Assembly (NCBI GenBank): GCA_030427805.1
Contig: JAUICP010000003.1
Location: forward strand, 257,758-321,757
Direction: 5' to 3'
DNA from: Bdellovibrionia bacterium
GTDB taxonomy: Bacteria > Bdellovibrionota > Bdellovibrionia > Bdellovibrionales > JAGQZY01
Length of the DNA stretch: 64,000 bases
Of the stretch, positions 1 to 64,000 are shown one piece after another. Below the pieces are notes generated by a model. That model was not told the DNA's origin and made no database searches. It saw nothing but the letters and a program-made list of their open reading frames with translations. Position 1 is the first letter of the stretch. Each line of letters starts with the position of its first letter. The position numbers and the translations under genes were made by a program.

Positions 1-131
1 ACAAGTCCTAGCTTATTGCAAAAAAAATCGAGGGATTCTTCAAGGTTCGAAACTCGAAGCATTGTGTGCAAATATTCCATAAGGTCCTCCTAAACTCAGA
101 AGACCCTAGCGAAGAATAATTGAAATGTAAA

Positions 132-1682
132 TTAGGTTTCGTCGGGCGTGATTCCGTTGGCTTCCTGGCGAGCACGCTCAAAGTCCCCTGTTCTTTCAGC
201 CTCAAAATTAGCTTCTCGCACCAGACGCTCAAGCGCCCTTGTGACACAAGCTGCTGGATTCTGCAGATAGGGATTGATTATATCGTCACGCTCTTCTTGG
301 GGAAGGTCCGTTATGGGAATAATATCCATCGTCGCTTCCGCAAAGTCGTAATCAGATAGACTCGTACCGGCTGGAACACGTGCAAAGACTTCACACTCAC
401 CAGGTTCGGGCTCTACCAAAATGAGATGTTCACCACTTTCTAATTGAATAGGCCTTGCCCTCTGTTCGTTGGCAGCAAATATCTCGCGCTCTTCGCGATT
501 ACAACTTCTTGTGGGAAAAGTTCTTTCATAAACCCGCAGACTTTCGCTATTTTCACTGATTTCTGTTCGAAAGAGTTCAAGATTGGCTCCATTGACATAA
601 TTCGAAGCATCAGCAACTGCTGTTAAGTCGACCTGGTATTGGCTATTAATCAAGTTGGTGATTGTCGGTCTTATTCGCATATTCGGAGGGGCTCCGACAA
701 AGTATTCCGTCGGCATTTGTGCATCGTGGGCCGTTAAACCCTCAGCATTTTTTTGTTCGTTGATAATTCTTTCGGCAATCCTTCGACAAACACCTAGGGG
801 ACCAGTGACGTGATTTGCGATTTCAAGGATTTTAAGCCCCTCTTCGTCGTGACCAATACAGAAGGGCATGCCCTCCCAGTATTCTTCGCCCTCGAGCTGA
901 AACTCGAGAAGCTCTCTATCGCGTCCGATGTCGAAAAGAGGTTCTTCGGGCATCCAATTCGTCGACATTTCGTTGGTTGCCACATCAGAGACCAAGCCGT
1001 CAAAAGCTTGATTCACTTCTCCGTAGTTTGTACAGGTCCTATTGTAAAAATAAGCACCAGCACCACCACCCACGATTAAAGCGCCGACAATCCAAACAGC
1101 GATCGGTATCGCCGCATGGGCCTCATTAAAAAATACATCAAATAGGGAAGCATTTTTTGCCGAAAGGAGATTTCGCATTTTAATAAGATTGGCTTCAAAC
1201 CCCGATTCGGGAACATAGGTAAAAGCCTTGCCATTTATAAAAAAGTCACTGCCCGGGTTCGAGTAATTAAGGGCAATCTTCAGCTGATCCGATCCCGACT
1301 GAATCAAAAAACCAAGGCTAAGTTCTTTGATATTGACTTTCTTTGCTCCCGCTTGGGGATTGGATTTTAAAACGCGCTCTAGCTCCGCTCGCAGTTTTTT
1401 ATAGGGGCCCGTTCGCAAGAGCGTACTCTTTCTAAAAAAGCGTGACAGAGTCTTGTGCTCCTTTAACTCTTGCACAAGGGACTTCATCCGCTTCATACCT
1501 TGCGAGGCACGGTGAACTCGACTGATCGCCCTCTTCCGCAGAGCTGTTCTCTTTTCTTTTGAAAGGGATGCTACAGATGGTTTCGTTGTGTTCTTCTTAG
1601 TACTCGCCAATAGAATGGGTTGATTCGTCAATAAGAATACGAATGCAATACATAAAGACAATAGCCTCATAGTCCTCTTCAC
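132..1682 (-). CDS. Secreted/membrane hypothetical protein
   Basis: 516-aa ORF, N-terminal signal-like segment (MRLLSLCIAFVFLLTNQPILLAS) and internal hydrophobic stretch AIWIVGALIVGGGAGAYFY-like. Confidence 0.75.
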   Translation of the reverse strand: MKRTMRLLSLCIAFVFLLTNQPILLASTKKNTTKPSVASLSKEKRTALRKRAISRVHRASQGMKRMKSLVQELKEHKTLSRFFRKSTLLRTGPYKKLRAELERVLKSNPQAGAKKVNIKELSLGFLIQSGSDQLKIALNYSNPGSDFFINGKAFTYVPESGFEANLIKMRNLLSAKNASLFDVFFNEAHAAIPIAVWIVGALIVGGGAGAYFYNRTCTNYGEVNQAFDGLVSDVATNEMSTNWMPEEPLFDIGRDRELLEFQLEGEEYWEGMPFCIGHDEEGLKILEIANHVTGPLGVCRRIAERIINEQKNAEGLTAHDAQMPTEYFVGAPPNMRIRPTITNLINSQYQVDLTAVADASNYVNGANLELFRTEISENSESLRVYERTFPTRSCNREEREIFAANEQRARPIQLESGEHLILVEPEPGECEVFARVPAGTSLSDYDFAEATMDIIPITDLPQEERDDIINPYLQNPAACVTRALERLVREANFEAERTGDFERARQEANGITPDET

Positions 1683-1745
1683 CTCGCTACCCCTATCATA
1701 TCGGATAGAAGGCCAGTGTTTATAAATGAATCAGAATCTGACGAT

Positions 1746-1772
1746 AAAATCGTATCAAAATGATACGATTTT
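1746..1772 (-). terminator. Rho-independent terminator overlapping the stop codon of the 1771 gene
   Basis: Perfect 12-bp inverted repeat AAAATCGTATCA-AAA-TGATACGATTTT with A/T-tract flanks. Confidence 0.65.
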
Positions 1773-3678
1773 AGGGTTTTTCAATAAGATCGATACTCTT
1801 CTGAGCTGCATCGCGAACTGAATAGTGGCTTTTATCGGTTGCGAGCTTCTTTAGCTCTGGGAGTGCTTTTTTAGCCAAGGGCCCGATTTGTCCGAGCATG
1901 CGAATCGCAACCAGTTGGTTTCTCGATTTATTAATATGCTTCAAAAGTTCCGGCACCAATCGCGCTCCCATCCTCTCGGCAAGCTCCTCATAACTAAATC
2001 CCCGGTCCCAAGAAACATCGAGCATTTCCGCCACGATCGCTGGCTGATTCGTCTCGGACACCAATAAGACTTCAACACTTGGCTTTATGATGCGGTAAAA
2101 TCCGCTCTTCTTTTTACGGCCTTCTTTGAGGCTGGCAAACACATCTTCGACTAGGGCTTTAGCCATTTTAGGCTTTTTACTGAGAATGTTGAGGGCAAGA
2201 AGTCTTTTTTGGTACTTTTTACTTTTAAGCATTTTTTTAATTTTACTCTGACTCGGGAGTGTCTTTGGGCAGTCTAATCGATTATCGAGGCAGAAGTCGT
2301 AAAGATCATCCGTTAAATGTTTTTTATCGTTTTTCGCAAAAACCCTATCTATGCGCTCAGCATTTGTTTTTAAAAACTTTTCTTTAAGTTGCTGCCATTT
2401 CTTAATCAACTTAAGGTCATCGTCTTCTTCATCATCGAGTTTCGAAATCTTCCGTGAAAATTCTCTGACAAAATCCAAGTAGAAGCGGGCCAGAGTATCG
2501 CTCGGTTCCGCTTTACTAAGAACTTGAGCGAGCCAAGCTAGCGATTCTTCCTGCAAACTTTCGGATTCTTGTTGAAAAAAGAATCTCTTCAATTGTGTGG
2601 TCCAGCTTCTGGTATCTTTGAAGTCGTGACTCTTTTTGATTTTATTCATCATGTATCTAAAGAGTTGAGGTTGCCCTTTAAATCGCGACTGATTCAGTCC
2701 ACGACTGAGGTAAATAAAGGATTGATCCGAACTCAAATAAACCGGACGCCCCAGACGACCTTTTTGCGCAAGATCAATATAGCGATCGAGCCTCTTCTTT
2801 TGCCTTTCTAGTTCCTTGCCGGCCCCTACAGGATGAAAGAGGAGTCCACTCGTGCGGTAATGGGCTCGGCCATTGGATCGCTGGAAGAACTCAAAGAACA
2901 AGTCGAATTGAGCATTCGTATGGGGGCCGTAATGCGAAAAGAAATTCAAAATCATTTCAAAGCGCTGATCCTTGGGAGCAGCCGTGAGACCTGGCACCTG
3001 GGAGAGAAGAAACTTCTCATAGACAGGGCTGCGTTTGCTGTGGCGATTGAGGTGCCCCATTAATCGGCTGTGAAAGCGAAGACAATAACCTCGAAAGGGA
3101 ATTTTCTTGGCCTCTTTGGCGGCAGCTGTGATTTTTTTTGGACTTGTTAAGTCAGAGAACATTGAAAACGTTTTATCGGTTGGATAGTCGCAGAAGCGCT
3201 CCGTCACCTTCACCTGCTCCTGATCCTCTTTTTTAGTGAAAATCTGTATGAGCTGATCAATTCTCTCTAGGGCCTTTGACTCGACTTGCTTTTTATTGCT
3301 CGCTTCTTCAGCCGCCTTTTTCACGAGTTTCTCTGGAGTCTTTTCTGTGGACTTCTTTTTGACCCTAGTGATCTCCGCATTGACCGCGCGGTAGCACTTA
3401 TAAGTCGCTCCTTTTTTTTGGCAGTCATTGCGCAAAGGTTCGATATTCAGTTCAAAGTCCCGACAATCCGCTGATCGATTACAAACTAAATCCAATTCCT
3501 TAAAGGCATTTTTTAGGGCCTTTTTTCGGGCCTCGTCTTCGTTCTTCGACTCGCCAATTCCGCAGGTTGTTATAATCTCATTGGAACGCTGAGAAGCCGC
3601 CTCCTCACAGAGCCATTTGGCTTGGGAAATGGAACTAAAAGTGAAAATTATCCATACGAGTAAACGACTTCGAAGCAT
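1771..3678 (-). CDS. Secreted hypothetical protein with C-terminal HEAT-like repeats
   Basis: Long ORF; likely start is the internal Met (MLRSRLLVWIIFTFSSISQAKW, signal peptide) because the upstream extension overlaps the divergent gene; C-terminus LVPELLKHINKSRNQLVAIRMLGQIGPLAKKALPELKKLATD is HEAT-like. Confidence 0.7.
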   Translation of the reverse strand: MLRSRLLVWIIFTFSSISQAKWLCEEAASQRSNEIITTCGIGESKNEDEARKKALKNAFKELDLVCNRSADCRDFELNIEPLRNDCQKKGATYKCYRAVNAEITRVKKKSTEKTPEKLVKKAAEEASNKKQVESKALERIDQLIQIFTKKEDQEQVKVTERFCDYPTDKTFSMFSDLTSPKKITAAAKEAKKIPFRGYCLRFHSRLMGHLNRHSKRSPVYEKFLLSQVPGLTAAPKDQRFEMILNFFSHYGPHTNAQFDLFFEFFQRSNGRAHYRTSGLLFHPVGAGKELERQKKRLDRYIDLAQKGRLGRPVYLSSDQSFIYLSRGLNQSRFKGQPQLFRYMMNKIKKSHDFKDTRSWTTQLKRFFFQQESESLQEESLAWLAQVLSKAEPSDTLARFYLDFVREFSRKISKLDDEEDDDLKLIKKWQQLKEKFLKTNAERIDRVFAKNDKKHLTDDLYDFCLDNRLDCPKTLPSQSKIKKMLKSKKYQKRLLALNILSKKPKMAKALVEDVFASLKEGRKKKSGFYRIIKPSVEVLLVSETNQPAIVAEMLDVSWDRGFSYEELAERMGARLVPELLKHINKSRNQLVAIRMLGQIGPLAKKALPELKKLATDKSHYSVRDAAQKSIDLIEKP

Positions 3679-3847
3679 TTTTGATCCTTTTTTTACCAGA
3701 TTCCCTATGCTGTCACGAAAACGACTGGGAAGGAATGCCCCGGAGGGAGTCAAGACCTTGGCCCATTGGCTTCGGGGCCCTATTTTATAGTGACAAAACA
3801 GCGCGTAAAAGATAGTTTTAGCCAAAAGTAAGGGAGATTTAACTAGC

Positions 3848-4792
3848 ATGGCAAATTCAAGTATTAGCATTGGCTGGGCATTTGACCCGTTCACTTCAGA
3901 AGCAGAAAATCAGATGAGAGATATCCAATTTCTCAACCTCCTAGCTAAGTCCCACGATATTATCGTTACACCCTGCTATGTGGTCGGAGCCGATATCGGC
4001 CATTGGGTCGAGCACGCTATGGGCGATAAGGGAACGCACGATATTGTGACCAATATGAAGAAGCTCTGCGAATCCAAAATCGAAGATAGTGGTGCTCAGT
4101 TTCGCCTACACGACCCAAAGATAGTGATTAAACCTTCTTTCTCTTTGCGAAAAGATGTTACAAGCTTTCTCGAAGCCATGTCAGGCTATGACTATCTCAT
4201 CACTAACGCTCACAACCGCGGCGAAATCGAAACCTTCTTTTTGGGAAGTTTTGCCGAGAGCCTTCTCTTAAGTTCGAAACGACCCGTGATAGTGATTCCT
4301 CCTGGCAGTGCTGAACTCAAACAAATTGAGCACTTCCTCTACCCGAGTAATCTCAGTAAAGAGAGTGAAGAGAATCTTTTTGAATATCTTGAAAGCCCAG
4401 CTAATTTTTGCAAAAAGGTAGACATCTACTCAAAGGTTTCAAATCCCATTTCTGTTTACACATCGGGGATCAGTGTCCTTACTGGTGGGAGTCCCGTTTC
4501 TTTTGACAACTACATGACCGAAACGAGAGATCGAACCCAGAAAAAGGGAGATCAATTCGCTACGGACTGTGGAGACAAAGGCGTTGAAGCCAATTTTGTG
4601 ATGGACGAGGGCCCGTTCTCAATTGCAGAGGGGATCCACCAATTTGCCGATCGCAATAAGTGTGATCTTATTGCCATGCCGAGCTTTGCCGACAGTCTCG
4701 AGACTTTGCTCATTGGAAGCATCACTCGAGAAGTAGTTCGCACATCAAAACGCCCGGTACTCGTTTGGCCACGCCTCCTCGCTAAAAATTAG
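3848..4792 (+). CDS. Universal stress protein (tandem UspA-like domains)
   Basis: 314 aa; SFAESLLLSSKRPVIVIPPG and IGSITREVVRTSKRPVLVWP are UspA C-terminal-type motifs, once in each half. Confidence 0.75.
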   Translation: MANSSISIGWAFDPFTSEAENQMRDIQFLNLLAKSHDIIVTPCYVVGADIGHWVEHAMGDKGTHDIVTNMKKLCESKIEDSGAQFRLHDPKIVIKPSFSLRKDVTSFLEAMSGYDYLITNAHNRGEIETFFLGSFAESLLLSSKRPVIVIPPGSAELKQIEHFLYPSNLSKESEENLFEYLESPANFCKKVDIYSKVSNPISVYTSGISVLTGGSPVSFDNYMTETRDRTQKKGDQFATDCGDKGVEANFVMDEGPFSIAEGIHQFADRNKCDLIAMPSFADSLETLLIGSITREVVRTSKRPVLVWPRLLAKN

Positions 4793-4798
4793 TCGGCT

Positions 4799-5905
4799 AT
4801 GGGGGGCAAAGATAAGTTTATCTTTGATTCTAAGTCCTACGAAGCACTTCTCATTGAACTCATTGAGAGTGCTCAGAATAAAATTTCATTGTCCTTTTAT
4901 ATTTGGGAATACGACTCACTCGGAAAACGAGTTTCAGAGCTTCTGCAAAAAAAGGCCCAGAATGGGGTCTCCATTGAAATCATACTCGATGGTTTTGGCA
5001 GCGAGAACTACATTGAGCAATGCCAAGACATGCTCTCCATGAACCCCATTGAATTCTGGGTTTACCATCCGACTCCAAGGGTTCTCAGAAAAGTTCGCTC
5101 GAGAATCTCAATGTTTTTTAGAAATTTCCTGTGGACCATTTGGAACCTCAATCGAAGATCCCATCACAAACTAATCATCGTTGATGAGCAAAAGATACTC
5201 ACAGGGAGTCGCAATATGCACGACGAGGCTCTCAACTGGCGTGAACTGAGTTATTATAGCGAATCAAAGCAACTCGTCAGTGAATTCTGTGAACTCTTCG
5301 CACTGATCAAAGCCTATGCGCAAAAACCTTTCTTGCGCAAATTTAAAAAGGCGACGAAAACGACTCTCTTCGAGCATATCATTAGTAATCACAACAAAAG
5401 TCATCGCAAGAGAAAAAATCGATTTCTAAGGGGCCTTATTGAAAATTCTAATAAAGAAATTCTAATTGCTACTCCCTATTTTTTACCGGACCCAAGCCAC
5501 CTCAGGCTTTTCAGAAAAAAGCTTGGCGAGGGAGTAAAACTTCAGTTTCTCTTTTCAGAAATCTCTGATGTTTGGCTTTCTCAACAAGTCACGCGCTACT
5601 TTTATGGGAAACTCCTTTCTTGGGGTGCCGAGATTTATGAGTATCAGAAAGCACCGCTACACGAGAAGTTTCTCGTTGCCGACCAGAGAATTCTCTTTGG
5701 AACTTCTAATTTCAACTACAGGAGTCGCCTCAAAGACCTAGAAATCGACCTATCAATTGACGACACAGAATCGCTCCTCGCCCTTAAAGAGCATTTTAAA
5801 GAAGGAATTCACAATGCCAAACCCATCACAAAAGGCTATCGACAGAATGTCTTCCTGAGAGCCTTCTTATGGTCTATCCTCAAAATTTTCAGACGGTGGA
5901 TGTAA
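4799..5905 (+). CDS. Phospholipase D-like / cardiolipin synthase family protein
   Basis: Two HKD motifs: HHKLIIVDEQKILTGSRN and HEKFLVADQRILFGTSNFNYRS. Confidence 0.85.
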   Translation: MGGKDKFIFDSKSYEALLIELIESAQNKISLSFYIWEYDSLGKRVSELLQKKAQNGVSIEIILDGFGSENYIEQCQDMLSMNPIEFWVYHPTPRVLRKVRSRISMFFRNFLWTIWNLNRRSHHKLIIVDEQKILTGSRNMHDEALNWRELSYYSESKQLVSEFCELFALIKAYAQKPFLRKFKKATKTTLFEHIISNHNKSHRKRKNRFLRGLIENSNKEILIATPYFLPDPSHLRLFRKKLGEGVKLQFLFSEISDVWLSQQVTRYFYGKLLSWGAEIYEYQKAPLHEKFLVADQRILFGTSNFNYRSRLKDLEIDLSIDDTESLLALKEHFKEGIHNAKPITKGYRQNVFLRAFLWSILKIFRRWM

Positions 5906-6633
5906 TGGATCGCGCTTTACAGATTCTCAGCTTCAATATTCACAAAGGATTTGACCTTTTAAAACGAAATTATCGACTCGATGATCTCAAAGAAAAGATT
6001 AAAGAACATCACTTCGACATTGTTTTCTTACAAGAGATTCACGGAATACACCCAAAGAATCACGAAGACTCCTTTGATCTCGATCCCCTTGAATTCTTTG
6101 CCGACGAAATTTGGGACCACTACGCCTATGGAAAAAATGCCGTCTATCCAAAAGGTCACCACGGAAATGCCATTCTCTCTAAGTATCCCATCCTTGAATG
6201 GAAAAACTTTGATCTGAGCAATCATCCTCTTGAACAAAGAGGACTTCTTTATGCACTCATAGAAGTTCCCGAGGCTGGCCCCATTCACCTTTTTTGCACC
6301 CATTTGGATTTGACCCAATGGGGAAGAAACAAACAATTCAATAAATTGAATTCAATTGTTACAAAATTCGATGGTCCCAAAATTTTTGCAGGAGATTTCA
6401 ATGACTGGAACTCGAAGTTGCAAGCTTTAATGAAGAATGAAGGCTGGGCAGCTATTTCAAGACAGGCGAGCTTCCCGAGTTTTCTGCCTTTGCTCAAACT
6501 GGACAATGTCTTCTACAAAGATATTGAGTATCTCGAATCAATGAAATTCGGAGCCGATGAATGGCGAAAATTTTCTGATCATATCCCGATTGGCGCACGG
6601 TTTCTTCTAGACAAGAAGAAAGAGACCAGCTAG
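5905..6633 (+). CDS. Endonuclease/exonuclease/phosphatase family protein
   Basis: LSFNIHKGFD, LQEIHG, GNAILSKYPI, AGDFNDW, SDHIPI motifs; ATG overlaps the previous stop (TAATG). Confidence 0.85.
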   Translation: MDRALQILSFNIHKGFDLLKRNYRLDDLKEKIKEHHFDIVFLQEIHGIHPKNHEDSFDLDPLEFFADEIWDHYAYGKNAVYPKGHHGNAILSKYPILEWKNFDLSNHPLEQRGLLYALIEVPEAGPIHLFCTHLDLTQWGRNKQFNKLNSIVTKFDGPKIFAGDFNDWNSKLQALMKNEGWAAISRQASFPSFLPLLKLDNVFYKDIEYLESMKFGADEWRKFSDHIPIGARFLLDKKKETS

Positions 6634-6740
6634 CGTTTTCAAGAGGTGTAGATGGCTGAACTTGAATCAGATTTTAAGATCATTTATGTCGAAGAATCCT
6701 AATACTTTGACGCCCTATTTTTGGAGTTATTTATTTAATT

Positions 6741-8465
6741 ATGCCTGATTGGAGTTATCACACCTCAATTAAATATGGACTCAATGCCCTTCCAAAAAAG
6801 GGGGCTCAATCTGTTGTTCTCGGTTCATTGGGTTTGTTGGGCTCCAATGGAGTTGGCCGACAAATTATTCGTCTTATGGGGCATATGGAGCCCCACGAAA
6901 AACTCGCCTATGATTTTATCAACTACAAACTAAAAAGTCCTGTGGCACTGGGACGCTCTGTCGATCCGAGGGCCCGGGCAAAAAAAGCCTTTAATGAGTT
7001 TGGAATTTCTTACCAAGAAATCAGTATCTCCTGTGTTGATAATCCCGATGATGTGGGTCTGGATCGTGAGATACCAAGCCTCCCGGTTGTTGACGACACA
7101 AACACCCTAAAAAAGTGGACCGAGTCTCGTTCAGTATTTCGCTTGGGAAGTATTGCTTCATCTAAAATTTTAGAAGAAAGACCTGAACTCACAGCACCTC
7201 GATGTATCTTCAGCTTTCCGGTAAATGCTCTCGATACAAGAAAAAGTATGAGTGCTGATCTCGACTACTTAAAATCCTGCGGTATAGAATGGATTCAACT
7301 GTCCTGGAGCGAAGACTCTAAGAAGAAGCAAATTGAAGATCTGATCGTCCTGTTAAAGGATCGAGGTTTTTCCGTCATTCTTGCGACCGCAGTTTTAGAG
7401 CCCGAAGATGCGCGAAATTATAAAGAGCTTGGTATTAAACATTTTGTTGTCAACGAAGCCCTTAAAATTTCAGGCCCCGGTCTGCCCAAGCGACTTAACA
7501 ATAGTTTCATTGCCAATGAAACCCTCTCTGAAGAAAAAATGCGCCCCACCCATTCGAGTTGGTTTTACGGCCTCTCACTGGGAATAGCCATGTTCATCGG
7601 TGGAATCATGGCGTGGCTCATTGCTCATCACAAGGTTCTTCTTCCCTACGACGAAGTTGGCGCTCAACTCAGCTTAGAGCAAATCAAAAATCTCAACGAA
7701 AAGATCCTTCACTTTCTCGTTCACGATCGAGTGACCTTGGCTGGAACTATGATTGCCATCGGCATTTTATATTCGAGTTTTGCCTGGTTCTCTATGCGAA
7801 GAGGTGAAAAATGGGCTAAAGAAGCTGTCTGTTATTCGGCTCTTTTTGGTTTTATCAATTTCTTTGCCTTTCTCTTTTACGATTACTTTGATGTCTTCCA
7901 CGCCTTTGTCACGGCCTGCCTTATGCAGATTTTTCTCCTTTGCGTGTACGCAGACCTTCCCAAGTTAAAGAAGGTCAATAAGCCCAGTCCTAAAAACGAT
8001 CGCGTTTGGCGAATGAGTCTATGGAGCCAAGCCCTCTTCGTAACCCAGGGACTTGGACTCATTCTGGCCGGACTCGTTATCACCTATTTTGGTGCCACCG
8101 AAGTTTTTGTCCCCCAAGACCTCGAGTATTTAGGACAACCAAGCGACCTTATTAGGGCTTTTCACAAAAACCTTGTTCCCCTCATAGCCCACGATCGCTG
8201 TACATTTGGTGGAATGCTCGTGTCTTCAGGAATATGCATACTGATGAGTGCTCTGCACGGCTTCGAGCGGGGTCGCTCCTGGCTATGGTGGGTTTATATT
8301 TTTTCTGGATTTCCACCCTACCTAATTACCCTCTGGGTCCATTTAGACATCGGCTACGTCAACCAATTTCACTTGGCTCCGGTCTATATCGGTATAGCCT
8401 TGCTGATCGGTGGGTTGGCATTAGGTGCTCCCTATCTCTTAGACAAAAAACACCTTAAAGATTAG
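6741..8465 (+). CDS. Dihydroorotate dehydrogenase-like (degenerate) N-terminal region fused to a duplicated multi-TM domain
   Basis: N-terminus MPDWSYHTSIKYGLNALPKKGAQSVVLGSLGLLG...MGHMEP...SPVALGRSVDPRARAKKAFNEFG resembles class-2 DHODH-like proteins; C-terminal half hydrophobic with two HDR-x-T-x-x-G repeats. Confidence 0.55.
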   Translation: MPDWSYHTSIKYGLNALPKKGAQSVVLGSLGLLGSNGVGRQIIRLMGHMEPHEKLAYDFINYKLKSPVALGRSVDPRARAKKAFNEFGISYQEISISCVDNPDDVGLDREIPSLPVVDDTNTLKKWTESRSVFRLGSIASSKILEERPELTAPRCIFSFPVNALDTRKSMSADLDYLKSCGIEWIQLSWSEDSKKKQIEDLIVLLKDRGFSVILATAVLEPEDARNYKELGIKHFVVNEALKISGPGLPKRLNNSFIANETLSEEKMRPTHSSWFYGLSLGIAMFIGGIMAWLIAHHKVLLPYDEVGAQLSLEQIKNLNEKILHFLVHDRVTLAGTMIAIGILYSSFAWFSMRRGEKWAKEAVCYSALFGFINFFAFLFYDYFDVFHAFVTACLMQIFLLCVYADLPKLKKVNKPSPKNDRVWRMSLWSQALFVTQGLGLILAGLVITYFGATEVFVPQDLEYLGQPSDLIRAFHKNLVPLIAHDRCTFGGMLVSSGICILMSALHGFERGRSWLWWVYIFSGFPPYLITLWVHLDIGYVNQFHLAPVYIGIALLIGGLALGAPYLLDKKHLKD

Positions 8466-10018
8466 TTTCCATCGGTTTCGATGAGGAGATTACTTGCATT
8501 GGGCTTATCGATCGGAAGCTTGTACATTTGCCCTGGCAAAGAACTCTCGCCAAACTTGGAGCCGCGAAGTGAAATAAATAAATCCGCATCGTGAATGTAA
8601 AGGCCCAGACCCATGACACGAACAACTTCGTGGAGATCGTAGTTAGGACCTATGAGTCCGCTATACTTCCACTGCTCAGACAACGGGTCCTTATCAAAGA
8701 TATGCACCACACCACTATTTGTCGCCTGAGGAGTATCCCCTTTGGGGGCTCCAACAAAGAGTCTATTCCCATCGGCCACCATGGACCGAGCAAAGTGGTG
8801 GTCTAAATCAGAACCCTGTGGGTCATTGAGTGCGTGAAAGCGAGCATACTGTCCGTTCGCGCCTGAACTTTTTTGATAGACGTCGATGTGCCGTCTCCAG
8901 GTTCCGTCATTTTCGTCCTGCTCGCGGTACTTAATAAATAAAAAGTCATCGTGGGCTAAGAAGACTTTACCCCAGTGAATACTCTTGTCTGAGTAGTGAA
9001 CAATACTTTGCTCTATTCCGAGTGTGGATAAATCATAAACATGCATGGCTCCGTATCTTCTTTCAGGGCCAGCATCCTGGTCACTGGCTTCGAACCTGTA
9101 AGAATTTACGAAAAGCTTACCATTACTAATGTCAAAGTTTCGGCCAAACTCACGGTAGTTGGCTGGAGCATTGATAATGTCCTCCAAAGAAAATCCCTGA
9201 TCGATATCGTAAATATATATTTTCCCGGGACTACCTCCGCCATAGGAACCGACGTAGAGACGATTGCCTTGAACCAATATTTTGCAACCGTAGCGCGTCT
9301 CACCCTGTGGAGCGAGTGAACGAACTCGTTCAAATCGTCCCGATCCCAAATTAAACTCATAGACGTCCACCTGATTGTAATGGGCAGAACTTATAAAAAG
9401 TTTTCGTTGATAGACCGCGAGATTTTGACCGTAATAGAGTCTGGTTTCATCTGTAGAAGGATTCGAAATCGTTTGAATAAGCTGAGGTTCCAGCCCGGAA
9501 TTATCGAAAACCAAAACCTGCCCGGCCTTTGCGAAACTATCGTTAGGAGCTCTCTGGGCGGATACAAAAATTAAATTATCAGAAACGACCATTGGGTAAC
9601 CAAAAGACGAATGTCTCGCACCAATATCGACAATTTGTGGAGCGACAACACGAATTTCTATGGTTTCGACGACTTGGTTTTGTACAAGAATATCAACGAA
9701 TACACTTCCGAGGTAATCAGCGGCCGTTTCAATGAGGACAGAGTTACCATTTATTCTATCGGCAATCCACGCAGTTCCCTGGGCTATTCTAAATTGCACT
9801 GTCTCATAACTTGAATTCACTCGAACAGTAAAGGCAACACCCGATTCAACCTGATCGGGGGCGACAACTTGGATTCCAGTATAGGGGCCACCATTGCCAT
9901 CCCCAACACTAATTCCAGTGTAGGGCCCACCATTACCATCCGACGGCTCACAAGCTTGAAAGCTTAAGACCAAACCGACTAAGGCAATAAGAATGGAAAA
10001 TAGACCCACACGTTTCAT
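8462..10018 (-). CDS. Lipoprotein with beta-propeller (FG-GAP-like) repeats
   Basis: Start MKRVGLFSILIALVGLVLSFQACEP (lipobox); repeated blades of the type VxDNLIFVSAQ / VQGNRLYVGSYG / VADGNRLFVGAPKGD. Confidence 0.7.
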   Translation of the reverse strand: MKRVGLFSILIALVGLVLSFQACEPSDGNGGPYTGISVGDGNGGPYTGIQVVAPDQVESGVAFTVRVNSSYETVQFRIAQGTAWIADRINGNSVLIETAADYLGSVFVDILVQNQVVETIEIRVVAPQIVDIGARHSSFGYPMVVSDNLIFVSAQRAPNDSFAKAGQVLVFDNSGLEPQLIQTISNPSTDETRLYYGQNLAVYQRKLFISSAHYNQVDVYEFNLGSGRFERVRSLAPQGETRYGCKILVQGNRLYVGSYGGGSPGKIYIYDIDQGFSLEDIINAPANYREFGRNFDISNGKLFVNSYRFEASDQDAGPERRYGAMHVYDLSTLGIEQSIVHYSDKSIHWGKVFLAHDDFLFIKYREQDENDGTWRRHIDVYQKSSGANGQYARFHALNDPQGSDLDHHFARSMVADGNRLFVGAPKGDTPQATNSGVVHIFDKDPLSEQWKYSGLIGPNYDLHEVVRVMGLGLYIHDADLFISLRGSKFGESSLPGQMYKLPIDKPNASNLLIETDGN

Positions 10019-10162
10019 AGAAAGGTTCCCCTTCAACCTGATATCAGTCTAATGCAGGCCGAAGTTCATTATGATTATAAATTTGTCCGATAAAATAACC
10101 TTAAAATTAAGGGGTTTAGATCCTCGGCTCGTCTCACATTAATACAAAAAATAAAATGAAAA

Positions 10163-10714
10163 TTAAAATGGCAGACTGATGCCCGTTAAGAGATCCAATT
10201 GCGTCGCTTCGCCGTTCTGAGCTCCCGAAAGAAAGAGAAGTCGCACCTCAGCTTTCAAGTTGAGGTTTTGATTAAAAATTCTCTCCACTCCCGCACCAAA
10301 ACTATATCCGGCATAATTGGCATCTACCGATTGAAATTGCCTTTGGTTAAATGAAGCCGAAATAAATGGACGCCATATTTCTTGAAAGTAAAGCTTGGCT
10401 TCTTCAGAACTGGATCGATATTCAGAAGAGCTCGATATAGGAAAGTAAAAAAGACCCAGGTCAAATCCAAATGCCATATCTCCACCTATGATGCTCGACA
10501 TGGCCACCGAATAACCCAAGCCAAATTCAATTTGCCGGTGAACCGGCGTTAAATAATTGACCCGGTAAGAACCGAAGTTAGAAAACTCTCCCTCGGATTG
10601 ATCGGTCTTTGCCGACAGCGAAAAGAATCCTCCGAGAATATCAAACTTACTCGCAGAAGCATGATTGGTTGCTAAAAATGTCAGGCTAAAAAGCCAAATA
10701 CTAAGCTGCTTTTT
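10163..10714 (-). CDS. Outer-membrane beta-barrel-like protein of the motor-like cluster
   Basis: Signal peptide (MKKQLSIWLFSLTFLATNHASA), alternating amphipathic strands, C-terminal aromatic (LLTGISLPF). Confidence 0.65.
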   Translation of the reverse strand, partial: KKQLSIWLFSLTFLATNHASASKFDILGGFFSLSAKTDQSEGEFSNFGSYRVNYLTPVHRQIEFGLGYSVAMSSIIGGDMAFGFDLGLFYFPISSSSEYRSSSEEAKLYFQEIWRPFISASFNQRQFQSVDANYAGYSFGAGVERIFNQNLNLKAEVRLLFLSGAQNGEATQLDLLTGISLPF

Positions 10715-12383
10715 CATTACCTGACTCACTGGCGAGTTCTTCTCTTCTCACCATTTCAAAATACACTTCAGCAATTCGCTCTCGAATCACCCCAATTGTT
10801 GCCTCACTCGGTCGACTCTCATCGAGTTGCTTCATTTTTTCTAAAAATAAAAATCGTTGTTTTTCAGAAAAGAGACTCTCTATGGCCTGGCGCTCGTCCT
10901 TAGGAATATTAAAAAGTGCAAGGGCCCAATCATCGACCGTAAATGACACAAATACCAAATATAGATTCATGGCATCGGCATCGAGAACACGAAAAAACGG
11001 TGGCCGCAAATATTCTAAAAAAGCCCCCTTCGCCGCCGTATAGATTTCTCGTTCTTCAGCGACACTGGCTTTTTTCAAGAATCGAAGTAAATCGCGATCG
11101 CGAATATAGTCTTTCAGTTCTTTCATGGAATTCTTTGGTTTGAGCTTAAGACCTCTTTCCATGGCCTCATCAAGCTCTTTATCCGTCAATTGTTTATAGG
11201 TTTTGTTCGGATCGAGAAGGGCTCCCCATGCGCCAGGAAAAGCAGCGCGACCGATCGGGACAGAAAGAGATTTCGGCATTTCTGACAGTATCGAAAATGC
11301 CACGTCTTGGTCCAAATCTCTTAAGAGTTGAGAACTTTGATCACCGAGACGCCAAACTTGAATCACCAAGTCCTGTAACTTTCGATTGTTTGTCTCAGGA
11401 CGATGGCGTAATAAACTTTCAATAAGATCCAGGGTTTGATAATCGACGCTTCCAGGGTCCGCGTAGGCACTAAACCACTCTTGACCACTCGATAGTGAAA
11501 AAATTCGACGTTGATCGCCTAAAGGAAGCTCATTTAGAAAGGCTCCCAAAAGTTTCGGATTCTCTGTCGCCAGCTCTTCAAGAGTTAGCATGTCTCCGAT
11601 ATTTGGAAACGAATCTGAAACGACCAAGTCATTTAATCGCTGCCTAAAAATTTCACGGGTCTTATGATTATCGCTCAATCGGATATCACCCATCCCCGCA
11701 CCGGAATGAGTGGGTGTATTAGGCGTCTGAGTTTGTGGCATACTCATCGGCGCTACTGGTGCCGAAGGGGCCTTGTCCGATTGACTCTTCACCTGATCTT
11801 GTATGATCGATAGGGCTTTGACGAGCTTGCCAATTGAAAGGCGTTGAATAAAGAATAGACCAAACAAGAAGGCCATGATGGTGATTCCAATGATCATTCC
11901 ATAGATTTCAAGGTCAATCTGGCTACCCCAGCGGCGTCTCGAAAGCTGGATACGATCCCTACCCGGTATGAGGCGAAGATCTTGAATCAAGGCCTCCCTA
12001 ATTTCTGCCGACTCCCCTTCGGATACTGACTCGGGAATAATTACATTGACTGTCGCACTACGAATTCGATTCGTTAAACTGTAGAGTGAAGCCGTTGGAT
12101 CATCCCATTCATCCTTTATGTTCTCGTACTCGAGGTCAAAGAAGGGAAGAGTTTCATTTTTGGGGCGATACTCTTCGTTACCGGTAGTTCTTCTTAAGGG
12201 ATCAATGCGCACAGTAATCAAAAAAGGCATATCCTTAAATCGATTTGAGAGAATTCGATTCGCCTTTTCTTTGTAGTAATCTTCTAACTCTAAAACCCGA
12301 GGGTGGCGTGAAGACTCTTGGGCCATCAATGTCACCGAAAAAAGAATACCGATAAAATAGATAAGTACTCTCATATTTTTCAT
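10701..12383 (-). CDS. Single-pass membrane protein: FliF C-terminal-like periplasmic region plus FliG-like cytoplasmic region
   Basis: Signal peptide; IRSATVNVIIPESVSEGESAEIREALIQDLRLIPGRDRIQL resembles the FliF collar region; TM segment IYGMIIGITIMAFLFGLFFI; C-terminal DDWALALFNIPKDERQAIESLFSEKQRFLFLEKMKQLDESRPSEATIGVIRERIAE resembles the FliG torque-helix domain; next to MotB. Confidence 0.6.
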   Translation of the reverse strand: MKNMRVLIYFIGILFSVTLMAQESSRHPRVLELEDYYKEKANRILSNRFKDMPFLITVRIDPLRRTTGNEEYRPKNETLPFFDLEYENIKDEWDDPTASLYSLTNRIRSATVNVIIPESVSEGESAEIREALIQDLRLIPGRDRIQLSRRRWGSQIDLEIYGMIIGITIMAFLFGLFFIQRLSIGKLVKALSIIQDQVKSQSDKAPSAPVAPMSMPQTQTPNTPTHSGAGMGDIRLSDNHKTREIFRQRLNDLVVSDSFPNIGDMLTLEELATENPKLLGAFLNELPLGDQRRIFSLSSGQEWFSAYADPGSVDYQTLDLIESLLRHRPETNNRKLQDLVIQVWRLGDQSSQLLRDLDQDVAFSILSEMPKSLSVPIGRAAFPGAWGALLDPNKTYKQLTDKELDEAMERGLKLKPKNSMKELKDYIRDRDLLRFLKKASVAEEREIYTAAKGAFLEYLRPPFFRVLDADAMNLYLVFVSFTVDDWALALFNIPKDERQAIESLFSEKQRFLFLEKMKQLDESRPSEATIGVIRERIAEVYFEMVRREELASESGNEKAA

Positions 12384-13099
12384 TTACTACCACCTAGCTC
12401 TGGTTCAATAATTAGGAGGACCTTTCTCGCCAAATCTCGAAGATCCAGGTCACGATATTTTTCAGGTAATTGCTCGACATACTCTGGTTGCAGGTTCAGG
12501 ACACCGTATCCAGCTAAACCCATTCGATTCAGAGGCACTCCAGCTTTTTGTAGAATTCTCATGGTCGCAACCGCTCTCAATGCCGAAAGTTCTAAGTTGT
12601 CTTTAAAAGCCCTTCCAGGCTTTTGAATCACTTTTCGATTGTCAGTATAGGCCTTCACTCCCAATCGGTATTTTCCAGCATAAGGCATGTATTTGTTAAC
12701 AAACTCGCGCAAGACTTTCTTTCCTTGATTCGTAGGCTTCGTATCTCCGACGCCAAAAAAGACAATGCCAGGGAAATCAACAACAATACGGTCACCAATT
12801 TTGCTAACTTCAGCGCCCCAGTTCTCAACAATTTCTTCGCTCACATCGGACTTGCCTTGTTCTTCACCCACTGACAGGCTTGCGTCGTCGCCGCCGGTGT
12901 TATGGGAACCCAGATCTTCAATATTACTAATTAAACTCTGGGCGAGCTTTTCTGCATTAATTTCTTGTTGATCAATCGAAAAGAAAAGAACGAAAAATGC
13001 CAATAGTAGTGTGACCATATCACCATAACTAATAGCCCAACTCCCTTCGGAGTCGACAGACATTTCGTGTAATTTCTTCTTTCGATTTCTCAAGGACAT
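12380..13099 (-). CDS. motB: MotB-like stator protein (TM plus OmpA-like domain)
   Basis: WAISYGDMVTLLLAFFVLFFS contains the conserved MotB TM Asp; OmpA-like LSALRAVATMRILQKAGVPLNRMGLAGYG. Confidence 0.88.
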   Translation of the reverse strand: MSLRNRKKKLHEMSVDSEGSWAISYGDMVTLLLAFFVLFFSIDQQEINAEKLAQSLISNIEDLGSHNTGGDDASLSVGEEQGKSDVSEEIVENWGAEVSKIGDRIVVDFPGIVFFGVGDTKPTNQGKKVLREFVNKYMPYAGKYRLGVKAYTDNRKVIQKPGRAFKDNLELSALRAVATMRILQKAGVPLNRMGLAGYGVLNLQPEYVEQLPEKYRDLDLRDLARKVLLIIEPELGGSK

Positions 13100-13905
13100 T
13101 AAGCAGCCTCGCTTTCGGCCATGGACTCTTGCATCCTCTGATGAATGATATCAACTCGGTCTCCAGGAGGCACATGAGAATTCAGTAATTCTTGCGCTTC
13201 GAGAAGTGACTTTTGTTCAATCGCCAAGATGACCGCTTCAAGGGCAATTTCAGCTTCAGCTTCATCTTCTTCGCCAAACTTTTGCACACTCTCACCCGCA
13301 GGATTGACAATCATATTGGATACAATCAAACCGTAGAATGTCGCTAAAAGTGCAATCGCCATTCGAAAACCAGTTTCCGCCGGGTCCATCCCCTCAGAAA
13401 TACCACGCATCAAGTGAATGAGACCAAGAACCGTACCGGCAAGACCAAATGCAGGAGGATACTTAGCCAGCGAGCGAATACTATTAGCGAGTTTGTGGGT
13501 TCTCACTGACGAACGGTAAATTCGCTCTTCTAAAATCGCGCGAATTTTATCCGGCGTAAAACCGAGGGAACCCAGCTCAAAGCCATCGCGAATGACTTCA
13601 TCCTTAAGATCTTTAACTTTGATTTCAGGTGCGCTTCGCGTCTGAGCATAGTTTTGGATGTGCCCGAAGTACTGGGACAATAGAAGCTTTCGATTCGTTG
13701 ATTTCTTAAAAAACAAATGTCCCAGTCGTCTTCTCAATTCTGAAGAGTTCTTCCAGGGAAATGTAATAATGGCCACTGCAAAGGTACCACCGAGTACCAC
13801 CGCAATTGCGACAAAGTCGTAGTAACTACTAAACCCCGTTTGCAGATGAATAATCGCAGCAATGATCGAAGCTGTTGAAATAAATAGTCCGATTAAAAAG
13901 TTCAT
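13099..13905 (-). CDS. motA: MotA-like stator protein
   Basis: FVAIAVVLGGTFAV, PPAFGLAGTVLGLI and ALLATFYGLIVSN motifs of the MotA family. Confidence 0.9.
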   Translation of the reverse strand: MNFLIGLFISTASIIAAIIHLQTGFSSYYDFVAIAVVLGGTFAVAIITFPWKNSSELRRRLGHLFFKKSTNRKLLLSQYFGHIQNYAQTRSAPEIKVKDLKDEVIRDGFELGSLGFTPDKIRAILEERIYRSSVRTHKLANSIRSLAKYPPAFGLAGTVLGLIHLMRGISEGMDPAETGFRMAIALLATFYGLIVSNMIVNPAGESVQKFGEEDEAEAEIALEAVILAIEQKSLLEAQELLNSHVPPGDRVDIIHQRMQESMAESEAA

Positions 13906-14540
13906 TCTTGCCCTCCACCTGCGGGAAGACGATCTACACCCAACGAACGCAACTTATTGACCATGGTTTCTGTTCTAGGGTTGTCGGGGTTCAGGCTAAA
14001 AGCTTTTATATAGTTGTCATAGGCTCTCTTGAGATCTTTTTGCAAGTAGTAAACGTTTCCAAGCAATCCGTAAACCACTGAGACATTAGGAAACTCTACG
14101 ACCAATCTCATGAGTCGACTTTCTGCCATCGGGAAGTTTCTTGAAGCAATAAAAGACTGACTCTCAGCAATCCCTTCCGCCAGGGCATTGAGACTCGAGT
14201 TAATGTCTTTACACTTTTGCGGAACCGAAACCTCTGACAACTTTGCTGAGTATGAAAATTCGGAAGGCAAAAAAGGTGTTGGTAGTAAAACGGATTTTGC
14301 ATGATATCCGTCTTTTTCGACTTCTAAACGAATGTTATCAGTCGAGGCTGAGCTAAGAACTTTTGAATCGATCTTAAGAGGTGTCTTTCCGAGGGCCGTT
14401 CGCGCTCCCCCATCTTCTGTTAAATAGACATCAGCTTCGTTTGGCGAGCTCGTAACAACAAGCTGACCCGATTGACAAGCCGTGGTTAGCAGAAGTGGCA
14501 ATACCACGAAAAACAAATACAATTGCGTTCTTATACTCAT
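13902..14540 (-). CDS. Lipoprotein with PEGA-like domain and TPR
   Basis: Lipobox LLTTACQSGQ; LVVTSSPNEADVYLTEDGGARTALGKTPLKI (PEGA-like); YGLLGNVYYLQKDLKRAYDNYIKAFSLNPDNP (TPR). Confidence 0.8.
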   Translation of the reverse strand: MSIRTQLYLFFVVLPLLLTTACQSGQLVVTSSPNEADVYLTEDGGARTALGKTPLKIDSKVLSSASTDNIRLEVEKDGYHAKSVLLPTPFLPSEFSYSAKLSEVSVPQKCKDINSSLNALAEGIAESQSFIASRNFPMAESRLMRLVVEFPNVSVVYGLLGNVYYLQKDLKRAYDNYIKAFSLNPDNPRTETMVNKLRSLGVDRLPAGGGQE

Positions 14541-14762
14541 AAAACACCTCATTCAGTTTTCGACAAATCTGTAGTGTATCTATACAAGACAATGGGACAG
14601 TTCCTTGAAATGAAAACCAAAGTCGAGGCACTAATGTTTCATAAGTAGAAAATATCGCGACTTTTGGCGGCAATTTGTGAAGATTCCATGGCAATACCGG
14701 CTACTTACTTCAATTAGGGGACCTCTTACCGATAAGACTATGTGAACGTTTGTGGGAAAATT

Positions 14763-17759
14763 ATGAAAAGACTGTCATTACTATTTATTCTGCTGTTATT
14801 TGTTTTTACAGGACCCGCCTGTAAAAAGTCGAATGATTTTGCCTTTACCGATGAAGGTAATAACACTCCCATCGAAAATGATGTCGACAACCTCACAATC
14901 ACTGAAACAATCCCCAACGCCAAAGACGTTGTTATTGAAATTGGAAATAGCCAAACCTTCTTTGCTTCAGCCAAGGCTCCTTTTGGCCGCTCCATCACCT
15001 ACACATGGGTTCTCGATGGTGTCCAACAACGCAAAGGGGAACAGCAATCTTTTATCATTGATTCTGCCGGATCCAGTCCTGGTGATAAATCACTTGAACT
15101 CATCGTTGAAGATGGTGTTGAGACCGAACGCTTTGACTGGGATGTTAAGGTCAATGGTGCACCTGTACTATCGACTTCGATTTCAGGAACACAAAAGGTT
15201 TCCGTGGATTCTACGATTAACTTTTCGGTTTCTGCTACGGATCCCAATGATGATGATGTCGTCACCTACACATGGCTTCTTAACGGCCTTCCTTCTGTGA
15301 ATCTCGTAGGAACCGACAACACGGCTGTATTGACCGGTGCCGTTTCGGATGTGGGCGCAATTAATGTACAGGTCGTCGCAAGTGACGGAACCGCTTCAGA
15401 TACTCTCACCTTTGCAACTGAAGTAAATCACTTTCCAGACGCCTGCAATAACCTGAGCCAGGATGAAATCTGTACCTATGCCGGAAACCCTAATATCGGT
15501 GATGGCATTAACCCCGACAATTCACTCTACGACGAACGCATTCGCCCCATTTCTAGTTGCCAAGATGACGTCGGAAATATTTTTATGACTGACTACCAAA
15601 ACGATGTAGTTTGGTACTACAACCGCAGTTCGACGACCACCTACAGTCGACTCGGCGTGAGCATTCCACCTCGAACCTTAAAAATCGTTGCGGGAACGGG
15701 CGAGGCAGCGTCCGGAGGAGATGGAGTCGCACTCCAGTCAGCACTTAACGATCCAAGGGGGTGTGCTTACCACGCTCCTTCAAAACGACTTTTTGTTTCT
15801 GAGTGGTCTGGTAGCCGAGTTAAGTATATTGATAATAATGGGCTTGTCTTTGGTGGAATGGGGTACGGTTCGAGCACGACCAATGGTGACGTCGCCTATA
15901 ATCACGACTGTGATAATCCTGCCGGAATGCACATTTACCTCAGTGATCTCTACATCGCATGCCGTTCTGACAATATGGTGCGCAGGTGGGACCTCAACAC
16001 GGATCAGGCCTATGTCGTTTATGGTGATGGCGGTGGTAATATCGATGGCGAAAGCGGTGACCCGACTCTAGCAGGAGCGCGTCGGCCCTACGATGTTTTC
16101 GCCGATGCCGATGGTCTCTATGTCGCCCATGATGAAAATCACCAGATTCGATTCATCAACCAATCCGGCGGTAACGTTACTTTTTGGGCAGCATCGACTC
16201 CTATCGTCGTTGCGGATAATACGGTTCGAAGAATCATCGGTGATGGTAATGGTGGAAATGAAGATGATGAGATTCCGCAAACAATGCGAGTGAGTAATAT
16301 TACTGGCGTCACCAAGACGGGCGATCTCATTCTTTATACTTCCAGGGGCAATGACCGTTTTTATGTGGCCAATAATACTGGTGCGCCCGTTGTTATCGAC
16401 GGTCTCACTGTCGACCCCGGAGAGGCCCGAAGAATTTCTCCGAACCGGGGCTATAACGGAACTAACATTGATCTAGCGATCGCCGAAATCAATGAACCCT
16501 ACGACATCCACGTTGACAACCAAAACGCCAATAAAATAATTTTTTCAGACTATAATAACTACCGCTTGCGCGAGATCGATCTTTCAACCGATAAAATGAA
16601 CGATATTATCGGCTCTGGTAAAGGAAGAAATGGTTACCTCGGAGATATCTCTAAACCAACTCTTCAACATCTCTTCAACTACCCTGGTGGCGTGGTTTTT
16701 GACAATGACAATCGTTACCTTTACTTTATCGATAAATCAAATAATAGAACTCGGGCTGTAGATCCCTATGGCAATATTCAAACCGTCATTGGTCGTGGCC
16801 AAGGTGATCCCGATGTGCAAAATGATGTTCCTTCAAATGCTTATATGTACACGACCCACAATTCGAACGACAATATGATCAATGGTATTGATCTTATGCC
16901 CGACGGCTCTGTAATTCAGCTCAATACTCGAAGAGACAGCTTCCGAATTTGGAATACCAGTACCACTGGAAAAATCTACTTCAACACATTTATTCAAGGC
17001 GATCGCATCTCGAACGTCGCCGGAGATTATACGGCTTCGGGTAACGGCGGTGATGGTCCAGCCCTTAGTATTAATATGGATAACCCAACGGATGTTGAAC
17101 ACTATAACGACGGAACGGAAGATTTTATTTTTGTGGTCGACCAAACCAATCACTGCGTGAGGATGCTACAAGAGGATGGTGATCTTGTTCGAGTTCTCGG
17201 AACCTGCGGCTCCAGTGGAAATTCCGGTCCGGATGTGGCCGAGGGTGCTGTTCTTTTTGATCGCCCCAATGGAATTGCCGTGGATAGTCTAGGTAATCTG
17301 TATATTACAGACTCCTATAATTCCAAAATTCGCTATTGGAACCGAACCGCTGCGACGGTATCCGTAGGGATTGTTAATGTCGGACCAGGTCGCGTCGCTA
17401 CAATAGCCTGCAATAACGGAACTTCAGGAAGCGCCTCAGAAGAAGTTTTTGCCACAAGTGCCCGCTGTAATAGACCCATGGGTATTGATGTTACAGACAC
17501 TCAGATCTGTTTTGCCAATACCTGGCGCCACAACGTGCGTTGTATTGACAAAACCACCGGAAAAATTCGCACCGTCGCTGGACAACTCGAGGCCACTCCT
17601 CGGGCCGGATCCCCTATTGGCTTTGAACAAGAAGGTATCAGTGGTACTTCTGCCACTCTCTACTACCCAAATGATGTTTATTTTGATGCCAACGGAGATC
17701 TCTTTATCTCTGACCAATACAATCACATCGTTCGCAAACTGAAGCTTTCTAGCGATTAA
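14763..17759 (+). CDS. Large lipoprotein with PKD/Ig-like and NHL-repeat regions
   Basis: MKRLSLLFILLLFVFTGPACKKS lipobox; FSVSATDPNDDDVVTYTWLLNG (PKD/cadherin-like); repeated NHL-like RPNGIAVDSLGNLYITDSYNSKIRYW. Confidence 0.8.
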   Translation: MKRLSLLFILLLFVFTGPACKKSNDFAFTDEGNNTPIENDVDNLTITETIPNAKDVVIEIGNSQTFFASAKAPFGRSITYTWVLDGVQQRKGEQQSFIIDSAGSSPGDKSLELIVEDGVETERFDWDVKVNGAPVLSTSISGTQKVSVDSTINFSVSATDPNDDDVVTYTWLLNGLPSVNLVGTDNTAVLTGAVSDVGAINVQVVASDGTASDTLTFATEVNHFPDACNNLSQDEICTYAGNPNIGDGINPDNSLYDERIRPISSCQDDVGNIFMTDYQNDVVWYYNRSSTTTYSRLGVSIPPRTLKIVAGTGEAASGGDGVALQSALNDPRGCAYHAPSKRLFVSEWSGSRVKYIDNNGLVFGGMGYGSSTTNGDVAYNHDCDNPAGMHIYLSDLYIACRSDNMVRRWDLNTDQAYVVYGDGGGNIDGESGDPTLAGARRPYDVFADADGLYVAHDENHQIRFINQSGGNVTFWAASTPIVVADNTVRRIIGDGNGGNEDDEIPQTMRVSNITGVTKTGDLILYTSRGNDRFYVANNTGAPVVIDGLTVDPGEARRISPNRGYNGTNIDLAIAEINEPYDIHVDNQNANKIIFSDYNNYRLREIDLSTDKMNDIIGSGKGRNGYLGDISKPTLQHLFNYPGGVVFDNDNRYLYFIDKSNNRTRAVDPYGNIQTVIGRGQGDPDVQNDVPSNAYMYTTHNSNDNMINGIDLMPDGSVIQLNTRRDSFRIWNTSTTGKIYFNTFIQGDRISNVAGDYTASGNGGDGPALSINMDNPTDVEHYNDGTEDFIFVVDQTNHCVRMLQEDGDLVRVLGTCGSSGNSGPDVAEGAVLFDRPNGIAVDSLGNLYITDSYNSKIRYWNRTAATVSVGIVNVGPGRVATIACNNGTSGSASEEVFATSARCNRPMGIDVTDTQICFANTWRHNVRCIDKTTGKIRTVAGQLEATPRAGSPIGFEQEGISGTSATLYYPNDVYFDANGDLFISDQYNHIVRKLKLSSD

Positions 17760-17809
17760 GTCCCAAAGTAGGCTGTCGTCTGCTAGTAATATGAATTCCC
17801 ATCACAAGT

Positions 17810-18718
17810 TCAGCGATGATACTCAGTTTTAGGGCGTTTGAATTTGTACTGTTCAAACAAATAGGTCACTAAAGGATTTTCAATAAATTTCTGAGTCGAG
17901 CTTAAGTGATATTCCACGGAGAGATTGGGAATATACCCGAGACAATTCAACTTTTTTTCGACCAGGAGAGACTTCACAGCAAAGGCCGGCTCAAAGATCA
18001 AACCTTGGCCATCTTCTGCCAACAGTTTATGAATACTGGTGTCCTGAGTGCTCATGACTATATTGATCGAAATCTTCTGACTCTCAAAAAACCTTTCGAT
18101 GTCATGCCGCAACTTACTGTGCGACGTCGAGAGTATAATTGGTTGATTTTCTAGGGAACGCGGAAACTTCTTTTTTAAATCAACAAAACGAGGGCTACCA
18201 AAAACCCCAATCTTAAAGCGGCCCAGGGATTTCGAATAAACCGAACGATCCGTATCGGGAACAAAGTTATGATCTGAAATGACCACATCCACTTCGTGAC
18301 TCATCAATTGGCGGTAAAGTTCCTCTCCTGGACCTTCATTAATTGTTATGAGACTCTCTTCGTGCTTTCGCGTTTCCTCAATAATATGGATGAGAAGATT
18401 TTTGGGGACACTATCCATAGCCCCTAGGTTGAGATGGCGTTTCATTTGAGGTCGATTACTCTTAAGCGTATCTAGGAGTTCGAGACCCAATTCGTTAATT
18501 TGATTGGCGTATTGCAAAACGAGTTTTCCGGAGTCCGTCAAATAAAGTCGCCTGTTCTTGCGCTCAAAAAGCTTGCGATCGAGAGCTTCCTCAAAGGTCT
18601 TCAATTGGGCGCTAAGAGCCGGTTGCCCCACATTGAGTTTCTCAGAGGCTCTCGATATACTGCCCTCTTGCGCAATGACTCGAAAATACAAAAGGTGATG
18701 GTAATTCAGCCAACTCAT
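17810..18718 (-). CDS. nhaR: LysR-family transcriptional regulator, NhaR-like
   Basis: NYHHLLYFRVIAQEGSISRASEKLNVGQPALSAQLKTFEEALDRKLFERKNRRLYLTDSG HTH; divergent from an nhaA-containing unit. Confidence 0.8.
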   Translation of the reverse strand: MSWLNYHHLLYFRVIAQEGSISRASEKLNVGQPALSAQLKTFEEALDRKLFERKNRRLYLTDSGKLVLQYANQINELGLELLDTLKSNRPQMKRHLNLGAMDSVPKNLLIHIIEETRKHEESLITINEGPGEELYRQLMSHEVDVVISDHNFVPDTDRSVYSKSLGRFKIGVFGSPRFVDLKKKFPRSLENQPIILSTSHSKLRHDIERFFESQKISINIVMSTQDTSIHKLLAEDGQGLIFEPAFAVKSLLVEKKLNCLGYIPNLSVEYHLSSTQKFIENPLVTYLFEQYKFKRPKTEYHR

Positions 18719-18759
18719 TCCTATCCTCCCAACCTGGGGCTTACTGCCTCCAACCTTAT

Positions 18760-18778
18760 AGTTCGATTTTATCGAACT
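18760..18778. promoter_or_regulatory. Putative LysR (NhaR-like) operator
   Basis: Perfect inverted repeat AGTTCGAT-TTT-ATCGAACT containing T-N11-A (TCGATTTTATCGA) in the divergent intergenic region. Confidence 0.6.
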
Positions 18779-18848
18779 GTTTAATCATATTAATATATTT
18801 TTTATATATTGAAAACAAGACTATCATTAGTTCAGCAAGGAGGACAAA

Positions 18849-19193
18849 ATGAACAACTCAATTCAACTTAAAATCACGAATGATCGCGTCTCAGAAAAGT
18901 ACAAGAACGAAGTCGTTCAAACAGAAAAGCTGATAAAAGAAGTGGCTCCTAACAGTTCTCAAATCAAAGGACTGATTAGAAGGTCCAATTCCTACTACGA
19001 GGGACAAATCCATGTTCAATCAAAAATAGGCTCCTTTGTGGCTCGAGCTTCGTCGAGGAACTTTTTTTCTCTTGTGAGCAAATTGCAAAACAAAATACTG
19101 AGACAAGTCGTTAATTGGCGCGAAAAAAGACGCTCTAAAAAACGCTATCACGCTCGAAGACATACTCCAGATCTTCAGATCGTCGAAAACTAA
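18849..19193 (+). CDS. HPF/RaiA (sigma-54 modulation)-like protein
   Basis: Overall layout resembles HPF: beta strands then YYEGQIHVQSKIGSFVARASSRNFFSLVSKLQNKILRQVVNWREKRRSKK. Confidence 0.5.
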   Translation: MNNSIQLKITNDRVSEKYKNEVVQTEKLIKEVAPNSSQIKGLIRRSNSYYEGQIHVQSKIGSFVARASSRNFFSLVSKLQNKILRQVVNWREKRRSKKRYHARRHTPDLQIVEN

Positions 19194-19253
19194 AATTCAA
19201 ACCTTAAAACAGTGACGCTTCTCTTTTAATTAAACCGGCTGAAAGGAAGAAAA

Positions 19254-20531
19254 ATGAAAGAGACCATACGCCCGCAAAACAATACTCGCAAAAAATTTGA
19301 TCGCCTAACCTCTCCTTTGCAGGAATTTCTCAAAGTGGAAGCCAGCGGAGGAATCGTTCTCTTTTTTGCGGCACTGGCAGCACTCGTTCTAGCGAACCTC
19401 GCAGCCACGAGTAGTTGGTATACTCAATTCATCAATACGAGCTTCACCCTGCAAATCGGAGACTTCAACCTCCACAAAAGTCTCCTACTCCTGGTTAACG
19501 ACGGCCTCATGGCTATATTCTTCTTCGTTATCGGTCTTGAAATTAAACAAGAAATTTTAAAAGGAGAACTTTCGAGTCTCAAGAAAGCAGCTCTCCCCAT
19601 TTTTGCAGCGCTGGGAGGAATGATCCTCCCGGCTTTAATCTACCTATCCTTCAATTTTGGAGCGCCTTCTTCTTCTGGTTGGGGCATACCCATGGCCACT
19701 GATATTGCCTTTGCACTCGGAGTTCTGAGTCTCTTTGGTAAGCGGGTTCCACTGGCATTAAAGGTCTTTCTTTTAGCCCTAGCTATTATCGACGACTTGG
19801 GGGCTATTCTCGTCATAGCTCTCTTTTACACGAAGTCCATATCAATGGGCTTTCTCGCTCTCGGCTTTGCAATTCTCGGCTTACTCGTTCTGCTGAACCA
19901 CCTTGGATTCAGAAACAAGGGCTTCGGCATTTTATTCGGAACCCTAGTTTGGTTTTCGTTTTTAAAGTCAGGAGTGCACGCGACAATCGCAGGGGTTCTC
20001 CTCGCATTTGCAACTCCGGCCTTTGGCTACACAAGAGAGGGACTCATTGATCGTTCCAAGACCCTGATCAACGACCTCATTCATTCATTACACCCCTGGG
20101 TCAGCTTTCTAATAATGCCGATCTTTGCCTTCTTCAACGCTGGGATTTTCATGGGTGAAACCGACTTAGGCACCGCCCTTCTCAGTGCAACCTCAATGGG
20201 GGTCATAATGGGACTTCTCATTGGAAAACCACTCGGGATTCTCGGCTTTAGCCTTCTTGCGACAAAGCTTGGATGGGCCGATCTTCCCAAAGGGGTTTCG
20301 TGGACTCAAATTGCTGGAGTTGGATTCTTAGCTGGGATCGGTTTCACAATGGCCCTTTTTATTAACTCATTAGCTTTTGATAGCGCAGAGCTTATGAATT
20401 ATTCAAAACTCGGCATCATGGTCGCGTCATTAATTTCGGGCCTCGGAGGTACTGCCTTACTGGCGATCTCGCTCTCTAGCTCCCAAAAAGAAAAAATGGG
20501 TGCTGTTCAAGGCCTGACCGAACCGTCCTGA
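19254..20531 (+). CDS. nhaA: Na+/H+ antiporter NhaA
   Basis: GLEIKQEILKGEL, PMATDIAFALGVLSLFGKRVPLALKVFLLALAIIDDLGAILVIALFY, KPLGI, GIGFTMALFI are hallmark NhaA motifs. Confidence 0.96.
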   Translation: MKETIRPQNNTRKKFDRLTSPLQEFLKVEASGGIVLFFAALAALVLANLAATSSWYTQFINTSFTLQIGDFNLHKSLLLLVNDGLMAIFFFVIGLEIKQEILKGELSSLKKAALPIFAALGGMILPALIYLSFNFGAPSSSGWGIPMATDIAFALGVLSLFGKRVPLALKVFLLALAIIDDLGAILVIALFYTKSISMGFLALGFAILGLLVLLNHLGFRNKGFGILFGTLVWFSFLKSGVHATIAGVLLAFATPAFGYTREGLIDRSKTLINDLIHSLHPWVSFLIMPIFAFFNAGIFMGETDLGTALLSATSMGVIMGLLIGKPLGILGFSLLATKLGWADLPKGVSWTQIAGVGFLAGIGFTMALFINSLAFDSAELMNYSKLGIMVASLISGLGGTALLAISLSSSQKEKMGAVQGLTEPS

Positions 20532-20632
20532 AATTGCAATTGAGTCGATTTCTTGGCTAATAAAAGAGATTCGAAGAGTTTGACTATTGAGTCAATCCCC
20601 TCCATACTCCTGCACTTTCAGAAGGAGCCCCC

Positions 20633-20968
20633 ATGTTGAATCTCTTTATTAGCCTTGTTTTTTCAATCTCGGCCCATGCTGCGAGCTACGATGCCTACTC
20701 CGTCTGCGATCAAATTAAAAACTATAACTATGGTTACAGCCGCAGCCAATGCGTTGGGATTGTCGAGTCCGCTGACTCATTCGATAGCGATGCCGTTATT
20801 CTTTGCGAAACCATGGCCATAAAAGGCCATAGTCAAGCTGCACTTTCTTGCCTAAAAGCCATAAAGAACAAAACCTACAATTGGCAACAAATTGCCAATT
20901 GCCAATTTCAGGCCGATCGTGGCTGGTCCCAGTCGGCAGTAAAATGCCTTAAAAAAATTGACCGGTAA
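20633..20968 (+). CDS. Small secreted Cys-containing repeat protein
   Basis: Signal peptide (LFISLVFSISAHA), repeated C...GxSQxAxxCLKxI units. Confidence 0.6.
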   Translation: MLNLFISLVFSISAHAASYDAYSVCDQIKNYNYGYSRSQCVGIVESADSFDSDAVILCETMAIKGHSQAALSCLKAIKNKTYNWQQIANCQFQADRGWSQSAVKCLKKIDR

Positions 20969-21020
20969 CCTCGGTTAATTGGCTCTTCTATAGGATTAAA
21001 GTTAGAATTAAACACCTCTG

Positions 21021-21046
21021 CTTTCGCGCCAGATTGAGCGCGAAAG
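21021..21046. other. Stem-loop between convergent genes
   Basis: CTTTCGCGC-N8-GCGCGAAAG perfect 9-bp stem, no U-tract. Confidence 0.5.
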
Positions 21047-21057
21047 AATCACTCGAA

Positions 21058-21519
21058 CTAGGAATTATTTGTTATATAACGAAGAATTTCTACGACTTCA
21101 AAAGGCTTTCTGGCAACAGCCAAAGCCGACGCATCCACCTCTTTTAAAGCGTGATCTAAGGCCTCATCATGGAGACTGATCAATGACTTGCCATAGGCCG
21201 CAGCCATACCCGCATCAAAAGCAGCATTCCACTGTCGATACTTGTCGCCGAATCGAACGACAACGATATCCGACTCTTTGATAAGAGTTCGCGTACGAAT
21301 AGAATTAATTTTCGCCGCCTTATGGTCTTTCCAAAAAGCCGAGGTTTCTTTACCAAGAATCTTTTCGCCACAGTCATCGCTTGTTTCGTGGTCCATTTCT
21401 GGCCCCCAAATTTGCACTGGCAAATCCGCCGTATGACAAAAGCTAATAATTTCATTGCGCCAGTCACTGTGAATTTCACCGGATAAATAAATTTTCCAAA
21501 GCTTGTGCTGCTCTTTCAT
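21058..21519 (-). CDS. YtoQ family protein (nucleoside deoxyribosyltransferase-like)
   Basis: WKIYLSGEIHSDWRNEI...DIVVVRFGDKYRQWNAAFDAGMAAAYGKSLISLHDE. Confidence 0.75.
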   Translation of the reverse strand: MKEQHKLWKIYLSGEIHSDWRNEIISFCHTADLPVQIWGPEMDHETSDDCGEKILGKETSAFWKDHKAAKINSIRTRTLIKESDIVVVRFGDKYRQWNAAFDAGMAAAYGKSLISLHDEALDHALKEVDASALAVARKPFEVVEILRYITNNS

Positions 21520-21527
21520 ATCTTCTC

Positions 21528-22442
21528 CTACTCAATGATCACTTCTACAGCTTCTCGCGCGTAAATCCAAGATCCATTTTTATCGATGTCACCGATGGGC
21601 ATATACCCACAGACCGCGGCATCGGGCTCAATACCGTAAGACCTCAACCAATTTAAAAAGGCAGGACTTTTTTTAAATCGACATCTCGTATTGTGGGGAT
21701 CCAATTCGAGTCCAGATGTATAAATCAAACTCGGTGTCACGTCCCACTCTCTCGGATCATCCCGATCAATAAAAGCCTGTAAATAGTCTTTACCTAAAAT
21801 ATCAATTTTCAAATAGGCGGTATGGTCTCCAGAGTAATATCTCTTATGTTCCTCTTTAATCTCGCCAAACATGTCTTCGCGAGTGGTATTTGTGTCAGCC
21901 TTGTTATCAAACTCCAAAATCATATAACTATGATCATCGTATGGAGCAAATTTCAGCATTTCAGCTACCGATTCATTATCTAAAAGATAGGTCTCGAAGT
22001 CGTGAACCCCAAAGTTAATTTCTTCGGCCAAAAATAGAAAACGGCTTCTCTTGTCTTCAGAGATCTGAATATGGGGCTCTGAATTCATTTGCCAACGGTT
22101 ATCAGTTCGAATCGAAGTCGTAAAGGCCCGGTGAAGAGCATTCGTCAAATCCCTTCCCATCCCTTCGTTGGCGCGCAAGGGGCAATTAAAGTGAAAGTCC
22201 CGATTTAACTCTTCAACAGCTGAATTGATTCGGTCAGCAATTTCTCTGCGGCTGGGTCGAGTCTCACAAAGACTCTTTGTCATATTGAAGTTAAAAACCT
22301 GTGGGTGGGAATCGATCTGTAAGCACTTCTCAACAAGTCCCACCCACTCTTGGACAAAGGGGTTGTCGAGAAGTCGAATCGACCAATACGCTCCTGAATT
22401 TTGCTTAAGTATGAGATTCTTAGATGAAGTTGGTGCAGCCAT
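21528..22442 (-). CDS. Hypothetical protein paralogous to the N-terminal module of the 23512-26571 gene
   Basis: Shared motifs by eye: WSIRLLDNPFVQEWVGLVEKC, NSAVEELNRDFHFNCPLRA, NALHRAFTT, EEINFGVHDFE, KIDILGKDYLQAFIDRDDPREWDVT, CGYMPIGDI. Confidence 0.8.
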   Translation of the reverse strand: MAAPTSSKNLILKQNSGAYWSIRLLDNPFVQEWVGLVEKCLQIDSHPQVFNFNMTKSLCETRPSRREIADRINSAVEELNRDFHFNCPLRANEGMGRDLTNALHRAFTTSIRTDNRWQMNSEPHIQISEDKRSRFLFLAEEINFGVHDFETYLLDNESVAEMLKFAPYDDHSYMILEFDNKADTNTTREDMFGEIKEEHKRYYSGDHTAYLKIDILGKDYLQAFIDRDDPREWDVTPSLIYTSGLELDPHNTRCRFKKSPAFLNWLRSYGIEPDAAVCGYMPIGDIDKNGSWIYAREAVEVIIE

Positions 22443-22466
22443 CTGCCACCCTTAGGCTTTTAATGA

Positions 22467-23489
22467 TTACTTTCTGCAGACAAGAATAAATTGATACTGC
22501 AATGACTCTTTAGCTTCTTCACATTTAAATCCAGCGGCCTCCAGTTCTGGAGAAGTCATACCGGGAGTACTTCTATGGCTATCTTTGGGACCGGGCCCAC
22601 CCGTTCCTTTAAGAGGCTCAATAATAAAAACTTCACCATTCTTGGCGAGAGATCCGTAGAGCTTTTGGGCGTAGCTTTTTCGTTCAGCAATGTGGTGCCA
22701 GGTATTGAGGATGACTACTTTGTTTACTTCCTTAACTCTCTCACCCGGTTCAGTAAAAGGAATGAGTTCTGCAATGGCATTTCGAAGGTTCTCAGTCTTA
22801 AAACGCTTCTTCATAAACGTAATGAGGTTCTTTTCGACATCGAGGGCAAATACTTTTCCTTTTGTACCAACGGCTTTACTGAGGTGAGGGACGAGATAAC
22901 CAGTTCCCGCGCCAATATCAGCGACGTTTTCGCCCGACTGAATCCCCATGATTCTAATAATCTCCGAGGGCTTCTGCCACGAATCTCTCTTTTCGTTATC
23001 AAAACGCTTTGACCATTTTTCGGCATCGCTAAAGTCGTGTTGTAAAGCGACTCCTGCAGGATGTTTGTGGTCTCCATGATGGGCACCGTGCTTGCAACTT
23101 TTGCCGTCGCACTGGCCAGCCGCGCATTTGCAGGTTTTACTGTCACATTCTTTACCCTTATTAGGACACCCTTCGCACTGGCAAACTTTCGAATCAAGCT
23201 TACACTCTTTACCGTCACACTTTTTATCTTTCTTACAACAGTCTTTTTTGGCCTTTTTGCCATCGAGTTTGCACTCTTTGCCGTCACACTTTTTATCTTT
23301 CTTGCAGCAATCTTTTTTGGCCTTCTTGCCATCGAGTTTGCACTCTTTGCCATCACATTTCTTATCCTTTTTCATGCAGCATTCCGCTTTAGCCTTCTTT
23401 TGGCAGCAGTCTTTTTTCTTATGCTGACTCTGACAAGACACAATGGTGAACAATGAAACGACAAAAAGTAATCTCAATAAAATAGACAT
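22467..23489 (-). CDS. Lipoprotein with Cys/Lys-rich repeats plus class I SAM-dependent methyltransferase domain
   Basis: Lipobox LFTIVSCQS; repeated KKDCCKKDKKCDGKECKLDGKKA; methyltransferase motif I GENVADIGAGTGYLVPHLSKAVGTKGKVFALDVE. Confidence 0.8.
   Translation of the reverse strand: MSILLRLLFVVSLFTIVSCQSQHKKKDCCQKKAKAECCMKKDKKCDGKECKLDGKKAKKDCCKKDKKCDGKECKLDGKKAKKDCCKKDKKCDGKECKLDSKVCQCEGCPNKGKECDSKTCKCAAGQCDGKSCKHGAHHGDHKHPAGVALQHDFSDAEKWSKRFDNEKRDSWQKPSEIIRIMGIQSGENVADIGAGTGYLVPHLSKAVGTKGKVFALDVEKNLITFMKKRFKTENLRNAIAELIPFTEPGERVKEVNKVVILNTWHHIAERKSYAQKLYGSLAKNGEVFIIEPLKGTGGPGPKDSHRSTPGMTSPELEAAGFKCEEAKESLQYQFILVCRK
23196..23402 (-). repeat. Three in-frame 69-bp tandem repeats encoding CCKKDKKCDGKECKLDGKKAKKD-type units
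   Basis: 'cactctttRccRtcaca' recurs at 23203, 23272 and 23341 (exact 69-bp period). Confidence 0.85.
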
Positions 23490-23511
23490 GATTTTCCCCA
23501 GAAAAATTTAA

Positions 23512-26500
23512 TTATTTGAGGAGCTGGAAGTCTTCAAAATCTTGAATCAGACCAGCCCTACAGCCATCAGTTGCAAATCCAAGGATTTCATCATTTCTTT
23601 TGAAAATCAATTCTTGATGGTAAGTATGCTGATAACAATCAGCATCCAAAGCTTTGGCCAAAGAACGAGCAAAATCCTGATAAAGGCGCTCGACCTCTTC
23701 TCGTGAATACCTGAAATAGACTGAACTCGTGTTCCAAGGGTTTGAAGTCCAAAAAAGGAGGCGGTCCCCAGGACTGATTCCCTTCGTAAGCTCCTCAAAC
23801 GACGTCATTAGGTCTAGGTTGAGAAAACGACTCTGGGCTAAATGTCCCATGGACGCCCAAAATGCCTCTTCCGAAGAATCAAAGGACTCAGTAATGACGC
23901 GATTCAAGTGATAGTCAAATGAAGAGCTCTCGACTCCCCAAGCTAAGAAATGCTCCTTAAGCTCCGCTCTCGACGTCTTCTGATAGGCCTCCTTAAAAAA
24001 CTCAAGAGCTTTCTGGCTATAGTCCACGATGAAACTTTTTGCCGGGGCTCGACCTTGAAAGTACTGATAGAGAGCCGTTGCCCCCTTAAATCCAGCGCAA
24101 ACCGTAGCAAAAGTATTGGGCTCAAAGCCCTCCAACTGCGGCAGGCGCATATCTTCATTATTAAAAAAGTAGATCACTTCCGTTTCTGACTTCCACTTTT
24201 TTTCACAGTGTTCAATAACTCTTTTAAAGTTCGGACCATTAATATCTCTTGGATAGGAGAAGTCCTTTGTTTTGCGCAAATCTCCACCCAAGTTAATGAC
24301 ATCTCTCCCCGACTCTAAACTTCTATGAATGACTTCCGTGGCCAGGGAGGCTCTTCCGGATTTAATACTCTTGTCACAGGTGGGCTTTAGCCACAAAGGA
24401 GTATAGTCATCGTGAACATTTTCAGGACTGACTTCGAAACCAGTCATTTCAAAATCGTAGAATTTTTCTGGCAAGCCAAACGAAGGTTGGCTCCATTGCC
24501 GATATTTTCTAATATCTAGAATAGCAAATTGCTCGTGGAGAAAAGGGAGCTTTTCTCTCCCACGATTCATTATATGCCCGCAAAGTCCAACGTCTTGTGA
24601 CTCCATTCGGGCAAAGGTTCGAAGAACCTCATAGCAAAAGTGATAAACTTCGAAAAAGAAACTACCAGCACCAACGATTAAAACAAAACGCTCATCGTTC
24701 TCGGGGATATCCTTAAGAAACTGATCGAGCTGAGACTCTTTGACCGTTTTATGGTGAAGAGGAAAAAGACTGGCATAACTAAAGTTATTGAGACTTTTTT
24801 TGAGTTCGTCGGCATTGAGCTCTACTTCGGGAACAGTAATCACAATTTGAAAAAGTTCGGCCAAAATATCGCGGTCCATAGAATGGCGGTACCACTCAGT
24901 TCTATAATTTTCGATTTGCTCCCAACTTCGGCCCGAAGTAGCAACCTTGTTGATAAGTCTTTGCACGCGGGCCTTTGGTGATGGAAACTGATTCTGTTCT
25001 TCGGCCAATTGTATAAGACGTTGGCGATCAATGTAGGTCGGTCCGTCTATAATCATATGGATTCTATTTTGCTCAGAATTATTCTCAACATAGTGATAAT
25101 TACCCACATTGATCAGCATAACCGAACCAGCGGTCATTGGGATCTTTTCGGTGTAGCGATTATGATTCCCGTCTTTATCGGTGCCAATAACGAACTCACA
25201 CCCCTCAGGCATATTGAGCGCTATATTTAAAGATAGACAAGGGCTACCATCCGGTGAATCTCTATGGACCTTAATCTTCGCCCCCGGCTCCAGAAGCATA
25301 AATCGAATGCGCTTGCAGGAATCAATATTGGTGAGGCTCTCTATAAACTTTAGTGTTTCTGGACATTCCACGGCGACTTCAGTCAAAGCATAATAAGGGT
25401 CGTCGGAGTCCGTGTACTCTGTGTGAAAAAGAGTGTTTTCTTTTCGCCCTTGGTAGGCCCGCAAAGGAAGACTCATCCACCGGGCCTCGTCCTCAGAAAA
25501 CTCTTGCCCGCGATGAACAACGTACTCATCGAGTAAAGCCTCGGCCTCTTTAAAACAGGCTTCGTGATCAAACTCTACTTTTAAATCGAGATAGGGGTGA
25601 ACTTCCAGGTGCTCAATCAACTCGGGAAAATAAAAGTACTTGATCTCTTTAAAGTCTTCTTTAGCTTCGACGATCTCAATTTTTGTGGACTCTCTTAATG
25701 GAACCCACCGATCCCTTTTTTCGATATCCCCAATGGGCATGTATCCACAAATGGATTCACTGGGTTCGAGATCATAGGAGCTCAACCACTCTTTGAAAAT
25801 AGAACTCTTCTTAAAAAAAGTTCTCCCCTTATACGGGTCGATTTCGATACCACCCGTGTAAATCAAGTTATGGGTTACATCCCAAGACCTGGGGTCGTCT
25901 TTGTCGAGAAAAGCCTGAAGGTGGTCTTTTCCTAGAATATCAATTTTTATAAAAACATTGTGCTCAGTCGAAAAATACTTATAGTGCTCTTCTTTAATCA
26001 TGCGAAACATGTCGTTTCGAGTTTGATTGGTATGGTCTTTGTTATTAAATTCTAAGAGCATGAGATTATAAACGTGCCTCGGAGCAAACTGACTCATTTG
26101 CTCGGAACGCTCATTGGGGTATAGAAAGTTCTCAAAATCGTGCACACCAAAATTGATTTCTTCTGTCAAAAAAGAAAAACGGTCCATTTTTTCGGGCGGA
26201 ACTTCGAACTGGGGCTCCCCATCCATCTGCCAACGGTTCTTAGTCAGAAAGGCCGTAGTAAATGCTCGGTGAAGAGCATTGGTCGTATCGCGGTCCATAT
26301 CTTTATGGGCCTTTAAGGGGCAGTTAAAATTGAAATCTCTATTTAGTTCTTCAAGAGCGCTATTGAGACGCTCAATGACTTCGGGCTTTGTCGGAATAAA
26401 GGGATCTTTTTCAAGGACGTCTTTATTGTAAAGTTGCGGTTTGGGATCTAGCTCAATACAACGCTCAAGGTGCTGCAACCATTCTTCGACAAATGGATTG

Positions 26501-26571
26501 TCTAAAAGGCGAATATGCCACTCCCCTCCCCCTTCGGGCCTTAAAATCACTTTCTTAGATGAATATCCCAC
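23512..26571 (-). CDS. 1019-aa multidomain protein with central aspartyl/asparaginyl beta-hydroxylase-like (cupin/2OG oxygenase) region
   Basis: RIRFMLLEPGAKIKVHRDSPDGSPCLSLNIALNMPEGCEFVIG...AGSVMLINVGNYHYVENNSEQNRIHMIIDG is AspH-like; N-terminal 300 aa shared with the 21528 gene; C-terminal ~400 aa unknown. Confidence 0.7.
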   Translation of the reverse strand: MGYSSKKVILRPEGGGEWHIRLLDNPFVEEWLQHLERCIELDPKPQLYNKDVLEKDPFIPTKPEVIERLNSALEELNRDFNFNCPLKAHKDMDRDTTNALHRAFTTAFLTKNRWQMDGEPQFEVPPEKMDRFSFLTEEINFGVHDFENFLYPNERSEQMSQFAPRHVYNLMLLEFNNKDHTNQTRNDMFRMIKEEHYKYFSTEHNVFIKIDILGKDHLQAFLDKDDPRSWDVTHNLIYTGGIEIDPYKGRTFFKKSSIFKEWLSSYDLEPSESICGYMPIGDIEKRDRWVPLRESTKIEIVEAKEDFKEIKYFYFPELIEHLEVHPYLDLKVEFDHEACFKEAEALLDEYVVHRGQEFSEDEARWMSLPLRAYQGRKENTLFHTEYTDSDDPYYALTEVAVECPETLKFIESLTNIDSCKRIRFMLLEPGAKIKVHRDSPDGSPCLSLNIALNMPEGCEFVIGTDKDGNHNRYTEKIPMTAGSVMLINVGNYHYVENNSEQNRIHMIIDGPTYIDRQRLIQLAEEQNQFPSPKARVQRLINKVATSGRSWEQIENYRTEWYRHSMDRDILAELFQIVITVPEVELNADELKKSLNNFSYASLFPLHHKTVKESQLDQFLKDIPENDERFVLIVGAGSFFFEVYHFCYEVLRTFARMESQDVGLCGHIMNRGREKLPFLHEQFAILDIRKYRQWSQPSFGLPEKFYDFEMTGFEVSPENVHDDYTPLWLKPTCDKSIKSGRASLATEVIHRSLESGRDVINLGGDLRKTKDFSYPRDINGPNFKRVIEHCEKKWKSETEVIYFFNNEDMRLPQLEGFEPNTFATVCAGFKGATALYQYFQGRAPAKSFIVDYSQKALEFFKEAYQKTSRAELKEHFLAWGVESSSFDYHLNRVITESFDSSEEAFWASMGHLAQSRFLNLDLMTSFEELTKGISPGDRLLFWTSNPWNTSSVYFRYSREEVERLYQDFARSLAKALDADCYQHTYHQELIFKRNDEILGFATDGCRAGLIQDFEDFQLLK

Positions 26572-26584
26572 CCCAATATTCTAG

Positions 26585-26599
26585 AGGTGCCAGGCACCT
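26585..26599. repeat. Palindrome AGGTGCC-A-GGCACCT
   Basis: Perfect 7-bp arms with 1-nt centre. Confidence 0.6.
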
Positions 26600-26636
26600 G
26601 ATGGTAGCACACACGCATTATTTTTATGGGTTTTTC

Positions 26637-26861
26637 TCAATTATCGGGGATCTCAAAGACTTTGAGCTTGGACTTTGCTCCGCGCACCAAGTTTATGGTC
26701 GAAGGTGGCCTGTTGAAGTAATCCGCCAAAATTTCTAGGACTCGTTTATTAGCCTTCCCATCGACCGGAGGAGTATTAACTCTCACGACATACTCGACCT
26801 CAGAGAGCTTCTCGATCCCTTCTTTTTTACTTCGAGTTTTCACCTGCACATTTATTTTCAT
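26637..26861 (-). CDS. DUF167/YggU family protein
   Basis: VRVNTPPVDGKANKRVLEILADYF...INLVRGAKSKLKVFEI. Confidence 0.85.
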   Translation of the reverse strand: MKINVQVKTRSKKEGIEKLSEVEYVVRVNTPPVDGKANKRVLEILADYFNRPPSTINLVRGAKSKLKVFEIPDN

Positions 26862-26936
26862 AGGGTAGAAGCTTCCTTTTGGTAGCTAGTATGCATCATA
26901 CACGGGCAAAATACCAGCTTCGATTGGTTAAAGAAG

Positions 26937-26959
26937 AACTGGGGTCAATGACCCCAGTT
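26937..26959. repeat. Palindrome AACTGGGGTCA-A-TGACCCCAGTT
   Basis: Perfect 11-bp arms with 1-nt centre. Confidence 0.65.
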
Positions 26960-26983
26960 TGTGAATAAAACGATCTTCCTACG

Positions 26984-27157
26984 CTATGAACCTCCTTGCT
27001 TAAAATACTTGGTCTTATATTTAGAGCCTTTTAAAAAACAAGAAGACTCATTTTTTTTGATACGGAATTCTTTGTGGTCCTTAGAGTCCTTGATAGACTC
27101 ATAAGTCGCTGGCGCAACAGAGACAATGACTGCTGCGAGCAAAGCACTATGATTCAT
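26984..27157 (-). CDS. Small ORF, 57 aa (MNHSALLAAVIVSVAPATYESIKDSKDHKEFRIKKNESSCFLKGSKYKTKYFKQGGS)
   Basis: ATG preceded by AAGGAG; below the length cutoff of the supplied ORF track; translated by hand. Confidence 0.5.
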   Translation of the reverse strand: MNHSALLAAVIVSVAPATYESIKDSKDHKEFRIKKNESSCFLKGSKYKTKYFKQGGS

Positions 27158-27207
27158 AATTAGCTCCTTGCTAAATGTTCAAAAACAAAAATGAAATGAT
27201 TTGAAAC

Positions 27208-27552
27208 TTAGGCGCGAGCCGGTGGTCCCCGAATATAGGGAAGAAAGAGAGTCAGCTTTGATAAAATCGGAAGATGTGAATCAGGGTCTTCATTCTTAAC
27301 GCATTCTTTGGTCGTAGAATCAGAAAATTCTAAATAAAGTTTTTCGAATGAATCAGTTTGATCTTCTTCCAGAAAAAGTTCGTCAAGCAGCACAAAATGA
27401 TTTACGTCGGTCTTTTGGGTAAAGCTTGCAGAGTGGCCCTTTTCGATAGAAGTGGAGGAGAAATCACTTTGAAGTGAGGGATTCAAAGCTCTCAAAATAA
27501 GAAGAAAGGATAGAATGTTTAAAGTTAACAAAATCCTCTGCATAGGATTCAT
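27208..27552 (-). CDS. Small membrane-anchored hypothetical protein
   Basis: 114 aa with N-terminal hydrophobic segment RILLTLNILSFLLILRAL. Confidence 0.5.
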   Translation of the reverse strand: MNPMQRILLTLNILSFLLILRALNPSLQSDFSSTSIEKGHSASFTQKTDVNHFVLLDELFLEEDQTDSFEKLYLEFSDSTTKECVKNEDPDSHLPILSKLTLFLPYIRGPPARA

Positions 27553-27671
27553 TATCCTCTCAAATTTAAAGTTGTACAGGGGTTATTAACTAACTCACAT
27601 TTTTTTTACATTTCCGAAAGAAGTCTCGGCCATAAGCTAGGCCGTTTGAGAGTGATCGTTCCAAAAAAAGA

Positions 27672-27693
27672 AGGGAGTTCCGAAGAACTCCCT
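27672..27693 (-). terminator. Rho-independent terminator of the 27716-28666 gene
   Basis: Minus strand AGGGAGTTC-TTCG-GAACTCCCT followed by TCTTTTTTT. Confidence 0.85.
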
Positions 27694-27715
27694 AGAATGA
27701 AAAGAGGGATTGGGA

Positions 27716-28666
27716 TTAAAAGCTGATGTGAACGGCTTGAAGGTCGAGTCTACGGCTGTCGTCGCTCGCATCAGACACATTGACTAGGATTTCCAAGTAA
27801 CCGTTATCAAGCATTTCTTGAGTAACGGTAAGATGGACGATAATAAGGTGGGAGGCTAAACCCTGGGCGAAAAGTTGCTGGACTTGGTAGTCCACTTCCA
27901 TATTCATGTTATTTAAGAACCTGTAATTGAAATCTGTTTGTTTAGCAGATCGGTGCTGAAACAAGACTTGAACTTCATCACCCGCCTGAAGTTCTGCACT
28001 TCGCGCTTGGGAATCAAAAAAGACCTGCCCATTATAATTCAATACAGGTTTTGATAATTGCAAATGAGACCCAATAATAGAACTCAAAGTTCTCAACATC
28101 ATGGCAGTCTCGCCCAGTACGTCACAAGTCGTTTCAATTTCCAGAGAGCGAAGATCTTGAACAAACTCATAAATCTCTTCAGTTGTTCGCGTCTGTAAAG
28201 CACCTGCGATCCATTTACTTGAAACGTAAAGGGCGCGACAATTGTTGTTTTCTAAGTTCGAGATATACTCAGAGCGAAGTCTCTCCAGGTCGGCTTGCGG
28301 AGGGACACCTGTGCCAGAAGGATATTTTCCGGCATACTCAATACTCTCGTCAGCGTTGTTAATATGCTGTTCACGGGTCAGGCTAGAGCCAGCGACAGTT
28401 TCTTCGGGAGAGTCAGTTTCTTCAACCAACTCTTGGGATACTTCCTCGAGTGCAGCCTCTGCATTTTCTTCTTCTACAGGCCCAGCTTGAAGACCTTCTT
28501 CAACGGCGGCATCAATTCCTGCGGCGAGTGAGTCATCGGTCCCAGCAAAATCAGCGGCGACATCGATGCCCGGGTAGTTTGAGTAATCTGTTTCTACTTC
28601 GTTTTCTGCCAAGGCGAGACTTGTGAACAATAGTAGAGATAATGTGATAATGAGTCGTTTAGTCAT
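27716..28666 (-). CDS. Secreted hypothetical protein
   Basis: 316 aa, signal peptide LIITLSLLLFTSLALA, acidic linker region. Confidence 0.7.
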   Translation of the reverse strand: MTKRLIITLSLLLFTSLALAENEVETDYSNYPGIDVAADFAGTDDSLAAGIDAAVEEGLQAGPVEEENAEAALEEVSQELVEETDSPEETVAGSSLTREQHINNADESIEYAGKYPSGTGVPPQADLERLRSEYISNLENNNCRALYVSSKWIAGALQTRTTEEIYEFVQDLRSLEIETTCDVLGETAMMLRTLSSIIGSHLQLSKPVLNYNGQVFFDSQARSAELQAGDEVQVLFQHRSAKQTDFNYRFLNNMNMEVDYQVQQLFAQGLASHLIIVHLTVTQEMLDNGYLEILVNVSDASDDSRRLDLQAVHISF

Positions 28667-28866
28667 TTTGGTTTCCTTTCTTAAGTGACTAACAACCCAA
28701 CCCTAGTTTTCTTCCCTTGCGAGAAGCCCTTGTTTCGAAAAAGAGAATACAAGATCCCCCTTTCCAGAAACAGGTTGATTAAATTAATTTTTTAGGTATT
28801 TGTTAACTTTTAAGTTAATTTCGTAAGCTATTGATATGACTTGATATTTCACCCGAGCCCAGGCTC

Positions 28867-29772
28867 TCAATGAAGAAATTCCGCCAAAGAAGGATAATCA
28901 ATATCACAATGACCACCTTTTCGAGGCATCCACTGGACCTGTGCGCCTCCCTTTAGAAGACGATCCACTAAAATCTCTGATCCCTTCATGCAGCCCCAAG
29001 GATCTTTCTCTCCACAGCTTAAGTAAAACTCAGGAGAGTTCTCCGATGCTGAATAGGTCTTGGCCCTAAAGAGTGGGTCATTGAGTTCCCAGATTTCATT
29101 TGTTGGATAAAATTCTTTTGAAAATTTCCACAACATAAAGGCTCTCTTAAGACTGGTACTACTTTTTAAGTAATAGCTTAAAATTGAAAATAAACTTTCG
29201 TGGGGCGAAACCGCTGCCAAAGGAGGGCAAAGTGCTACCGCTTTCGAATACACAGCCGTCCCTTTCAAAGCCTCGATAAGAGTATTAAGGCCTCCCATAG
29301 AAATTCCGGCAATCATCTTTTTTGGACGTTTCTCCCCGAGCTCTTCTTCGACCCTTGGAATCACGTGATCATGCAAAATTTTATGAAGCCCGCCGTGATC
29401 GTCCGATTTGTTTTCTGTCAACAACCACAATTTTCCAAAAGAAAGAGAAACAACGACCGGCGGATCTATTGACTGCGCCCGCCACTCTTCATAAAGCCTA
29501 CCCGTGTGATAGGTTTTATCATTCCACCAAGTTTCATTACCATTGCGCGCGTGGAGATAGATAAGGAGACTCTTGTTTGCACTCCCTCGATATCGATTTA
29601 TACAGAAGGCCCAGGGCATCGGCGTTGATTCTTTAAAACAACTCATCTCAACTCCATCGACAGGAGTCGGAATATACTCTCCAGCTCGAGCCTGCTGAAG
29701 CCCTAAAAAGACAATAATAAAAAAGGCCATTTTCATGGCCTTAAAGATTTCAATATTTAAAAAGAGTGTCAA
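28867..29772 (-). CDS. Secreted alpha/beta hydrolase (esterase-like)
   Basis: GISMGGLN nucleophile elbow, late KGGHCD, signal peptide-like N-terminus. Confidence 0.7.
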   Translation of the reverse strand: MTLFLNIEIFKAMKMAFFIIVFLGLQQARAGEYIPTPVDGVEMSCFKESTPMPWAFCINRYRGSANKSLLIYLHARNGNETWWNDKTYHTGRLYEEWRAQSIDPPVVVSLSFGKLWLLTENKSDDHGGLHKILHDHVIPRVEEELGEKRPKKMIAGISMGGLNTLIEALKGTAVYSKAVALCPPLAAVSPHESLFSILSYYLKSSTSLKRAFMLWKFSKEFYPTNEIWELNDPLFRAKTYSASENSPEFYLSCGEKDPWGCMKGSEILVDRLLKGGAQVQWMPRKGGHCDIDYPSLAEFLH

Positions 29773-29777
29773 CTCAG

Positions 29778-31199
29778 CTACATACTTTTTCGAGCCAAGC
29801 AGAGCTCATAGATCGCCTGGTCACTCACAGGAGTCACCTGATCTTGTCCAAACACAAGCGCATCATTCCGCTCCGCCCGTCTCAAAGCCGAGTAGAATAC
29901 ATGGCTGCGAATGTCTTTACATTTGTCCGAAGAAGAAAATGAACGTGTCAGCCCATGTAGATAACTCACTTGAGTATCTCGTAACCCATCTTCAACGAGG
30001 TCCCAAATAAGGAGTTCACATGGACTCCCAGATCTTTGCCCACCTTGCTTTTGCTGGGTCGAAACCGCAGATATTTTTGAAAATTGAAAGTCATCATCAG
30101 TACAGCTACTAGCGGCGACCAACATGGTTTTCGCCATCAATCCATCGGGAATATGATTTGGACAGCCCGCTGCGCTTGAGTCTAAACTGAGGAACGATCC
30201 CGATTTAGATTCACAGAGTTCAGCCATCTTTAAAACAAAACCTGAGTTTTCAGCCGTTACGAACTCATACTCGAGAGTGCGAATGCCATTAATAACATCG
30301 GCAGCGAATGTTTCACTTTCTCCAAAGTGAAACGTTAACGAAAGAGGTCCGGCCACTTCGCCGGCTTCATCGTGAACGCGAATGGGACCGGCAACGAGTT
30401 CTCTACTGCCTGAGAAATCCACCTTGTAGACATTTAAATCGAGAGCGAATTCTTTATTCTCAGGAAGATCCTCCTTGGCAACCGTCACTACGTGATTGAT
30501 CGATGGATAGTTAGGATCAGCAGGGTTAGATACGTATTGAACTCCGAGAGAGGTCGGTTCCACGACCTTAATTTCGGGAGCGGCAACGTCTTCTTCTTCG
30601 ACGACATCGATTAATTGACCGACATGTTTGGTAATCCCCGCGGAGTCTTTAACGTTTGTACAACTGAGTACGAAATGTCTAAAAACACTGGACTGAAAAC
30701 CAATGCTAAAATGCACATAACTCTTCTTATTGCCATTATCATTAGATGAGGCATTGGTCTGCGACACCTGAAGTTTTCGTAGGCGACCTAACTCAAATTC
30801 GATATCGCTGGCTTGATTCGAATCGTCGGTATCAAAAACAATTGCGCAGTAGCTGGCATTCTCTTCGAGTTCAAGGGGATTAATTACTTTTTGCTCTTGG
30901 TAGGTTTTAGAAAAAACGCGTAAGGTTCTCTCGTATTGGGTTCCTTCGGCGACTTTAGTGTCTATAAAGTCTTGGTCTGTAAACTCAAGAGGAGCTTTTA
31001 AGTAGTATTCTTTAGACGTAATATCGTCCATATCGATCGTAGCAAGGCCACCATCGAGAGCTTCCTTAACTCCATCGTCAAAAACGGGATCTCTAGGCGC
31101 AAAATCTTCCATAGGATCTTCAGTACAGGCCAGAAGCGAAAAGGATAGGACCATTAATAACAGTATCGAATTTTTCACAAACAACTCCCCGAAAGCCAT
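29778..31199 (-). CDS. Lipoprotein, hypothetical
   Basis: Lipobox LSFSLLACTEDP; start uncertain (ORF extends to 31313). Confidence 0.65.
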   Translation of the reverse strand: MAFGELFVKNSILLLMVLSFSLLACTEDPMEDFAPRDPVFDDGVKEALDGGLATIDMDDITSKEYYLKAPLEFTDQDFIDTKVAEGTQYERTLRVFSKTYQEQKVINPLELEENASYCAIVFDTDDSNQASDIEFELGRLRKLQVSQTNASSNDNGNKKSYVHFSIGFQSSVFRHFVLSCTNVKDSAGITKHVGQLIDVVEEEDVAAPEIKVVEPTSLGVQYVSNPADPNYPSINHVVTVAKEDLPENKEFALDLNVYKVDFSGSRELVAGPIRVHDEAGEVAGPLSLTFHFGESETFAADVINGIRTLEYEFVTAENSGFVLKMAELCESKSGSFLSLDSSAAGCPNHIPDGLMAKTMLVAASSCTDDDFQFSKISAVSTQQKQGGQRSGSPCELLIWDLVEDGLRDTQVSYLHGLTRSFSSSDKCKDIRSHVFYSALRRAERNDALVFGQDQVTPVSDQAIYELCLARKSM

Positions 31200-31463
31200 T
31201 ACCCCTAGCTTTCGTCGCCAGGGATACCCCGGGCGAACTCCCCTGTAAACGGAATCTCGGTATCGATTTGTAAAAGTCGATCCAGATGAATTAATTTCTA
31301 GGGCCAGGGACAATTATTGGCCATATTCGAAAGAGGATGAGAAGATCGTCTCATTATGATAAACTAAATATGAGTAAATTCACTTTGACATCAATCTCTC
31401 GTTTTAAAACAGGTCACGTCCTATAATGTAGAAGGAAGTGATAGGTTATAGAAATAGAGTGAG

Positions 31464-32957
31464 ATGATGTTAAAAAATCCAATTTGGCAGTTTGTTGCCT
31501 TTATCATTTTAGTTTTTCCTTTCCTATCCAATGCGCAAAACTTTACGGCTCAAGCTTTTTGCGAAAACCCCTACCTATTTATCTGCGAAACCGACCCCGT
31601 ACTCCCTGAGCAGAACCCTGGCCGGCAACGAATGCTTGAGATCATTCAAAATTTGAGGCAACAGTACCCAAGCGTTGATACCTTCGTAAAAAACAATCTT
31701 TCAAATCCAATTACCGACGAGGAATTACAAAATTTCGGCAATCTCTTTGAATCGGCAGTGATGCGAGCCGAGGCCAATGCTTGGAACACTTTTGCCGGAA
31801 CCGCTTTTTTTGACAACTTCAGCCACGAATTCATTATCAACAAGACATTTAACGAAGAGGACGGACAGAGAATTGCGGGACTTGGCACCCGTCCGAGTGA
31901 AGTCATTGGACAACTCCCCGACTCACACTTAAGACGCTATATGAACACTCTGCTCGTCCACAGCGAATTATCAACGAGTGGTGAATATTCTCGAGTCAAA
32001 AATCTAGATCCTTTTTTGGCTCAGGTCACCAGCGATTTTATGGGTGGCGATTTCAGTCCCATCTCTATGTATCGTTTCAACTTAGAGGCTGCTCTCAGTT
32101 CAGAGGTCGATCAAATGGCTGCGGGAATGCACGGGACCTTGCAAACTCAATTTACTGAACGACGGGAACGAATGGCAACATACTTGCGAGAAAATGCTCC
32201 ACCCGAATTGCGAGACACTATGCTCGCTCGGCTCAACGCTCAAAATCTTATTATTACCGATCCGAGTCGCCGCAGCCAATGGCAAAGGTGCTATGCCGGC
32301 CATGCCTTTGGTGGCTACAACGGTTTTCAAGATGGTAACCATATCGAATACTGTCCTGGGCATGCCCTTCGCCATCAAAGCGACCCTTTTCACGAGCACT
32401 GGCTCTTTGCCCACGAAATCGCACACGCATTTGACAGTCAAGACTTGCCGGAGGCCTATAGCAACGTCATCTCTTGTATGAGTAATACCTATGCCAATCG
32501 ACTTCTCAATACTCAAGGTCAACCCATTAGCACGATGGAGGGCGAACCTAGGCAACGGGCTACGACTCGAGTGTCAAGAGAATGGATTGCCGACAGCTTT
32601 GCCGCATCTTTTATGGCCCATGAAATGCGCAACCAAAATGTCAGTCAGACCGAAGCCTTGAGTATTGTACAAAGACAGTATCGCAGTCGATTTTGTCGCG
32701 GCGGAGAGTGGACCGAGGACCACCACGGTGCGCACACGGGCCATCCACCTGATCGAATTCGCCTGGAGGTCTTACTCGCCGGTAATTCAGATATGCAGGC
32801 ATTTTTTGGTTGTAACCGCTTTGCCAATAGCCGCCCACAAAACAACTGCCAGCACTTTAACCCTAATACAGCGAGAGATGGCGAGATCGATGTTCCATCG
32901 TCGACGGATCCTGTCGGCGAAGAAGCGGACCCCGTTTCTCCGACCTTAGAACGTTGA
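31464..32957 (+). CDS. Secreted zinc metallopeptidase-like protein (M48-like)
   Basis: HEHWLFAHEIAHAFDSQD (HExxH), downstream EWIADSFAASFMAHEM (ExxxD-type third ligand), signal peptide. Confidence 0.75.
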   Translation: MMLKNPIWQFVAFIILVFPFLSNAQNFTAQAFCENPYLFICETDPVLPEQNPGRQRMLEIIQNLRQQYPSVDTFVKNNLSNPITDEELQNFGNLFESAVMRAEANAWNTFAGTAFFDNFSHEFIINKTFNEEDGQRIAGLGTRPSEVIGQLPDSHLRRYMNTLLVHSELSTSGEYSRVKNLDPFLAQVTSDFMGGDFSPISMYRFNLEAALSSEVDQMAAGMHGTLQTQFTERRERMATYLRENAPPELRDTMLARLNAQNLIITDPSRRSQWQRCYAGHAFGGYNGFQDGNHIEYCPGHALRHQSDPFHEHWLFAHEIAHAFDSQDLPEAYSNVISCMSNTYANRLLNTQGQPISTMEGEPRQRATTRVSREWIADSFAASFMAHEMRNQNVSQTEALSIVQRQYRSRFCRGGEWTEDHHGAHTGHPPDRIRLEVLLAGNSDMQAFFGCNRFANSRPQNNCQHFNPNTARDGEIDVPSSTDPVGEEADPVSPTLER

Positions 32958-33002
32958 ACTGATGCAATTTAGAGAAAACATAAAATTTGATTGAGATAAA
33001 AG

Positions 33003-33938
33003 TTAACTCATCTCCTTCAGGCGGGAGAGGCGGTCGGCTTCGTTTTTTTGCAACCAAATATCTTTTGAGAGAATTTCGTAGGCCTTGCCAAAGTACTCTT
33101 TAGCCTTGTTTTTTTCACCTTTAATGAGATACAACTCACCAAGCTCTTCATAGGTGTAGCCACTTTCGTCAACGCCACCCGATTCGGCTAATAATTCCGT
33201 CTGAATTTTAAGAGCTTCATCGGTACGATTGAGGAGGCGATAGGTTTTTGCAATACTCCACTTCGCAATCAATACTTGCCCTTTGGCACCAATGTCCTGG
33301 TAATGAGAGAGACCGAGCTCAAACTTTTCTAGTGCTCTTTCATAGTGTTTATCCTGAAAAAGATCCCATCCCATGTTGTTATAAAATACACCAATCCAAC
33401 CGCGAACTTTTTTATCTTCGGACTTCTGAGCTTCTTCAAGACCTTTTTGATTCCACTCCAATTTATCGTTGAGATGACGACTGGAAATCGCAACCATATG
33501 AGCAGCGTCGACCGAATAGAGGTGAGCACCTATCTCGTGACCGAAATTATAGGCCTGTTCAAAAAGTTCGGTGGCTTTTTCTTTTTCACCATTAGAGTTA
33601 AAGGCTCGGCCTCTTTCTAAAAGGTATCTCACTTTTGCCACTGGAGTTTCTTCACTCAGTTGGGGCTCGATTTCATCTAAGACCCAGTGGGCCTCCGAAA
33701 ACTCAGCTCGCAAAGAATGGGTTCGCGCAATTTGAGTTTTGATTTGAAGTCTGTAATCAAGTGGAGCTTTCTTTTCCTGATCCCCATAAAGTTTTTCGAA
33801 CTTCTCTCTCGAATCAAGAGGATTTGAATAGTTCCAAAGCTTATTGATTTCAGGCAAATTCATCGTCACGTCAGACTCTTTCTTGCTACTTACACATGAG
33901 GTACATACAAACACTATTAAAAGAACAAATAATCGCAT
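33003..33938 (-). CDS. TPR-repeat lipoprotein
   Basis: Lipobox IVFVCTSCVSS; multiple TPR-like helices. Confidence 0.75.
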   Translation of the reverse strand: MRLFVLLIVFVCTSCVSSKKESDVTMNLPEINKLWNYSNPLDSREKFEKLYGDQEKKAPLDYRLQIKTQIARTHSLRAEFSEAHWVLDEIEPQLSEETPVAKVRYLLERGRAFNSNGEKEKATELFEQAYNFGHEIGAHLYSVDAAHMVAISSRHLNDKLEWNQKGLEEAQKSEDKKVRGWIGVFYNNMGWDLFQDKHYERALEKFELGLSHYQDIGAKGQVLIAKWSIAKTYRLLNRTDEALKIQTELLAESGGVDESGYTYEELGELYLIKGEKNKAKEYFGKAYEILSKDIWLQKNEADRLSRLKEMS

Positions 33939-34083
33939 CCTCTCCCCTAGCCCTGAGCTTTGATTAATTTATCAAGAATCCAGGGCAATGGAAGGTACAG
34001 AGCATCGTTTGATGGGTCCATAAATTCTGCCCCCGAACAGCTTTAGTTTGACTCTCCCCCTTAGATATTGAGTACTAAATAGC

Positions 34084-34770
34084 ATGAAACTCATTCTCAG
34101 TGGTGGTGGAGACTCTGAAAACTTTGTCCAATTGGATCAGCATTTCTTAGGTCTCTTGCCCGAAAATCCAAACCTCCTTCTCATTCCCATGGCGGGAGAG
34201 CCAGAAACCTATGACGATGCCCTCGATCGAATTGTCGATACCTTTTCGACCATCCATTTTGATAACATCGACATGAGTCTCGACCTAAAGGACCTTGATT
34301 GGGAAACCCTTAAAAAATTTGACGCCATTTACATCGATGGCGGTAATACCTTTCGACTCATGGACTTGGTTCGAAAATCTAACTTTTACGAAGTTCTCAG
34401 AAAGTTTATTCACAATGGTGGTGTTATCAATGGCGACAGTGCTGGGGCCATTATTTTAGGAAGTCATTTAGAAACGGCCCATTTCGGTGATGAGGGCGAT
34501 GATAACGAATCAGACCTAATTAGTTACCAAGGCCTTAACCTTTTAGGCGATACAGCAATTCACTGCCACTATCAAGATAGTGAAAAGGACGAAATCGCTT
34601 CCTTTGTTAGGGAATACGGACTCCCCGTCATTGCTCTCCATGAAGACTCGGGAGTCTCGATAATTGATGATGCCCTTGAAGTCATCGGTAAGAACAAGGT
34701 CGATATTTATTTTGGCGACCAATACATATCATTAGATCCCGGCCAGAGCATCGACCTCAATAGTCGGTAA
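34084..34770 (+). CDS. Peptidase S51 / peptidase E-like protein
   Basis: IYIDGGNTFRLMD and GGVINGDSAGAIILGSH motifs. Confidence 0.8.
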   Translation: MKLILSGGGDSENFVQLDQHFLGLLPENPNLLLIPMAGEPETYDDALDRIVDTFSTIHFDNIDMSLDLKDLDWETLKKFDAIYIDGGNTFRLMDLVRKSNFYEVLRKFIHNGGVINGDSAGAIILGSHLETAHFGDEGDDNESDLISYQGLNLLGDTAIHCHYQDSEKDEIASFVREYGLPVIALHEDSGVSIIDDALEVIGKNKVDIYFGDQYISLDPGQSIDLNSR

Positions 34771-34805
34771 AGCACCAATTCATATTCGAATTAAAACAAG
34801 GGTTT

Positions 34806-35117
34806 TCAGTTAGCCTGCAACTTTAACTCTGCTTCTGGAATATGCTTTTTAAGAATTTCTTCTGAAGCGCTACAGTTCGCAAAATAGTCTTCTTGAACTT
34901 CTGGAGGAGGAGTCTCCACTTGGCAATACTCAACTTCTTTTTGTAGATGAGCTTTCAGCGTTTTCAGCCCCTTTAGATTTTTGTTACCAACGAAACCTTC
35001 AATTTTTTGGCGGTTTTCTCTGACAATTTCTTCTGTGAGAGTCAGTGGCTTTGGCTCTTTAGACGAACAGGCAAAAACACCCATAAGCAAGCTCACAACT
35101 AGGACTATTTTTTTCAT
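34806..35117 (-). CDS. Small lipoprotein
   Basis: MKKIVLVVSLLMGVFACSSKEPK. Confidence 0.75.
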   Translation of the reverse strand: MKKIVLVVSLLMGVFACSSKEPKPLTLTEEIVRENRQKIEGFVGNKNLKGLKTLKAHLQKEVEYCQVETPPPEVQEDYFANCSASEEILKKHIPEAELKLQAN

Positions 35118-35124
35118 CAGTGAA

Positions 35125-35270
35125 CCTCGGCTCTTCGAGCCTGCGGGGCGGTTGGATAAAACTAGGTTTCCATTTTTACAGCTCCTCGAGGCAAAGCCTC
35201 TGCGGGGCGGTTAGATAAAACTAGGTTTCCATTTTTACAGCTCCTCGGCTCTTCGAGCCTGCGGGGCGGT
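35125..35270 (-). repeat. Two full plus one partial copy of a 59-bp tandem repeat with a stem-loop and SD+ATG
   Basis: Minus unit ACCGCCCCGCAG-[stem-loop]-GAGGAGCTGTAAAAATGGAAACCTAGTTTTATCYA; stems start at + coordinates 35129, 35188, 35247. Confidence 0.85.
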
Positions 35271-35275
35271 AAAAT

Positions 35276-35349
35276 TGGAGGTGGTGGAGGAATTCGAATC
35301 CCCGTAGATGGATTTGCAGTCCACTGCCTAGCCGCTCGGCCACACCACC
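35276..35349 (-). tRNA. tRNA-Cys (GCA)
   Basis: Minus strand GGTGGTGTGGCCGAGCGGCTAGGCAGTGGACTGCAAATCCATCTACGGGGATTCGAATTCCTCCACCACCTCCA; pairing acceptor stem, GCA anticodon, encoded CCA. Confidence 0.93.
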
Positions 35350-35547
35350 TCAAAATCATCGATAATCTGATGAGTGAAAGGCCGTTAGAATTAGTCGAAA
35401 ATTACACCTCCGTCAATGCTGAGATTCAAATGAGCGGGGTTATAGCGGCAAAAAAGCCAAACTTTGTCACTCGGGGGTAAAATCGATAAATTTTCTGGTC
35501 CTTTTTGCCACGTTGCGTTATATTGCCGAATCCCGAAGGAGAAGCGC

Positions 35548-38500
35548 GTGTTTTTACGACTAGTTATTATATTGTCAATGATACTGAATCCACTGGTGGC
35601 CTTTGCCGATCGCAATGAGGATCGCGCAGCCAGCCTTATTCAAGCCGCTATGAAGCTTGAGAGCCAAGCCAGCAACCAAGATCCACAGATGGCCTATGTC
35701 CTATTAAAAAGGGCTGAGGTGATCGTTGAAGCAGAACTTCAATACAACGAAGACGTTCTCGGACAACTCAATCAGTCCTGTGGTGCTGATGTCACATCTC
35801 CTTCTCCTGTGACTACAGCAAACCCAGTAAACCCTGCCCTACTCAATCCGGATCAAAGAGAACGCGTCGCTAGCCTTAACGAAACGATTCGTAAGGCCTG
35901 TCCTTTATTTCCTGCGGATTTAGCTGCTTCTGTAATCGGAGAGCTCAGACAAGCTCGCGCCCGCATTGAACGCAACTATCCCGATCTCATTGACGACGAA
36001 TTCAAACAAGCTCTCGCTCTCGAATTTCCACCGGCTGGGCAAACTGAAAATTGGACCGCTCCTGAATTTACACCTCTTACTCACGCAGCCATAAGCCGCG
36101 CCGAAGAAGTCACACAAAACTGGGCTCTCATTACAGATGCAGAAATCGCCACTGACCCTGAACAAGGATTAAATTTAATTCAATTAGCCGATGAACTTCC
36201 TAACTACACCGAAGCTCTCGCGCAACTGGCTACTAATATTTCATATCGTGATATTTCAAGAACGGGTCTGCAAAGACAACGAAATCTCGACCCTTCCGTT
36301 TTTTCCAGCGGAAACCGCTTTGGCTCTGTAGGACGCTTTGGCTCTGGTTTTGGTAACCAGTTTATGTTTCAACCGGGCGGTCTTGAAATGTTCATCATGC
36401 AGACCAATATTCTCTCAAAAGATTACGAAGCTGAACAAGCCATGCTTTACCGAAGAATGGGTTCACACAATATCGATCGCTTTGCCGATGAAATTATCAC
36501 TCGTGGTATGGGCCACCATGTTGCCATTGGACTCCTACTCGATCTCGGCTTGGGTACTTGGTTGCCATCATTTTTACAACGAAGAACGCTCCCAGGAGGA
36601 TCAACCTTTCCTCAGGCTACCGGTAGTGGCTTTAGCAACAACACACTGTTTGCCAATAATAATCTCAATCCAAATGGTGACCCCGCTTTTAAGGCTGAGA
36701 TCGTAACACCACTTATTGCCCACACTGATGTTTTCTTAAGATTAGCTGCTATTTACGACTACCCTGTACAGTCACGTTCAGACTTTATTATGGAAATCGG
36801 TCTTGGTCTTGTTGCCTCAAACATCACACAAATTCTAGTGAGCACTTTGCCAACCAATTCACCGGAAACTCGAGTGACTATTGCTAATAACATCAATAAA
36901 GCGATTTTTGGTCCCCGCGATAACTTTCTTTCGCGAAGAAGAGTTAAAAGTCGCCTCGCAGAACTACAAAGAGAAGAAGCCCTTCTTGAAGAAAGAAGAC
37001 AGCGTATCCTTGCCGAACAGGATGCGAGAGAAGCTCGCCTTGTGGCAAGAAATGAAGGAATGTTGAGAGAAATTGAAAAGCGTCGTGGCCAACTCGAAGC
37101 CGCTCGCGCCGGTCTCAACACACAACTTGCAGGCCTTGAAGCCGACTTGCCAGCAAAAGAACGTGCATTTGCTCGAGCGGCTCGCCCTCTTATTACAAAC
37201 CTTGCTGATGCAGCGAGAGCCTCTGGCCAATCACCCCTCACCGACGACGACGCAAGAATCCGTGCCTTTACGGGTGCCCTTGATGACGAAACTGCAAACA
37301 GACCCGTCGTATTTGGTGCCGACGATCCATCCACCTTCCCTGGACAGAGACAAGGTGGTCCTGGTGCTTTCCAAGTGAATCCCGATGGAACTTTTGGTGA
37401 CAATCCCAATTTCCCTCGTCAACAAGGCCCTGTTTCGCCGCTTCCAGGAAATGGCAATGGAACCGGTCTCCCGACCGGCGACAATCGCTTTCCTCCCGGT
37501 GGCCCCGATCCAGGTCCGAATAATCCGAACCCACCTGGACAAGATCCCGACGGTCAAACTGGCAAGAGAGCTAAGTACACCCTTGGCGGAGTCGCTGCTC
37601 TTGGTTTGGCATTGGCGGCTAACTCTTTACCTCGTCTCGCTTCGGCTTGGGGATTTGGTCAGTTCATGAAAAGTCGTATGAGAAGTAAATATAAGGCACG
37701 TCACGAAGCTATGGGCCAGAATTTCCAAAGACTTCTCATGAGTAACGAAGCTGGTAAATCAGTTTTCAAACTCATGGCTATGACCATTGCCAACAGCCAA
37801 GGTGGAGTTCCAAGACCACTCGATCTACTGAATACAGAAATCGTAGACACTGACTCTCGCAGAGAACGCAATCTTAAAAGACAACTTAAGTTTGTTACTA
37901 ATATCGCACGCTCCGCCCAGTACTGCGAAATGTCTCCAGAAGAAGCTAGGGAACTTCGCCCAACGATCATGAATCTTCAAGAAGAAATCGAAGATGAAAG
38001 AAGATCCATGCGTGAAGAAATGGGTTGTACCCATGAAAGCGAAATCCCTGCCGAGGAAGTAGCTGGAGAGGACCAAGCCGAGGAAACCGAAAACTACTAT
38101 GTTAATTACAATTGTAGCGCCGATGAATACACTGATCCAGAAAGAGCTCAAGCGGTTCGCGATAAGTACGAACACATGATTGATCTCAGTTATTCCTATC
38201 AGTTCTGCGGAAACGCTCCATCGAACCTCGCGTGGAAAGATATCGTCCTTGAATTCCAGAACTTTAATACCATCGGTTTTGATATCGGAGATATTACGTT
38301 ACTTCAAGATGCCCATAATTTTGACGATTTGATTCGCATCGGTGAAATCATTCTTCAACTTCAGTATCTCGATGGAAACAGAGATCCTAACGAAATCCAG
38401 TTCTTTAGAAACGTGATCTTACCAGTTCTTGGACTTCTTAACTCTGTGGCTATGAAGTACTTTTACGAGTACATGGCTTTTATGAGCAGATACGGCGGAC

Positions 38501-38709
38501 TCAAAGAATCGATTACATCCCCTCGAGGTTTTCAAATCTTCGTTGATGATGAAGAGCACTTTATCGATTACGATTGGGGTGCTGGATATTCGGAGTGGCA
38601 GAAGCCTTCGCTCAAGGCCACCCAGTGGGTTCTTGAACCCCCTCAACCATTACAGATTCCGAACCAATTTGGTTCTCCTTTTGGAAGCACCTTCTCAGGC
38701 TTTCAATAG
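35548..38709 (+). CDS. Very large secreted/envelope hypothetical protein with coiled-coil and Pro/Gly/Asn-rich linker
   Basis: GTG start after AAGGAG, signal peptide (FLRLVIILSMILNPLVAFA); charged coiled coil around residues 480-560; PGGPDPGPNNPNPPGQDPDG linker before a hydrophobic segment. Confidence 0.7.
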   Translation: MFLRLVIILSMILNPLVAFADRNEDRAASLIQAAMKLESQASNQDPQMAYVLLKRAEVIVEAELQYNEDVLGQLNQSCGADVTSPSPVTTANPVNPALLNPDQRERVASLNETIRKACPLFPADLAASVIGELRQARARIERNYPDLIDDEFKQALALEFPPAGQTENWTAPEFTPLTHAAISRAEEVTQNWALITDAEIATDPEQGLNLIQLADELPNYTEALAQLATNISYRDISRTGLQRQRNLDPSVFSSGNRFGSVGRFGSGFGNQFMFQPGGLEMFIMQTNILSKDYEAEQAMLYRRMGSHNIDRFADEIITRGMGHHVAIGLLLDLGLGTWLPSFLQRRTLPGGSTFPQATGSGFSNNTLFANNNLNPNGDPAFKAEIVTPLIAHTDVFLRLAAIYDYPVQSRSDFIMEIGLGLVASNITQILVSTLPTNSPETRVTIANNINKAIFGPRDNFLSRRRVKSRLAELQREEALLEERRQRILAEQDAREARLVARNEGMLREIEKRRGQLEAARAGLNTQLAGLEADLPAKERAFARAARPLITNLADAARASGQSPLTDDDARIRAFTGALDDETANRPVVFGADDPSTFPGQRQGGPGAFQVNPDGTFGDNPNFPRQQGPVSPLPGNGNGTGLPTGDNRFPPGGPDPGPNNPNPPGQDPDGQTGKRAKYTLGGVAALGLALAANSLPRLASAWGFGQFMKSRMRSKYKARHEAMGQNFQRLLMSNEAGKSVFKLMAMTIANSQGGVPRPLDLLNTEIVDTDSRRERNLKRQLKFVTNIARSAQYCEMSPEEARELRPTIMNLQEEIEDERRSMREEMGCTHESEIPAEEVAGEDQAEETENYYVNYNCSADEYTDPERAQAVRDKYEHMIDLSYSYQFCGNAPSNLAWKDIVLEFQNFNTIGFDIGDITLLQDAHNFDDLIRIGEIILQLQYLDGNRDPNEIQFFRNVILPVLGLLNSVAMKYFYEYMAFMSRYGGLKESITSPRGFQIFVDDEEHFIDYDWGAGYSEWQKPSLKATQWVLEPPQPLQIPNQFGSPFGSTFSGFQ

Positions 38710-38729
38710 GATCTTTTGAGAGAGATTAA

Positions 38730-40421
38730 ATGAAGAGCTTGCAGCAATTTATTATAGCCCTTGCCATGGCAGGGGCCCTCATCATTGGGCATTCTTTTGA
38801 TGCAAGCGCTCAGCTCTGTGAGTCGCGCTTTCTCGCACCAGAAGTCAGCTCTATAAACACTCAAATTGAAGATTTAAGGGCTCCTCTTTCTCAAAGCGAA
38901 GCGCAGGACGAATTAGTCAATCAAAGACTTTCGGGTGCCACCCTACTCAATCGAGTATTCGCAAAGAGTAATCACGCCCTACAAAAGCTGAAATTCTTCT
39001 TAAAAAATCGGAGAGCGGTTCAGTTTAACTCGGCCCTCTTTGAAGAACATAAAAGTCGATTTAAAGATCTTGAAAGCCTCACTGAAGTATCCGTTGAGAG
39101 TCTTGATAGCCCTGAAGCCATTTTAGCCTTTATCGAAACTCAAAGTGCCATTAATGGCCAAACGTCGGTCGACTTTCAAGGCCTACAAGAAAACGACCCG
39201 CGACTCCTCCGCAAAGTCATCAGAAAGATTAAAAAGCACTTTCCATTGGCCCCCCCCGAAAATGCCGGCAGCCTGAGACAAGGCATTGCCAGTTTTCGAA
39301 ATTTTCTAAGACCCAATGGATTTAGTGAACTCGATCTACTCAAGATATTCACCGATGTGTACTTTGCCGCTAATAGTCTCGATTATCCAAGGGCCCTTGA
39401 CGTTAAGTTTCACTATTTGAATATCCCTCTTCCTCGAACAGGGGTATTTCCCGATCGCTTCCGAATTCCGACGCCTATTCCGCAAAGTATGAGGATTAAT
39501 CAACGTAAAGAAGAACTGGCAAAAATCAATAAACTGATTCAACTGCGAGCTGAGTATGCCGCCGGAAAGCATGGAATCGTCAAAGGCCTTAAAGATATGG
39601 GTCTTGAGTTTAAATACACCCCGCGAAACGTCAGCCAGGCCATACTGAATCGAGCCGCTCCTCTTGTAGAAACCATATTGTGGGCGCCAAAACTCCTCGC
39701 CCAACTCTTGGTCGGCTGGAACTTTCAACACATGGCCCACGAAACGATCACTAATCCCGCCTACATCGGTAAACCCCGGTATGTAGAAAAACTTCTTAAC
39801 GAAGGCTGGGATGCCGTCGAGGGCGAAGTCACATCGAGCTGGTTTTACAAAACTCTGGCTTGGACCCAGGTGGGATCACAGAAGCTCATCGACAAAGCCA
39901 TGCAGGCCCTACGTATTGTGATGTTTTATTATATCGCCTTTGGCCTGAACAGCGCCGGTTATGACCACGGCTACATTCCTCATATTTACGTGCCGACACT
40001 CGGAGAGTTCCAACAACTCATGAACGATCCCGTATACGGAAGTTTTGAAGTCAGCAGTAAAATCGAAGAACTCATTAGCTTTTATCGCAATCAGTGTGTT
40101 GGCGAGTGCACTATCGAACAAGAAGCCTACATCTTAGTTGACCTCTTCAATCACCTTGGCGTTCAGGATGGCACTCCACAAACTGCGACCTACTTCTTTC
40201 CTCCCGAAAAAAGTGAACTCTCTGAACTCGTGCAATGGACCATTTCATCGTCGCTCGGCTGTGGCGAGGCTGAGTTTTGCCCAGCACCGGGAGTCGATAT
40301 TCCAACAGCCGAATACATTCTTAGAACCGTTCCCATTGAACTGGCCGAAGAAATGACTGAACTCGATCGCATCCGCATGCAGACGCGTATCGATCAACCT
40401 TTTCTCTTCTCATTTTACTAG
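38730..40421 (+). CDS. Secreted hypothetical protein, likely co-transcribed with upstream gene
   Basis: 563 aa, signal peptide (IIALAMAGALIIGHSFDASA). Confidence 0.7.
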   Translation: MKSLQQFIIALAMAGALIIGHSFDASAQLCESRFLAPEVSSINTQIEDLRAPLSQSEAQDELVNQRLSGATLLNRVFAKSNHALQKLKFFLKNRRAVQFNSALFEEHKSRFKDLESLTEVSVESLDSPEAILAFIETQSAINGQTSVDFQGLQENDPRLLRKVIRKIKKHFPLAPPENAGSLRQGIASFRNFLRPNGFSELDLLKIFTDVYFAANSLDYPRALDVKFHYLNIPLPRTGVFPDRFRIPTPIPQSMRINQRKEELAKINKLIQLRAEYAAGKHGIVKGLKDMGLEFKYTPRNVSQAILNRAAPLVETILWAPKLLAQLLVGWNFQHMAHETITNPAYIGKPRYVEKLLNEGWDAVEGEVTSSWFYKTLAWTQVGSQKLIDKAMQALRIVMFYYIAFGLNSAGYDHGYIPHIYVPTLGEFQQLMNDPVYGSFEVSSKIEELISFYRNQCVGECTIEQEAYILVDLFNHLGVQDGTPQTATYFFPPEKSELSELVQWTISSSLGCGEAEFCPAPGVDIPTAEYILRTVPIELAEEMTELDRIRMQTRIDQPFLFSFY

Positions 40422-40425
40422 GGCC

Positions 40426-41877
40426 TTAGTGAATCCGCGCTTTCAATAAATCTTGTGAATGAAAAGACCAGTTATAGGCCTCAATAAAATGGTGTCGCTC
40501 AATGGCTGGATTTTCTTCAAGATCGGCGATACTTCTAGAAACTTTCAGCCACCTCACCCACCTGCGATAATTGGTCCCACATTCTTTTTTAAGATCTGAA
40601 AAATCGCCTTTGAGCTGCTTTTCAAGAACCGAAGATTCGATCCGTTCATTGACTTCATATTGACCACGAGTTTTTTCGGCAAAGCTTCGACCCTTTATTA
40701 TTTTGTTTAGAATTTCTTGTGATGTCACTTGCCCCTCATCGAGCTCGTCACTCAAAAGATAAAACAGGCTAAAGCGCTCCATCATGGGCCCCGAAAGTCG
40801 CTCTTGATAACTGCGAAGTTTTCGCGAGGAGCAGCGGCAGGACCTCCGCTGGGAGGATTTTCGAGCCGGCATCCAATAGCCACAAGGGCAAAGGTTACTC
40901 GTGGCGATTAAAATAAATTCCGCGGGAAAGCTTTTATAGTTTTCACCCCGGTAGAGTTGAATGCGGCCTGTCTCCATGGGCTCGCGCAAACTCTCAATCA
41001 CCAACTGGTGGAACTCTAAAAATTCGTCTAAAAAAAGAATACCGCCGTGGGCCTGACTAATAGCTCCGGGCTGTACGAGGCTTCCACCGCCGATCATAGC
41101 TCGAACTGATGCCGAATGATGGGGTTCGACAAATGGGCGCCATCCCCTAGCTCTACCGTAGTAACGATTGAGTTGCTGAACCTCAATGCGCTTTTCTTCT
41201 TTGAAATCGTAAAGGAGAGACCAGAGGCTTCGAGCTAAACTTGTTTTTCCACTGCCCGGAAGTCCTCCTAAAAAACAGGAGTGTTCACCCAGACCGATTA
41301 AACTCAGAAGCTGGGCCTGTTCGGTATTCCAAAAAAAAGGTGTTGGTTCCGGTCGTCTCCAGTTTTCATCTTTAACAGAACTCTTTTCTTGGCGACAGGG
41401 TTCTGTTACATCCACGAGGGTTTTCAAAACATATTGGTCGGCAAAAAGATTTGGGTTTCCAGGCCCCGTTAAAAAAACTCCATTCCGCCTTTTATAGAAA
41501 ACCTTATCATCGAGACCGTAGGAAGAAACTTCACCGTTGAGACTTAAACTTCCGTAGATCCAAAGTTCTTTGTTTAAGAAGCTTTCGGGAATAGGTAGCT
41601 GGTGACTGAGATGTAAAAGGCCGAGAGCAATCGGAAGGTCCAATCCCTGACTCTTTTTAATTCCCCGCATGGGTTTTAAATTCACAATGACCTGATGGCT
41701 TTCAGGCAACTCAAAGCCTAAATGGTGAAGAGCGCTGACGATGCGAAACTGACTATCGCGGATCAGTTGTTCCGGTTGCCCTAGTATTTTTATTCCAGGA
41801 AGCCCCGGCACCAGTTCAATTTCGATTTCGATGGTATTGACTTTAAAATGATCTTCTACAAAGGACTTAATTTTCAT
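40426..41877 (-). CDS. comM: YifB/ComM family Mg-chelatase-like AAA+ ATPase
   Basis: IVNLKPMRGIKKSQGLDLPIALGLL, GLPGSGKTSLARSLWS, HHSASVRAMIGGG, GGILFLDEFLEF. Confidence 0.9.
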   Translation of the reverse strand: MKIKSFVEDHFKVNTIEIEIELVPGLPGIKILGQPEQLIRDSQFRIVSALHHLGFELPESHQVIVNLKPMRGIKKSQGLDLPIALGLLHLSHQLPIPESFLNKELWIYGSLSLNGEVSSYGLDDKVFYKRRNGVFLTGPGNPNLFADQYVLKTLVDVTEPCRQEKSSVKDENWRRPEPTPFFWNTEQAQLLSLIGLGEHSCFLGGLPGSGKTSLARSLWSLLYDFKEEKRIEVQQLNRYYGRARGWRPFVEPHHSASVRAMIGGGSLVQPGAISQAHGGILFLDEFLEFHQLVIESLREPMETGRIQLYRGENYKSFPAEFILIATSNLCPCGYWMPARKSSQRRSCRCSSRKLRSYQERLSGPMMERFSLFYLLSDELDEGQVTSQEILNKIIKGRSFAEKTRGQYEVNERIESSVLEKQLKGDFSDLKKECGTNYRRWVRWLKVSRSIADLEENPAIERHHFIEAYNWSFHSQDLLKARIH

Positions 41878-41969
41878 GGCCTAGCACAAAGCAATTCGAT
41901 GGCCCTACCAACAAACTATCTACCCTACCTAGGCTATCCATTATTCGATTTCCGAATGGAAGAAAGTAA

Positions 41970-42854
41970 CTAATTATCGAAATTAGATACACCCGAAAGC
42001 GGGTGGTGCTCGTCAATGGCTTCACTCATACTGGTGTCGGTCACATTCGTATAAATCTGAGTGGTCTGAATCGAAGCGTGACCGAGAAGCATTTGAATCG
42101 ATCGCAAATCAGCACCCGACTCTAAGAGAGCTGTGGCGCAGCCATGGCGAAATTTATGGGGATTCACCGTCTCTTCAAAGCCGGCCGTTTTAGACCATGC
42201 GGCCAGCCAGCGCCAAATATCAACCCGACTTGGGCGATTGCCACGATCGTTTATTAAAATAGATTTCTTTTGTCCCTTTACCAATCGAGGGCGAATTTCT
42301 TTAAGGTAAAGCTGAAGCTCTTTCTTTAGAGGCTCCGTCAAAGGGATCACTCTTTGCTTATCCCCTTTACCAGTCACAGACAACCAGCCCTCAACCTCAT
42401 GAAAATCCTGCAGGTTAAGACCTATGAGTTCGCTAACCCGACAACCGAGGCCAAATAACAAAAGCAATGTGAGCTGATTTCGGCCCGTCTTAATGGGATC
42501 CTTGACCTCGCAGGCATCGTAGAGTTTTTGAAACTCCTCGAGCTTAAGAACCTTTGGCAGGCTTGCTTTGACCTTAGGTGGTCGCAAATGCTTGAGATCC
42601 GGAATCTCTCTCCCTTGGGACTGAAGGTACTTATAATAGGTCCGAATAGACGAAATCATTCGTGCTTGGGAGCGCGTAGAAAGTTTCTTTTTCTGCATGA
42701 AAAGAAATATGGCTTTGATATCTTGATTCTTCTCGGTGAATTCCTGGAACATCTCAAGATCCCGCCGGTAGGCCATGACCGTGTTCTTCGATCGACCGCG
42801 GACGTGTTCTAAGTCTTCAAAAAATTCAACCCAAAGATCTAAAGCCATGCCCAA
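41970..42854 (-). CDS. Tyrosine recombinase XerC/XerD family
   Basis: LLLLFGLGCRVSELIGL...NPHKFRHGCATALLESGADLRSIQMLLGHASIQTTQIYTNV (R-HxxR-H-Y). Confidence 0.9.
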   Translation of the reverse strand: MGMALDLWVEFFEDLEHVRGRSKNTVMAYRRDLEMFQEFTEKNQDIKAIFLFMQKKKLSTRSQARMISSIRTYYKYLQSQGREIPDLKHLRPPKVKASLPKVLKLEEFQKLYDACEVKDPIKTGRNQLTLLLLFGLGCRVSELIGLNLQDFHEVEGWLSVTGKGDKQRVIPLTEPLKKELQLYLKEIRPRLVKGQKKSILINDRGNRPSRVDIWRWLAAWSKTAGFEETVNPHKFRHGCATALLESGADLRSIQMLLGHASIQTTQIYTNVTDTSMSEAIDEHHPLSGVSNFDN

Positions 42855-42924
42855 TTAGCCTAATTTTTTGCGTAATAGGCAAGAAAAATCTCTTTTTTCC
42901 ATAACTTAGGGCTGACTATAAGGG

Positions 42925-42958
42925 TCAAAAAAAAAAGGACCTCTTTAGCTCGAGGTCC
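42925..42958 (-). terminator. Rho-independent terminator of the 42994-43644 gene
   Basis: Minus strand GGACCTC-N8-GAGGTCC followed by a 10-T tract. Confidence 0.85.
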
Positions 42959-42993
42959 CCGTATCACTCACATTTATGTGTACGTAGTCTTAG

Positions 42994-43644
42994 TTATTCT
43001 AAATAAAACTGCCCAAAAACTCCGCAATTGGTGCCGTTGACAGTTTCGATGATCAACCATTGTTTGATCTTGTAGGGATAAGTATTTCCGTCAGAACCTC
43101 TTACTGCGGGGGCTGCAGCCGACACATAGTTGTTGTAGAGGTATCCGCGAATCAAACTTCCGCCGTTGTTAGCTTCAAAACGAATATCTGTAAAAGAATG
43201 CATCAACCAATTACCACTTTGTGTGGGATTGACTTGATAAGTCCCAACAGGAATTTGACATTGAGTTCCGTTATTGGTGCTTCGTAGAATTCGTAAATAT
43301 CCCTGAGCGACAACAGTTCCCTGATAGTAACCCACTTGATTCTGAGCTTGGTTGATAAGGTTTCCATCACCGTAAAAAGTGAGGCCCATTTCCATTTGAA
43401 CCTGATTGCTAAGGTCGATCACTTTGCCTAATCCAGATGCAATGACAGCGCGACTACTTGGACAACCAGTACAATTCGGCCCAGGAGTTGCCGTGGGAGC
43501 GACCACAACATTTCCACCAGTACTGCTCTTTTTCTCGCCACAACCGGTGTTGAAAATTAAGCCGAGGACCATGATTGCAAGCATCACGATAAATCCTAAG
43601 CCTTTGGCTTTCATATAAGTTGAATCAGTATTCGGGCGGCCCAT
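42994..43644 (-). CDS. Lipoprotein, hypothetical
   Basis: MVLGLIFNTGCGEKKSS lipobox. Confidence 0.7.
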   Translation of the reverse strand: MGRPNTDSTYMKAKGLGFIVMLAIMVLGLIFNTGCGEKKSSTGGNVVVAPTATPGPNCTGCPSSRAVIASGLGKVIDLSNQVQMEMGLTFYGDGNLINQAQNQVGYYQGTVVAQGYLRILRSTNNGTQCQIPVGTYQVNPTQSGNWLMHSFTDIRFEANNGGSLIRGYLYNNYVSAAAPAVRGSDGNTYPYKIKQWLIIETVNGTNCGVFGQFYLE

Positions 43645-43692
43645 TTTGCACTCCTTTTAAGCTCAGCCGTTAATCCTCACCAGAGGTTAATC

Positions 43693-44472
43693 TTATTCAT
43701 TAAAAGCTTGAGACTTACTCAAGCCTGTAAAATTACCAAGTTTTCTATAACCACCATTATTGGGGTTCACACTAGAGGTCGTAGAAACTCCGCCTCCAGA
43801 CATAAAGGTTCTACAGTCGTAGGGACCTCTGCGAATAAACCAGCAGCGAGTCATTGGAGGTTTTGGCGCGTAGGTCGCACCAAAGTTCTTAAACCAAACA
43901 CTGCCGCCGACTAAATCTCCGACACCACCATCACCGAGGTCTATGACTTCATCAATCACCACGACTATCGCGCCAAAGGCATCTTCAAAAAAGCCGTGCC
44001 AGACTTGATCGCCACCACTGGTGAACCAGATATTGTATTGTGCATCTCCAGCAGAACCGTACTGACTTCCAGAGTATGTCGTTCGTTGATCTGAAGAATA
44101 AAGATTCCCGTTATCAGTATAGGAAATCGAAATTCGACCACCAAATTTTCCATCGCCATCGCTGAAATCATCAAGGTTGATTTCGATAGAAATATTCTGC
44201 GGGTCATTGAGCGGTCTGAGCGTGTAGTCTTCCATAGTTGATGTAGAAGTGACCGTCAGAGGAACTTTATTTCCCTGAGACGTATCATCACCCGACGGTG
44301 GAGTTGGCGTTTCGTCGAAACGATCTTCATCAACTACCGGCGTTGGTTCCTCTACTGTTTTTCTTTCTTTTGCACAGCCCTGGATGAATACCATCGATAC
44401 TGTGAGCAAAAGTATGTATATTGACTTCATTGCCATACACCTCGCTTCACCCTTTGTTAAAGCGAGTCTCAT
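43693..44472 (-). CDS. Lipoprotein, hypothetical
   Basis: LLTVSMVFIQGCAKERK lipobox. Confidence 0.7.
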   Translation of the reverse strand: MRLALTKGEARCMAMKSIYILLLTVSMVFIQGCAKERKTVEEPTPVVDEDRFDETPTPPSGDDTSQGNKVPLTVTSTSTMEDYTLRPLNDPQNISIEINLDDFSDGDGKFGGRISISYTDNGNLYSSDQRTTYSGSQYGSAGDAQYNIWFTSGGDQVWHGFFEDAFGAIVVVIDEVIDLGDGGVGDLVGGSVWFKNFGATYAPKPPMTRCWFIRRGPYDCRTFMSGGGVSTTSSVNPNNGGYRKLGNFTGLSKSQAFNE

Positions 44473-44757
44473 GCCGACTTGACAAAGCCCTTATAAAGCA
44501 CTGTAATCCTTGGGCTTACTAATTTTGCTGTCTAACTTTTAGATAATTTGTCGTCTCATTAAGAGACAGAAATTGGCGAGTGGTCGCCTTCAATGTCGAC
44601 TCTAGAAATTTCAAAGACTTAGAAGTGAAATTGCATAAAAAAAGACTGTATAAGATTTAGACAAATTACTTAATACTTTGAAACTATTTAAGTTTTTTGG
44701 GTGTTTAAATTTAAGTCTATTCTTAAGTCTACCGAGAGATGAAATAAGGACGTTTAA

Positions 44758-44826
44758 ATGAATTCTACAACAATGATTTTACTAGCATGTGTCGCGTTTT
44801 TCGCAATCAAAGTGTTTCTCAGCTAG
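44758..44826 (+). CDS. Possible 22-aa hydrophobic small peptide (MNSTTMILLACVAFFAIKVFLS)
   Basis: ATG preceded by AAGGA at appropriate spacing; single TM-like segment; hand-translated. Confidence 0.35.
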   Translation: MNSTTMILLACVAFFAIKVFLS

Positions 44827-44837
44827 TAGCTAACTCG

Positions 44838-46052
44838 CTACTGAGCCGCAGCCAATCGCTCTGGCTCTGCCACCTTAAGTCTCTGAATTTGAACAAATGG
44901 ATAATAGAGTTTTAGAATGCTCGATGCACTCTTACCTTGGAGCGCATGGGATCTCGCTCCCTTCTGACAGAGCCCCACACCATGCCCATGTCCCTTGCCG
45001 TGAACAACCAGTCGCTTCTCTTTGTCTGAATATTTCATATCCATCAATGTACTCTTGACCCTGGAGAATCCAAAAATTCGGCGCATGCCTTCACCACTCA
45101 TTTCAATGCTTCTTCCGTGACTCAGAGTAAAACTCATGCGCTTGGCCCGGCCACTCGGAGTTCTTTCTGTGATTCGAACGTTTTCAATTTTAGTATTGAG
45201 CCCCACAAAATAGTGCTTCTTTAAGCCGGCGAGCAATTGTGATTCGCTCAATCGAGTTCGCCATTGATTCGAGGAACGGGCTTGGCAAGCGTGATCCTTA
45301 TGCCGAGACGAAGAGGGCTTTCCCCTTTGCCAAACTTCATAGGCCGACTCTGTACTCCCACCGCAATCCGCATGATAAAAGGCGTGAATCAAACGACGGG
45401 ATTTCGTACCAACCAGGACTTGCCCCCGGGTTTCGTCGACCGCTTTTTCAATTTTCTTTTGAGCCCAGGAAGGAAGATTTTTTTGCGGCCAGGTAAATAC
45501 CTGATCCATAATTGTCGACTCTAAATCGAAGACTTCTCTTTTGCGCAAAGTTTTACGTTTGAGAGCATAGGTGCGAGCCGCAATAACTTGAGCCTTAAGG
45601 GCTTCCATGGGGTAACTCGCGGGCATTTCACTCCCAATCACTCCCTTTAAATATTCTTCCACCGGAAAAATACCAATCCAATCAACTCCCCGGCTATGGG
45701 CGTGAATCTTAAAACGCTTGGGGGCGGGGTTACTTCCAACTAAAACGTTTTCACCTTTTAAGTAGAGTGTAGGACTTGGCCAAACACGTCCTTCGCCATT
45801 CCACCAACCAAAACTTTTTTCGAGACTGAGGGGGTGCTTCGTGAGCTGGACAAACCGAGCTCCTAACTTTTCGAAGCTGCGACCGGGCATGGCCACCTGC
45901 AGAGTTCTTGCACTAATGCGAGGAAGCTTTTTAAAAGAAGAAAGCTTCACTCGAACATCGTGATTCACTGCTAAACTAGAAATTGAGAACGATAGAATCA
46001 AACTCAGTAATAATAGAGAGGGAAAAATCCGTTTAAATCCCAGGTGCTTCAT
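44838..46052 (-). CDS. SpoIID/LytB domain protein
   Basis: EEYLKGVIGSEMPASYPMEALKAQVIAARTYAL...GHGHGVGLCQKGA. Confidence 0.88.
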   Translation of the reverse strand: MKHLGFKRIFPSLLLLSLILSFSISSLAVNHDVRVKLSSFKKLPRISARTLQVAMPGRSFEKLGARFVQLTKHPLSLEKSFGWWNGEGRVWPSPTLYLKGENVLVGSNPAPKRFKIHAHSRGVDWIGIFPVEEYLKGVIGSEMPASYPMEALKAQVIAARTYALKRKTLRKREVFDLESTIMDQVFTWPQKNLPSWAQKKIEKAVDETRGQVLVGTKSRRLIHAFYHADCGGSTESAYEVWQRGKPSSSRHKDHACQARSSNQWRTRLSESQLLAGLKKHYFVGLNTKIENVRITERTPSGRAKRMSFTLSHGRSIEMSGEGMRRIFGFSRVKSTLMDMKYSDKEKRLVVHGKGHGHGVGLCQKGARSHALQGKSASSILKLYYPFVQIQRLKVAEPERLAAAQ

Positions 46053-46144
46053 GCAAATCCCCTAAACTTCGACTTATCTTCCCAAAAGCCGAATGCCTTG
46101 TAAAGTAAACTCGACTTACATCGAGTTACTTTTACTTCGGGATT

Positions 46145-46912
46145 TTACTGATTTTTTTGCGCTTGATTCTTTTTCGCTTCCATAAAGGATTCAAAGAAGT
46201 CGATCGGCAGTGGGAATATAATTGTATTGGTTCCCTCACCAGCAACTTCATTTAATGATTGTAAATAAGCGAGCTGCATGGCTGAAGGAGATTCCGCAAG
46301 TTTCAAGGATGCTTGCATGAGCTTTTCTGATCTCTGCAATTCACCTTCTGCCGAAATAACCTTAGCTCGACGTTCCCGCTCAGCTTCCGCCTGTCTTGCC
46401 ATGGCTCTTTGCATTTCTTTTGGCAAATCGATGTGTTTCACCTCAACGGTCGTCACCTTAATTCCCCATGGCTCGGTGGCTGCATCTAAAAGCTCTTGTA
46501 ACTTGTGGTTGATCTTCTCGCGATTGGAGAGAATTTCATCCATCTGAAACTGCCCCATGATCGATCGCAAAGTCGTTTGCGCCAATTGGCTTGTGGCAAA
46601 AAGGTAATCCTCAACTTGGTTTACCGCCGCATCTGGGTCGGTCACCTTAAAGTAAACAACCGCGTTGACCTTCATCGATACGTTGTCCAAGGTGATAATA
46701 TCTTGGGGCTGGATATCCATGGTCACTGTCCGCGTATCCACTTTAATCATTCGATCGACCATTGGGATAAGAATGATAAGTCCGGGACCCTTAACGCCTA
46801 TGGCTCGACCGAAACGAAAAACCACGCCGCGCTCATATTCTTGTAAAATTTTGATCATTGAGAAAAGGAGACTTCCACCAATAATCAGCACTGTAATTAA
46901 TAAACTACTCAT
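46145..46912 (-). CDS. SPFH/stomatin-like (slipin) membrane protein
   Basis: [67 protein letters not shown]. Confidence 0.93.
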
Positions 46913-46926
46913 AAGAACTCCTTTAT

Positions 46927-48216
46927 TTATTCCTCTTTAGCGGGTTCAACTAAAAGTGTTAATCCCTTATTTCCATAAACCCTGACGGGAGCATTTATAT
47001 CCAGGTCTTCTTTTGACTTAAACTTCCAAATTTCACCTTGAATAGTAATCTGCCCTTTCCTCTTCGAAGGGGCTTCAAGGCTAACAACTTTGCCGATCGA
47101 CCCGGTCAAAACATCGTAAGCTGCGCGACGAACCACACTTCTCGTTTTATAGGCAAAATAGGCGACGGCCAGCATAAGGCCACCTAAAATCAATGCTGTC
47201 GGTAAGATAAATCCAAGTGGCAAACTATACCCCGTTTCTGCTGGATTGTATAAAAAGATACTGCCAAAAATAAAAGAAACAATTCCACCAGTTCCCAAAA
47301 AACCAAAACTCGGGGTGAAAGCCTCGGCAACCAACAATACGAGCCCCAGAAGAATGAGGGCTAAGCCTCCCCACCAAACATCTAATTTATGCATAGCAAT
47401 CATCGAAATGATTAGGCCAATCCCGCCAACCACTCCAGGGATAATCGCTCCGGGGTGGGTGAGTTCAAAGTAAAGAAGTCCAAGACTTCCCATGAACATC
47501 ATATAAGCCACTTCCGGATCTGTAACAATGTGGAGAACCTTGGTGCGGAAGTCCTCATCGAATCCGACAAGCCCACCGACTCTCACTTTTTCAACCAATT
47601 GCCCCGACATCTTTACCTCACGACCTTCGGCAAACTTAAGAAAATCATCGATGGTATAGGAAAGATGATCAATGGCTCCGACCTCAGCCGCCTCTTTGGC
47701 GTCGACGGCCTTGGCTTCAGTAACAATTTTTTCGGCAAAATCCTTATTGCGCTCTCTCAACTCGGCCAGGCTCAGAGTGAAACTCTTAGTGTCTTCGATG
47801 AGTTTCTTTCGAATATCATCGGGCAGATCCCCTTGGCCCGTCACAGGCGTTGCAGCGCCAATATTCGTTCCCTCAAGCGCACCCGAAACGTGACAGGCTT
47901 GCATAATAATGGCACCAGCGCTACCCGCTCTCCCACCAGATGGACTGACAACACATAAAACCGGAATGGGTGAGTTGAGAATTTCTTCAACGATCATTCG
48001 CGTCGTTTGCAAGCTCCCGCCTGGAGTATTGATTTCGAGTAATAATGAGGCACAGGATTTTTCTTGGGCTTTTTCGAGCCCCCTTTGCAAGTAATCTAAA
48101 GAGGCTGGCCCGATCGTACCTGTCATTTGCAAATTCATGGTACAGGTTTGCGCTTGAGTTTTGAAACCAAAACCGAAAACCAATACCATCAAAAGTGGAG
48201 TTAAAAAAACGCGCAT
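46927..48216 (-). CDS. NfeD-family membrane-bound ClpP-class serine protease
   Basis: [36 protein letters not shown]-terminal TM plus OB-like NfeD domain. Confidence 0.9.
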
Positions 48217-48818
48217 CACTTCATTTCCTTGAGCATCTCTTGCAGATCCATCCACACTTGCCGTTTGGTTTCAGGTTTTTCTAACATGGTTTCTAAGTTG
48301 CTGGTGACTAATAGGGTCTTTCCACTTTGATGAATCAGTTCGTGACTCGGAAAAGGAATCTTTTCATTCCGCCCAAAAAATATGGCTTGATGTAACTCAC
48401 GCATTTGTTCACTTTCCATCAAGGCCTGAAAATCAGCATAAAGGGCGATGAGAATGTCCGATAAGTTGAGCTTCATTGCGCCAATTATTTTTTTCAGAAG
48501 CTGGAATTCTTCAGAAGACTCAAAACTTGAAAAATTCTGCCAGGGAATGACTAAAACAAGGTCCCTTGGTTCACCAATAAAGTGAAATTCAGTGGAATCA
48601 GAAGACGCTTCCGATGATTCGGCAGCCCTCTGGTCTGTACGACTGCCACCTTGATCCTGACTGGGCCCAGAGGACATGCTCCCTGCCTCGCCCGGCTCGT
48701 AGACGAAATCGCCGGCGAACTGCAGGCCGAAGTCCTTTAGCTCACTGGGTTTAAAAAGATGGGCCATTCCAAGAACTGACCGACAATAGTATTCTAGACC
48801 TTTGTCCATGGTCGGCAT
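48216..48818 (-). CDS. Hypothetical protein upstream of the NfeD/stomatin operon
   Basis: ORF with internal start near 48809/48818 preceded by GAGAAGG; terminal overlap with the NfeD start. Confidence 0.5.
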   Translation of the reverse strand: MPTMDKGLEYYCRSVLGMAHLFKPSELKDFGLQFAGDFVYEPGEAGSMSSGPSQDQGGSRTDQRAAESSEASSDSTEFHFIGEPRDLVLVIPWQNFSSFESSEEFQLLKKIIGAMKLNLSDILIALYADFQALMESEQMRELHQAIFFGRNEKIPFPSHELIHQSGKTLLVTSNLETMLEKPETKRQVWMDLQEMLKEMK

Positions 48819-48999
48819 TATAGACAGGCCCTTCTCAACTTGCGAGTCCTTTCGGATCTGACAAAAAGCATTATTTGAAAATTCGGTCCTGAAAGGGGGC
48901 ATCTTCTTCCTAGAACCTTTGGCAAGAGGCGTTTTCCAGACCTTTAGAGATTTAAGAGTCCACCGAAAAGCTATTAACAACCAAGTTCAGGAGGAACTC

Positions 49000-49212
49000 A
49001 TGGAGACCTTAAATCAATCCCAACTCAACGAAGAACTACTTCAGGACGAAAAGTATTTGGTCTTTTTTGAAAACGAAAATAATTGCCCACTTTGTGGGAC
49101 CGATCTCGAGCTATCTTACGATAGCAACTACCAAACGAGAACTGTCAGAGAATCGGCCCAATGCCCTTCTTGCAAAATACAAATTAAATCGCGCGAATTT
49201 GCCATTCAGTAG
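49000..49212 (+). CDS. Small zinc-ribbon-like protein
   Basis: CPLCGTDLELSYDSN...CPSCKIQIKSREFAIQ; ATG preceded by AGGAGG. Confidence 0.65.
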   Translation: METLNQSQLNEELLQDEKYLVFFENENNCPLCGTDLELSYDSNYQTRTVRESAQCPSCKIQIKSREFAIQ

Positions 49213-49221
49213 CCAAGCAAA

Positions 49222-49256
49222 AATTCGACGGACCTACCAGACCTGTCCGTCGAATT
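49222..49256. terminator. Bidirectional Rho-independent terminator
   Basis: AATTCGACGGAC-N11-GTCCGTCGAATT with A-rich upstream and CTTTTT downstream, between convergent genes. Confidence 0.85.
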
Positions 49257-49271
49257 CTTTTTAGCAGTCGA

Positions 49272-51194
49272 TCAAGAAGCTGAATCACCATTCTCTTCTT
49301 CAAGAGACTCTTCGTGACTATTGAAATAACTAAAAATGTTTTGCGCATCTTTTTGTGAAATGCTTTTCACAACCGCCAACTGCTCGACCGATGCATTCTG
49401 AATTTTTTCTAAAGTTTTAAAGTGACTCAACAAAGCCTTTTTCTTCTTAGGCCCCAGACCAACGATATCATCCAACTGACTCGAAAAACTCTCTTTATCC
49501 CTGAGACTGCGATGAAATTCGATGGCAAAGCGATGGGCTTCGTCGCGCAAACTCACTAGAATCTGAAAGGCACTCGAGCCGCTGCGAAAAGTCACAGGGT
49601 TCGATCGCCCGGGGAGGTAAAAACGCTCTTCGGTTTCTTCGATCTCTTGATCTGAAAACTTCCCCTGGGTCCGCGCTTTGGCCAGTCCCACTACCGGTAT
49701 ATCTTCGCGGCCAATTTCTTTAAGGACTTCCACGGCCACACGCAATTGGCCCTTTCCGCCGTCTATGACAATCAATTGCGGATCTTCGTACTCTTTGTGT
49801 TTAAAGCGACGTCCAAGAACTTCAGCCATCGAAGCATAATCATTGGGACCTTCAACGGTTTTAATTTTATAGCGTCGATACTGATCCTTATTGGGCTGAC
49901 CATCCTCAAAGACCACTTGTGACGCCACTGAGTTTTTACCTTGAAAGTTTGAAATATCGTAACATTCAATGCGGTAAGGAAAATCAGGCAAATGAAACTT
50001 CTTCTGAATGAGTTTTAAAGCTTTATTGCGTTTTTCTTCTTTAGAGACCTGGCCCATAAAGTGAGATTCTGCATTTTGACGAGCTAAATGTACTAAGCTC
50101 TGTCCCCGAGCACTTCCGCCAAAGTAAACTTGAACCTTTCGGCCACTCCTCTCGTGGAGAACTGCAGCCAATAAATTGTAGAGATCCTTACCCCAATCGA
50201 TGGGGACGATCACCTCATCAGGAATCACATTGTCTTCATAGTATTGATTGATAAAAGAAACGAGCCATTCTCTCGGGTCTTCTTTTTTCGAATCCGGATC
50301 AATATGGGCAAAAAAGCTCGAGCGATTTCCTATGACTCGACCTTTTCTAATGTGCAGACTCTCGATGAGAGTTCCACGGTTATCTCCAAAGTAACCAAAC
50401 ACATCTTGATCCACATCATTACTTTGGGCGTCGTTCACAACCGTTTGCTGTTCGAGAATTTTCTTGATCGATTCTATCGAGTCGCGAATTTTTGCTGCCG
50501 CCTCATAGTTTTCGTTATCGGATTCGGTCCACATCATTTCTTCGAGCTCGACAATGACCTTCTTGTTTTGATTCCTTAAAAAGTTGAGAGCTCCTTTGAG
50601 ATCTTTGCGATAGCCCTTTTCGTCGACATAATCGACACAAGGAGCCTTACAACGGCCGATCTGATAGGTCATACAGGGCCGCTTTCTCGATTTCATAAAA
50701 GCGTCTTTGCAATCGCGAATCATAAAGGTTTTATTCAAAAACCGAATTGTTTCTTTTACCGCATAACCACTGGTATAGGGGCCAAAATAAAGTCCACCAT
50801 CACTCCGAACTTTTCGAGCCACGTACAATCGAGGAAAGGAGTCAGCATAACTCACCTTGATGTAGGGATAAGCCTTGTCGTCCTTAAGTCGAATATTATA
50901 GCGCGGGCGATGTTTTTTTATGAGTGAAGCCTCTAGGAGAAAGGCTTCGACCTCTGTTTTAGTGAGAATGTAATCAATATGATCGATATTACCCACAAGT
51001 AGCTTGGTCTTTGGCGAAATATCTTTCGCTTCAGTAAAGTAACTGCGCACACGGTTCTTTAGATTTTTCGCCTTCCCCACATATATGACTTTCTCGGATT
51101 TATTTTTCATCAAATAAACCCCAGCTTGTTTTGGAAAGTCTTTTACTTTTTCTTTAAGCTGCTCTTTTTTTGTGAGGTTTTTATTATCTTCCAT
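49272..51194 (-). CDS. uvrC: UvrABC system protein C
   Basis: GIY-YIG (GVYLMKNKSEKVIYVGKAKNLKNRVRSYF), UvrC endonuclease core, HhH C-terminus. Confidence 0.97.
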   Translation of the reverse strand: MEDNKNLTKKEQLKEKVKDFPKQAGVYLMKNKSEKVIYVGKAKNLKNRVRSYFTEAKDISPKTKLLVGNIDHIDYILTKTEVEAFLLEASLIKKHRPRYNIRLKDDKAYPYIKVSYADSFPRLYVARKVRSDGGLYFGPYTSGYAVKETIRFLNKTFMIRDCKDAFMKSRKRPCMTYQIGRCKAPCVDYVDEKGYRKDLKGALNFLRNQNKKVIVELEEMMWTESDNENYEAAAKIRDSIESIKKILEQQTVVNDAQSNDVDQDVFGYFGDNRGTLIESLHIRKGRVIGNRSSFFAHIDPDSKKEDPREWLVSFINQYYEDNVIPDEVIVPIDWGKDLYNLLAAVLHERSGRKVQVYFGGSARGQSLVHLARQNAESHFMGQVSKEEKRNKALKLIQKKFHLPDFPYRIECYDISNFQGKNSVASQVVFEDGQPNKDQYRRYKIKTVEGPNDYASMAEVLGRRFKHKEYEDPQLIVIDGGKGQLRVAVEVLKEIGREDIPVVGLAKARTQGKFSDQEIEETEERFYLPGRSNPVTFRSGSSAFQILVSLRDEAHRFAIEFHRSLRDKESFSSQLDDIVGLGPKKKKALLSHFKTLEKIQNASVEQLAVVKSISQKDAQNIFSYFNSHEESLEEENGDSAS

Positions 51195-51205
51195 GGTCGC
51201 GAATC

Positions 51206-53338
51206 TTAATCTTTGGGCAATTTAGCGGGCTTTTCTAACTCTTTAAGCGCTTCATTACTCGCCTTATCTATAGAGTCACCCGACATCATGGTTAGCTGAA
51301 TCACTTCAAGTCGGCGAATTTCATCGCGAAGGTTGGCTGCCTTTTCGAAGTCCAATTCCTTCGCCGCCGTTGATTTCTTGTTGTGGAGTTTTTTGATTTC
51401 CTTAGCCAGATCCTCTGCCGACCCTTTGTAAACGGTTTTACTCTCGGCTAACTTCATATCTCGTTTGGTCATCCCTGGAAGAGGTGCCGCTGGCGTCGTT
51501 GAACCGTATATTTCCAAAAGACCCTCTTTGACTTTTTTGCGAATGGTTTTGGGCTCAATCCCATGCTTTTTATTGTAATCCATTTGTTTTTTGCGGCGGC
51601 GCTCGGTTTCTTCCATGGCCGCTTTCATACTATCGGTTACTTTTTCACCGTAAAGAATGACCCGGCCTTCGGCATTTCGGGCCGCCCTTCCGATGGTCTG
51701 AATGAGCGAGCGCTCCGAGCGCAGGAACCCTTCTTTATCCGCATCCGTTACGGCAACCAGTGAGACCTCAGGAATATCGAGCCCTTCGCGAAGAAGGTTA
51801 ATTCCAATCAAAATATCAAAAACACCCAGGCGAAGATCACGAATAATTTCGGTTCGCTCTACGGTTTTAATATCACTATGGAGGTATTTTACTTTAAGGC
51901 CCAAGCCCTGATAGTACTCGGTTAGATCTTCGGCACTCCTCTTTGTAAGAGTCGTAATAAGAACGCGTTCATCTTTTTCCACGCGCAAACGAATCTCACC
52001 CAGGAGATCATCGACTTGGTGTTTGGCCGGGCGCACTTCTATGACAGGATCGACGAGGCCCGTCGGTCGAATAATTTGTTCAACGATCAATCCCTCACTC
52101 TTATTCATCTCGTAGGGGCCCGGAGTCGCCGACACATAAACAACCTTATCCACGTAGTCTTCAAATTCTTGAAAGTTAAGGGGTCTATTATCCAGGGCCG
52201 ATGGCAGGCGAAATCCATGTTCGACCAGAGTGGTTTTTCTGGCTCGATCGCCCCGGTACATTCCACCAATCTGTGGCACGGTAATGTGGGACTCATCGAT
52301 AAAACAAAGGTATTCCTCGGGAAAGTATTCGAGCAAGGTCGGTGGCGGATCCCCCGGGTTGCGCCCAGTGAGGTGGCGCGAGTAATTCTCAATGCCTTGG
52401 CAAAAACCCAACTCCTCCATCATTTCGATATCATAGTAGGTTCTTTGCTCGAGCCTTTGGGCTTCGAGGTATTTCATATTCGAAGTCAGTTGATTGAGCC
52501 GTTCCCGCAGCTCAACCTGAATTGATTCAATGGCTTTTTTCTTTTGATCTTCGGGGGTCACATAATGGCTACCTGGATAAATTGCAATTTGATCGAGATC
52601 GGCAATCACCTGCCCCCTTAAGGGATCGACCCAGGCTAAGCGATCTACAAAATCACCAAAGAATTCGACACGAATGACTTGGGAGTCTTCGTAGGGTGGA
52701 AAGACTTCGACAATATCTCCCCTGACCCGAAAGGTTCCCCGGTCGAAATCAACATCGTTGCGCTTGTAAAGAATGCGAACGAGTTCGCGCAAGAAGTGAT
52801 CGCGCTTCAATTCTTTATTGGCAAAAATCTGGAGCATCATATTTTCGTAGGCTTCTGGAGAACCCAAACCGTAGATACAACTGACAGAACTCACGATGAT
52901 GGTATCTCGCCGATCAAAGAGCGAGCGTGTGGCCGAGTGGCGCATCCGATCGATTTGGTCATTAATCGATGAGTCCTTTTCGATAAAAGTATCCGTCGAA
53001 GGTATATAGGCCTCGGGCTGATAGTAATCGTAATAACTGACAAAATACTCCACCGCATTGTTGGGGAAGAGTTCTTTGAACTCTCCGTACAACTGAGCAG
53101 CCAAAGTTTTATTCGGAGCAAGAATGAGGGCCGGCAAATTAGTGCGTGCAATGGTGTTGGCCATGGAAAATGTCTTTCCACTTCCAGTCACACCGAGAAG
53201 TACCTGGTGTTGAGAACCGGATTCAATATGACTCACCATTTGCTTGATAGCCTCGGGCTGATCCCCCGATGGCTTAAAATCACTGATCAATTCCATGTCG
53301 CGAACATAGGCGGCTCGCTTGTTGACACTCATCCTCAT
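51206..53338 (-). CDS. uvrB: UvrABC system protein B
   Basis: [44 protein letters not shown]-terminal UVR motif. Confidence 0.97.
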
Positions 53339-53572
53339 AAAAACCTCAATTCACTAATCAGGTAGCTTATAGGTCGCCTCCTCCAGAAACAAGCCTCCCT
53401 TGTCAGAATCGGATTCATTTTTCGAATGAACCTTGATTCGACCTTTGGAGCCTGATAGCTTCCCCTTGAAACAGGGCAATAATCACCTGTTTTAAACACT
53501 TTAGCTGGCTAAATTTCAATTGATTTTCAGTTGGAAGGGTTTTAGGGTCCTATCAAAAGCAAGGAGAAATGG

Positions 53573-54037
53573 ATGAAAGGGAATAAAGCAGTTCTTGAAA
53601 TGCTCAACGAAGTTCTCGAGGGTGAACTCACAGCAATTAATCAGTACTTCCTTCACGCGCGAATCTGTAAAGACTGGGGCTACAATAAACTCGCTGACTA
53701 TCTCTACAAAGAGTCCATTGACGAAATGAAGCATGCTCAAGAACTTATTGATCGCATTCTCTTTCTTGAAGGACTTCCCAATTTACAAAAACTGGGTGCA
53801 CTTAATATTGGAGAAACCGTACCGGAAATGCTCGAGGGTGACCTTAAGCTTGAACAAATCGCAATCCCGCGCCTGAAAAAAGGGATCGAACTTTGTCTTG
53901 ATAAATCAGACCACGCCACGCGGGAACTTCTAGAGCACATTCTCGTCAACGAAGAGGAACACGTGGACTGGATCGAAGCTCAACAGAAAATGATTTCTGA
54001 TATGGGTCTGCAGAACTACCTTTCTCAGCAGATGTAA
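53573..54037 (+). CDS. bfr: Bacterioferritin
   Basis: LEGELTAINQYFLHARICKDWG and YKESIDEMKHAQELIDRILFLEGLPNLQ incl. the Met heme-ligand position. Confidence 0.95.
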   Translation: MKGNKAVLEMLNEVLEGELTAINQYFLHARICKDWGYNKLADYLYKESIDEMKHAQELIDRILFLEGLPNLQKLGALNIGETVPEMLEGDLKLEQIAIPRLKKGIELCLDKSDHATRELLEHILVNEEEHVDWIEAQQKMISDMGLQNYLSQQM

Positions 54038-54071
54038 TTTCATAATTCCATGAATGAAAAATGTGATGGAG

Positions 54072-54275
54072 CTAAGCCGTCTGCTGGGGATCGGTGTCTT
54101 GAACCTCTTGCGGGTTTGCTTGATCGATCATCTCTTGGATTTTTTCTTGGCAGATTCCGCAGCTGGTTCCAGCTCCGGTTTTTTCGCAAATTTTCTGGAG
54201 TGAACATGGGCCTCCATGTTCGATTTCCGACTGTATTTGCTGATCTCTTACTGCTTTACAAACACACACTATCAT
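54072..54275 (-). CDS. bfd: Bacterioferritin-associated ferredoxin-like [2Fe-2S] protein
   Basis: MIVCVCKAVRDQQI...GAGTSCGICQEKI (CxC...CxxC). Confidence 0.85.
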   Translation of the reverse strand: MIVCVCKAVRDQQIQSEIEHGGPCSLQKICEKTGAGTSCGICQEKIQEMIDQANPQEVQDTDPQQTA

Positions 54276-54590
54276 GAAGACTAATTTCGGCGAAAACCCC
54301 CTATTTAGCAATCGAAAGCTTTTATCAATAAACTTTCATGTAAAGAATTCTATCATTCCGCCTATTTAGACATTTGATTTTCAATACCACTCTCAATAGC
54401 TTTTCATTTAGGCCTTATAGGTCATATTGCCTCAGCTAATGGGATTGAGTTTCCCAAAATGAGACACCTCTAAAGTCACTCCCAAAGGGCCTTTGCAGTC
54501 ACTTAATTTCACCTTCGCCGTCATATTTTACTCCCTGACCGAGGCCCTTAACTAAGCTACCATCGGTAGTAACAACAAAAAGGAAATCGA

Positions 54591-55262
54591 ATGATCAAAA
54601 CACAGCTCGAAAATGTGATCACTTGGATGAAAGAAAAACTCACCGAAGGAAATTACAAAACCATCGAAATCATCGGAGACCGACAGCTCGATCGCGCTCC
54701 TAATCTGACTTGCCTCGCCCACTCCGGCCTCGAAAAAACCGACTTTCTCGACATCCCAAAAGACTTTTTTCAGCAAATTTTTGAACTCCTAAAAAATACT
54801 CAGATTTCGGAGAAGGATACGAGCTATCTTGAAATCAAAATTATCGCACCCAATGAAATCAAACATATAAAACTCATTTCTCGGGCCAAAGAGCACGAAG
54901 AAAAAGTCGAGATCGCCAAAAAAGAATACATCGCAAGTTTTCCTGAAGAGCCTTTCGGTGAAGACTTCGCCAAACTCGTTGCCGATAGCCTCGAAGAGTT
55001 AGGTGAACTCACAAAAACCATCGACCCTCGAGACAACACGGGATTCGTTTTATGGCGTAACGATCAAGGTGGATTCGACCTCGGCACCTATGGATTTGGA
55101 CAAAGGGAAAGTCTTAAAAACCTTCCCAACAAACAAGAATTTATAGAGTGGATGAGTCAAGAGTCGCCGCGATCACTCTTAGAACTGGGTCTCCCTTTTA
55201 AGTCCGTGGAAATCATTGATCTGATTAAGATTCAGCGGATTATCCAGCAAAGAAAACTCTAG
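54591..55262 (+). CDS. Hypothetical protein
   Basis: 223-aa ORF, convergent with gltX, stops overlap. Confidence 0.65.
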   Translation: MIKTQLENVITWMKEKLTEGNYKTIEIIGDRQLDRAPNLTCLAHSGLEKTDFLDIPKDFFQQIFELLKNTQISEKDTSYLEIKIIAPNEIKHIKLISRAKEHEEKVEIAKKEYIASFPEEPFGEDFAKLVADSLEELGELTKTIDPRDNTGFVLWRNDQGGFDLGTYGFGQRESLKNLPNKQEFIEWMSQESPRSLLELGLPFKSVEIIDLIKIQRIIQQRKL

Positions 55263-56884
55263 AGGGCGGCAAGCGCCGTCTCGGCGCGCTGAATGAGCGA
55301 CTTGGTTGGAATAAGGGGCACGAGTTCTTTGAGTTCGGCACCGTGGGGTTTTCCGATGATGGCCACGCGGATGGGCATAAATAGGAATTTACCCTTAACA
55401 CCGGCTTTTTCTTTAACGGCGTCTTGCATTTCAGAAAAGTCGTCGGCAGTGAGGTATTCTTTATCGCGGGTTTTCAGTTCGGCAATCCAAGTGGCAAAAA
55501 CATCTTTGGTCGAATCCCAAGAAAGTGCGTCCTGAGCCGCCCCATCAATGGCAAAGCTCTGATCATTCATAGGAGCAAAGAGTTCCTTGGCATCAGAGAG
55601 CTTATCCATTCGGGTTTTATAGGTTTCCATGGCCGCATTCACCCAAGCCTCATTCACTGAGTCGGTATCAATTACGCCTTCAAGCCAGGGGAGAACTTCT
55701 TGCCACAGGCTTTGATTATCGAGTTCTTTGATGTGCTGAGAATTGACCCACGAAAGTTTTTCTTCATCAAAAACAGCGGGTGATTTATTCACACGCGAGA
55801 TTGAGAAGATCTTTACAAGCTCTTCGAATTTGAAAATATCTTTTTCATCCGGGTGCGACCATCCGAGTAAAGAAATATAATTGATAAGAGCATCGGGCAA
55901 AAAGCCTGTCGTGTGATACTCATTACAACTGGTAGCTCCGTGGCGCTTGGAGAGCTTTTGTTTGTCCGGCCCCAAAATCAATGACATATGACCAAATTGC
56001 GGCAGAACAAAGTCACTGGCAAAAAACTTCTTAAGACTCTCTTCTGATTTTTTAAAGTCTTCTTCCGAAGGCTTAGCACCAGTGTGGACTTTTTCGAGTT
56101 TGTCTTTAACAAATCCCATGAAATCCGAGGACTGAAAGAAACCGAGAACTTCTTTTTGCTGATCAGAACTCTTATGGAGCTCCTCGAGAAGCTCGTAAAT
56201 CATAAGCTGTCTCAAGGTATTGCTTAGGTGCTCTTCGGCCCGAAGAACGTGACTGATCGACATCAAGGCATCATCAATCGCACAACAAAAATTATAAACC
56301 GGCATACCGTTTGAGCGAAGAATAACAAAGTCGCCCACCATATCGGATTTGAATTCCACATCTCCGCGAACAAGATCATTGACCTTAAAAGTCTTTTCAA
56401 AAGAGTTGATCAAGCGAACCGCTCCCTGCTCCCCTTTTTTAACCCGCTCTAAGCCCTCTTCATAGCTCACTAGGGTTTCGGGGCGCGGAATACTGTGACC
56501 ATCGGCACTTTGCTTTTTAAGAGTATCGAGTTCTTCGTCGGTGCGAAAATCAAAATAGGCTTTGCCATTTTTTAAAAGAAAATGGCCAATGGCTTGATAG
56601 ATCGCCTGACGACGGCTTTGCCTGTAGGGGCCGTACTCGCCTTCATCGGCGAGAGTTCCGGCATTGGGGCCCTCATCCCAATCAAGGCCCAACCACTGGA
56701 GGTCCCCAATCTGCATCTTCAGAGCCTCTTCCGTGCTTCTCTCAAGATCTGTGTCCTCAACTCTCAATACGAACTCGCCACCCTGACTTTTTGCAAATAG
56801 ATAATTAAAGAGGGCCGTACGAGCTCCTCCAACGTGAAGGTAACCGGTGGGGCTAGGGGCAAAGCGAACGCGAATATCAGACAT
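55259..56884 (-). CDS. gltX: Glutamyl-tRNA synthetase
   Basis: RFAPSPTGYLHVGGARTALFNYLFA; KLSKRHGA (KMSKS equivalent). Confidence 0.96.
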   Translation of the reverse strand: MSDIRVRFAPSPTGYLHVGGARTALFNYLFAKSQGGEFVLRVEDTDLERSTEEALKMQIGDLQWLGLDWDEGPNAGTLADEGEYGPYRQSRRQAIYQAIGHFLLKNGKAYFDFRTDEELDTLKKQSADGHSIPRPETLVSYEEGLERVKKGEQGAVRLINSFEKTFKVNDLVRGDVEFKSDMVGDFVILRSNGMPVYNFCCAIDDALMSISHVLRAEEHLSNTLRQLMIYELLEELHKSSDQQKEVLGFFQSSDFMGFVKDKLEKVHTGAKPSEEDFKKSEESLKKFFASDFVLPQFGHMSLILGPDKQKLSKRHGATSCNEYHTTGFLPDALINYISLLGWSHPDEKDIFKFEELVKIFSISRVNKSPAVFDEEKLSWVNSQHIKELDNQSLWQEVLPWLEGVIDTDSVNEAWVNAAMETYKTRMDKLSDAKELFAPMNDQSFAIDGAAQDALSWDSTKDVFATWIAELKTRDKEYLTADDFSEMQDAVKEKAGVKGKFLFMPIRVAIIGKPHGAELKELVPLIPTKSLIQRAETALAAL

Positions 56885-56984
56885 GGTTTTCTCCTTGGGA
56901 AGAGACTCTCTTTTTCCCAAAATTTAAGCTAAGAAATTTAGTTAACATAAAAACCTGGCCAGGCCATCAAAAGCTATTTCAGAA

Positions 56985-57012
56985 CAAAAAAAACCGGGTT
57001 CAAAGACCCGGT
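56985..57012 (-). terminator. Rho-independent terminator of the carD-like gene
   Basis: Minus strand ACCGGGT-CTTTGA-ACCCGGT-TTTTTTT. Confidence 0.9.
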
Positions 57013-57042
57013 GTTTCAAAGCGCAATTTATTGTGAAAAATC

Positions 57043-57531
57043 TTAGAGGCCGAAGATTGCCTTTACTTCGTCTTGAGTTTCGAGCTCTTCGCGGCTTTTC
57101 GCCAAAGAAAGCTCTTTTAAAAGAAGAGTGCGAGCCGTGTCGAGCATCTTGCGCTCACCAAAGCTCAATTCTTTTTCAACCTTGAGTAAGAAGAGATCTC
57201 TGAGTACTTCAGCGATTTCATAGACAGAACCTGTCTTGATCTTCTCCATATATTCGCGGTATCGACGATTCCAAGTTTGGTTGTCGATTTTAATGTCTTT
57301 TTCTTTGAGGATGCCGATGACAGTATCAGCTTCTTCACTAGAAATGATGGGTCTTAAGCCCACTTGAGCGACGTTATCCATGGGAATCATGATTTTCATC
57401 CCACTATCAATGATTTTGATCGAGTAAAAAGTCTGCTTTTTACCGAAAATCTCTTTAGTTTCTATCGCAGTGACTTGGCCGACGCCATGTCCTGGATAGA
57501 CGGCGTTGTCACCTACGTTAAATTGCGCCAT
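57043..57531 (-). CDS. CarD/CdnL-like transcriptional regulator
   Basis: MAQFNVGDNAVYPGHGVGQVTAIETKEIFGKKQTFYSIKIIDSGMKIMIPMDN; start set at the internal Met. Confidence 0.9.
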   Translation of the reverse strand: MAQFNVGDNAVYPGHGVGQVTAIETKEIFGKKQTFYSIKIIDSGMKIMIPMDNVAQVGLRPIISSEEADTVIGILKEKDIKIDNQTWNRRYREYMEKIKTGSVYEIAEVLRDLFLLKVEKELSFGERKMLDTARTLLLKELSLAKSREELETQDEVKAIFGL

Positions 57532-57714
57532 CGGTCCTCCGATTTGTTCCCTGCCCAGTAATCTCAAAATGAGACAACCCGACCACGAAGTTATATCACT
57601 TTTGACACAGATTATCAAGGTGTGCTATAAGTCTTGAACCTTATTTTTCGATTATTCTCGAACTTACAGACAAACTCATGAAATCAGACCCTAAATTTGT
57701 GACAAATATTGTCA

Positions 57715-59649
57715 TTATTGGGGTTTATGGCTGATGACCAAGGAGTAGGATTGGGGGCCCATCGGAACATTTGAGCCCATCACTCGAAGCACGTATCGCC
57801 CCGGAGACAGGCGCAAATCCTGGTGCTCAAAGTTATCCAAGTGATTCTCGTAAACCTGGCTCTGGCCGTTTTCGTTGAAAAGGACCATGTCCAAGTCATT
57901 GACCAGGGCCGTTTCACTTCCAGGAGCTGCGGGGTAATCGGTCCACACCAAAGTCATCGATACCAGGGACGTCTGCTGGAGGGTAAACGAATAATCCTGA
58001 CTCTGCCCCTGATTTAAACCATCAAGGCGATCCTCTAAGACGAGCTTGTTCTGCCGAAGGCTCGCACTCCCTTGAACCATTCCAAATCCACTCTGAAAAC
58101 TCGGCCGAGGCCGATCAATTTCTTGAGTACGAGTCCCTTCTCCATATTGACCCGGGTACAAATCGAGAGCTGAGTTCATTAAAAGAGCTTTAATAAAAGA
58201 AGCCGACGGATTGCTTCGCGAGTAATAGATTTTCAAACCCTGTCGCACCAGGGCTGCCATACCAGCAACTAAGGGGGCGGACATGGATGTTCCTCCGGTC
58301 CAATTGTAAAACTCGTTGTAATCACCCCATAAACCAATAGCCCCCGGTGCATGACTTCGAGTGCTGAGCAAGTTGGTACCAGGTGCCACAACCTCCGGTT
58401 TTGTACGTCCATCAAGGGTGGGACCGCGACCACTAAAAGGGGCCAGGCCCTGGACATTATCCGAAAGATGATTACTCGCAAGGGGTTCAACGGGAAATCT
58501 CTGATTCAATGAACTCACTTGCGCTGCGGGCAACTGAATTCCACCCACAAAATTGAGATTCTCATTGGCTCCAACACTTAAAACGTTCTTTGCCGTCGCC
58601 GGCGAGGCAATCGAAGCCAGATCCACCTTGCCATCACCATCCCAATCACCCGCAAAATTTCCGACGGCTGTAATAAAAAGCATGTCGGGATTCTCCCAAA
58701 CGAAGCGATCAAAGTCGTAAGAAAGCCCATTGTACTCCCCTAGGTCTTGGCTCGATCCCCAAGAGTTAACGTGAATGCGACTCCCGGCCCCATAGGCTTC
58801 TAAGAAGAACTCACTGAGATTTCCGGGCAAACTAAAGCCACCAAAATTTTTTGAGTAAATATCCTGAACGATGGAAGCTGCCATTGGAGCCACTCCAATG
58901 ACTTGGCCATTTGACGACCGCCCCTGTCCGAGGGCCAAACCTGCCACATTGGTTCCATGTCCATAATCATCGCGCCAATCGGTTTCGTTGTAGATGTATG
59001 AGAGACCGCCAATAAAGTTTTCGATCAGATCAGGATGAAGCCCCTCCTGACCCGCACTCAATCCGGTATCGGCAAAACTGATTATTTCACCCTGGCCCAT
59101 GACTTGATTTTGCCAAAGACTCTCAACATCCAGGGCCCACAAACCCGACTCCGTTCCAGACAGGTCCGCGTAATCATCCCGTCCCGGCGTACTCGAGGCA
59201 TTGTGAATGATAATGTTAAAACTTTCTAATTCTGGGAGTTTTTCTAAGAATACGACATCTCTACTTTTTGCACGGTCTTTAAATTTTTTGAAATCCAGGT
59301 ACTCGGTTACTTTTTCAAGACGCCCCGAACCCGTTTTATAGAGAACAAAAACTCCGGGAACAAAGTCACTTTCAATGATTTGTCTTTGCGAAAGAGCTTC
59401 ACCACTCCGATCTCTGCAATCGAGATCGAGTAAGGCCTCTGTGACATCACCGCGAACGATAAAGGTTCTTTTACCCGGGTCAAAAAGCTCAACGACAAGC
59501 TCATACTCTTTTAAGGATTTATTGGTAACGGCTTGAGAACACTCAAGCCAGTGAACAGAGTTCGAAGGCTTTTGCCTATAGAACTCCCTGGCCCCGAAAA
59601 TCAGCGCACAAATCAGAAAAGTATGTACCATGGCCCGACTCAAGGGCAT
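57715..59649 (-). CDS. Secreted subtilisin-like (S8) serine protease
   Basis: ISFADTGLSAG (Asp), DDYGHGTNVAGLALG (His), GGTSMSAPLVAGMAAL (Ser), C-terminal pre-peptidase-like domain. Confidence 0.9.
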   Translation of the reverse strand: MPLSRAMVHTFLICALIFGAREFYRQKPSNSVHWLECSQAVTNKSLKEYELVVELFDPGKRTFIVRGDVTEALLDLDCRDRSGEALSQRQIIESDFVPGVFVLYKTGSGRLEKVTEYLDFKKFKDRAKSRDVVFLEKLPELESFNIIIHNASSTPGRDDYADLSGTESGLWALDVESLWQNQVMGQGEIISFADTGLSAGQEGLHPDLIENFIGGLSYIYNETDWRDDYGHGTNVAGLALGQGRSSNGQVIGVAPMAASIVQDIYSKNFGGFSLPGNLSEFFLEAYGAGSRIHVNSWGSSQDLGEYNGLSYDFDRFVWENPDMLFITAVGNFAGDWDGDGKVDLASIASPATAKNVLSVGANENLNFVGGIQLPAAQVSSLNQRFPVEPLASNHLSDNVQGLAPFSGRGPTLDGRTKPEVVAPGTNLLSTRSHAPGAIGLWGDYNEFYNWTGGTSMSAPLVAGMAALVRQGLKIYYSRSNPSASFIKALLMNSALDLYPGQYGEGTRTQEIDRPRPSFQSGFGMVQGSASLRQNKLVLEDRLDGLNQGQSQDYSFTLQQTSLVSMTLVWTDYPAAPGSETALVNDLDMVLFNENGQSQVYENHLDNFEHQDLRLSPGRYVLRVMGSNVPMGPQSYSLVISHKPQ

Positions 59650-59813
59650 AAGACCTGCGATAAGCCCCTCCTTCGCAGTGCCCGGAAGACTACTGATTTT
59701 CAGACTTTTTGTAAATAAGGCCCTTTGAAATAAACGAAATACTGTATTTTTAACCCTGAAAAAATGACGAAAACCCGGTAATTTGCAAAAAAATCAATTG
59801 TGCAAGCAGCTAA

Positions 59814-61919
59814 CTAACCAATGAAGGCGAGTGCTTTATTTCCCTGGGTTTTTAGGAGTTCTTCACGAATGGCTCGGTTTTCGGGCTTTTTAAGTTGTGG
59901 ATCATTCTGCAGGATTTCAAAGGCGACCTTTCGAGCCTGCTTGAGAATATCAAAATCGCGCACGAGATTGGCCATTTTAAATCCGGGCAAGCCCGACTGG
60001 CGCGCGCCCATGAATTCTCCGGGCCCACGAATTTCTAAATCCGCTTCGGAAATTTTAAAACCATCATCGGATTGCTCCATGATTCGACAGCGCTCGGCTG
60101 ACTCCTTTGAAACGGCCTTACCTAGAACAAGAACACAATAGCTACGGTGGGAGCCTCTTCCCACTCGGCCCCGCAACTGGTGAAGTTGCGATAGGCCAAA
60201 GCGCTCAGCGTGCTCGATCACCATGATATTGGCATTGGGAACATCAACGCCCACTTCAATAACTGTCGTCGAAACCAGAATATCAAAATCCCCAGCCCGA
60301 AACTGTCGCATGACTTCGTCTTTTTCTTGGGCTTTCATCTTTCCATGAAGTAGTCCGACTCGGTAATCCTTAAAACGCTCACAAAGAATGTGATGTTCTT
60401 CCATGGCATTTTTTAATTCGATTTTTTCACTCTCCTCAACGAGGGGATAAACCACATAGGCCTGACGACCTTTTGCCAATTGCTTTTCGACAAAATCAAA
60501 AACCTTAGGTCTGCGGCTTTCGTAGGTGACCCTTGTGAGGATGGGCTGCCGCCCCTTGGGTCTCTCGTTAATGATTGAAACATCCAGGTCACCATAGACA
60601 GTCATCGCCAAAGTTCGCGGTATCGGTGTTGCGGTCATTAAAAGCAAGTGAGGTGAAACTCCCTTTTGCTTGAGCTTATGTCTTTGCTCGACGCCAAACC
60701 TGTGCTGTTCATCAATAACAACCAAAGCGAGATTTTTAAATTCAACTTGATCTTGAATCAGAGAATGGGTGCCAACAATAAGGTCAATGTCTCCGCTGAC
60801 CAATTTATCTAAGACTTTATTTTTCTCTGAAGCTTTCATGGAACCCGTAAGGAGTTCGACTCGAATCCCCATACTTTTAAAAAGCTCATTGGAGTTTTTA
60901 AAGTGCTGCTCCGCTAGTATTTCTGTGGGAACCATCACTGCCGCTTGATAGCCATTTTCGATGGCGACCAGGCAACTCATTAAAGCCACAAGGGTCTTTC
61001 CTGAACCCACATCCCCTTGAACCATGCGATGCATAGGGTGAGGTTTTGAAATGTCTTCGAGAATTTCAGCAAAACAATTCTTTTGGGCTCCGGTGAGTTC
61101 AAAGGGCAAGCTCGCCTTTAGCTTTTCGACTTTTTCGAGGAGCTTTTTCATGGCGGGAGCCTTGTCGCGCTTAAGTCCCATGCGCTTAGCTGCTAAAAAA
61201 AGCTCCAACCAAAAAAACTCTTCAAAAATAATGCGTCGATGATAATCGGACTTGCCCTCAATAAAACTTCGCCCGGCCTCTTTAGGCGGCTGGTGAATAA
61301 ATTTAAGAGATTCAAAGCGACTGGGCAACTTTTCTCGATCCCTAATTCGCTGAGGGAGTGGATCCATTGCCTGAAGGTCGATCGAAGAGTTAGACTTCAA
61401 ATCCACCATAGCCTTTGAAATTATCTTTCGCAGCTTGGTTGAAGATAGCCCCTCAGTTTCGGGGTAGATCGGAAGCAGTTCGTCCTCGATAACTTCGTCT
61501 TTTCGCACTTCGTGAATATCAGGATGATGGAACTCGAGTTTTCCTCGGTAGAGAATGACTTTTCCGATAACTCGCACTTCGGTGCCATGACTAAAGCGCT
61601 CGAAATACCCCTTGTAGGGAACTCGAAAATACTTGCAGTGAATTCGACCGGCATCATCGGCGATCAATACATCGTAGATCTTCCGTCTGGATCGGCCCAA
61701 ATTATAGCTAGAAACTTTTAAAACTTTTGCTGTTAGCGAAACCACGTCCCCTGGCTGCAGCGAAGAAATACTACGTGCCGCCCGGCGATCTTCATAGGTC
61801 CTCGGATAGAACTCCATCAGGTCGCCCACTTGGCGCAGGCCTTTTTTTCCGAGAATCTCACTCAGTCTCGGGCCAACGCCTTTAACAAATTGTAGGGGTG
61901 TATCCAGGTACAGAGCCAT
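59814..61919 (-). CDS. recG: ATP-dependent DNA helicase RecG
   Basis: MVQGDVGSGKTLVALMS, VIDEQHRFGVEQRHKL, LLMTATPIPRTLAMTVYGDLDVS, QLRGRVGRG. Confidence 0.96.
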   Translation of the reverse strand: MALYLDTPLQFVKGVGPRLSEILGKKGLRQVGDLMEFYPRTYEDRRAARSISSLQPGDVVSLTAKVLKVSSYNLGRSRRKIYDVLIADDAGRIHCKYFRVPYKGYFERFSHGTEVRVIGKVILYRGKLEFHHPDIHEVRKDEVIEDELLPIYPETEGLSSTKLRKIISKAMVDLKSNSSIDLQAMDPLPQRIRDREKLPSRFESLKFIHQPPKEAGRSFIEGKSDYHRRIIFEEFFWLELFLAAKRMGLKRDKAPAMKKLLEKVEKLKASLPFELTGAQKNCFAEILEDISKPHPMHRMVQGDVGSGKTLVALMSCLVAIENGYQAAVMVPTEILAEQHFKNSNELFKSMGIRVELLTGSMKASEKNKVLDKLVSGDIDLIVGTHSLIQDQVEFKNLALVVIDEQHRFGVEQRHKLKQKGVSPHLLLMTATPIPRTLAMTVYGDLDVSIINERPKGRQPILTRVTYESRRPKVFDFVEKQLAKGRQAYVVYPLVEESEKIELKNAMEEHHILCERFKDYRVGLLHGKMKAQEKDEVMRQFRAGDFDILVSTTVIEVGVDVPNANIMVIEHAERFGLSQLHQLRGRVGRGSHRSYCVLVLGKAVSKESAERCRIMEQSDDGFKISEADLEIRGPGEFMGARQSGLPGFKMANLVRDFDILKQARKVAFEILQNDPQLKKPENRAIREELLKTQGNKALAFIG

Positions 61920-62086
61920 ATACCATTTATCATCCGCTTAATGATCCGAGTCAATGGTCTAGGACCTAATTTGAGAGGGCCCTACAGGCCCTTTAGATGT
62001 GTGCGGGCGTCTAAAAAAGGGCCACACTTTCAATGATTTACAGCAAGAAGCTAGAATCCTTTTCGCAGCCATGGCACAATAATCCC

Positions 62087-63031
62087 ATGGAATTAAACGA
62101 AAGTTTCAAAATCAGAGTGGGCAGCCTTCTTCCGGATCGTCCTTTGCCATTTGACCTCTTTATTTTTCTGAATAAAAAAATGGTTCACTACTTGCGAAGC
62201 GGCGATGAACTTTCTCAAGATAAAATCAATAAACTGGATCGCGCCGATGTTTTCTACGTCCCACTTGGACAACGACAAGATTACAAGAACTTTGTTTACC
62301 AACGGCTTAACGAAGACAATTTAAAAACCGAAGTAAAGGCGCAAATTCTTCGCGAAAGTTCTATCACACTCGTCGACGAAATATTTGAAAACCCCGATGT
62401 AGGATCCGCTCTCACCGACTCTAAAGAAGTTATTGGCGAATTTGTTAAATTCGTTGATGAGGCCCCGGAGGGACTTTCTCACCTCATTCACTTAAGTAGT
62501 CACGATTTTTACACTTATAACCACTCCCTGGATGTGAGCATTTACGCCTTGGGACTCGGTATGGCCGTTGGTTACAAAGGTGAAGAACTGCAAGAATTAG
62601 GACGTGGCTCGATCTTTCACGACATTGGTAAACGCCTGGTCGACGTGAATATAATTTGTAAAAACGGAGCCCTCGACGAAGTGGAGTGGGCGCAGATGCA
62701 GCAACACCCAACCTTTGGTTTGCAGATTCTCGATGAATACGATGTCTCTGAAGAAATCAAAGCCTGTTGCTTTGAACACCACGAAAACTTTTTGGGCAAT
62801 GGATACCCCCAGCAGTTAGATGGCGATGAAATCCACCCCATGGCCAGAATTGTAGCCCTGACGGACACCTACGATGCACTCACAACTAAGCGTTCCTACA
62901 ACAAACCGATGCTGCCCCGTGAGGCCATTGAGTTTATGACCGAAAAACTGGCCCAGAGATACGACCCTGATCTTCTCAAGGCCATGAATGAAGTCATGGT
63001 CCGTATGGACAAAGACAAAGCTTCCGCATAA
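62087..63031 (+). CDS. HD-GYP domain protein (variant motif)
   Basis: IFHDIGKRLVD; HHENFLGNGYPQQL; ARIVALTDTYDALTTKRSYNKPM; start at internal Met MELNESFKIRVG. Confidence 0.85.
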   Translation: MELNESFKIRVGSLLPDRPLPFDLFIFLNKKMVHYLRSGDELSQDKINKLDRADVFYVPLGQRQDYKNFVYQRLNEDNLKTEVKAQILRESSITLVDEIFENPDVGSALTDSKEVIGEFVKFVDEAPEGLSHLIHLSSHDFYTYNHSLDVSIYALGLGMAVGYKGEELQELGRGSIFHDIGKRLVDVNIICKNGALDEVEWAQMQQHPTFGLQILDEYDVSEEIKACCFEHHENFLGNGYPQQLDGDEIHPMARIVALTDTYDALTTKRSYNKPMLPREAIEFMTEKLAQRYDPDLLKAMNEVMVRMDKDKASA

Positions 63032-63144
63032 TAACTTAGCGCATTGCATTCCGTCATTCCCCCTATTGGCCGTGGCGTCCCGACCTTTGACAAGGGACCA
63101 CTTCTGCAAAACAATGTGGTCATTCTGAAGGGGGAGGTTTCGAT

Positions 63145-63615
63145 ATGTCGAAATGGATAGCAACTTTGATAATGAGTTTGATGTTTTTTCCTATGGTCTC
63201 TGAAGCGGGTCTTTACACCCAATGCCGCGAAAAGGGCTGGGGCGGACAGAGTCACGAAAAATGCGCCAATATTAATGTAGGATACATGCAGTGTCGCAAC
63301 TACAGTTGGAATGGCCAGAGCCACGATGCGTGTGTGAATGCAGGAGCAGGATACCGTGATTGTCGCGAATATGGCTTTTTAAATCAGAGCCATGAAAAAT
63401 GTGTCAACGCTCGCAGTGGATACCGTCTTTGCCGAGAGTATGGCTGGGGACAAAGTCACGACAAGTGCGTAAACGCGGGCCCTGAGTATGTTGAATGTCG
63501 TGAATACGGCTGGGGACAGAGTCACGAAACCTGTATTGAAATTTCAGTTCCCGATGTCAGAGGACCGGAAACGACTGACACGATGGGTGCTCCGGAGACA
63601 GCTCCGCAAGAGTAA
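63145..63615 (+). CDS. Secreted Cys-repeat protein (five ~22-aa QSH repeats)
   Basis: Signal peptide; YxxCREYGWGQSHEKCVNAGxG repeated five times. Confidence 0.8.
   Translation: MSKWIATLIMSLMFFPMVSEAGLYTQCREKGWGGQSHEKCANINVGYMQCRNYSWNGQSHDACVNAGAGYRDCREYGFLNQSHEKCVNARSGYRLCREYGWGQSHDKCVNAGPEYVECREYGWGQSHETCIEISVPDVRGPETTDTMGAPETAPQE
63214..63540 (+). repeat. Five tandem ~66-69-bp in-frame coding repeats
   Basis: Protein units C-R-x-Y/K-x-[W/F]-x-QSH-[ED]-x-C aligned by eye. Confidence 0.8.
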
Positions 63616-63641
63616 GACGCTCATCTCAACAAAGTTTTTTG

Positions 63642-64000
63642 CTAAGGCCTTTCTTTTGAAAGGCCTTTTTCTATTTGCTGCAATTGCCTTTCAAACTTTT
63701 TCGAAGTACCGAGCGCCTTCATTAACGTTTCGCTATGGCTTTTTTTATAATGATCGGCTTCGAGCCAAAGCTCTTCAAAAATCAAAGACGTGGCCCCATG
63801 AAGACTTGAAGGAAAGGCGCCATCCTCTTTTTCGCCGTAGCTGACAACAAGTCCCCGTTGGTAGAGTTGCTTCATCGCTCGGTTGTAAAATCGAACCATA
63901 TCCTTACCTTGAAGTTCACAGAGGGCCTTAATTTCTTTGGTCGATAAGGGTGAGTTATGTTCCAACTCTTCATAAATCTGCCTCGATTCGCGGGTCAGTC
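63642..64000 (-). CDS. Partial hypothetical protein running off the window edge (winged-helix-like)
   Basis: Open frame continues to the window end (LTRESRQIYEELEHNSPLSTKEIKALCELQGKDMVRFYNRAMKQLYQRGLVVSYGE). Confidence 0.5.
   Translation of the reverse strand, partial: LTRESRQIYEELEHNSPLSTKEIKALCELQGKDMVRFYNRAMKQLYQRGLVVSYGEKEDGAFPSSLHGATSLIFEELWLEADHYKKSHSETLMKALGTSKKFERQLQQIEKGLSKERP
63644..63667. terminator. Rho-independent terminator (possibly bidirectional)
   Basis: AAGGCCTTTC-TTTT-GAAAGGCCTT-TTT between convergent genes. Confidence 0.8.

Follow-up and report, generated by a model that had tools for sequence, protein, structure and literature searches.

A conserved five-gene cassette in a 64,000-nucleotide stretch of a Bdellovibrionia genome (hereafter the window) probably encodes a rotary motor of the cell envelope that works independently of the flagellum and is built around a fused FliF-FliG rotor. 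Among rotary machines the flagellar motor is the textbook example, and, to our knowledge, its rotor proteins FliF and FliG are known only inside flagella; a search of the open-access literature returned no account of a FliF/FliG fusion in a non-flagellar setting. The cassette lies on the minus strand and comprises genes for a PEGA/TPR lipoprotein (gene 1, 13902..14552, 216 aa), MotA, a flagellar-type stator ring subunit (gene 2, 13099..13905, 268 aa), MotB, with an ion-channel Asp27 and a peptidoglycan-binding OmpA-like domain (gene 3, 12380..13099, 239 aa), a putative FliF-FliG fusion termed FliFG (gene 4, 10701..12383, 560 aa) and a small predicted outer-membrane beta-barrel protein (gene 5, 10163..10729, 188 aa).

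The ORF listing of the window contains all five reading frames exactly where the initial annotation had placed them, as a series with overlaps of 1-29 bp. The individual overlaps are 4, 1, 4 and 29 bp; the last assumes that the 188-aa gene starts with GTG, whereas an in-frame ATG would shorten it to 17 bp. The order lipoprotein-MotA-MotB-FliFG-barrel, which that annotation had read from this one stretch, is kept on one strand in 41 of the 48 loci examined across Bdellovibrionota, as is the packaging of lipoprotein and barrel with the stator. Since the same genes, order and strand recur in these loci, although the identity of the proteins falls to about 25%, the cassette is not a chance arrangement, and conservation of both order and sequence rules out chance ORFs. 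Five of the seven exceptions are broken or cut by contig ends, and the two real rearrangements are loci L183 and L184. The scan of genome contigs yielded a single close relative. There are three paralogous cassette types; two paralogues of gene 4 (P585 and P659) are located in the window's own genome, where profile A1 missed them, their neighbours revealed them and profile matching then confirmed them.

By family, MotA and MotB are a flagellar-type stator pair, as their sequences indicate and as had been claimed at the outset. MotA matches Pfam MotA_ExbB at 4.5e-19 (68.9 bits vs. a cut-off of 22.9) and a MotA in the PDB at 1.8e-20; its best NCBIfam matches are MotP/PomA/MotA, with TolQ reaching only 0.005. 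The equivalents of E. coli P173, T209 and P222 are identical in 40/40 sequences. The region around R90/E98 (E. coli numbering) aligns poorly: a basic residue is scattered there in the window subtype, in which the R90-type charge is not conserved, and the MotAs of the other cassette types carry R in 13 of 14 cases. MotB exceeds the Pfam cut-off for MotB_plug (1.3e-12, 47.5 bits vs. 24) and matches the OmpA domain at 4e-5, and its D27, D167 and R175, which include channel and peptidoglycan-binding residues, are invariant in 14/14 homologues. In the larger of two trees, cassette MotAs split from ExbB/TolQ with a support of 100/100, which rules out the Tol-Pal/ExbBD/Agl class; the four reference MotAs, few and long-branched, form a group of their own in this tree (93/88) and not in the smaller one.

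These assignments set the cassette apart from other motors with which it shares general features. The Agl/Glt gliding motor of Myxococcus, with homologues in Bdellovibrio, likewise couples a stator-type channel powered by the PMF to components of the envelope and outer membrane and works without a flagellum, but AglRQS is of the TolQR/ExbBD class and lacks a FliG or FliF partner, whereas the cassette MotA falls in the MotA class. Zorya also carries a MotAB-type pair (ZorAB) in an operon with other genes. It was ruled out, since the sole match is a weak one of MotB to ZorB, and none was found to ZorA, ZorC, ZorD or ZorE; envelope partners stand in their place. The GldLM/T9SS gliding motor of Bacteroidota resembles the proposed machine in being a 5:2 motor within a trans-envelope apparatus that moves surface adhesins, but its partner set is unrelated, and GldLM is described as non-homologous to MotAB (PMC13104615).

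The gene 4 product is predicted to join a FliF RBM3/collar-like periplasmic domain, a membrane helix and a FliG-like cytoplasmic region in one chain: a signal peptide is followed by the RBM3-like domain (about residues 28-150), a transmembrane helix (160-178), a linker and the FliG-like region (239-559). Searched alone by sequence against PDB and Pfam, the 560-aa protein returned almost nothing; FliG_C was the sole Pfam match, below the cut-off (E 0.07, 13.8 bits vs. 23.3). In Foldseek searches of the PDB with two AF2 models (pLDDT 77 and 83), ranks 1-16 were all FliG or FliF for both models, FliF S-ring structures among them, and ranks 1-10 were FliG in one search, with probabilities up to 1.00; no match had an E-value <0.001, the best being 2.7e-3. 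The predicted periplasmic fold is alpha-beta...beta-alpha-beta with an insertion, followed by the membrane helix. Profiles of the periplasmic part and of the C-terminal part match FliF RBM3 (P 8e-4) and FliG-CC (P 6e-4), respectively, and the position of E. coli FliG R281 holds a basic residue in 47/47 sequences. Moreover, a gene of locus L199 (11421-13154) encodes a 577-aa protein with a full-length profile match to the window FliFG family, which matches FliG at E 6e-12, exceeds the Pfam cut-offs for FliG_M and FliG_C (FliG_C 40.2 bits) and, in the alignment, reads ETPA at the FliM-binding EHPQ position of FliG. The identity of gene 4 is thus settled by the family profile, the structure models and this homologue, rather than by single-sequence searches, and the membrane-tethered FliF/FliG-like partner of the initial annotation is recovered as FliF and FliG folds.

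The cassette shares with the flagellar motor the MotA/MotB families, the channel Asp and prolines, the OmpA-like anchor, the RBM3-like and FliG-like folds and the basic residue at the R281 position, but differs from it in carrying both rotor parts in one chain with one membrane helix, unlike the soluble, FliF-recruited FliG. RBM1, RBM2 and a second membrane helix are absent from gene 4, which has about 130 periplasmic residues and one helix after its signal peptide; the unit also lacks FliM/FliN, rod, hook and export gate. Injectisome rings are built of RBM domains as well, and EscJ is among the lower-ranked Foldseek matches, so one could imagine FliFG as the basal ring in a type III-like export apparatus energised by MotAB. 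We regard this as very improbable: the unit holds no export-gate gene, flagellar or injectisome export genes were not noticed near the loci examined, and FlhA occurs once per intact genome, including the window's own, which leaves no extra export apparatus, and is absent from one relative with a paralogous set. A type III export system was ruled out for want of a dedicated FlhA-type gate.

Gene 1 probably encodes an outer-membrane-anchored lipoprotein: Cys26, which precedes a Gln, is invariant in 14 aligned homologues, and TPR_1 lies just above the Pfam cut-off (1.8e-6), with PEGA below it (0.005). The gene 5 product matches OMP_b-brl below the cut-off (3.2e-4), and its 14-member alignment displays a conserved Gly/aromatic pattern. 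A sixth gene is associated with the cassette (14742..17759, plus strand), encoding a large lipoprotein-like NHL-repeat beta-propeller protein of 1005 aa; the initial annotation had left this neighbour unconnected. Pfam finds NHL (1.5e-10), PKD_4 and He_PIG in it, the N-terminal part being PKD/Ig-like with a Cys near the N-terminus (GPAC). In 36 of the 41 complete loci an NHL-repeat gene adjoins the cassette, mostly directly downstream of the barrel gene on the same strand and encoding 998-2192 aa in relatives; hence, the unit extends to six genes. A lipoprotein and a barrel beside a proton channel recall Tol-Pal/TonB layouts, and pulses of MotAB might pull FliFG as a non-rotary connector to both, serving envelope maintenance, transport or export of the NHL protein, which may be a substrate rather than motor cargo. 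This reading seems quite unlikely, given the flagellar type of MotA and its separation from TolQ/ExbB, the lack of a TolA/TonB-like protein in the unit and the FliG torque-type fold, which it leaves unexplained.

Genome-wide, a canonical fliF-fliG and further stand-alone motAB pairs (L076 and L077) accompany the cassette in the window's own genome, and cassette genes stand apart from flagellar clusters. One relative (G035) has neither FlhA nor FliG_C and keeps cassette-type MotA, MotB, lipoprotein, FliFG and barrel genes of the paralogous P585 set, which supports independence from the flagellum. Together, the canonical fliF-fliG, the stand-alone motAB and this relative rule out the ordinary flagellar motAB as the default identity of the pair. 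The independence applies only to the P585 paralogue, since FlhA is also present in 68 of the 69 carriers of the window subtype. The cassette stator might instead drive, or swap into, the ordinary flagellar motor, with FliFG, lipoprotein, barrel and NHL protein as an extra ring or scaffold around it, acting on torque or the sheath. FlhA co-occurrence fits such an accessory module but cannot separate it from the independent motor, since almost all of these bacteria are flagellated. We consider the module unlikely, though less so than the other alternatives: the flagellum-less genome retains the paralogous stator, lipoprotein, FliFG and barrel, a scaffold would need neither the FliG domain nor the membrane anchor that FliFG has, and cassette MotAs group by FliFG subtype rather than by genome, so that stator and rotor subtypes pair.

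The same question arises for locus L199, which almost certainly belongs to Bdellovibrio bacteriovorus HD100 and holds motAB2 (Bd3021/Bd3020). This locus shares with the cassette MotA, MotB, the PEGA/TPR lipoprotein, a small barrel-like protein and a FliFG-type protein, but its genes are ordered differently, it encodes an additional protein of 325 aa, a gene on the opposite strand interrupts it, and no NHL gene adjoins it. Published work on motAB2 deals with the stator pair alone, which experiments in this model species have taken to be flagellar. In favour of a flagellar accessory, the title of a 2011 B. bacteriovorus study credits the products of all three motAB pairs with a part in motility by the single flagellum (reference list, PMC11323537), and mutation of fliL strongly alters motAB2 expression (PMC11323537). 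Against it, the FliL protein Bd1076 bound MotB3 and not MotA2 or MotB2, in a weak assay that also missed MotA-MotB contacts (PMC11323537).

In the flagellum-independent motor that we favour, MotA and MotB would form a peptidoglycan-anchored, ion-driven stator whose output partner is the dedicated FliFG and not the flagellar FliG. Ion flow would turn the MotA ring, which would contact and push the FliG-like domain of a FliFG ring; because the membrane helix links this domain to the MS-ring-type periplasmic domain, movement could be passed into the periplasm with no need for FliM/FliN, a rod or an export gate. It may then be handed to the lipoprotein, to the barrel and to the NHL-propeller protein at the surface; rotation would thereby cross to the outer membrane and turn or drag a surface component, possibly in adhesion, surface movement or prey contact. 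The initial annotation's self-contained, ion-driven, envelope-spanning machine thus gains a conserved unit and a flagellum-less relative, while its rotation, envelope span and role are what we infer.

That this set is conserved in predatory-type bacteria points to a machine not yet described, one that would rotate some structure within the cell envelope. The chances appear about even that these cassettes, with at least four subtypes across Bdellovibrionota, represent a separate class of rotary machine. Such a machine would be a minimal motor of flagellar type, made up of a stator and a rotor that unites MS-ring and C-ring in one piece, with no flagellum; it would rotate an NHL-propeller apparatus at the outer membrane and cell surface, could power surface movement or prey handling, and would be either a stripped-down relative or a sister of the ancestral flagellar motor. 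Concrete candidate genes are now at hand, including the HD100 locus whose stator pair was read as a third flagellar stator. If the proposal is true, the existence of a conserved stator and a fused FliF-FliG rotor apart from the flagellum would mean that the motor module works alone, and would bear on the origin of the flagellar motor.

The five open reading frames of the initial annotation lie on the minus strand at 10163-14552, as it had placed them, and encode a PEGA/TPR lipoprotein, MotA, MotB, FliFG (gene 4, 560 aa, 10701-12383) and an outer-membrane barrel; the overlaps of 4, 1, 4 and 29 bp between them were confirmed. The proposed stator pair was also borne out, as MotA_ExbB and MotB_plug both scored well above their Pfam cut-offs, and the window MotA grouped with MotP, PomA and MotA, not with TolQ, in NCBIfam, its PDB matches being flagellar MotA/PomA. 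TPR was marginally above cut-off, the PEGA and OMP_b-brl matches were weak, and FliG_C (E 0.07) was the sole Pfam match of the 560-aa protein. Elsewhere in the window, 23512-26571 (-) encodes a 1019-aa protein whose only Pfam match, to an Asp/Asn beta-hydroxylase domain, lies mid-protein.

In AlphaFold2 models of gene 4, built with 15 and 47 relatives (pLDDT 77 and 83), a signal peptide precedes a periplasmic alpha-beta-insert-beta-alpha-beta domain (28-150), which is followed by a transmembrane helix, a disordered linker and, at 239-559, a region made up of helices alone. When both models were compared with 350,542 PDB chains in Foldseek, ranks 1-16 were all FliG or FliF, the latter being S-ring and RBM3/collar structures, with modest E-values (2.6e-3 at best). 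Profile comparisons agreed domain by domain (periplasmic part with FliF RBM3, P 8e-4; C-terminal part with FliG-CC, P 6e-4), and the crossed comparisons were non-significant. These predictions support the FliF/FliG-like membrane protein suggested earlier.

The strongest support for the derivation of gene 4 from FliG comes from a sequence in G031, a single 3,782,950-bp contig that we take to be almost certainly B. bacteriovorus HD100, judging by features that include the positions of its three motAB pairs. Its motAB2 locus (L199:11421-18191, MotA at 2.919 Mb) encodes a PEGA/TPR lipoprotein, a 194-aa barrel-like protein, a 325-aa protein, a 577-aa membrane-anchored FliG and the stator pair. The 577-aa protein has the layout of gene 4, with one transmembrane helix at 167-185, carries FliG_M and FliG_C above the Pfam cut-offs, matches FliG structures at 6e-12, and matches the window FliFG family over its full length (E 7e-12 by profile, 3e-7 by single sequence). 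In the alignment, ETPA occupies the site of EHPQ, the FliM-binding motif of FliG. The accessible papers mention only the stator pair at this locus.

Several residues of the putative rotor and of the stator are conserved. The position of E. coli FliG R281 is basic in all 47 FliFG members and that of D288 is mostly acidic, while MotB D27 and the peptidoglycan-binding D and R are invariant, as are the ion-path prolines and threonine of MotA (40/40). At the R90-type basic position of the MotA torque interface, 13 of the 14 cassette MotAs outside the window subtype carry R, whereas the window subtype shows no such conservation, which could point to an altered interface.

A single-sequence search found relatives of the 560-aa protein in 17 of 60 near genomes; a profile search found them in 34 of 144 genomes of the class and in 72 of the 369 of the whole phylum. 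The gene order, whose conservation the initial annotation had raised as a check, was kept exactly and on one strand in 41 of the 48 loci read; five of the seven exceptions are broken or cut by contig ends, and two (L183 and L184) genuinely deviate. In 36 of the 41 exact-order loci, a large protein with NHL repeats (998-2192 aa) is encoded next to the cassette, and we therefore count it as a sixth part of the unit, although NHL proteins may be common elsewhere in these genomes too. Its gene usually lies on the same strand, immediately after the barrel gene; in the window it is divergent (14742-17759, +) and encodes one of two large lipoprotein-like proteins flanking the cassette. The other, a 524-aa protein with a weak FG-GAP match (8462-10036, -), was otherwise seen beside the cassette only in the closest relative. 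One genome, G026, has a degenerate cassette (L071:7070-8907), reduced to a barrel and a remnant of FliFG that contains an in-frame TAG, with no MotAB nearby, and retains an HD100-type set (L136).

The source genome (4.5 Mb, 11 contigs) encodes 18 MotA/TolQ/ExbB-family proteins, compared with 9 in G031. A canonical 353-aa FliG, the only one, lies in a normal fliF-fliG cluster (L052), and at least two stand-alone motAB pairs (L076, L077) exist besides that of the window; thus, the window pair is not the sole stator. Besides canonical FliG, nearly all relatives encode free-standing FliG_C proteins of only about 140-260 aa, as does the source genome at C6:1140679-1140990 (L039/L053) and C8:405155-405472 (L038/L050). 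A second complete cassette on contig C7 (L049:6287-11082) has the permuted order lipoprotein-P659-barrel-MotA-MotB, and a third on C3 (L075:15370-18517) comprises lipoprotein-P585-barrel with no MotAB alongside; the MotA tree links it to a probable partner MotAB about 28 kb away (L076:6519-8364). The window FliFG profile matches both paralogues (P659, E 1.8e-12; P585, 1.5e-8). In the MotA trees, P659 and HD100-type MotAs form supported groups, as do window-type MotAs in the smaller tree; P585-type MotAs are less resolved, and MotAs of one genome do not cluster together. All cassette MotAs split from ExbB/TolQ at 100/100; their placement relative to flagellar MotA is unsure, with only four, long-branched references.

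Of 69 genomes with the window subtype, 68 encode FlhA, which says little about flagellar dependence because flagella are nearly universal in these bacteria. G035 (97% complete) has no FlhA and no FliG_C match, and retains lipoprotein-P585-barrel (L122) together with MotA and MotB (L216) about 22 kb off on the same contig, this MotA being sister to that of L076 (96/98). Hence, one stator-rotor subtype persists without a flagellum, and by extension the same may hold for the window subtype.

By its title, a 2011 paper credits flagellar motility to all three motAB pairs of B. bacteriovorus. HD100 motAB2 is counted among three flagellar stators in a 2024 study; there, motA3 and fliL mutants were slow, and FliL bound MotB3, not MotA2 or MotB2 (PMC11323537). 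MotAB and their relatives are sorted into flagellar transporters and generic ones in a 2025 survey, which mentions FliG solely in its role as rotor of the flagellum (PMC12505986). The open-access papers searched contained no account of a non-flagellar FliF/FliG fusion. In the cassette, MotA5B2 would turn and push the FliG-like domain of a FliFG ring, from which the movement would reach the surface by way of the lipoprotein, barrel and NHL propeller. No switch would be expected, since the unit has no FliM/FliN-type protein and the HD100-type protein has ETPA for EHPQ. The anatomy proposed in the initial annotation is supported, and its functional reading, a non-flagellar motor, is plausible. 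The gliding motor of Bdellovibrio is called unidentified in a 2026 review (PMC13104615). We read the cassette as a probable MotAB-type rotary motor, with a fair chance that it merits a class of its own.

Follow-up and report, generated by a model that had tools for sequence, protein, structure and literature searches.

The open reading frame at 10701–12383 of the window (the whole 64,000-nucleotide stretch of DNA that was analysed) encodes a natural single-pass protein in which a FliF-collar-like domain is fused to a FliG-like half, and it lies in an operon carrying its own MotA and MotB genes. The protein probably forms the rotor subunit of a rotary motor in its own right, which is driven by MotAB and stands apart from the flagellum. 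The open reading frame is a real gene, as revealed by its recurrence in relatives and across the phylum; relatives with 22–95% identity were present in 17 of 60 related genomes, and 16 of these loci had identical neighbours in identical order as far as the contigs extend. A first-pass annotation of this DNA had proposed the single-pass fusion, which profile comparisons and model matches bore out, while the dedicated MotAB operon around it had gone unnoticed. The gene and its parts were located as follows.

10701..12383, minus strand: FliF-collar/FliG-like rotor candidate, 560 aa, ATG start
12318–12383, minus strand: signal peptide, residues ~1–22 (sequence and model)
11934–12302, minus strand: RBM3-like domain, residues ~28–150 (profiles and model)
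11844–11912, minus strand: transmembrane (TM) helix, residues ~158–180 (sequence and model)
11676–11777, minus strand: residues ~203–236 of the linker (about residues 201–236), low complexity and disordered
10707–11669, minus strand: FliG-like helical part, residues ~239–559 (profiles and model)

The AF2 model of the rotor protein, a monomer built from 15 homologues, had a mean pLDDT of 79, with about 90 in the cytoplasmic part and <50 in linker residues 201–236. The signal peptide, the one TM helix and the linker, as first annotated, could be seen in both the sequence and the model. The elements of the periplasmic domain follow the order alpha-beta-(disordered insert)-beta-alpha-beta, and the cytoplasmic part consists of about 320 residues of helical repeats in sequence and model alike. 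The signal peptide occupies the place of TM1; the first TM helix of FliF is absent, and RBM1-RBM2 (YscJ_FliF, PF01514) could not be found in the rotor even at E<=10. The one PF01514 match in the window genome was the canonical FliF.

Pfam analysis of the rotor revealed FliG_C as the sole match, at a sub-threshold E=0.07; PF08345, which covers the RBM3/collar region, had no match, and none was obtained with the NCBIfam profiles. Two aligned orthologues exceeded the Pfam FliG_C cut-off of 23.3 bits (27.9 and 25.5 bits), and a third module-type rotor protein with the same neighbours matched FliG_C at 1.6e-13. The profile-profile comparison, named beforehand as a check on the fusion, supported both halves. 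The periplasmic half, which had been described as FliF-like, aligned to FliF 353-426 (RBM3) at E=4.4e-4, with 0.25 for the reversed control. The window family matched FliG weakly (E=0.012-0.008; reversed control 0.2), the cytoplasmic half at 0.008 with a control of 0.18. The window family matched a sister family of rotors, itself represented by about 27 strong full-length matches, at E=1.6e-11 over 507 columns, and the sister family in turn matched FliG at E=1.8e-12. Since the direct signal between the window family and FliG is weak, the homology rests on structure and on the sister family. The reversed-profile controls speak against a FliG/FliF link that arises from low complexity or by chance, and this reading was rejected.

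Foldseek comparison of the rotor model with the PDB, the structural check on the fusion, retrieved FliG or FliF RBM3/S-ring structures as all of the top 16 entries, and no better class was found. The model matched FliG structures 8umx_B, 3ajc, 4fhr_B and 3hjl with a probability of 0.96-1.00 (8umx_B and 3hjl being full-length FliG of Salmonella and Aquifex) and FliF S-ring/RBM3 structures 8z5v_A, 8z4g_1 and 6sd1_A with 0.94-1.00. Fragments covering the middle and C-terminal domains of FliG were also among the top entries. Below the top 16, the FliG of the MotAB-FliG complex (8ucs_H) aligned at 3.4 A over 82 columns with a TM-score of 0.62, and the isolated FliG C-terminal domain 1qc7 at 3.6 A with 0.64 on the target. 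The E-values were modest (best 3e-3) and the whole-chain TM-scores low, likely due to the flexible joining of the domains. The sister family model matched FliG at 1.5e-7 and RBM3 with a probability of 1.00. A PDB search with the single rotor sequence gave chance matches only. The FliF-FliG fusion architecture is thus established by several routes, with a weak sequence signal from the window protein itself. The likeness of the C-terminal part to FliG was upheld; however, it had been restricted to the torque-helix domain, and the match extends over most of FliG.

Assessment of the charged torque-helix residues (E. coli numbering), which had been expected to be conserved, gave a divided result. 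The equivalent of R281 was K/R in 18/18 rotors and that of D288 was E in 12/18, whereas the equivalents of K264 and D289 were lost in the window rotor family; K508 and E515 of the rotor torque helix were conserved. At the FliM-binding motif EHPQR, the EHPQ of FliG aligned with ETPA in the sister family, and the window family had no confident alignment at this position.

The rotor gene is the fourth of five translationally coupled genes, in the order PEGA/TPR lipoprotein, MotA, MotB, FliF-FliG and outer-membrane barrel, with stop/start overlaps in the window, and a giant lipoprotein gene diverges from the operon.

13902..14552, minus strand: PEGA/TPR lipoprotein, lipobox LLTTAC, first gene of the operon; family in 22/22 loci
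13099..13905, minus strand: MotA-like stator subunit of flagellar type with a large cytoplasmic loop (Pfam 4.5e-19)
12380..13099, minus strand: MotB-like stator subunit (Pfam MotB_plug 1.3e-12, OmpA 4e-5)
10163..10711, minus strand: outer-membrane beta-barrel (Pfam OMP_b-brl 2.5e-4); 21/22 loci
14742..17759, plus strand: giant lipoprotein, 1005 aa, lipobox-like N-terminus

The motB and rotor genes overlap by 4 nt, and the barrel gene begins, at an ATG (MKKQLS), before the rotor gene has ended. The giant lipoprotein consists of Ig/PKD-like domains followed by a C-terminal NHL beta-propeller. The six-gene set could be followed in 22 loci drawn from many families (lipoprotein 22, MotA 22, MotB 21, FliF-FliG 22, barrel 21, giant 22), in which the product of the giant gene varies in length from 998 to 2340 aa. 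In most of these loci the giant gene either diverges from the operon or lies at its 3' end. Among the listed immediate neighbours, up to 20 kb, of the 22 loci there were no rod, hook, type III export or filament genes, and no FliM/FliN genes were seen in the module. The canonical flagellar gene set occupies a separate locus. In one genome (G059 contig 69, L050/L051), about 11 kb separate the module from the canonical fliF-fliG cluster on the same contig.

The stator is of the flagellar type, as indicated by the grouping and the cytoplasmic loop of MotA and by the plug and OmpA domain of MotB. In the PDB, the window MotA matched structures of MotA and PomA with values as good as 2e-20, including 6ysf and 8ucs_C, the MotA of the MotAB-FliG complex. 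In a tree whose non-module flagellar-type members were only one MotB-paired MotA (L169) and one orphan (L168), the window MotA fell among the flagellar-type and module MotAs, and support of 100/100 set it apart from ExbB/TolQ. In the window MotB, the plug TM carries SYGDM, the motif of the ion-binding Asp, and the C-terminus is an OmpA-like peptidoglycan-binding one. The channel Asp motif was kept in 21/21 module MotBs and the TM3 PAFG motif in 22/22 module MotAs. Together, the kept and changed motor residues suggest a specific, re-tuned stator-rotor pair. One candidate for a canonical MotA, ORF L147:18613, was rejected as ExbB-like in the tree. Genome G000 contained 18 matches to the MotA/ExbB/TolQ family on contigs 1, 3, 5, 6, 7, 8, 9 and 11, including an orphan MotAB pair at C3:64815 without an adjoining rotor gene.

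The window-type rotor was present in 71/372 Bdellovibrionota genomes belonging to at least ten families. Across 85,462 species genomes, a search with a moderately close alignment, which would miss more distant relatives elsewhere, returned 34 loci, all in MAGs, so that no cultured carrier of the window-type module occurs among these 34 named records. The lineage-naming titles of the 34 loci were all of Bdellovibrionota type, except for one "Proteobacteria" and one "bacterium". A second, strongly diverged module could be located in the window genome on contig 7 at 384000-397000 (L167), consisting of a lipoprotein, a 659-aa rotor-like protein with no Pfam match, a barrel, MotA, MotB and a TM protein with HEAT repeats; a gene for a HAMP-SpoIIE phosphatase lies close by. 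Sister modules occur in other families and genera, among them one genus of family f8 with closed genomes. They have a second barrel and a TM protein in addition, and several also have a HAMP-SpoIIE phosphatase. Some sister-type modules (L044, L041, L042) have no adjoining Ig/NHL giant but lipoproteins of 1350-1560 aa that, by eye, look fibronectin-like. Further stand-alone FliG_C proteins without a FliF part were found in most examined Bdellovibrionota genomes (for example, G000:C6:1140679, L048, and G000:C8:405155, L049); these have about 240-270 aa or, in fewer genomes, about 140-166 aa.

Karunker et al. described TTAAG-N16-CCGATA in 66% of B. bacteriovorus attack-phase promoters (PMC3627812). 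A widened form of this published consensus (TTAAG/TAAAG-N15-17-CCGATA, threshold 9/11) was scanned against the module loci and, for control, against 80 further genes whose upstream regions are intergenic, and two boxes were noted in the window, the weaker of them below the threshold.

14709..14734, plus strand: FliA (sigma28)/attack-phase-like promoter of the giant gene, 9/11 match
14558..14584, minus strand: weak FliA-like box upstream of the operon, 8/11 match

Where a giant gene had an upstream region to itself, the motif was present in 10 of 11 cases, compared to 9 of 80 controls (p=1e-7), and operon starts carried it in 11 of 22 (p=2e-4), these p-values being drawn from related loci that are not fully independent. 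None of the 12 giant genes within the operon or close behind another gene had a match. A generic sigma28 consensus scan, run first, gave only p~0.01. These promoters suggest that the module may be expressed during the motile attack phase under the control of FliA.

The directly computed features, namely domain composition, fold, operon, conservation, stator type and FliA-like promoters, permit a working model of the machine, which would be produced in such attack-phase cells. The RBM3/collar domain would assemble the rotor protein into an inner-membrane ring, and the FliG-like half would form a cytoplasmic ring that is pushed by dedicated MotA pentamers around a peptidoglycan-anchored MotB dimer. 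The periplasmic collar could then hand torque to the PEGA/TPR lipoprotein and the outer-membrane barrel, which would pass it on to the giant Ig/NHL lipoprotein, presumably located at the cell surface. The most likely role predicted for such a machine is surface movement (gliding), adhesion or prey handling. It is a possible, still tentative, reading that the module represents a new class of trans-envelope rotary machine, in which a flagellar-type stator and rotor work without a filament, a rod or an export apparatus. Such a machine would turn or drag a lipoprotein on the surface, and it would be the gliding or prey-handling motor that is missing from the picture of many Bdellovibrionota. The absence of an axle or rod protein from the module, by which torque would cross the periplasm, counts against a rotary motor, as does the loss of the K264 and D289 equivalents in the window family.

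The module shares with the flagellar MS-ring/C-ring and MotAB the RBM3/collar fold, the TM helix, the FliG fold, a flagellar-type MotA and a plug-type MotB. It differs from flagellar FliF and FliG in that its rotor is one polypeptide without RBM1-2 and without the first TM helix, and from the flagellum in having no rod, hook, export or FliM/FliN genes among those seen in the module but its own lipoproteins and outer-membrane barrel. To our knowledge, flagellar stators turn FliG only inside the flagellum. In the Myxococcus Agl-Glt system (AglRQS), a MotAB/TolQR-class motor is likewise joined to an envelope-spanning apparatus, for which we know of no FliF- or FliG-like rotor. The Agl motor belongs to the generic (TolQR-like) class (PMC12505986), whereas the module MotA is of the flagellar type. 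The GldLM/T9SS gliding motor resembles the proposed machine as an ion-driven 5:2 motor that moves surface adhesins; however, it has no known FliG-like rotor and is described as non-homologous to MotAB (PMC13104615).

A natural FliF-FliG fusion, with a FliF part and a FliG part in one protein, is known from Chlamydia (PMC4768692), so the fusion by itself has a precedent. The Chlamydia protein lacks an RBM3-like domain and keeps part of RBM1-2 and FliG_M (PMC4768692), whereas the module rotor combines RBM3 with FliG_C, has no RBM1-2 and is accompanied by a dedicated MotAB operon, which Chlamydia does not have. Engineered FliF-FliG fusions of Salmonella and Vibrio form rings (PMC6079021, PMC11481574), and a Salmonella fusion still permits rotation (PMC4768692). 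These are artificial, contain (nearly) full-length FliF and act inside the flagellum, whereas the module rotor is natural and has a partial FliF. Searches of the open literature, with subscription literature and preprints outside the scope, returned no earlier description of the module or of a non-flagellar FliG-like rotor, and the six-gene module with its own stator looks undescribed. The Bdellovibrio gliding machinery is called unidentified and a major open challenge in a 2026 review (PMC13104615). If the proposed reading is true, the flagellar motor core would be able to work as a separate module, and Bdellovibrio-like predators would have a candidate gliding motor. The rotor, with no RBM1-2 and with no FliM/FliN genes in its module, would also be a natural minimal one for probing torque requirements.

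The main rival to a separate motor is that the module serves as an accessory of the polar flagellum, in which MotAB and a FliF-FliG ring around or beneath the motor, or on the sheath, add or modulate torque; this was considered unlikely. Canonical FliF was present in 332/372 Bdellovibrionota genomes, with 71/71 carriers compared to 261/301 non-carriers (Fisher p=1.8e-4), which favours the accessory, as do the FliA-like promoters and the one genome with the module near fliF/fliG. However, the association is only suggestive because the carriers are mutually related and the flagella-less genomes of the phylum are mostly small, so that genome reduction also accounts for the co-occurrence, and 261 flagellated genomes lack the module. 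B. bacteriovorus has several motAB pairs, and the FliL protein Bd1076 binds MotB3 (PMC11323537), in keeping with an accessory, whereas FliA drives many non-flagellar Bdellovibrio attack-phase genes (PMC3627812) and the module's own barrel and giant lipoprotein are unlike flagellar stator genes.

Less probable still is a proton-driven transducer similar to TonB/Tol, in which MotAB force exerted via FliF-FliG opens or moves the barrel for transport or secretion without continuous rotation of a ring. The outer-membrane barrel and lipoproteins of the operon would suit such a device, and RBM folds are also found in secretion complexes (PMC4768692); however, the MotA falls on the flagellar side of the tree, away from ExbB/TolQ, its large cytoplasmic loop is of the kind used for FliG contact, and TonB/Tol systems have no use for a FliG-like half in the cytoplasm. 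The loss of the K264 and D289 equivalents and the strong divergence of the rotor from FliG would fit a degenerate or exapted remnant, a scaffold resembling FliF-FliG that holds MotAB or the giant lipoprotein in place and produces no torque. This was regarded as the most improbable of the three, as the conserved ion-channel residues of MotA and MotB and the retention of the entire module in many families both argue for an energised function.

Besides the motor features, an Ala-Ala C-terminus was observed in 19/22 rotors and 15/23 MotAs, compared to 2/223 other proteins of the same loci; in the window, these ends lie at 10701-10709 (rotor) and 13099-13107 (MotA). The possibility that the rotor tail is a by-product of the overlap with the barrel gene was rejected, since the tail persists where the overlap varies or is absent. 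The flagellar-type MotA of the same genome also ends in Ala-Ala, whereas the canonical FliG and FliF do not. The tail of the rotor and MotA resembles a ClpXP-type C-terminal degron.
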